This document shows positions 1 through 20,118 of a DNA stretch of 20,118 nucleotides, piece after piece (positions within the stretch are counted from its first letter, which is position 1; the number at the start of each line of letters is the position of its first letter). The translations under genes and the position numbers were made by a program. This DNA comes from a virus, in the IMG/VR virus record IMGVR_UViG_3300022188_000065, positions 1 through 20,118 of that record. One strand, given 5' to 3'. The notes beneath the pieces were generated by a model that had not been told where the DNA came from, ran no database searches, and worked only from the letters and a program-made list of their open reading frames with translations.

Positions 1-866
1 TTGTCAAGCTTGTCAATTAGATAAATATTTATCTCCCGAAGTAGCGAGTTTATGGTCGAGCGGTAATATATGAATTTTTTCAGAAGGTCGTCGGTCGGTT
101 CGGAATTATTCCTCAAAGCCGCCGCAATATCTACGATAGCGAGCAATGATTCGGCTGATTCGTTGAGGTAGGTTTTACATTTGAGCCTATGTGGACAAAA
201 AATACAATGAGCGCCCGCCACTTGCTCCGGATTATCGCTTTTTGCCCTTTCAATTGCGTGTATAACCTTATTATCGAAAAAATCCTTTATATCTTCAACC
301 TTGAATCTTGCCTCTTTAACCATTGGCGAAGTTTCGGGCTGGAATATAACAAGATTTACATATTCGGCGTCCGGGTTATATTCTGTAAGAGCCAAATAGC
401 CATATATTTTTAACTGCGAACTTGTAGGATCCACAGGAAACGAACCGCTTTTAAAGTCGATAACTTCTATTACGCTTCCGCTTACCACTACAGCGTCGGG
501 CGTGCCAAATATATCTCCTACCCCGATAGTCTTTTCAAGTATAATATTGTTCCTTTCCTTATTAATGTAGCGAGTTATCAATTGTGCGTATTTTTTAGCT
601 ATCAAAAGCTCTTCACTTGTGGGCTTTCGGAATTCGCCTTTTTTGCCGTCGAGTTCAAGTCTCATATTTTGGAGCGTAGGTATTATAGCTGGTTCTTTGC
701 CTTCTATCGCCAACTCCGCGGCTTTTTCGCAAAGAGTATGCAATGCGGTTCCCCGGTCGGCTTTTGTATGGTCGCCCCACGTCCGAAAACTTGAATCTTT
801 TACGGAATAAGGGCAATTAAGCCACCTATCCGCCCCGCTTGGTGAGAATTTACAATGTTTTTTCAT
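1..866 (-). CDS. DUF2800 family PD-(D/E)XK nuclease (partial, 3' end off window)
   Basis: An open frame of 288 codons starts at ATG 866 behind a strong AAAGGAG site and runs off the left edge without a stop. The N-terminus reads MKKHCKFSPSGADRWLNCPYS, the A-x-RW-x-x-CP entry motif of Cas4/RecB-like phage nucleases. It is followed by GTALH and a downstream acidic residue, then IFGTPDAVVV, then VIEVIDFKSG, which supply the D...D-x-K type catalytic core. CIFCPHRLKC near residue 245 resembles the cysteine cluster of this family. DUF2800 proteins are phage nucleases of unsettled role, probably in recombination or DNA processing, and usually sit with SNF2 helicase and methylase genes as here. This is the last visible gene of the leftward early operon. 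The family assignment is firm, the exact function is not. Confidence 0.85.
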   Translation of the reverse strand, partial: MKKHCKFSPSGADRWLNCPYSVKDSSFRTWGDHTKADRGTALHTLCEKAAELAIEGKEPAIIPTLQNMRLELDGKKGEFRKPTSEELLIAKKYAQLITRYINKERNNIILEKTIGVGDIFGTPDAVVVSGSVIEVIDFKSGSFPVDPTSSQLKIYGYLALTEYNPDAEYVNLVIFQPETSPMVKEARFKVEDIKDFFDNKVIHAIERAKSDNPEQVAGAHCIFCPHRLKCKTYLNESAESLLAIVDIAAALRNNSEPTDDLLKKFIYYRSTINSLLREINIYLIDKLD

Positions 867-872
867 ATTTTA

Positions 873-900
873 CTCCTTTCCGCCCTTTAGGGCTTTAATT
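873..900 (-). promoter_or_regulatory. Hairpin plus extended ribosome binding site of the DUF2800 gene
   Basis: Read on the minus strand the leader is AGCCCTAAAGGGCGGAAAGGAG, in two parts: a small hairpin GCCCT/AGGGC and then the motif GGGCGGAAAGGAG (positions 886-873) five to seven bases before the ATG. The motif is shared, exactly or with small changes, by several early genes of this phage. It is complementary to part of the candidate small RNA at 8015-8084. The role as a regulated translation start is inference. Confidence 0.5.
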
Positions 901-916
901 TTTATATTTCACTCCG

Positions 917-1051
917 TCATAAAACTATTTTCCGATAATTGTCAACCAATTGTTTCAAATTTTTATTTTCTGCCTCAAGTTTTTTTATTTTTTCTTTAAG
1001 TTTTTCTTTTTCCCTTTCGAGTTTTTCAATCAATTCCAAGTGTTTCCTCAT
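917..1051 (-). CDS. Small coiled-coil protein, 44 aa
   Basis: The frame begins at ATG 1051 behind AAAGGAG, which lies inside the last codons of the methylase gene, and ends at TGA 917. The product is almost entirely charged heptads: EKLEREKEKLKEKIKKLEAE followed by NKNLKQLVDNYRK. This is a single parallel coiled coil of about five heptads with leucines at d positions and an asparagine in the core, like a basic-poor leucine zipper. No DNA-binding basic segment is obvious. It lies between methylase and DUF2800 genes in the same operon. It is below the usual gene-finder length cutoff, but the ribosome binding site and operon spacing (3 bp after the methylase stop) support it. Function is unknown; a dimerising partner or adaptor is possible. 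Confidence 0.6.
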   Translation of the reverse strand: MRKHLELIEKLEREKEKLKEKIKKLEAENKNLKQLVDNYRKIVL

Positions 1052-1054
1052 ACT

Positions 1055-1729
1055 CTACTCCTTTCCGCTCTTTTGAGCTTCAAACCTTTGCTTTATTATT
1101 TCGCAGTATTTTTTCTCGAGCTCAATCCCTATCCAACGTCGGCCGAGTTTCTCCGCGGCTAATAATGTAGTCCCACTGCCAGCGAATGGGTCGAGGATTG
1201 TTCCTTCGTATTCTTCTATAATTTCCGCCAATAAACTGATGGGTTTTTCAGCGATATGTGTCAATTTTGTAGGCGCTATTCGTCTATGGCGCAAAATATT
1301 TCCTTTATTTTTGCTTCTTAATACGCCTTTATTTTTTCCTTTAACGCCGTATAAAATGAATTCGTGATTAGGGCGCCAATTATAACCCATTCCGAACCAC
1401 ATTTTATCCCACACGAGGCAATTTTTTAAGGTATAATATTTTTTAAAAACGGGCATAATTTTATCAACTTCCGACCAACCAGCGAATAGATACAAAACAT
1501 CTGATAAATTCGCGGCAAGGGGTAAAAAATGCGAAATTATATCGACGTTTTCGTCGTTTGCTATTTTTATCCCGTTGAATTTACTTGTTTTCCGTTGGGC
1601 TTTTAGACTTATGCCGTAAGGTGGATCCGTTATTATTGCGTCTATGCTCTTATCTTTTAATTCAGCCATAATTTCGGGGCAATCCCCGCAATAGAGAGCT
1701 CCTAATTCCGTTTTAAAGTATTCTTTCAT
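1055..1729 (-). CDS. DNA methyltransferase of the N6-adenine/N4-cytosine type
   Basis: The 224-aa product carries TDPPYGI near residue 36 (catalytic motif IV, DPPY) and LDPFAGSGTTLLAAEKLGRR near residue 180 (AdoMet-binding motif I), followed by WIGIELEKKYCEI. Motif IV before motif I is the beta-class order seen in the N6_N4_Mtase family, which methylates the exocyclic amino group of A or C using AdoMet. The length suits a solitary phage methylase without a large recognition domain. No restriction endonuclease gene is next to it, so it is more likely to protect phage DNA from host enzymes or to mark DNA than to be half of a restriction system. Its ATG overlaps the stop of the upstream 54-codon gene (ATATGA), showing translational coupling. 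Target sequence cannot be read from the protein. Confidence 0.9.
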   Translation of the reverse strand: MKEYFKTELGALYCGDCPEIMAELKDKSIDAIITDPPYGISLKAQRKTSKFNGIKIANDENVDIISHFLPLAANLSDVLYLFAGWSEVDKIMPVFKKYYTLKNCLVWDKMWFGMGYNWRPNHEFILYGVKGKNKGVLRSKNKGNILRHRRIAPTKLTHIAEKPISLLAEIIEEYEGTILDPFAGSGTTLLAAEKLGRRWIGIELEKKYCEIIKQRFEAQKSGKE

Positions 1730-1890
1730 ATTTTACTCCTTTCTCTTAAAATTTTCGTTATTATTTGTCCGATTGTTTCGGCGTTAGCCTCACATTCGAA
1801 CTTTTCGCCATTAAAATATATTTCGGCTTTTAATTTTCCGTCGAAATTATCGAGCCACACGGTAAACTGGTATTTTTCATAAAGCCTCAT
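1726..1890 (-). CDS. Small protein, 54 aa, coupled to the methylase
   Basis: ATG 1890 lies seven bases after GGCGGAAAGGAG and the frame ends at TGA 1726-1728, overlapping the methylase start. The product begins MRLYEKYQFTVWLDNFDGKL and continues with a pattern of short beta strands (KAEIYFNGEKFECEANAETI) and a C-terminal helix GQIITKILRERSKI. It looks like a compact beta-beta-beta-alpha fold with no recognisable family. The last codons encode the ribosome binding site of the methylase. It is not recognised, but the overlap, ribosome binding site and protein-like composition make it a real gene. Confidence 0.65.
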   Translation of the reverse strand: MRLYEKYQFTVWLDNFDGKLKAEIYFNGEKFECEANAETIGQIITKILRERSKI

Positions 1891-1925
1891 AGATAGCTCC
1901 TTTCCGCCTATAATATCATTTTACC

Positions 1926-3266
1926 TTATGCGACCGTATTTGTCAAGTATTTTCTATCGGATAAGCCTATAAATTTAAGGATATCCGCCTCTTTTCGATA
2001 CAACGCCTCAGCTACTTTCTCATCTATTGTTCCGGGTATTACAATATACTGAATTAAAACGTTATCTTTTTGCCCTATTCGGTGGATTCTATCTTCAGCT
2101 TGAAATACATTTGCCGGCGTCCAATCAAGCTCCGCAAATATGGCAATTCTTGCCCTCGTGAGCGTTATTCCCACGCCCGCCGCGGTTATACTTGCTACTA
2201 AAGCGTCTATTTTTCCGCCTTGAAACTTGTCGACAATAATTTGTTTTTCGTCCGAACTCATACCGCCATATAAAACGTCAGACGTGTAGCCTTTTTTGCG
2301 AATCTCCGCCGCTATTCGCTCAATAACGTTTCTATGGTGAGCGAATATAACGACAGGACGGCCATCGGATTCCATAACTTCTAAAACGTGCTCCACTACG
2401 GCTCCTGCCTTTGCCTCTCCGATAAGACGACGCAACGTTGCGAGCGGCATTTCCTCGTCGTCCGTGGCTTCTATTATGGCTTTGATTTGCGATTGTTTTA
2501 CGCTTGAAAGTGGGATTATTTGTATTGTTTTTTCGGGCAATTGTGTTAGAACTTCGCTTTTGAGCCTGCGAATAAATCCGACCCCTTTTAATCGCTCTAC
2601 CAGTTCGTCCTCGTGCTTAACGCCGTAATATTTGTCGACGTATTTTATTCGCCCGTTTCCAATATGGAGTTCCAATAAATCGTGATGAACATAACGGCGG
2701 CGGAAGTCGACATATTTCCCCAAAACGCCGATTTTTAGGGCGTTCGCCAATGGATAGACGTCTAACGCCGAGTTTTTGTAGGGCGTTCCCGTGATAAATA
2801 TTTTCGATTCTGCCTCTATTTTCTCTATGTTTCTATTTCCGAGGATGTATTGTGTGCGTTGTGCTTGCAAATTTTTGAGATAATGGGCCTCGTCGCAAAT
2901 TAGAACGCCCCATTTTTTCGAAGTTGTTATCCAGTGCATTGATTTAGCCTTCGCGTAATTCATAATAAGAATATTGGCGCCGAGCAAACGCCTTATCGCT
3001 TTATCACTTTTCGGGATTGACTTTGCCACTTCGATTTTCTTATTCGCAGCCCATTCTCCGCCCCACTTGACAACTTCTCGATACCAATTTATCAAAAGGT
3101 TAGCTGGACAAATGATAAGAACCGAGTCAGCGTTTTTCAAGCGACAAAACTCAATGGCTTGAACCGTTTTGCCGAGTCCCATTTCGTCGCCCAAAATTCC
3201 GCCGTTATACTTAATTAAATGAGCTACGCCTTCTTTTTGATATGGGAATAACTTTTCATTCATCAT
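1926..3266 (-). CDS. SNF2-family DNA helicase/translocase
   Basis: This 446-aa protein has a complete SNF2-type ATPase. Q-motif-like LFPYQKEGVAHL is at residue 6, motif I GDEMGLGKTVQAIE near 27, motif II LICDEAHYLKN near 122, and motif III ITGTPYKN near 158. Motifs V-VI, GVGITLTRARIAIF and AEDRIHRIGQKD, are near 365-400. It is the minimal two-RecA-domain form with no extra DNA-binding domain. Phage proteins of this family translocate on double-stranded DNA and are found with DUF2800 nucleases and primase-helicases, suggesting a role in replication or recombination. The first of two consecutive ATGs is chosen because GGGCGGAAAGGAG ends six bases before it. It shares the operon with the flanking small genes. 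Confidence 0.92.
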   Translation of the reverse strand: MMNEKLFPYQKEGVAHLIKYNGGILGDEMGLGKTVQAIEFCRLKNADSVLIICPANLLINWYREVVKWGGEWAANKKIEVAKSIPKSDKAIRRLLGANILIMNYAKAKSMHWITTSKKWGVLICDEAHYLKNLQAQRTQYILGNRNIEKIEAESKIFITGTPYKNSALDVYPLANALKIGVLGKYVDFRRRYVHHDLLELHIGNGRIKYVDKYYGVKHEDELVERLKGVGFIRRLKSEVLTQLPEKTIQIIPLSSVKQSQIKAIIEATDDEEMPLATLRRLIGEAKAGAVVEHVLEVMESDGRPVVIFAHHRNVIERIAAEIRKKGYTSDVLYGGMSSDEKQIIVDKFQGGKIDALVASITAAGVGITLTRARIAIFAELDWTPANVFQAEDRIHRIGQKDNVLIQYIVIPGTIDEKVAEALYRKEADILKFIGLSDRKYLTNTVA

Positions 3267-3272
3267 AACTTA

Positions 3273-3299
3273 CTCCTTTCCGCCCTTAAATTTCAAGGC
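3273..3299 (-). promoter_or_regulatory. Extended ribosome binding site of the SNF2 gene
   Basis: The minus strand reads AGCCTTGAAATTTAAGGGCGGAAAGGAG. The motif GGGCGGAAAGGAG (3285-3273) matches the one before the DUF2800 gene, and GCCTT upstream can fold with AAGGGC to hide the first part. The stem also encodes the last codons of the frameshifted gene upstream. Regulation by the candidate small RNA is inferred from complementarity only. Confidence 0.45.
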
Positions 3300-3490
3300 T
3301 TTTAAGTTTTTCGATAGTTTCTTTATCTTTTACTACAACGCTAATATTTCCGAATTTTCGGTGCTTAAAATGGTCTACGCTTTTCAAAATCAGCGAACGC
3401 CCCGTCGTCGTAAAAAATAACGGCGGCAATGGCGCTGATGTTAATTAATGCCTCGTTTCCGTTTACGTATGCTTTTACAAATTTTTTCAT
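3286..3490 (-). pseudogene. Small gene with an apparent frameshift (67 aa if repaired)
   Basis: ATG 3490 behind AAAGGAA opens a 41-aa frame, MKKFVKAYVNGNEALINISA..., which stops at 3365. Removing one G from the G4 run at 3400-3403 (C4 on the plus strand) joins DDG to a second frame, RSLILKSVDHFKHRKFGNIS then VVVKDKETIEKLKSLEI. That frame stops at 3286, exactly at the ribosome binding site of the SNF2 gene like its neighbours. The repaired 67-aa product looks like a single small beta-rich domain ending in a helix. This could be a real mutation, a sequencing error in a short homopolymer, or a +1 programmed shift. The unrepaired alternative is the 41-aa protein at 3365-3490. Function is not recognised. 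Confidence 0.6.
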
Positions 3491-3504
3491 TGTTCTTTTC
3501 CTTT

Positions 3505-3717
3505 CTATATAACTTCGTCTAATTTGAGCAAATAAGCAGCGAGCATACCAATAGCCCACTTTGCCACGTGCTTACCGTTTCTTTCAAATTCAATCCAACC
3601 GCTATTGTGGCTTGTTCGATAAACTTTGCCGCCAATAGTGATTTTTAGCTTTTGTTGCGGTCGGCGGGTGCTTTCGATAATTGTCTCTTTCTCTTTGATT
3701 TTGTAGTAGATTCTCAT
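3505..3717 (-). CDS. Hypothetical protein, 70 aa
   Basis: The frame starts at ATG 3717, five bases after AGAAAGGAG. The product MRIYYKIKEKETIIESTRRP... is basic and has several short strands (KLKITIGGKVYRTSH, GWIEFERNGKHVAKWA) before a hydrophobic C-terminal helix, AIGMLAAYLLKLDEVI. The C-terminal helix is amphipathic rather than a clear membrane segment. I do not recognise a family. It lies within the run of small early genes between the 304-codon gene and the SNF2 helicase, behind the duplicated hairpin leader at 3724-3753. Small accessory proteins of this kind in phage early operons are often host-takeover factors, but nothing here shows that. Confidence 0.65.
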   Translation of the reverse strand: MRIYYKIKEKETIIESTRRPQQKLKITIGGKVYRTSHNSGWIEFERNGKHVAKWAIGMLAAYLLKLDEVI

Positions 3718-3723
3718 TTTAAA

Positions 3724-3753
3724 CTCCTTTCTGCCCGTCTGTGCGGGCCCTTT
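3724..3753 (-). repeat. Duplicated hairpin leader, copy 1
   Basis: A 30-bp segment that recurs at 4034-4063 with a single mismatch. On the minus strand it holds GGGCCCGCACAGACGGGC, a hairpin with stem GCCCG/CGGGC and loop CACAGA, and then CAGAAAGGAG, the ribosome binding site of the 70-aa gene. The stem takes up the first bases of the shared GGGCGG motif, so it could gate pairing there. Confidence 0.7.
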
Positions 3754-3777
3754 TTTTCTGGCAGCCCTAAAATGGCT

Positions 3778-3807
3778 ATGCGGGGCTTTGCGCCCCGCGT
3801 GTTTTTC
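3778..3807 (+). terminator. Plus-strand terminator inside the leftward operon
   Basis: GCGGGGC (3780-3786) and GCCCCGC (3792-3798) form a perfect 7-bp stem with loop TTTGC, extendable by two weaker pairs, followed on the plus strand by GTTTTTCTT. The T-run is on the plus-strand side only, so it should stop rightward transcription. In the leftward mRNA the same palindrome forms a hairpin just after the 72-aa gene. Confidence 0.6.
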
Positions 3808-4026
3808 TTATTTCCACTCGCAAAAAGTCAAATCGCCGTGCTGATGGGTAAGAATATTTCTAAAAGTCTTTTCGGCTTCGTCTTTTTTGTCTGTTTTGAC
3901 GTCGATAGTATTCCTCTCTACAAATTTTAAGTTTTTATCGTCGTCTTGTTCATACCTTTTGAACTTAAATACCACCATTGCCTCATCTTTTAACAGAACT
4001 TTTTTGTAGATTATTACTTTTTTCAT
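3808..4026 (-). CDS. Hypothetical protein, 72 aa
   Basis: ATG 4026 stands seven bases after GGGCGGAAAGGAG. The product begins MKKVIIYKKVLLKDEAMVVF and is highly charged, with alternating strands (VVFKFKRYEQDDDKNLKFVE, NTIDVKTDKKDEAEKTF) and an end NILTHQHGDLTFCEWK. There is no signal peptide or membrane segment and no family I recognise. It sits between the GC-rich 304-codon gene and the 70-aa gene, each with its own hairpin leader. Base composition matches the other small early genes. Confidence 0.65.
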   Translation of the reverse strand: MKKVIIYKKVLLKDEAMVVFKFKRYEQDDDKNLKFVERNTIDVKTDKKDEAEKTFRNILTHQHGDLTFCEWK

Positions 4027-4033
4027 ATCGTTT

Positions 4034-4063
4034 CTCCTTTCCGCCCGTCTGTGCGGGCCCTTT
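4034..4063 (-). repeat. Duplicated hairpin leader, copy 2
   Basis: This copy matches 3724-3753 in 29 of 30 positions. It carries the same GCCCG-CACAGA-CGGGC hairpin followed by the full GGGCGGAAAGGAG ribosome binding site of the 72-aa gene. Two near-identical leaders in front of unrelated small genes suggest a mobile or copied expression element. Confidence 0.7.
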
Positions 4064-4092
4064 GGTTTTTTTATGGTATTAAAGTTAGGGGG

Positions 4093-5007
4093 TTATCCCT
4101 TAACCTTAAATCCGTCGCAACCTACCGGGCGACCTTGCTCGTCGCGCACAAGGTTACCCGGTGCGATTACGTCCGGACGGTCGGTTGCCTCAAACACAAG
4201 CCCGGAAACGATGTATACAGTTCCGGGTTGCGGTTCTGGCAACCCCTCAACCGCGCCATATTTGGCACGATAAAGAGGTATGCCACCGTCCATATCGGCG
4301 ACTTTTTCATAGGTCACCGATACGCGGGCAACCGTTCCGGAAGGTTCAAATGTCCTTCCGGAGTTTACCTCTTTAATAGCGTGCGGGGTGAGATTTATCA
4401 TCTGCACGCTATCAGCCGGCTTCTCTTCCTCTTCTTCGGAAGTGGAAGCGTCGGCAACTTCCAGTTCTTCCGAGAGCTTGCCGGTGGACTTTCGATAGTA
4501 TCCAGCGTCCACACGGTCAAGCCCTATTTTTTTTGCCTTGCTTTCGAGTTCGTCGAAGGCAAGGCTGAGCTTTTTAGCAAACTCAACCAGCTGGTCGATT
4601 GCCTGCTGGTCGAGGTCGCAAGAGAATTCCTTGCCGTTGTCAACAGCGTCGGCGATGGCGCTGTCGATTTTTGCAAGAAGTTCTCTTGCAGTTTCTTGGG
4701 CTTGGCAGGTCATTTCGAACCAAGCCCAAAGCCCATTGGCAACCGCCTTTTCTTTGTCAGCGGTCGCCTTCCTGAGAAAGTAGGCGTCGTCCGGGTCTTC
4801 CGGGTCGCCTACCATATTTTCTACAACCCGGCGGCATTCGTTATACCACTTCGGGTCGTATTTAGCCAAAAAAGAAAGATAAGGATAAAACCCGAAGGTT
4901 TCCCTTATCTTCCTTTCTTTTTTGAGACTATCCGCTACCGCTTCGAGGTAGCGGATATCCCCATTATATACTCTTTCGTTTATTTCATCTTTATAAATAC
5001 CTTGCAT
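4093..5007 (-). CDS. Two-domain hypothetical protein, GC-rich, 304 aa
   Basis: The N-terminal part (about residues 1-195) is helical and acidic and is not recognised. An acid linker, STSEEEEEKPAD, leads to a C-terminal domain of about 100 residues starting VQMINLTPHAIKEVN, with SGTVARVSVTYEK, GLPEPQPGTVYIVSGLVFEA, RPDVIAPGNLVRDEQGRPVG. I know this last domain as a stand-alone small protein of phages and bacteria with no settled function, so here it appears as a fusion. By eye the gene is clearly richer in G+C (over 50% in stretches such as 4141-4200) than its neighbours (about 40%). Its ribosome binding site AAGGGGG differs from the early-gene motif, and it lies directly behind its own strong promoter (5051-5079). 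These are signs of later acquisition, like a moron gene. Confidence 0.8.
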   Translation of the reverse strand: MQGIYKDEINERVYNGDIRYLEAVADSLKKERKIRETFGFYPYLSFLAKYDPKWYNECRRVVENMVGDPEDPDDAYFLRKATADKEKAVANGLWAWFEMTCQAQETARELLAKIDSAIADAVDNGKEFSCDLDQQAIDQLVEFAKKLSLAFDELESKAKKIGLDRVDAGYYRKSTGKLSEELEVADASTSEEEEEKPADSVQMINLTPHAIKEVNSGRTFEPSGTVARVSVTYEKVADMDGGIPLYRAKYGAVEGLPEPQPGTVYIVSGLVFEATDRPDVIAPGNLVRDEQGRPVGCDGFKVKG

Positions 5008-5050
5008 ATTGCCCCCTTAAATTTTTTTATTTTTTTATCCCTCTAATTAT

Positions 5051-5079
5051 ATTATACCATATTTTCGAATGAGAGTCAA
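5051..5079 (-). promoter_or_regulatory. Sigma70-type promoter of the distal early operon
   Basis: On the minus strand TTGACT (5079-5074), a 17-bp spacer ending in TGG (extended -10), and TATAAT (5056-5051). Transcription should start near 5044 and read into the 304-codon gene and, with no clear leftward terminator seen, the genes beyond. It lies just after the terminator of the primase gene. Confidence 0.85.
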
Positions 5080-5087
5080 GGGTAAAA

Positions 5088-5126
5088 ATAAAAAAATTTT
5101 AGGCAAGTGGTATTTACCACCCGCCC
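5088..5126 (-). terminator. Terminator of the primase-helicase gene
   Basis: Read leftward, GGGCGGGTGGT (5126-5116), loop AAAT, and ACCACTTGCCT (5111-5101) make an 11-bp stem with three G-U pairs, followed by AAAATTTTTTTATTTTT. It ends the transcription unit of the primase gene 30 bp after its stop codon and separates it from the next promoter. Confidence 0.85.
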
Positions 5127-5153
5127 AAAGTCGTATTTAGTTGGTAGACAATG

Positions 5154-7283
5154 TTATTCTGTTATCAATACATTTCTAAAATCTACGCCGTCTTTTTTCC
5201 TACGGCCGATTTTAGCTCCTTCAAATATCGACAAGAGCCTATTTTTGTATTCCTGCTTCGCTTTTCGTTTTTTAATCAACGCCATTTGCGTCTCTTTTTC
5301 CGATTCGTCGAGTTTTTCGCTTTCTATCAAGGAATCCACAAAAGCCTCGAACAATTCGAATATTAAAACCATTTCGTTATTTGCTACATATTCCTCGGAA
5401 AATTCTTTAAAATCCTCGAAAAATTCGTCGAATATGAATACTTCGTCCGCGGGGTCTACGTCCTTCATAATTCCGCGGCACTTGAGATAAAAAGACGATA
5501 TTTCCTTATTCTTATTTTCATATTTGCCTATATTTACGGAAACACGCTCGAACAATACATTTTCAAGGGTTATTGGTTCGTAGTTATCTTTTACGCAGGA
5601 CAACTTAAAATAATCTTTACTATTTATGCCCAACGCCGCCGCTTCTTTTTTCGTAAGTGATTCCAATACATACGCCCGCCGTGCGTTATCAATTAAAGCC
5701 GAGGCCCCTCTCGCAAGGTCTATAGTCTTTTTTCCTTTTGCATTCTTTGCGGCGTGATGTATTGAAATAATGGCGCAATTGGCCTCTTTTGCTATATATC
5801 GGAGTATTTTCGACAATTCGCCCATTGCCCCGTTGTCGTTTTCGTTGGCAGTGTGTAAATACTTGAGCGGGTCGAAAAATACGATTTTAATTTCATTTCT
5901 AACAAGCGAATCCAAAAGGCGATTAACTACCGCATAATCCACTTTATAGCCGCTCTTATCCGATTTTATCAAAGAAAACATATTAAGCTCATCTGTGCTT
6001 GAGAAAAACATATTTCGGCGTATTTTTTCTTTTATTTCGGCCGGCAATTCGTCGCCCCATACGCCCTTAAAAAGCGCTTGTAATCTTTGGCGTGTTCGGG
6101 CGGCGTCGTCTTCAATATTAGCAAGCCATACCCTTTGCCCGCCGTTTAATTCGTCGTTGCTAATAAAAGGTAAATCGTCGAAATTTTCGCCCGTGGCAAC
6201 CATAACGCCGAGATATAAAGAAAGAGCCGATTTTCCTATTCCGCCGCGGGAGCTAATTATTGTCAAATCCCCGTAGGACGCGAAAAAAGGCAGGACAACT
6301 TCGTATCTAAATTTTGTGTCGAATATTCCGAACTCGTCCGCTCCGAATATAAAAGATTCCTCGTTTTCTATGGCGTCAAATTCTATTTCGGGAATTATAT
6401 CTCTTATGGTTAGCCCGACGGACTTTTGCCCCGCGGCTTGCGAACGCGAGGACACAAGGGCAAGGCGGGATAATATTTTCTTATGGATTGACTCGGGCGT
6501 TAGCTCCCCGCTCGTATCGCCTTTGTCGCCTTTGTTTATATTGTTAATAAGCGTCTCCACTTCGCCCGGCGGCAGATAATCAAGCAAAGCGTCAATTAGC
6601 TCAATCGTATCATTGTTCCCGTGCCCCGTTCCGTGCTGCAAACTCTTTTCGGAATTCCTCATAAAAGCGTCGATTATAATATTAGCTTTTGCGAGGCCGT
6701 ATATTAGCTCCTCATTTGTCAATTTTGCTACTTTAAAGCCCTTGTATTTATCGTCTATCAATTCGTCGGGCAGAGTCTCGCGCTCCCTTGAAAATTCCAT
6801 AAGCCAATCGGGCGCCGTGGCTATTTCGTGGTCGTCAATAATTTTATACTCGGCGCCGTTCGGTGCTAAAACATAGCCCTTGAATTTCAAGTCGACGTCG
6901 TCAACAATTTGTTTCCGGAATTCAAGCGACTTCCAATCGGTCCCGCTCGGCAATCTAAAATAATAATGCCTTCCGCCCGTCTGGGTTTCGACCGTTAAAG
7001 TTTTTGGCAAGTGGTAGTTATTGGACTTAAGAAACAATTTAAAATTTTCAATGCCGTTTTTCTTTCCGTTTTTGTGGTCTACGTCGACAACGATTAAATT
7101 TTGATAAGCGCACGGCACCCCGAAAAATCGGCTCCCGCTCGCTTTCAAATCGCTCAAGTTATCAAGCCAGTTTTTTGGGTCAAGCCAGCTCCCTTTTACT
7201 TTCGGGCGCCTTGACTTGTCGGCGACAAATAGTTTTAATTTTTCTCTTTTAATTAGGATTTGTAATGATTCTTTTAGATTCAT
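5154..7283 (-). CDS. Bifunctional primase-polymerase / RepA-type replicative helicase
   Basis: The 709-aa protein joins two replication domains. Residues about 1-170 form a prim-pol domain: LIVVDVDHKNGKKNG supplies the metal-binding D-x-D, and TVETQTGGRHYYFRLP the conserved GGRHYYF strand. Residues about 320-560 form a RepA/KaiC-like ATPase. Walker A is SSRGGIGKSALSLYLG, then WLANIEDDAARTRQRLQAL, Walker B IKIVFFDPLKYL, and the strand CAIISIHHAAKN. A charged C-terminal tail of about 130 residues follows. Such proteins prime and unwind at the phage origin, so this gene is the likely initiator for the GGCGWCAA cluster just upstream. It is transcribed alone, from the promoter at 7333-7360 to the terminator at 5088-5126. 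Its start at ATG 7283 is fixed by AAAGGAG eight bases before it. Confidence 0.9.
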   Translation of the reverse strand: MNLKESLQILIKREKLKLFVADKSRRPKVKGSWLDPKNWLDNLSDLKASGSRFFGVPCAYQNLIVVDVDHKNGKKNGIENFKLFLKSNNYHLPKTLTVETQTGGRHYYFRLPSGTDWKSLEFRKQIVDDVDLKFKGYVLAPNGAEYKIIDDHEIATAPDWLMEFSRERETLPDELIDDKYKGFKVAKLTNEELIYGLAKANIIIDAFMRNSEKSLQHGTGHGNNDTIELIDALLDYLPPGEVETLINNINKGDKGDTSGELTPESIHKKILSRLALVSSRSQAAGQKSVGLTIRDIIPEIEFDAIENEESFIFGADEFGIFDTKFRYEVVLPFFASYGDLTIISSRGGIGKSALSLYLGVMVATGENFDDLPFISNDELNGGQRVWLANIEDDAARTRQRLQALFKGVWGDELPAEIKEKIRRNMFFSSTDELNMFSLIKSDKSGYKVDYAVVNRLLDSLVRNEIKIVFFDPLKYLHTANENDNGAMGELSKILRYIAKEANCAIISIHHAAKNAKGKKTIDLARGASALIDNARRAYVLESLTKKEAAALGINSKDYFKLSCVKDNYEPITLENVLFERVSVNIGKYENKNKEISSFYLKCRGIMKDVDPADEVFIFDEFFEDFKEFSEEYVANNEMVLIFELFEAFVDSLIESEKLDESEKETQMALIKKRKAKQEYKNRLLSIFEGAKIGRRKKDGVDFRNVLITE

Positions 7284-7326
7284 ACGCGTTCTCCTTTATC
7301 AAGTTTTTAGGACTTCGTCCGCCCTT
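7284..7326 (-). promoter_or_regulatory. Leader of the primase-helicase gene with two small-RNA target blocks
   Basis: From the predicted start site the leader reads TTTAAGGGCGGACGAAGTCC and then AAAAACTTGATAAAGGAGAACGCGT before the ATG. GGAC-GAA-GTCC can form a small hairpin. AAGGAGAACGC (7296-7286), which includes the ribosome binding site, is perfectly complementary to 8035-8045 of the candidate small RNA. AGGGCGGA (7325-7318) is complementary to 8058-8065 of the same RNA, in the collinear antiparallel order. Confidence 0.55.
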
Positions 7327-7332
7327 AAATTC

Positions 7333-7360
7333 ATTATACCAAATTAAAACAAAAAATCAA
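7333..7360 (-). promoter_or_regulatory. Promoter of the primase-helicase gene
   Basis: On the minus strand TTGATT (7360-7355), a 16-bp spacer ending TGG, and TATAAT (7338-7333). The start would be near 7326, giving a leader of about 43 nt. One GGCGTCAA word begins at 7361, directly abutting the -35 box, so a protein bound there could also regulate this promoter. Confidence 0.8.
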
Positions 7361-7769
7361 GGCGTCAATTTTAAAATTTTTTTGTCGCCTTTTTGACGCC
7401 TTTTTAAAATTCGATTGCGGGACAAATAAATATAACGGCGTCAAATAGGTTTTTGGAATTTTTTAAGGCGACAAGTAGTATTTATTTGCGACACAATGAA
7501 ATACAAAGACAAAATCAAGGCGGCGACAATTATTTTTCCTATATATATATATTTTTGACGCCACCTTCTCGGAGTCGAAATGGGCTGTAAAGTAATTCGC
7601 CTCTCCACAAAAAACCCCGTAAATCCTTTAGGGATTTTACGGGGATTTTTTGAGATTCGGCGATTACTAACAGCCATTAAGCCAAGCCACAAGCCCACAA
7701 ATTTGGCGCCCCTTATATAAATAAGCTTGTTAGAAAGATAAACCCACCTGACGCCGAGTTTTTGTCGCC
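7361..7769. repeat. GGCGWCAA word cluster, candidate replication origin/iterons
   Basis: Perfect GGCGTCAA or GGCGACAA words occur at 7361-7368, 7437-7444, 7467-7474 and 7522-7529 (plus orientation) and at 7382-7389, 7393-7400, 7555-7562 and 7762-7769 (minus orientation). A one-off copy, CTGACGCC, is at 7748-7755, and weaker ones are near 7418 and 7486. The stretch contains no gene I can support. It includes the palindrome AATTTTAAAATT near 7367 and the AT tract TATATATATATAT at 7540-7552, which could be an unwinding element. Repeated short words plus an AT-rich tract beside an initiator-type primase gene is the classic layout of an iteron origin. A set of operator sites for a regulator is the alternative. 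Confidence 0.55.
7611..7651. terminator. Strong bidirectional terminator
   Basis: CCCCGTAAATCC (7615-7626) pairs with GGATTTTACGGGG (7632-7644) with a single bulged base. The stem is flanked by AAAAAA on the left and ATTTTTT on the right, so it can act in both directions. It isolates the origin-like cluster and primase unit from the duplicated control units to the right. Confidence 0.85.
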
Positions 7770-7828
7770 TTTAAGTAGGTTTGTTCGTTATTTGCGCATT
7801 CGCGCCCTTATATAATAAGTTTATCTTT
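7706..7828. repeat. Paired direct and inverted repeats in the control region
   Basis: GCGCCCCTTATATAAATAAG (near 7706) and GCGCCCTTATATAATAAG (near 7803) are near-identical direct repeats about 96 bp apart. AAAGATAAAC (7734-7743) and GTTTATCTTT (7819-7828) form a perfect 10-bp inverted repeat, with partial extension AAACCCAC/GTAGGTTT inside. This could be an operator pair or part of the origin. No gene is supported here. Confidence 0.5.
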
Positions 7829-7831
7829 GTG

Positions 7832-7929
7832 TTTTTAGTGGTTATTCGCCCGTCAGAATGGTTTTTATAGGCTGGGTAGTATAATTTATCATCTCGGCTT
7901 TTAAAAATGCGTTAGAGAGGCTAATATGG
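7832..7929 (+). repeat. 98-bp direct repeat, copy 1
   Basis: This segment recurs at 8163-8260 with seven substitutions and no gaps. It contains TATAAT at 7880-7885 without a good -35 box, so any promoter here would need an activator. It ends with GAGAGG, five spacer bases and ATGG, so a ribosome binding site and start codon are part of the repeat. The GCC...GGC pairing around 7848-7873 is extended to GCCC...GGGC in copy 2, a hint of conserved RNA structure. Confidence 0.85.
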
Positions 7930-7997
7930 GCTTAACTAACTTTTGCTACATTCCGCACCTTCTTTTTTTATTGAACCCCTTGACCCTGCCCTTTTAA
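7926..7997 (+). CDS. Possible leader peptide, 23 aa
   Basis: ATG 7926 is five bases after GAGAGG, which belongs to the 98-bp repeat. The frame, MGLTNFCYIPHLLFLLNPLT plus LPF, ends at TAA 7995-7997, inside the spacer of the small-RNA promoter. The peptide is hydrophobic. The other repeat copy has a start in the same place but an unrelated peptide. It may be a leader peptide, a tiny membrane peptide or chance; the conserved start is the only support. Confidence 0.3.
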   Translation: MGLTNFCYIPHLLFLLNPLTLPF

Positions 7998-8008
7998 TTT
8001 GGTATAAT
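7980..8008 (+). promoter_or_regulatory. Promoter of candidate small RNA 1
   Basis: TTGACC (7980-7985), a 17-bp spacer ending in TGG, and TATAAT (8003-8008) give a near-consensus extended -10 promoter pointing right. The start is expected near 8015, only about 70 bases before a terminator and with no open frame of note behind it, so its product should be a short RNA. Confidence 0.88.
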
Positions 8009-8014
8009 ATAACA

Positions 8015-8084
8015 AAGGCCCCGAATATAAAAGAGCGTTCTCCTTCAAAAGCTCTTTTCCGCCCTAACAACTCGGGGTCTTTTT
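8015..8084 (+). ncRNA. Candidate small regulatory RNA 1 (anti early-gene leaders)
   Basis: About 70 nt from the predicted start to a T5 run. The ends GGCCCCGA (8017-8024) and TCGGGGTC (8072-8079) pair over 8 bp and, with the T-run at 8080-8084, serve as terminator. Inside, AAAAGAGC (8029-8036) and GCTCTTTT (8051-8058) form a perfect 8-bp stem with a 14-nt loop containing TTCTCCTTC, an anti-Shine-Dalgarno sequence; CCGCCCTAACAAC is left single-stranded. GCGTTCTCCTT (8035-8045) is perfectly complementary to the primase-gene ribosome binding site. TCCGCCCT (8058-8065) pairs with a second block of that leader. CTCTTTTCCGCCCT (8052-8065) can pair, with one G-U, with the AGGGCGGAAAGGAG motif of the other early genes. 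Promoter, terminator and fold are seen; repression of the early operon is inferred. Confidence 0.7.
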
Positions 8085-8122
8085 AAACGGATTCGTCCAT
8101 TTTTTTAGTTCATTCATCATTT

Positions 8123-8159
8123 GCCCGCTTGTATTTCGATACGGCGGGCTTTTCTTTTT
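8123..8159 (+). terminator. Rightward terminator with UUCG loop
   Basis: GCCCGC (8123-8128) pairs with GCGGGC (8144-8149). Inside, GTAT (8131-8134) pairs with ATAC (8139-8142) around a TTCG tetraloop, and TTTTCTTTTT follows. It is a backup stop after small RNA 1 and insulates the second control unit. Confidence 0.85.
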
Positions 8160-8162
8160 GCA

Positions 8163-8260
8163 TTTTTAGTGGTTATTCGCCCCGTAGAATGGTTTTTAAG
8201 GGCTGGGTAGTATAATTTATCATCTCGGCTTTTAAAAATGCGTTAGAGAGGCTGTTATGG
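8163..8260 (+). repeat. 98-bp direct repeat, copy 2
   Basis: The second copy of the repeat at 7832-7929, offset by 331 bp and 91 of 98 positions identical. It has TATAAT at 8211-8216 and again ends in GAGAGG, five spacer bases and ATGG. What follows each copy (short frame, strong promoter, terminated RNA) is alike in layout but different in sequence. Confidence 0.85.
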
Positions 8261-8415
8261 ATTTTAGGATTTTATTTGATTTTTCATTCCGAGTTAGTTA
8301 TAATTATTACAAGGTCCACGACGGGGTCTCTTTTCGGCTACTTGGGCTCGGATTGCTTAAATTCGGGCCCATTTTTTATTTGATTTTTCGCTTGTTATAT
8401 GGTATAATTATTTGA
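8257..8415 (+). CDS. Possible small hydrophobic peptide, 52 aa
   Basis: ATG 8257 is provided by the repeat and preceded by GAGAGG. The frame, MDFRILFDFSFRVSYNYYKV then HDGVSFRLLGLGLLKFGPIF then YLIFRLLYGIII, ends at TGA 8413-8415. The last 25 residues are strongly hydrophobic and could span a membrane. It runs through the promoter and terminator of candidate small RNA 2, so transcription from the repeat would have to pass that terminator. It may be an accidental frame. Confidence 0.25.
   Translation: MDFRILFDFSFRVSYNYYKVHDGVSFRLLGLGLLKFGPIFYLIFRLLYGIII
8276..8304 (+). promoter_or_regulatory. Promoter of candidate small RNA 2
   Basis: TTGATT (8276-8281), a 17-bp spacer, and TATAAT (8299-8304). 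The start is expected near 8311. As with small RNA 1 the transcript would begin AAGG or AAAGG, and it meets a strong terminator about 65 bases on. Confidence 0.8.
8311..8377 (+). ncRNA. Candidate small regulatory RNA 2 (anti late-operon ribosome binding site)
   Basis: About 67 nt. The 3' half is a terminator: TGGGCTCGGATT (8343-8354), loop GCTTA, AATTCGGGCCCA (8360-8371), a 12-bp stem with two G-U pairs, then T6. The 5' half holds CTCTTTTCGGCTA (8328-8340). This can pair over 13 consecutive positions (one G-U) with TAGCCGAAAGGAG (8420-8432), the ribosome binding site of the first late gene. It shares the CUCUUUUC core with small RNA 1, with the same C-to-U change that turns a G-C into a G-U pair. 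It may act as a free RNA. If the terminator is read through, it would hide the downstream ribosome binding site in cis, so only transcripts from the next promoter would be translated well. Confidence 0.6.
8380..8408 (+). promoter_or_regulatory. Promoter of the late operon
   Basis: TTGATT (8380-8385), a 17-bp spacer ending TGG, and TATAAT (8403-8408). The start is near 8415, giving a leader of about 28 nt whose ribosome binding site is the target of the anti segment in small RNA 2. It lies immediately after that RNA's terminator. Confidence 0.85.
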
Positions 8416-8442
8416 ACGATAGCCGAAAGGAGCGTTTTTTAT

Positions 8443-8793
8443 ATGGGAAAAATGAGCAAAAATAAAGGTAAACGAGGCGAGCGAGAAGTGGCGAAAATAC
8501 TAACGGCCGCGGGTTTTTCGGCCCGTCGCGGCGTTCAATACAAAGGCACGCCCGATAGTCCCGACGTTATAGCCGAAAATTTGCCTATTCCGTGCCATTT
8601 TGAAGTTAAAAGGACGGAAACTTTATCTATTTATAAAGCCTACGAACAAGCGAAAAGCGATTCAGGCGCAGATGAAATGCCGATAGTATGCCACAGGCGC
8701 AATCGGCAACCTTGGCTCGTGATATTTTCGTTCGGTGATTTTATAAACCTTTTGAAATATATTGAAACCTTGGAGAAGGAGCGAAAAAAATGA
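8443..8793 (+). CDS. Holliday-junction-resolvase-like PD-(D/E)XK nuclease
   Basis: This 116-aa protein has the small resolvase layout: basic N-terminus NKGKRGEREVAKILTAAGFS with the first acidic residue, then GTPDSPDV (the D) and HFEVKRTET (E-x-K), then a helix with YKAYEQAKSD and a last strand PWLVIF. Phage enzymes of this type cleave branched DNA and often stand beside terminase genes, where they may clear replication intermediates before packaging. The start at 8443 is chosen over ATG 8452 because GAAAGGAG lies ten bases upstream. The stop overlaps the next start (ATGA). It is the first gene of the late operon. Confidence 0.78.
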   Translation: MGKMSKNKGKRGEREVAKILTAAGFSARRGVQYKGTPDSPDVIAENLPIPCHFEVKRTETLSIYKAYEQAKSDSGADEMPIVCHRRNRQPWLVIFSFGDFINLLKYIETLEKERKK

Positions 8794-9209
8794 GCGCGAA
8801 AAAACCGCACGGAAACACAAAATACGACTGGGACAAAATCGACGATATTATGCGGGCTTATGCAAAGCTCGGAATAATCGGCGTAAGAGCGCTAAGTAAG
8901 CTCCTCGGAATACCACAAGGCACAATTGAAAATCATTTGCGCTCTAACCCCGCTTTGAAAGATGAGCTAAAAATGATTTCTTCGGAAACCGACAAATTGC
9001 TTATATTTCAAGCGATTAAGCAGGCCGAGAAAGGATACTGGCCCGCTATCGAGTGGCTATTGAACCGAAAGATAATCCGCGTCCTTGATTTGCTTGAGGA
9101 AGAAGAAAAGATAGAAAACGGCCAAAAGATTATAATTGAATTCGTGGATATTGAAACGACTAAAAAGAAACAAAAGAAAGTTAAAGTCAGAGGCAAAAAA
9201 GACGAATGA
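8790..9209 (+). CDS. terS: Terminase small subunit
   Basis: The 139-aa protein starts at ATG 8790, overlapping the stop of the nuclease gene, and overlaps the large terminase start at its own end. Residues about 12-55 form a helix-turn-helix: IDDIMRAYAKLGIIGVRALS then KLLGIPQGTIENHLRSN, as expected for the DNA-recognition domain that picks the packaging site. A helical middle follows (LIFQAIKQAEKGYWPAIEWL), then a lysine-rich tail KKKQKKVKVRGKKDE. Small terminases vary a lot in sequence. The call rests on this domain order, size and the gene's position directly before the large subunit. Confidence 0.75.
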   Translation: MSAKKPHGNTKYDWDKIDDIMRAYAKLGIIGVRALSKLLGIPQGTIENHLRSNPALKDELKMISSETDKLLIFQAIKQAEKGYWPAIEWLLNRKIIRVLDLLEEEEKIENGQKIIIEFVDIETTKKKQKKVKVRGKKDE

Positions 9210-10438
9210 GACAAAGAATCGAGCTATTTCCAACCCAAAGAGCTTTTATTGAGTCCAGCGCGTCTTTAGCGGCTTTTATTGGTGGTATTGGGTCGGGCAA
9301 GACTTTTACTGGCGCCGTATGGCTTTTACGTTTGGCGCTTACGGCCGGGGAACCCCTAAATTTTTACGCCTGCTCGAATACTTATCCCCAGCTAAAAGAC
9401 GCACTTTACCCGAAATTCTTTGGTTTTCTCGGACAATGGGGGCTTCGAGAAGGTTTGCATTATACATTTAATAAGACCGACAAGGATTTAAAGTTTTTCA
9501 ACGGCTCTGTTATTATGTTCCGAAGTCTCCAAAATTTTAATATGCTACGAGGAGCCGAGGCCGCGGCCGCTTTAATTGACGAGGCGAGGGACGCTCCCGA
9601 AGAGGCAGTAAATGTAATTATCGGGCGTTTGCGACAAAAGGAAAACGCCCAGCTAAAAATCACGACAACTCCAGCGGGTTTCAACTGGATTTATGATTGG
9701 TATATGGACGGCCGATTAGACGTTTATCGAATGCCTACCGAGGAAAACACAAAACTCCCAAAATCATACATCGAACATTTGAAAAATCAGTATAGCGGCG
9801 ACTTCTTAAGACAGGAGCTTTTCGCGGACTTCGTCAATTTCGGCGGGAAGCTTGTCTATAACGAATTCAGCCGCCGAAAGAATATTTTTGTTTACAAGGG
9901 CGACCTTGGAGACGACGAGCCCGTCTATGTAGGCCTTGATTTCAACGTTGACCCATTTTGCGCCGTGGCGGCTTTCGAGCGAGACGGCGTTTTTTACTTC
10001 TTTGATGAAATAGTTTTGCGGGGGCTTACGATAGCCGATATGACGCGGGAAATTCATAGACGCTATGGCAAAAGAGGCAAAAGACCAATTTATATCTATC
10101 CCGACGCGTCCGCGAGGAATAGGAATGTAGCCAAAATGACGACTATTCTTTATGATTTGCAACGCTCATTTGGAACCGACCGAGTGCGTTATTTTTCGTC
10201 TAATCCCCGCGTAGTCAACCGAATACAAACGACGAACAATTATTTAAGGGATAAAAAGATTATGATAGACGAACGCCTCGAAGTCTTAATTCGGGACCTT
10301 GAGCGCGTAAAATATAAAGAAACGGGAGCGATGGAAATTGATAAATCAGACGCCCAGCTAACACACGCGAGCGACGCTTTGGGCTATTTGATATATTATG
10401 AGAGCGTTAAGAACAAAAATGTCTGGAGGCAAGAATGA
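9206..10438 (+). CDS. terL: Terminase large subunit
   Basis: The 410-aa protein has both motor and nuclease domains. The ATPase shows Walker A GGIGSGKTFTGAVW near residue 27, Walker B AALIDEARDAPEEA near 121, and the coupling motif KITTTPAGF near 152. The nuclease (about 220-400) shows VYVGLDFNVDPFCAV with the first aspartate, IYPDASARN in the middle and a final aspartate in HASDALGYLIYY. It pumps genome DNA into the prohead through the portal and cuts concatemers. The length is near the lower end for the family, but all key motifs are present. It overlaps both neighbours by 4 bp. Packaging mode (cos or headful) cannot be told from this. Confidence 0.95.
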   Translation: MRQRIELFPTQRAFIESSASLAAFIGGIGSGKTFTGAVWLLRLALTAGEPLNFYACSNTYPQLKDALYPKFFGFLGQWGLREGLHYTFNKTDKDLKFFNGSVIMFRSLQNFNMLRGAEAAAALIDEARDAPEEAVNVIIGRLRQKENAQLKITTTPAGFNWIYDWYMDGRLDVYRMPTEENTKLPKSYIEHLKNQYSGDFLRQELFADFVNFGGKLVYNEFSRRKNIFVYKGDLGDDEPVYVGLDFNVDPFCAVAAFERDGVFYFFDEIVLRGLTIADMTREIHRRYGKRGKRPIYIYPDASARNRNVAKMTTILYDLQRSFGTDRVRYFSSNPRVVNRIQTTNNYLRDKKIMIDERLEVLIRDLERVKYKETGAMEIDKSDAQLTHASDALGYLIYYESVKNKNVWRQE

Positions 10439-11766
10439 TTGAAATTCTTTTCAAAGAGCACATTACGGCTTTACGAGGGGTAGTGGATTCCGCCCGTCGT
10501 GAAAGGGCGCAAGTCAAAAAAGATTATTATGAGGGAAAATTTATAGATTACAAAGGTGAAATACTCGGAAATCACTTTAAAAACGCAGATAGAATAGCGC
10601 CGTCCTTTGAATACTTAAATATCCTTGAATACTTTATAAACAAAAGAGCGCGAATTCTTAAGAGAGGCGTTGATATCCGCCTTGAAAAAAGCGACGAAAT
10701 ATTTTCAAAGTGGGCTACGGATTATTCAATTATTGCGAAGTTAAAACAATTCGAGCGCTATGTCGAGCTTTTGGGTATGGTTGCAATTCGCTTTTTCAAG
10801 GATAACGGCGAAGTTAACTTTGAGATGATAACGCCGAATAGATTTTATGTAGCAACTGACCCGGACGATAGCTTAAAACCAGTGCTTTTCATTTGGCAAC
10901 GACAGAACTATACCGAAATCGTGCCGCAGGAAATTCAATATTACGCCTATGATTCCGAAAATTTTTATATTTTGAACGAAAGCGGCCAAGTGTTATCGAG
11001 CGAGCCCCACGGCTACGGCGTTATTCCGGTTGTGTTTATGTATTCGAAATATAGAAGCGATGAGTTTTATGTGGAGTCGGACGAGGATTTGAGGATAGCT
11101 CAAGATAATATAGCTGTCTGGTTGACTTCTATAAACTATCTTGCGAAATACCAAGCCTTCAGCCAGCCGGTAGCTAAAGGTTTGCCCGAAAATATTTCGA
11201 TAGCGACCGACCCTTCTACAATCATAAGAATTCCGATGATTCCCGAAATGAACACTTTTGGCGACTTCGAATTCAGGACGCCCGATTCAAAAATAGGGGA
11301 GTTATGGAATACTTTAATATCAAAGATTCGTGCGTTAGGCGGCCGTTATGAAGTTAATGTTAACGAACTTATAAAAGATGTTCAGCAAAAGTCAGGCATT
11401 GCTTATGAGTGGGAGAACCTGCAAGTTATGGAAAGCCGAGAAGACCGAGAGGAACTCTGGCGCGATAATATAAAACGCTTTGTCCGGATGTATTTAAGAT
11501 TAAAAAGCCAGTTAAACCCAGCTATTGACCCGGCGCAAGCTATAACAATTGATTTTCCAGATATAAAACTTATCGATGATCCGGAAAAGGAAATGAATCG
11601 CTGGCTTGTTCTTATTAGCCGCAATGTCCGAAATGTGCTCGACTGGATAATCAGCGACAACCCCGATATTAAGACTTATGATGAGGCATTGAGAATTTAT
11701 AACGAAAACAAAAAGTTTAACGAAACAATAGCCGCGGAGATACCGAGCGATGACGACGAAGGATAA
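10435..11766 (+). CDS. Portal protein
   Basis: This 443-aa protein sits between large terminase and the MuF-like gene, the usual place of the portal. It has the expected mixed fold. The N-terminal region includes YYEGKFIDYKGEILGNHFKN and NILEYFINKRA. Strands in a wing region include NGEVNFEMITPNRFYVATDP, GYGVIPVVFMYSKYR is typical of SPP1 gp6-like portals, and the long C-terminal helix includes VQQKSGIAYEWENLQVMESR. Twelve copies would form the ring through which DNA enters the head and to which the tail attaches. The start at ATG 10435 overlaps the terminase stop. Its last 17 bp overlap the next gene. Confidence 0.88.
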   Translation: MIEILFKEHITALRGVVDSARRERAQVKKDYYEGKFIDYKGEILGNHFKNADRIAPSFEYLNILEYFINKRARILKRGVDIRLEKSDEIFSKWATDYSIIAKLKQFERYVELLGMVAIRFFKDNGEVNFEMITPNRFYVATDPDDSLKPVLFIWQRQNYTEIVPQEIQYYAYDSENFYILNESGQVLSSEPHGYGVIPVVFMYSKYRSDEFYVESDEDLRIAQDNIAVWLTSINYLAKYQAFSQPVAKGLPENISIATDPSTIIRIPMIPEMNTFGDFEFRTPDSKIGELWNTLISKIRALGGRYEVNVNELIKDVQQKSGIAYEWENLQVMESREDREELWRDNIKRFVRMYLRLKSQLNPAIDPAQAITIDFPDIKLIDDPEKEMNRWLVLISRNVRNVLDWIISDNPDIKTYDEALRIYNENKKFNETIAAEIPSDDDEG

Positions 11767-12460
11767 GAATAAGCTTTTCGATCCTTTTTTAGAGGCGTTA
11801 TTAAGGGCGGAAGGGAAAACCCGCCGCCTTTTATTATCGAACGCGAAAACAAAAGACGAGCTTTTAAAATTTGCGGCGGGCGCATACTATGATATATATT
11901 CGACACTCGCCAAAGAGAATTTACCGAAGGAATACAAAAAAGCAGTCGAGAAGGCGTGGCGTAAACTAAAAAAAGATATCGACAAAAGATTGAAGCAAGC
12001 AGGCATAAAGCCGTCGGAAGTTTATAAAGGGACGGATATTGTTAATTATATGAAACGCTGGGGCGGGCTCCAAGTCGACTATTTAACCCGCCGGTATTCG
12101 GCCGATTTATATATGGCGACAATAGAAGCGGCGTATAGCGTTGATTTCAAGGACGCGGTAGCACAATTAGAAAGCAAGCTCCCGCTTTTAAGCAAACGAT
12201 ATTCAAAGACTTTAGTCGAGACAAGCTGGCGAACTATGGAAAGCGGCTACACAATTAATCAGGCGGAAAAAGTGGGCGTTCAGAAGTTCAGATACGACGG
12301 ACCCGAAGACGCGAAGAACCGCCAATTTTGCGCCGAACACGTGGGAAAAATCTATACGCTCGACGAAATAAAGCAAATGTATAACGATTTTGGGCAGAGC
12401 GCGTGGATATACCGCGGCGGTTGGAATTGCAGACACTATTGGACGCCTATTGTGGAGTGA
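11750..12460 (+). CDS. MuF-like head morphogenesis protein
   Basis: The 236-aa protein ends with the MuF (phage Mu gpF-like) signature: RQFCAEHVGKIYTLDEIKQM followed by GGWNCRHYWTPIVE, whose conserved cysteines and histidines are typical. The N-terminal two-thirds is helical, charged and suits contact with portal or scaffold. The family is a minor head component placed after the portal gene; in some phages it is carried into the host on injection. There is no fused toxin domain here, as found in longer MuF proteins. The start overlaps the portal gene by 17 bp with only a weak ribosome binding site, so coupling to portal translation is likely. Confidence 0.88.
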   Translation: MTTKDKNKLFDPFLEALLRAEGKTRRLLLSNAKTKDELLKFAAGAYYDIYSTLAKENLPKEYKKAVEKAWRKLKKDIDKRLKQAGIKPSEVYKGTDIVNYMKRWGGLQVDYLTRRYSADLYMATIEAAYSVDFKDAVAQLESKLPLLSKRYSKTLVETSWRTMESGYTINQAEKVGVQKFRYDGPEDAKNRQFCAEHVGKIYTLDEIKQMYNDFGQSAWIYRGGWNCRHYWTPIVE

Positions 12461-12463
12461 TTT

Positions 12464-12856
12464 ATGAAGGTTGATATAAAACACACGAAAAAAGGAAAGC
12501 TCAATTTGCCGGATAAAAATAAAATGCTAAAAGTAGGGCTCGGCGGAGTTGAAGTGATAAGAAAACGGACGATATATGAGCACAAAGATGTCGACGGAAA
12601 AAGCTTTAAAAAATATTCGCCGAGTTATAGAGATTACAAAAAGAAAGTTAGGCCGGGCTCGGCTGGGGTTGATTTGCAACTGACCGGAAAAATGATGGCA
12701 AATTTAAAAGTTAAACGGCACAATGAACAAGAGGCAGTTATAGGATTCAGCGGCATTAATGCGGTTAAGGCGATAGTAAATGATAAGGTTCGGCATTTTT
12801 TCGCGTTGAGCAAGGCCGAGTTTAAAAAATTAATAAAAAAAGTATTCAAGGGTTGA
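12464..12856 (+). CDS. Phage virion morphogenesis protein (Mu gpG-like)
   Basis: This 130-aa basic protein contains GKSFKKYSPSYRDYKKKVRP and VDLQLTGKMMANLKV, followed by EAVIGFSGINAVKAIVND and a helical lysine-rich end. The F-x-x-YS-x-x-Y ... L-T-G-x-M pattern is that of the phage virion morphogenesis/tail completion family (Mu gpG, P2 S and related), which acts in head completion or head-tail joining. Its place next to the MuF-like gene is as in Mu. It follows MuF after only 3 bp. Its last codons overlap the -35 box of the internal promoter at 12853. Confidence 0.65.
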   Translation: MKVDIKHTKKGKLNLPDKNKMLKVGLGGVEVIRKRTIYEHKDVDGKSFKKYSPSYRDYKKKVRPGSAGVDLQLTGKMMANLKVKRHNEQEAVIGFSGINAVKAIVNDKVRHFFALSKAEFKKLIKKVFKG

Positions 12857-12881
12857 CAATAGGTGTTTTTTTACCTATAAT
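12853..12881 (+). promoter_or_regulatory. Consensus promoter inside the late operon
   Basis: TTGACA (12853-12858), a 17-bp spacer and TATAAT (12876-12881) match the sigma70 consensus perfectly. The start is expected near 12888. It would add transcripts for the 88-aa gene, scaffold and major capsid, the products needed in most copies. Confidence 0.92.
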
Positions 12882-12914
12882 TTAAAGTGTAGTGGGTAAA
12901 AAATTACCTATTGT
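12857..12914. promoter_or_regulatory. ACCTAT operator-like sites over the internal promoter
   Basis: ACAATAGGT (12857-12865) overlaps the -35 box and is the exact reverse complement of ACCTATTGT (12906-12914), which lies just before the ribosome binding site. A third ACCTAT (12873-12878) overlaps the -10 box. GGTAAAAAATTACC (12895-12908) is a small dyad at the start of the transcript. Sites over both promoter boxes and the leader suggest a repressor, but an RNA hairpin in read-through transcripts is also possible. Confidence 0.55.
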
Positions 12915-12929
12915 AAGGAAGGAGCGGAA

Positions 12930-13196
12930 ATGGCTATAAAAAAGCGAAAGGAAAACACGGCAAGTAGTGTAAAAGCTACTAAATACGCTGACCCGGTTAA
13001 CAAAAAATACCCTATTGATTCGCCAGAACACGTCCGAGCGGCAATTGTGTATTTTATCCGCTACGGCTTGAAATTTTATACGAAACAAGAAGCGCAACTG
13101 GTAGCTCGTAGGATATTAAGAGCTGCCAAAGAATATGGAATAAATATAAGCAAAGACAATAAAATTTGGCAAATAGCAGGCGTTGAGCCCGCTTAA
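12930..13196 (+). CDS. Small phage protein with YADPVNKKYPID domain, 88 aa
   Basis: The start at ATG 12930 follows GGAAGGAG by five bases. After a basic, disordered N-terminus (KKRKENTASSVKATK) the protein contains KYADPVNKKYPIDSPEHVRA and then AAIVYFIRYG and a helix EAQLVARRILRAAKEYGINI. I have seen this DPxNKKYPIDTPEHVRAA pattern in small phage proteins and in the C-terminal part of some phage head proteins and proteases, but the function is not established to my knowledge. Here it is the first product of the strong internal promoter, directly before scaffold and capsid, so a head-assembly role is plausible. Confidence 0.7.
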   Translation: MAIKKRKENTASSVKATKYADPVNKKYPIDSPEHVRAAIVYFIRYGLKFYTKQEAQLVARRILRAAKEYGINISKDNKIWQIAGVEPA

Positions 13197-13223
13197 AATA
13201 TTAAACCCCGGAGGTATTTTTTT

Positions 13224-13814
13224 ATGAGCGACGAACTTAACAACACAAATGCAGGGCAGAACCCCGCAGGTGAGCAAGAAGCTCAAAACAACGGCGGAAG
13301 GCAAGAGGCCGACAAGCCGGAAAACAAAACTTTTAGCCGCGAATATGTAGAGGATTTACGCGAGGAAGCTAAAAAATACAGGCTAAAATTGAGAGAGCTC
13401 GAACAACAACTGGAACAGCAAAAGCAAAAGGAACTCGAGGAACAAAAGAAATACCAAGAGTTATACGAAAAGACAAAAAAAGAGTTGGAAGAGCTTAAGG
13501 AACAGCAGGAATTAGCGGCCTTCAATAAGGCTTTAAGAGATTACGCGGCAAAGGCAGGATTGCGGAACCCCGACGATATTCGTCTTGCTAATCTTGAAAA
13601 CGTTAAACTTGAAAATGGCGAGCTAACGGGGATTGATTCCGTAATCGAACAATTGAGGAAAGAGCGCCCTTATCTTTTTTCGGAGCAAGGTGCGGGCGAC
13701 AATACCAAAGGTTCGGAAGGCTCCGATAACATAAACCCGGACGACTTTTCGAAGCTGTCTCCCGAACAGCGGGAAGCTTTATTACGAAAAGCGGCCGAAA
13801 ACTTTAAAATCTAA
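13224..13814 (+). CDS. Scaffolding protein (gp20/DUF4355-like)
   Basis: This 196-aa acidic protein has the layout of a phage capsid scaffold. The N-terminus is disordered and rich in N, Q, G and E. A long coiled coil spans about residues 40-105 (YVEDLREEAKKYRLKLRELE, EQQLEQQKQKELEEQKKYQE and onward). The small domain KALRDYAAKAGLRNPDDIRL is typical of DUF4355/gp20-like scaffolds, and a helical C-terminus, LSPEQREALLRKAAENFKI, probably binds the capsid protein. It is immediately upstream of the major capsid gene. GGAGG lies eleven bases before ATG 13224. Such proteins guide prohead assembly and leave before or during packaging. Confidence 0.88.
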   Translation: MSDELNNTNAGQNPAGEQEAQNNGGRQEADKPENKTFSREYVEDLREEAKKYRLKLRELEQQLEQQKQKELEEQKKYQELYEKTKKELEELKEQQELAAFNKALRDYAAKAGLRNPDDIRLANLENVKLENGELTGIDSVIEQLRKERPYLFSEQGAGDNTKGSEGSDNINPDDFSKLSPEQREALLRKAAENFKI

Positions 13815-13831
13815 AATCAGGAGGAAAAATT

Positions 13832-14782
13832 ATGGCTAATACATTACCTACCAATGAATTATTCGCAAAAGCGTTGATGGAAGAAATAAACGGAGAACTT
13901 TTCTTTTCAAAATTTATAGGTTCCCCGGGCACTCGTTCTCTTATTGTTCGCTATGACGACCTTTCTAAAAAAGAAGGCGATAGAATTAAGATACCTATTG
14001 TTAAATCTTTGACAGGTCAGGGCGTAAGCGGAACTGCTACCCTCGAAGGCAACGAGGAAGATATTAAGACTGCCGAATTCCCACTCGTTATCGACTTTAT
14101 CAGACACGCGGTAGTCGTTAACAAAAAAGAAATTCAGACTACGCCTTATGATATGCTTACAACCGGTAAAAACCTTTTGAAAAACTGGGCACTTGAAAAA
14201 ATCGAAAGAATGATGTTTGCCAATGCGTCCGCGAATAATGATATCGTTCTTTATGGTGGCGATGCTACCACTATTGACGAAATCGACGCAACCGACGTTT
14301 TATCAACCGCTGTTATTTCAAAGGCTAAAGCTAAAATAAAAGCGTCAAGAAAATGCGCGCCAGTAAGAGTTGAAGGTTCCAATTACTATGTTATGTTCAT
14401 TGATTCTTTTCAGGCTTATGCATTGAAGCAGGATCCGGCTTGGAAGGAAGCACAGAGAGAAGCAAACTTAAGAGGCAAGGATAATCCTATATTCAGCGGC
14501 GCCCTCGGTATTTGGGACGGCGTTATACTCTACGAAAGCGACTACCTTGTAAGCGGAACGAATACCGGCTCCGTTCGCTACACAAAAGCTCTTTTAATGG
14601 GCGCGGAAGCTATAGCTTATGGCTACGGCCAGCAGTTTACTTTCGTCACCCAGAAGAAAGACTATGAATTCAAAGTAGGAATCGGAACTGACGCTTGCCT
14701 CGGTATCGAACCGATAACTTTCGACAGCAAACAGCACGCAATTATAGCAGTTATTACCGCGTCAGTAGACCCGAACGCATAA
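13832..14782 (+). CDS. Major capsid protein (N4-gp56 family)
   Basis: The 316-aa protein begins MANTLPTNELFAKALMEEIN with GELFFSKFIG. It carries LSKKEGDRIKIPIVKSLTGQ then GVSGTATLEGNEEDIKTAEF and IDFIRHAVVVNKK, closely matching the pattern of N4-gp56-type capsid proteins (an HK97-like fold). NLLKNWALEKIERMMFANAS is the usual spine helix, and the middle part includes FIDSFQAYALKQDPAWKEAQ. The C-terminus has GAEAIAYGYGQQFTFVTQKK. It is preceded by AGGAGG and by the scaffold gene, and its codon use is more regular than its neighbours', as for an abundant protein. It forms the head shell. Confidence 0.92.
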   Translation: MANTLPTNELFAKALMEEINGELFFSKFIGSPGTRSLIVRYDDLSKKEGDRIKIPIVKSLTGQGVSGTATLEGNEEDIKTAEFPLVIDFIRHAVVVNKKEIQTTPYDMLTTGKNLLKNWALEKIERMMFANASANNDIVLYGGDATTIDEIDATDVLSTAVISKAKAKIKASRKCAPVRVEGSNYYVMFIDSFQAYALKQDPAWKEAQREANLRGKDNPIFSGALGIWDGVILYESDYLVSGTNTGSVRYTKALLMGAEAIAYGYGQQFTFVTQKKDYEFKVGIGTDACLGIEPITFDSKQHAIIAVITASVDPNA

Positions 14783-14798
14783 TAGCGTCGCTCGATAA

Positions 14799-14836
14799 GT
14801 TAGGCGGGTAGGGCTTTAATGGCTCACCCGCTTAAC
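14799..14836 (+). other. Stable hairpin after the capsid gene
   Basis: GTTAGGCGGGT (14799-14809) pairs with ACCCGCTTAAC (14826-14836) over 11 bp with one G-U, around a 16-nt loop. No T-run follows (ATCTTATAAAC), so it is unlikely to be a full terminator. It may protect the 3' end of a capsid message or partly lower transcription into the connector genes. Confidence 0.65.
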
Positions 14837-14866
14837 ATCTTATAAACAATTGAGGGGAGAGGAGAA

Positions 14867-15169
14867 ATGAAAATAGTATATGTCGGAAATAAGAAAACAA
14901 AAGCCTTCGAAATATCAATTGGAAAAATCATCAAGTTTGAAAAAGGAAAACCGGTCGAATTACCGGAGAGCTACGCTCGCTATCTCATTAACGTTAGCAA
15001 AGACTTTAAAGAAGCTACGAATTATAGCGCAGATAAACGCAAAAGAATCAGGAAAGCAAAGGCAAACGATACAAAAGCAAATAAATCTAATGATAGCGGA
15101 AGCGGACGCGGCAACACTGGAAATGTTATCGATGCAGAAAAGCAGAATATTTCAGGAGATAATGAATAA
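14867..15169 (+). CDS. Hypothetical head protein, 100 aa
   Basis: ATG 14867 lies behind GAGAGGAG. The first half is a compact basic beta domain (MKIVYVGNKKTKAFEISIGK, FEKGKPVELPESYARYLINV). The second half is lysine-, asparagine- and serine-rich and probably disordered (KRIRKAKANDTKANKSNDSG). Small proteins with a start like this, including the VELPESYARYLI stretch, commonly follow phage capsid genes and precede the head-tail connector. They are thought to be head-tail joining or decoration factors, but no role is established for this one. The ATG of the next gene overlaps its TAA. A competing frame at 14880-15179 overlaps it and lacks a ribosome binding site. Confidence 0.7.
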   Translation: MKIVYVGNKKTKAFEISIGKIIKFEKGKPVELPESYARYLINVSKDFKEATNYSADKRKRIRKAKANDTKANKSNDSGSGRGNTGNVIDAEKQNISGDNE

Positions 15170-15528
15170 TGGCTATTAGCATTGACACCGAAACACTTGC
15201 AACCTACGAGGGCTTAATTAACGACGCTTTAACGAAAACCGGAAAAACAGACTGGGGCAGTCAGATAGAACAAGCGACAGAAGATTACAACTTCGAAAAT
15301 GCCGCTATTATCGACTATATGAGCGACGAAGAAAAACGTTTAAGCCTTATTTATTATTGTCTCGCTTTTATTTTTCGTTATATGGCTACAAGCACGGAAG
15401 ATATATTCTACCAGAAGCAAAAGCTCTACGAGGATAAATACCGGGCGGCTATAGGCAGAGTAAGCGTTGATACCGACGGAGACGGCGAGGACGACGCTGG
15501 CGGGTATAATATAGATTTGGTGAGGTGA
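15169..15528 (+). CDS. Putative head-tail connector protein, 119 aa
   Basis: This mostly helical protein (MAISIDTETLATYEGLINDA..., IDYMSDEEKRLSLIYYCLAF) with size and position matches head-tail adaptors of the gp6/YqbG kind, which sit beneath the portal. The helix pair around residues 45-90 would make the ring interface. The C-terminal tail contains VDTDGDGEDDAGGYNID, which has the D-x-D-G-D-G spacing of an EF-hand/dockerin calcium loop, unusual for this class. It is coupled to the gene before by a 1-bp overlap and followed by the tail completion gene after 4 bp. Assignment is by position and fold pattern rather than strong similarity. Confidence 0.6.
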   Translation: MAISIDTETLATYEGLINDALTKTGKTDWGSQIEQATEDYNFENAAIIDYMSDEEKRLSLIYYCLAFIFRYMATSTEDIFYQKQKLYEDKYRAAIGRVSVDTDGDGEDDAGGYNIDLVR

Positions 15529-15532
15529 GTTG

Positions 15533-15925
15533 ATGAATTTCGAAGATTTTAAAAGCCATATAAAAGAGGCAATGACAAACGCCGGGCTAACCGAAGCGCC
15601 GGCGATTGCCACTTATAGCGATAGTATTGTGGATAGTATGCCAGATAAGAGCTATCGCCTATTACCGAAAAGTTTTTCTATTGATAACGGCGGAGCGACG
15701 CTCGGCCACACGCCGCGTGTTTTTTCTTTAGAACTGGGCGTTTTCTTTATTATGCGGAAGGACTATATTACGAATGAAATTTTAACAACTTGCGGCGACG
15801 TTTTGCAAGCGCTCGACAATTTAAAAAGAGATAGCGGCTTTGAAAATTTGGAAATAACGGCTGGCGATTTCGAACAATTGCCACAAGGCCTTAAATATAA
15901 AATAGAAATGACAATAACTTATTAG
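15533..15925 (+). CDS. Putative tail completion/terminator protein, 130 aa
   Basis: ATG 15533 is preferred over TTG 15530 because GAGGTGA is well spaced from it. The protein starts with a helix (MNFEDFKSHIKEAMTNAGLT), then strands (SYRLLPKSFSIDNGGATLGH, RVFSLELGVFFIMRKDYITN) and a helix (ILTTCGDVLQALDNLKRDSG), and ends with strands GLKYKIEMTITY. This alpha-beta order and length match tail terminator or minor tail proteins (lambda gpU, SPP1 gp17 type) that cap the tail tube and join it to the head. The position just before the tail tube gene supports this. Sequence alone does not separate terminator from other completion proteins. Confidence 0.55.
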   Translation: MNFEDFKSHIKEAMTNAGLTEAPAIATYSDSIVDSMPDKSYRLLPKSFSIDNGGATLGHTPRVFSLELGVFFIMRKDYITNEILTTCGDVLQALDNLKRDSGFENLEITAGDFEQLPQGLKYKIEMTITY

Positions 15926-15934
15926 GAGGACAAA

Positions 15935-16855
15935 ATGGCACTTTATAACGGCAAAAATGTAAAAGCAACAATCGGCGTAATGGACGGCGATGATAATTTA
16001 ACAGGTGGAAAAGATAAGTATTTAAGAGGCGAAATAAGCGTAGACCTCGATGACCGCAATATGATAGTTGATGACGTGCTTGACGGCGGTGATTTGCCGG
16101 CTCCCGTGGCTTTGGTTCAGGGAAAAAAGCGGGGAAAGTTTTCTATAAAGCAGTTGGTTTTGTGGGACAACTTTTTTCCGGAGCTTATAAAGAATTTTGC
16201 AAACGTTGGCAATGCAACCAGTTTTCCAATTAGTTTTACGAACGATAGTATTGATGAAAAAGTTGTGCTCGGCATAAATCAAGGATTATCGGGAAATAAC
16301 GTATTTATGGGGCGCCCCAACGAATTTAAATTGTCAGTTGATGCCGAAGAGCAATTTATTTCTTACGAATTTAACGGCGTTTTGGGGGAATACGATACGA
16401 TAGACGACAGCGAATTTTCTTTGGCGGGTTTAAATTTGCCGCAAGGGAAGCCTTTCAAGGCGAACGACGCAAGGTTGCAAAATAGCACAGGGGACGATAT
16501 TGCGGATGTTAGAAAAATAGAGTTAACTTTGAAAAATGGGCTTGAAATACTCGAAAATCTCGGCGACCCGAACTTTGGCGCGCCGGCGTATGAAGGCGAA
16601 GGCGTTTTGACAATTGCTTTGAATCCGACTACGTTAAACTTATTTAATACCGCTTTGGACGACGCCAGCCCTTTAATTTTAAAGATTTATGCGGAAGACC
16701 AAGACGGCCACACTTTGCTAATAAATTTACCGGGCGTTGCCATACTTGGGAAAGGCTATGATTTCAGCAGGCAGGCAAAGATTGGAACGCAGGAATTCAA
16801 GTTCAAGCTTGTTAGGGACGATAGCGGCAACACAATAACCATTAACTTTGCGTAA
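15935..16855 (+). CDS. Major tail tube protein
   Basis: The 306-aa protein begins MALYNGKNVKATIGVMDGDD behind AGGAGGA and is beta-rich throughout, with stretches such as FKLSVDAEEQFISYEFNGVL and RKIELTLKNGLEIL. It shows an internal two-domain look. Its size, beta content, and place between the completion protein and the chaperone/tape-measure genes identify it as the tail tube subunit. No tail sheath gene lies before it, so the tail is probably non-contractile. It is somewhat long for a simple tube protein, so an extra surface domain is possible. A family name cannot be assigned from sight. Confidence 0.7.
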   Translation: MALYNGKNVKATIGVMDGDDNLTGGKDKYLRGEISVDLDDRNMIVDDVLDGGDLPAPVALVQGKKRGKFSIKQLVLWDNFFPELIKNFANVGNATSFPISFTNDSIDEKVVLGINQGLSGNNVFMGRPNEFKLSVDAEEQFISYEFNGVLGEYDTIDDSEFSLAGLNLPQGKPFKANDARLQNSTGDDIADVRKIELTLKNGLEILENLGDPNFGAPAYEGEGVLTIALNPTTLNLFNTALDDASPLILKIYAEDQDGHTLLINLPGVAILGKGYDFSRQAKIGTQEFKFKLVRDDSGNTITINFA

Positions 16856-16867
16856 TAGGGGGCTAAA

Positions 16868-17176
16868 ATGGGACTTTTCGGAGAAGTAAAAAAACAAAAT
16901 GAAATATTGGCAAGCAAGGAAATTGAGGGCGTTAAGGTCGACGTCCTCAATCTTTCCACAAGAGAGGACATAAGCTTGAAAAACGAGTTGGCGAGGCTTG
17001 AACCAGACAAACACGGCTACGAAATTATGCTGACGTCGGTAAGCCACACTTGCAGGTTTGATGGCGAAAGAAAAGATATTATTGAACTTGCCACCATTCC
17101 GGAAGATAAACTGGTTGAAATCTTCAATTTTTTAGTGGCGACAATAGCCGAACGTAAAAAAAAAGCGCATACATAA
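16868..17176 (+). CDS. Tail assembly chaperone, short form (gpG-like)
   Basis: The frame encodes 102 aa: MGLFGEVKKQNEILASKEIE with a central LSTREDISLKNELARLEPDK and strands YEIMLTSVSHTCRFDGERKD, then a helix KLVEIFNFLVATIAERKKK. It is placed between tube and tape-measure genes. It ends after an A9 run at 17156-17164 (AAA AAA AAA), where ribosomes can slip into a second frame that extends the protein. This is the lambda gpG/gpGT arrangement, in which the chaperones hold the tape measure until the tube forms. The long product is annotated separately. Confidence 0.85.
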   Translation: MGLFGEVKKQNEILASKEIEGVKVDVLNLSTREDISLKNELARLEPDKHGYEIMLTSVSHTCRFDGERKDIIELATIPEDKLVEIFNFLVATIAERKKKAHT

Positions 17177-17382
17177 GGAAGGCAATCCTTGCGAATGTAA
17201 AAGGCGCAATTGATTGTATGGAATTGAGCGACGAGGAGTTGGCCGAAATGAACGCACTTATCATAAGTATACGAACGGGAATAAGCTACAACGAGTTAAT
17301 GGCAATGCCGGCTGACGCATTCGCAAATTTGGTTTTCGCGTATAACAAACTGAACGAGGAGCAAAGAAATGGCCGCAGTTAG
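16868..17382 (+). CDS. Tail assembly chaperone, -1 frameshift product (gpGT-like)
   Basis: A -1 shift on the A9 run (17156-17164) leads into an open frame without its own good start: SAYIRKAILANVKGAIDCME, LSDEELAEMNALIISIRTGI, SYNELMAMPADAFANLVFAY, NKLNEEQRNGRS, ending at TAG 17380. The fused product would be 171 aa. The region otherwise shows as an unexplained 190-bp gap before the tape measure. Downstream of the slip site nested short stems can form: GCGC (17165) with GCGC (17204), ACAT (17171) with ATGT (17195), AAGG (17179) with CCTT (17187). They may stimulate shifting. The second frame is helical and acidic, as in T domains. Its stop overlaps the tape-measure start. Confidence 0.8.
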
Positions 17383-18655
17383 CGAATTTTATAACATTAT
17401 TTTTACCACAAAAGGCGCAAAAAACGCCGAAAATTCCGTTAAGAAAATAGGCGACGCCGCCAGAAAAGTAAAGACGGCGCTTATAGCAATGGGCGCCGGG
17501 GCTTTTGCGGGCTTGGCTTATGCAGTAAAAGAAGCGAACGCGGCAGCGGAGAGCGAAGCAAAACTCGCTAATGTTTTGAGGGCTACGAAAAATGCGGCGG
17601 GTTTGACAAAAGACGAACTTTTAAAAATGGCATCCGCTTTTCAAAAAACAACGACTTTCTCCGATGAAATGATAAACGAAGCATCATCAATGCTCCTAAC
17701 TTTTACGGGCATCAAAAAAGACGCTTTTGAACCCGCGATGCAAGCGGCGCTTGATATGTCGGTTGCTTTTAATCAGGACTTAAAAAGCTCAATTATCCAG
17801 ATTGGAAAAGCGTTAAACGACCCAGCCAGAGGCTTTACGGCTTTACGGCGTATAGGCGTAAGCTTTACGCAGGAACAGGAAGAGTTGATAAAAAAATTTC
17901 AGGAGACTGGCAACGTGGCGGCCGCGCAAAAAGTAATTCTTGACGAGCTAAAAAGAGAATTCGGGGGCGCAGCGCAAGCGATGACGCAGACTTTTGGCGG
18001 CCAGCTTATCGTCCTTAAAAATCAATTAGGAGATTTTGCCGAACAATTAGGCGGTGTTATGATTCCGATACTTTCGGATTTAGTAAAAAATTATCTTTTG
18101 CCGTTCGCCCAATGGCTACAAACGCTGGATAAGGACACCTTAAAATGGATTGCCGGATTATCGGCCGCCGCCGTTGCGCTGGGAGCTTTTGCGGCCGCAA
18201 TATCGCCAGTTATATCGCTTATTTCGACGGTGAGAGCTGGCATTACACTTTTATCCAGTTTGTCTTTGGCCGGAACGCCGCTTATGGTCAGCCTTGCGGC
18301 CTTTACGGCGGCCGTTTGGGCTGCTTATGAAGCAATTCAGGCGGTTAAAGCCGCTTGGGAAGCATTTAGAGCGCGAAAAGAGCAGGAAATAGCCGAGCAA
18401 AGAGCCTCAACACAAAAGCAATGGCTTGAAGCGGTTAAAAGCGGCCAGATAACAATGGAACAAGCGAAAGCTGGAATGGCGCAGAATTTATCACCCGCCG
18501 AATATATGGCGGCGAATGCGAAAAATAATCAGCCAATACAAAAAATAATCAATATCAATAATCCGGTGGTAGATAGCAACAATAGACTAAACGAATTAAA
18601 AAAGACGCTTGAAGCTAACGACAATGAGCGCGGAATTGATTTCCTTGGAATATAG
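17369..18655 (+). CDS. Tape measure protein
   Basis: The 428-aa protein follows the chaperone pair and has the expected features. The start NIIFTTKGAKNAENSVKKIG is followed by long helices. The conserved tape-measure core includes KLANVLRATKNAAGLTKDEL, TFSDEMINEASSMLLTFTGI, GKALNDPARGFTALRRIGVS and FGGQLIVLKNQLGDFAEQLG. A hydrophobic stretch lies at about 255-325 (LSAAAVALGAFAAAISPVIS, AGTPLMVSLAAFTAAVWAAY) that could enter the host membrane during injection. The C-terminus is polar (NNPVVDSNNRLNELKKTLEA). Tape measures set tail length; at 428 aa this is a short one, pointing to a short non-contractile tail. GAGGAG lies before ATG 17369. Confidence 0.92.
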   Translation: MAAVSEFYNIIFTTKGAKNAENSVKKIGDAARKVKTALIAMGAGAFAGLAYAVKEANAAAESEAKLANVLRATKNAAGLTKDELLKMASAFQKTTTFSDEMINEASSMLLTFTGIKKDAFEPAMQAALDMSVAFNQDLKSSIIQIGKALNDPARGFTALRRIGVSFTQEQEELIKKFQETGNVAAAQKVILDELKREFGGAAQAMTQTFGGQLIVLKNQLGDFAEQLGGVMIPILSDLVKNYLLPFAQWLQTLDKDTLKWIAGLSAAAVALGAFAAAISPVISLISTVRAGITLLSSLSLAGTPLMVSLAAFTAAVWAAYEAIQAVKAAWEAFRARKEQEIAEQRASTQKQWLEAVKSGQITMEQAKAGMAQNLSPAEYMAANAKNNQPIQKIININNPVVDSNNRLNELKKTLEANDNERGIDFLGI

Positions 18656-18664
18656 GGGGAACGT

Positions 18665-19009
18665 ATGGATTATCAAAAAGTAGTGCTTGATAACTGGCAA
18701 TTTTTCATAAATCCGTCCGAATGGCAAGAGGATTACGTTGATATGCGAACTTATAAGCGCACGATAAACGGGACTTTAAAGCAGATTGGCGACGTAAAGA
18801 AAAAGCGCTTTTCGTTCAACGGCGTTAATTATTCAAATGACCCCGCTGAATCTGATGTTTTACAGTTGGAAGATAAGTTTACAGCCGGCGGCGCTCATAA
18901 TCTAACAACTCCGGCTGGTGATATGTATTCTATCATTATTACGAAGTTTGAAAAGACTTATCAGGAAAAAAGGCTCATTTTGTATAGGATTGAAGCGGAG
19001 GAAAAATGA
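18665..19009 (+). CDS. Putative distal tail protein, 114 aa
   Basis: This gene follows the tape measure after 9 bp and overlaps the hub gene by ATGA. The protein (MDYQKVVLDNWQFFINPSEW, YVDMRTYKRTINGTLKQIGD, KKKRFSFNGVNYSNDPAESD, then GAHNLTTPAGDMYSIIITKF) is beta-rich and ends in a strand of charged residues, YQEKRLILYRIEAEEK. Size and strand pattern fit a small distal-tail or tail-tip ring protein. Proteins with this N-x-x-F-I-N-P start and a late 'Y.I.I..F' strand are common after short tape measures, but I cannot name the family. Confidence 0.6.
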   Translation: MDYQKVVLDNWQFFINPSEWQEDYVDMRTYKRTINGTLKQIGDVKKKRFSFNGVNYSNDPAESDVLQLEDKFTAGGAHNLTTPAGDMYSIIITKFEKTYQEKRLILYRIEAEEK

Positions 19010-20118
19010 GCTATGGCGTATTAGTAAATGGCGTTGATGTTAGCGATTACATATACAATTTGCGGTATAACATAAATCAAGACGCTTTGCAAGTCTCCGG
19101 CGGTTGCGAGAGCGACTTGGAATTTGAAATTAACGACGAGATAGCTCTATACGAAGATGGCACACTGAGATTTAAAGCGAGGATAAAAAGTAGAGAAAAG
19201 GAGCTTTTGGTCGATTGGAAGCCATACTATCGTTATGAATTCGCCTTTACCTTTCAAAATTTGAAGCGGGGCGTAATAAAAATATCAAAAGAGGAACACG
19301 AGGGCGGCCAAACGAAAGATTTTTTGGAGAATTTATTGGCCGACGCTGGTATTGATTACTCTTATATAGGCGGCGTTAATTCCACAAGCATAGTTTTTGA
19401 AACTATGAGCCCGGAAGCAAGCACAATATCAGTTGCGCCTAACTTGGCGGCGCAGGGATTATCATTCACCGAAAACTGGGCTTATTTTATAAAAGATAAC
19501 AAACTTTACATAACTGATAGCGATTTGCACGCTTTGCCGCACGAAGATTTGACACCGCAGGAATTCATAAATCCAAAAATAAGAAAAGTAAACAAGGTGG
19601 CGACAAAAGGGAAGTTTGTGGCCAAATACAATGCTTTTTCTACCAGTTTCAACAGTAGCGGGGACGCGGCGGCTTATGGGGAGCAAAAGCTCGAGCAAGA
19701 CTTAACTTTTTTAAGCGAACAAAACGCGGAAAATGTTCAGAACAATTTTTCGATGTTCTCTTATCCATTTACTGTTTTGGAATTTGAATTTGATAGATTT
19801 CTTGACCCGCTGAAATTTTACAGAATTTTGATAGGCAACAAACCAGAATACGCTGATATTTTGGGCGATTATTACATTCAAGAAGAAAATCACGAATTGA
19901 ACGAAGGGCGGATAGAACACAAATATAAATTGAAGCAATTCAAGGCGTTCTTGAACCCACAAAATCATATATCTTTTGTGGTATACCATCAACGGGGCGG
20001 CCGCAGAATACAAGCTTTCGGTGGCGGTGGTGGTTCGGGCTTAAATATCTTATCAAAAGTCAGCCAAATGAATTCGACGCTACCAACGGCGGCAGACGCT
20101 GGAAAGTTTGAAACAACG
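19006..20118 (+). CDS. Tail hub/tail-associated protein (partial, 3' end off window)
   Basis: ATG 19006 overlaps the stop of the gene before and the frame stays open for all 371 codons to the right edge. The N-terminus, MSYGVLVNGVDVSDYIYNLR with DALQVSGGCESDLEFEINDE, resembles the first domain of tail hub proteins (gp27/gp44 or late-control-D like). The middle includes LENLLADAGIDYSYIG and LAAQGLSFTENWAYFIKDNK, also hub-like. It is followed by PKIRKVNKVATKGKFVAKYN. Near the edge FGGGGGSGLNILSKVSQMNS forms a glycine-rich hinge, and TLPTAADAGKFETT looks like the start of a repeated fibre-type segment (x-A-D-A-G-K-F). The protein may therefore extend into a receptor-binding region outside the window. 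Confidence 0.7.
   Translation, partial: MSYGVLVNGVDVSDYIYNLRYNINQDALQVSGGCESDLEFEINDEIALYEDGTLRFKARIKSREKELLVDWKPYYRYEFAFTFQNLKRGVIKISKEEHEGGQTKDFLENLLADAGIDYSYIGGVNSTSIVFETMSPEASTISVAPNLAAQGLSFTENWAYFIKDNKLYITDSDLHALPHEDLTPQEFINPKIRKVNKVATKGKFVAKYNAFSTSFNSSGDAAAYGEQKLEQDLTFLSEQNAENVQNNFSMFSYPFTVLEFEFDRFLDPLKFYRILIGNKPEYADILGDYYIQEENHELNEGRIEHKYKLKQFKAFLNPQNHISFVVYHQRGGRRIQAFGGGGGSGLNILSKVSQMNSTLPTAADAGKFETT

Follow-up and report, generated by a model that had tools for sequence, protein, structure and literature searches.

A predicted phage small RNA appears to match the ribosome binding sites of at least seven early, mostly DNA-replication, genes and of no structural gene

The 70 nucleotides at 8015–8084 of virus record IMGVR_UViG_3300022188_000065, whose 20,118 bases are the whole stretch of DNA analyzed here (the window), probably encode a stand-alone phage small RNA (sRNA) that targets, in trans, early (replication and recombination) mRNAs of the same phage. 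Judged from its sequence, the predicted sRNA appears to match the ribosome sites of at least seven early genes, most of them concerned with DNA replication, and of no structural gene. Since it matches many early ribosome sites, one RNA could switch off the early program, and since the matched element is common to the early/replication module, the locus has the look of a translational brake on a whole regulon, not of an antisense RNA with a single target. The original prediction had proposed an antisense-type brake on replication initiation. Pairing with the primase leader across the ribosome binding site is borne out by sequence, by energy, and by comparison with shuffled controls. Primase is nevertheless only one among seven or more predicted targets, and others pair more strongly; slowing replication initiation would be only part of what the predicted sRNA does. 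The promoter, the fold, the complementarity, the strand bias, and the statistical excess are described below as they stand in the DNA.

The sRNA locus sits between two divergent gene arms. The minus-strand arm runs from 7283 down to 3 and carries a Prim-Pol/DnaB-like primase-helicase, an SNF2 helicase, a DNA methyltransferase, a DUF2800/PD-(D/E)XK nuclease, and several small genes, and the plus-strand arm, from 8443 upward, carries a RusA-like resolvase, a terminase, a portal, a protease, and a major head protein. Following established phage biology, we take the minus-strand arm to be early and the plus-strand arm to be mostly late. The primase-helicase gene (5154..7283, minus strand) matches Prim-Pol, AAA_25, and DnaB_C in Pfam and primase/helicase in PHROG. 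Gene starts were set by eye from the open reading frames and the position of the Shine-Dalgarno sequence.

A near-consensus sigma-70/A-type promoter, as had been claimed, lies at 7980–8008 on the plus strand (TTGACC-17-TATAAT with an extended −10 TGG, 11/12), and it is the second-best plus-strand promoter match in the window. Its last 17 bases, spanning spacer and −10 box, form a 17-mer, TTTTAATTTGGTATAAT, that is identical in the primase promoter on the opposite strand (7333–7360, minus strand, TTGATT-16-TATAAT), with no other exact copy in the window. The predicted start, 7 nt downstream of the promoter, gives an RNA of 70 nt up to a T5 run (8015–8084, plus strand). Of the fold originally described, the 8-bp inner stem, the 14-nt loop, and the T5 run are as stated, but the outer stem has 10 bp including one G-U and not 8 bp. 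Also present, and absent from that description, is a 13-nt single-stranded stretch at 8059–8071, between the stems on the 3′ side. The predicted free energy is −21.9 kcal/mol, compared with −12.3 ± 2.5 kcal/mol for dinucleotide shuffles (z −3.86; none of 200 as good). The loop (8037–8050) and the 3′ stretch have hardly any pairing, and opening either one costs 0.2 kcal/mol, so that the RNA combines a stable fold with exposed seeds. The closing stem and T5 run are present at the RNA's end, but this stem is atypical as a terminator because it encloses the inner hairpin, and a terminator scan with loops of 3–8 finds only a weaker 5-bp alternative there. The possibility that the locus is the leader of an overlooked minus-strand gene was considered and rejected, there being no open reading frame. 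The sRNA gene is flanked by a 110-nt direct repeat, 90% identical, at 7820–7929 and 8151–8260. Both copies contain a TATAAT-like box, and at the end of each stand a Shine-Dalgarno-like stretch and the start codon of a short open reading frame; the part of the repeat that was folded has no structure above chance.

Two parts of the RNA are candidate seeds. The main targeting element, or 3′ seed, is GCUCUUUUCCGCCCU (8051–8065, plus strand), of which 8059–8065 form an unpaired toehold and 8051–8058 lie in the inner stem; the other is the loop seed, GUUCUCCUUCAAAA (8037–8050, plus strand). The 3′ seed is the complement of an element, (A)GGGCGGA-AAGGAG, that is common to the leaders of the minus-strand early/replication genes and in which, by alignment, GGGCGGA is followed directly by AAGGAG. 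Of eight early leaders that were aligned, seven conform to this element, primase included, and the eighth (gene 1729) retains only its Shine-Dalgarno part. When the sRNA was tested against every gene start in the window, the 3′ seed fitted other early leaders better than that of primase. The longest uninterrupted helices over a Shine-Dalgarno sequence, 15 bp each, are formed with AGGGCGGAAAGGAGT in the leaders of the nuclease gene 866..3, which runs off the window (site 872–886), and of the SNF2 helicase gene 3266..1926 (site 3272–3286), the latter with the strongest gain on cofolding, −12.9 kcal/mol. Further helices, all on the minus strand like the foregoing, are 14 bp at GGCGGAAAGGAGCT (1895–1908, 54-aa gene 1890..1726), 13 bp at GGGCGGAAAGGAG (4034–4046, 72-aa gene 4026..3808), and 12 bp at GCGGAAAGGAGT (1057–1068, 44-aa gene 1051..917, inside the 3′ end of the methyltransferase gene). 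The cofold gain at gene 1890 is only −0.5, so this site is occluded in the model. The 70-aa gene 3717..3505 (minus strand) adds a 13-mer with one mismatch, GGGCAGAAAGGAG (3724–3736), with a cofold gain of −9.5 kcal/mol. The leaders of genes 3717 and 4026 are near-duplicates, and so these two sites are not independent. Just upstream of their Shine-Dalgarno sequences, at 3733–3748 and 4043–4058, both share the hairpin GCCCGCACAGACGGGC, which read on the plus strand is followed by T and is terminator-like. The minus-strand genes 1729 (methyltransferase), 3490, and 5007 have no match beyond chance. The last of these, a 304-aa gene (5007..4093) belonging to PHROGs of unknown function, has a leader that lacks the shared element and a promoter of its own at 5051–5079 (TTGACT-17-TATAAT with TG).

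AAGGAG is an ordinary Shine-Dalgarno sequence, and part of each match is therefore shared with ribosome binding. The mean ungapped helix energy over the 10 minus-strand leaders is −21.5 kcal/mol, against −13.0 ± 1.2 for dinucleotide-shuffled sRNAs (none of 200 as good), and over the 19 plus-strand leaders it is −13.1 against −12.5, which is chance. With the anti-Shine-Dalgarno cores held fixed and the rest shuffled, the early score was reached in 0 of 2000 trials and the late score in 143 of 2000, so the signal exceeds generic Shine-Dalgarno pairing. Six of the 10 early leaders do better than −20 kcal/mol, and none of the 19 late leaders does (Fisher p = 4e-4). Cofolding, in which the cost of opening both RNAs is charged, gives an early mean gain of −4.8 compared with −0.64 ± 0.63 when only unpaired letters are shuffled and the stems are kept (0/500), and −0.5, or chance, for the late leaders. 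Ranked among 36,500 windows of 70 nt, leaving out those antisense to the leaders, which otherwise dominate, the sRNA locus comes first at −21.5, with the next at −16.7 (mean −10.95, sd 1.55). Within the window, complements of the 15-mer seed with up to three mismatches are confined to five early leaders and the sRNA, six found where 0.86 are expected (0/100 shuffles). The complementarity is imperfect, spread over several mRNAs at the ribosome binding site, and above chance. A screen across other phages gave top-six scores of −19 to −22 in GC-matched phages, compared with −24.3 at the sRNA locus; this margin is smaller than the one over shuffles, and the excess still holds. One record of 62% GC exceeds the score of the sRNA locus, as expected for GC-rich sequence, and the screen is only supportive because its gene caller was crude and missed gene 866.

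The primase leader was the target originally singled out, and the pairing described there is exact. GCGTTCTCCTT (8035–8045) is the perfect complement of the primase Shine-Dalgarno region, AAGGAGAACGC (7286–7296, minus strand; gene 7283..5154), and TCCGCCCT (8058–8065) that of AGGGCGGA (7318–7325, minus strand), where the primase mRNA is predicted to begin. The two blocks are collinear and in the right order for pairing by both coordinates and sequence. The duplex of sRNA and primase leader reaches −36.9 kcal/mol, a value that 3 in 2000 shuffles match, whether it is the sRNA or the leader that is shuffled, so that the pairing is better than shuffled, as had been asked of it. The 11-bp helix that the loop seed forms here together with 8035–8036 has an energy of −21.6 kcal/mol, reached by 5 of 2000 shuffles with the anti-Shine-Dalgarno cores fixed, and the cofold gain at primase is −4.6. 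Alignment accounts for the arrangement: the primase leader is the shared element ATTTAAGGGCGGA, 13 nt of which are identical in the SNF2 leader, split by a 21-nt insert, and two collinear blocks are seen at primase because the element is split there. The second block, taken as specific to primase, is exact there but fits most of the other early-gene leaders better, and what the hairpin loop supplies at the primase leader is an added 11-bp match.

From these features we infer expression of the RNA, pairing with its targets in the cell, and their repression as a result. In the mechanism we propose, the unpaired CCGCCCU of the sRNA would serve as a toehold for GGGCGGA in the leaders; branch migration would then free 8051–8058 from the inner stem, and the helix would grow to 12–15 bp across the Shine-Dalgarno sequence. 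Opening the 15-nt site costs 8.6 kcal/mol, against −30.5 kcal/mol for the helix. The C- and U-rich hairpin loop would be a second seed, for pairing with the primase leader. With the Shine-Dalgarno sequence occupied, the 30S subunit would be kept off, perhaps with decay of the mRNA, and translation of the nuclease, the SNF2 helicase, the primase-helicase, and the small early genes would fall together, sparing the structural genes. The timing may be that of an early-to-late shut-off or of a feedback or delayed brake; with a promoter of the primase type, the sRNA would accumulate alongside the mRNAs that it later silences. A more ambitious proposal, which we hold to be about evenly balanced, is that one two-seed 70-nt RNA and a 13-nt RNA operator over the Shine-Dalgarno sequence of most early replication genes form a co-evolved regulon, an RNA-only early-to-late translational switch and counterpart of RegA. 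If true, base pairing between a seed and a leader element repeated through the phage's own replication module could run the early-to-late switch, and other phages could be searched by a simple rule: take the element that early leaders share and look for its reverse complement inside a promoter-terminator unit. Phage sRNAs that act on phage genes are mostly single-target cis-antisense RNAs, or act in trans on host or single phage targets.

Several other readings of the same features were weighed. The sRNA could be a brake on primase alone, the other leader matches being a by-product of a common Shine-Dalgarno context. Only primase combines the 11-bp loop-seed match with a second block (−36.9), and its promoter shares 17 identical bases with that of the sRNA, yet pairing is equally good or better at other leaders (as many as 15 bp without a break; cofold −12.9 against −4.6 for primase), and the match runs into GGGC, which is more than a Shine-Dalgarno sequence requires and which the late leaders lack. 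We therefore consider it very unlikely that primase is the only target. Another reading is a general anti-Shine-Dalgarno RNA that lowers host translation broadly and fits the early leaders incidentally. The loop UUCUCCUUC and CUCUUUUC do match generic Shine-Dalgarno sequences, but the 19 plus-strand leaders, most of which have a Shine-Dalgarno sequence, are at chance, and specificity derives from CCGCCC; a general effect of this kind is highly improbable.

The leader element might instead serve another end, as a strong phage-preferred Shine-Dalgarno context or the site of a repressor protein, with 8015–8084 a decayed inverted leader copy that has no RNA function. The minus strand of the locus does read AGGGCGGAAAAGAG and then GAAGGAGAACGC, in the order of the primase leader. 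Behind it, however, no minus-strand open reading frame lies in register, an extended −10 promoter scoring 11/12 is suitably spaced on the plus strand, the plus-strand fold is more stable (z −3.9) than the minus-strand fold (−1.9), and the bases of the seeds that make the complementarity lie in unpaired parts, so that such a relic is unlikely. It is also conceivable, but quite unlikely, that the RNA confers immunity, expressed in a lysogen or a carrier state to silence the early genes of resident and superinfecting phages in the manner of the P4 CI and P1 C4 RNAs. Those RNAs silence early genes and are processed from the leader that they regulate. The predicted targets are the early replication genes, and a host-type promoter could work without phage factors; against this, no integrase or repressor gene was recognized in the families scanned (a 20-kb fragment and part of its open reading frames), and the predicted sRNA is stand-alone where P4 CI and P1 C4 are leader-processed.

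As a trans-acting sRNA on the phage's own early mRNAs, the reading we prefer, the locus resembles several known regulators in part. The closest in role, coordinated shut-off at translation initiation regions, is RegA of phage T4. On about 30 phage mRNAs of the early and middle classes, this 122-aa protein competes with ribosomes for the initiation region, recognizing AU-rich sites near the AUG (PMC3014915). RegA is a protein, unlike the repressor proposed here, a 70-nt RNA base-pairing with a GGGCGGA-AAGGAG element. In chemistry, the C-rich single-stranded seeds recall Gram-positive C-rich sRNAs that occlude Shine-Dalgarno sequences. IsrR of S. aureus, which is chromosomal and iron-controlled, has several such seeds, of which some sit in loops and one lies directly beside a stem, and they pair in trans with the Shine-Dalgarno regions of several mRNAs (PMC9410917). 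Unlike IsrR, the predicted sRNA is phage-encoded and no Rfam family matches it. Among phage RNAs covered in the part of PMC12197685 drawn on here, sar of P22 and OOP and aQ of lambda are short, cis-antisense to one target, and block its expression; the predicted sRNA is likewise a short phage RNA complementary to phage mRNA, but is encoded about 0.7–7 kb away from its targets and fits several. The same part of that source describes VpdS (VP882), PreS (lambda), and 24B_1 as Hfq-linked and acting on host genes or the lysogeny switch, VpdS on both phage and host mRNAs, and these share with the predicted sRNA action beyond their own locus. No phage sRNA pairing with an element shared across its phage's own replication genes is described in that part of PMC12197685, and the literature searched comprised open papers. 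The original prediction compared the RNA with plasmid copy-number RNAs, though encoded away from its target; it lies about 690 nt from the primase leader. Plasmid copy-number antisense RNAs are cis-encoded and fully complementary, whereas the predicted sRNA is trans-encoded, has two seeds, and pairs with primase in blocks of 11 and 8 bp, and in those respects the comparison fails.

In the collections searched, the primase, terminase, capsid, and DUF2800 proteins have distant relatives only, at about 20–33% identity; none was found for the RusA protein, nor for DUF2800 in viral contigs, and a DNA search of phages gave no match. In two capsid relatives (L026 and L029), no similar sequence was seen in the first part. 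Of the exact 24-nt sRNA, 18-nt leader, and two-block patterns sought in viral or genome contigs, three were without match, and the 31 matches to the loosest pattern were judged from context to be chance, lacking the promoter-hairpin arrangement. No relative carrying the element or the RNA was found in the viral, phage, or genome collections searched. Rfam at the gathering threshold had no match in the window, and a relaxed search of 7280–8460 returned nothing at the sRNA locus and only sub-threshold matches at 7602–7658. The strong inverted repeat at 7609–7650, AAAAAACCCCGTAAA / TTTACGGGGATTTTT, bordered by runs of A and T, is probably a bidirectional terminator between the two arms. The roughly 400 bases upstream of the primase gene (7361–7769) also hold nine copies, on both strands and with 0–1 mismatch, of TTTG(A/T)CGCC, a motif found 32 times in the window where 12 are expected, and these copies look like replication-origin iterons or operators.
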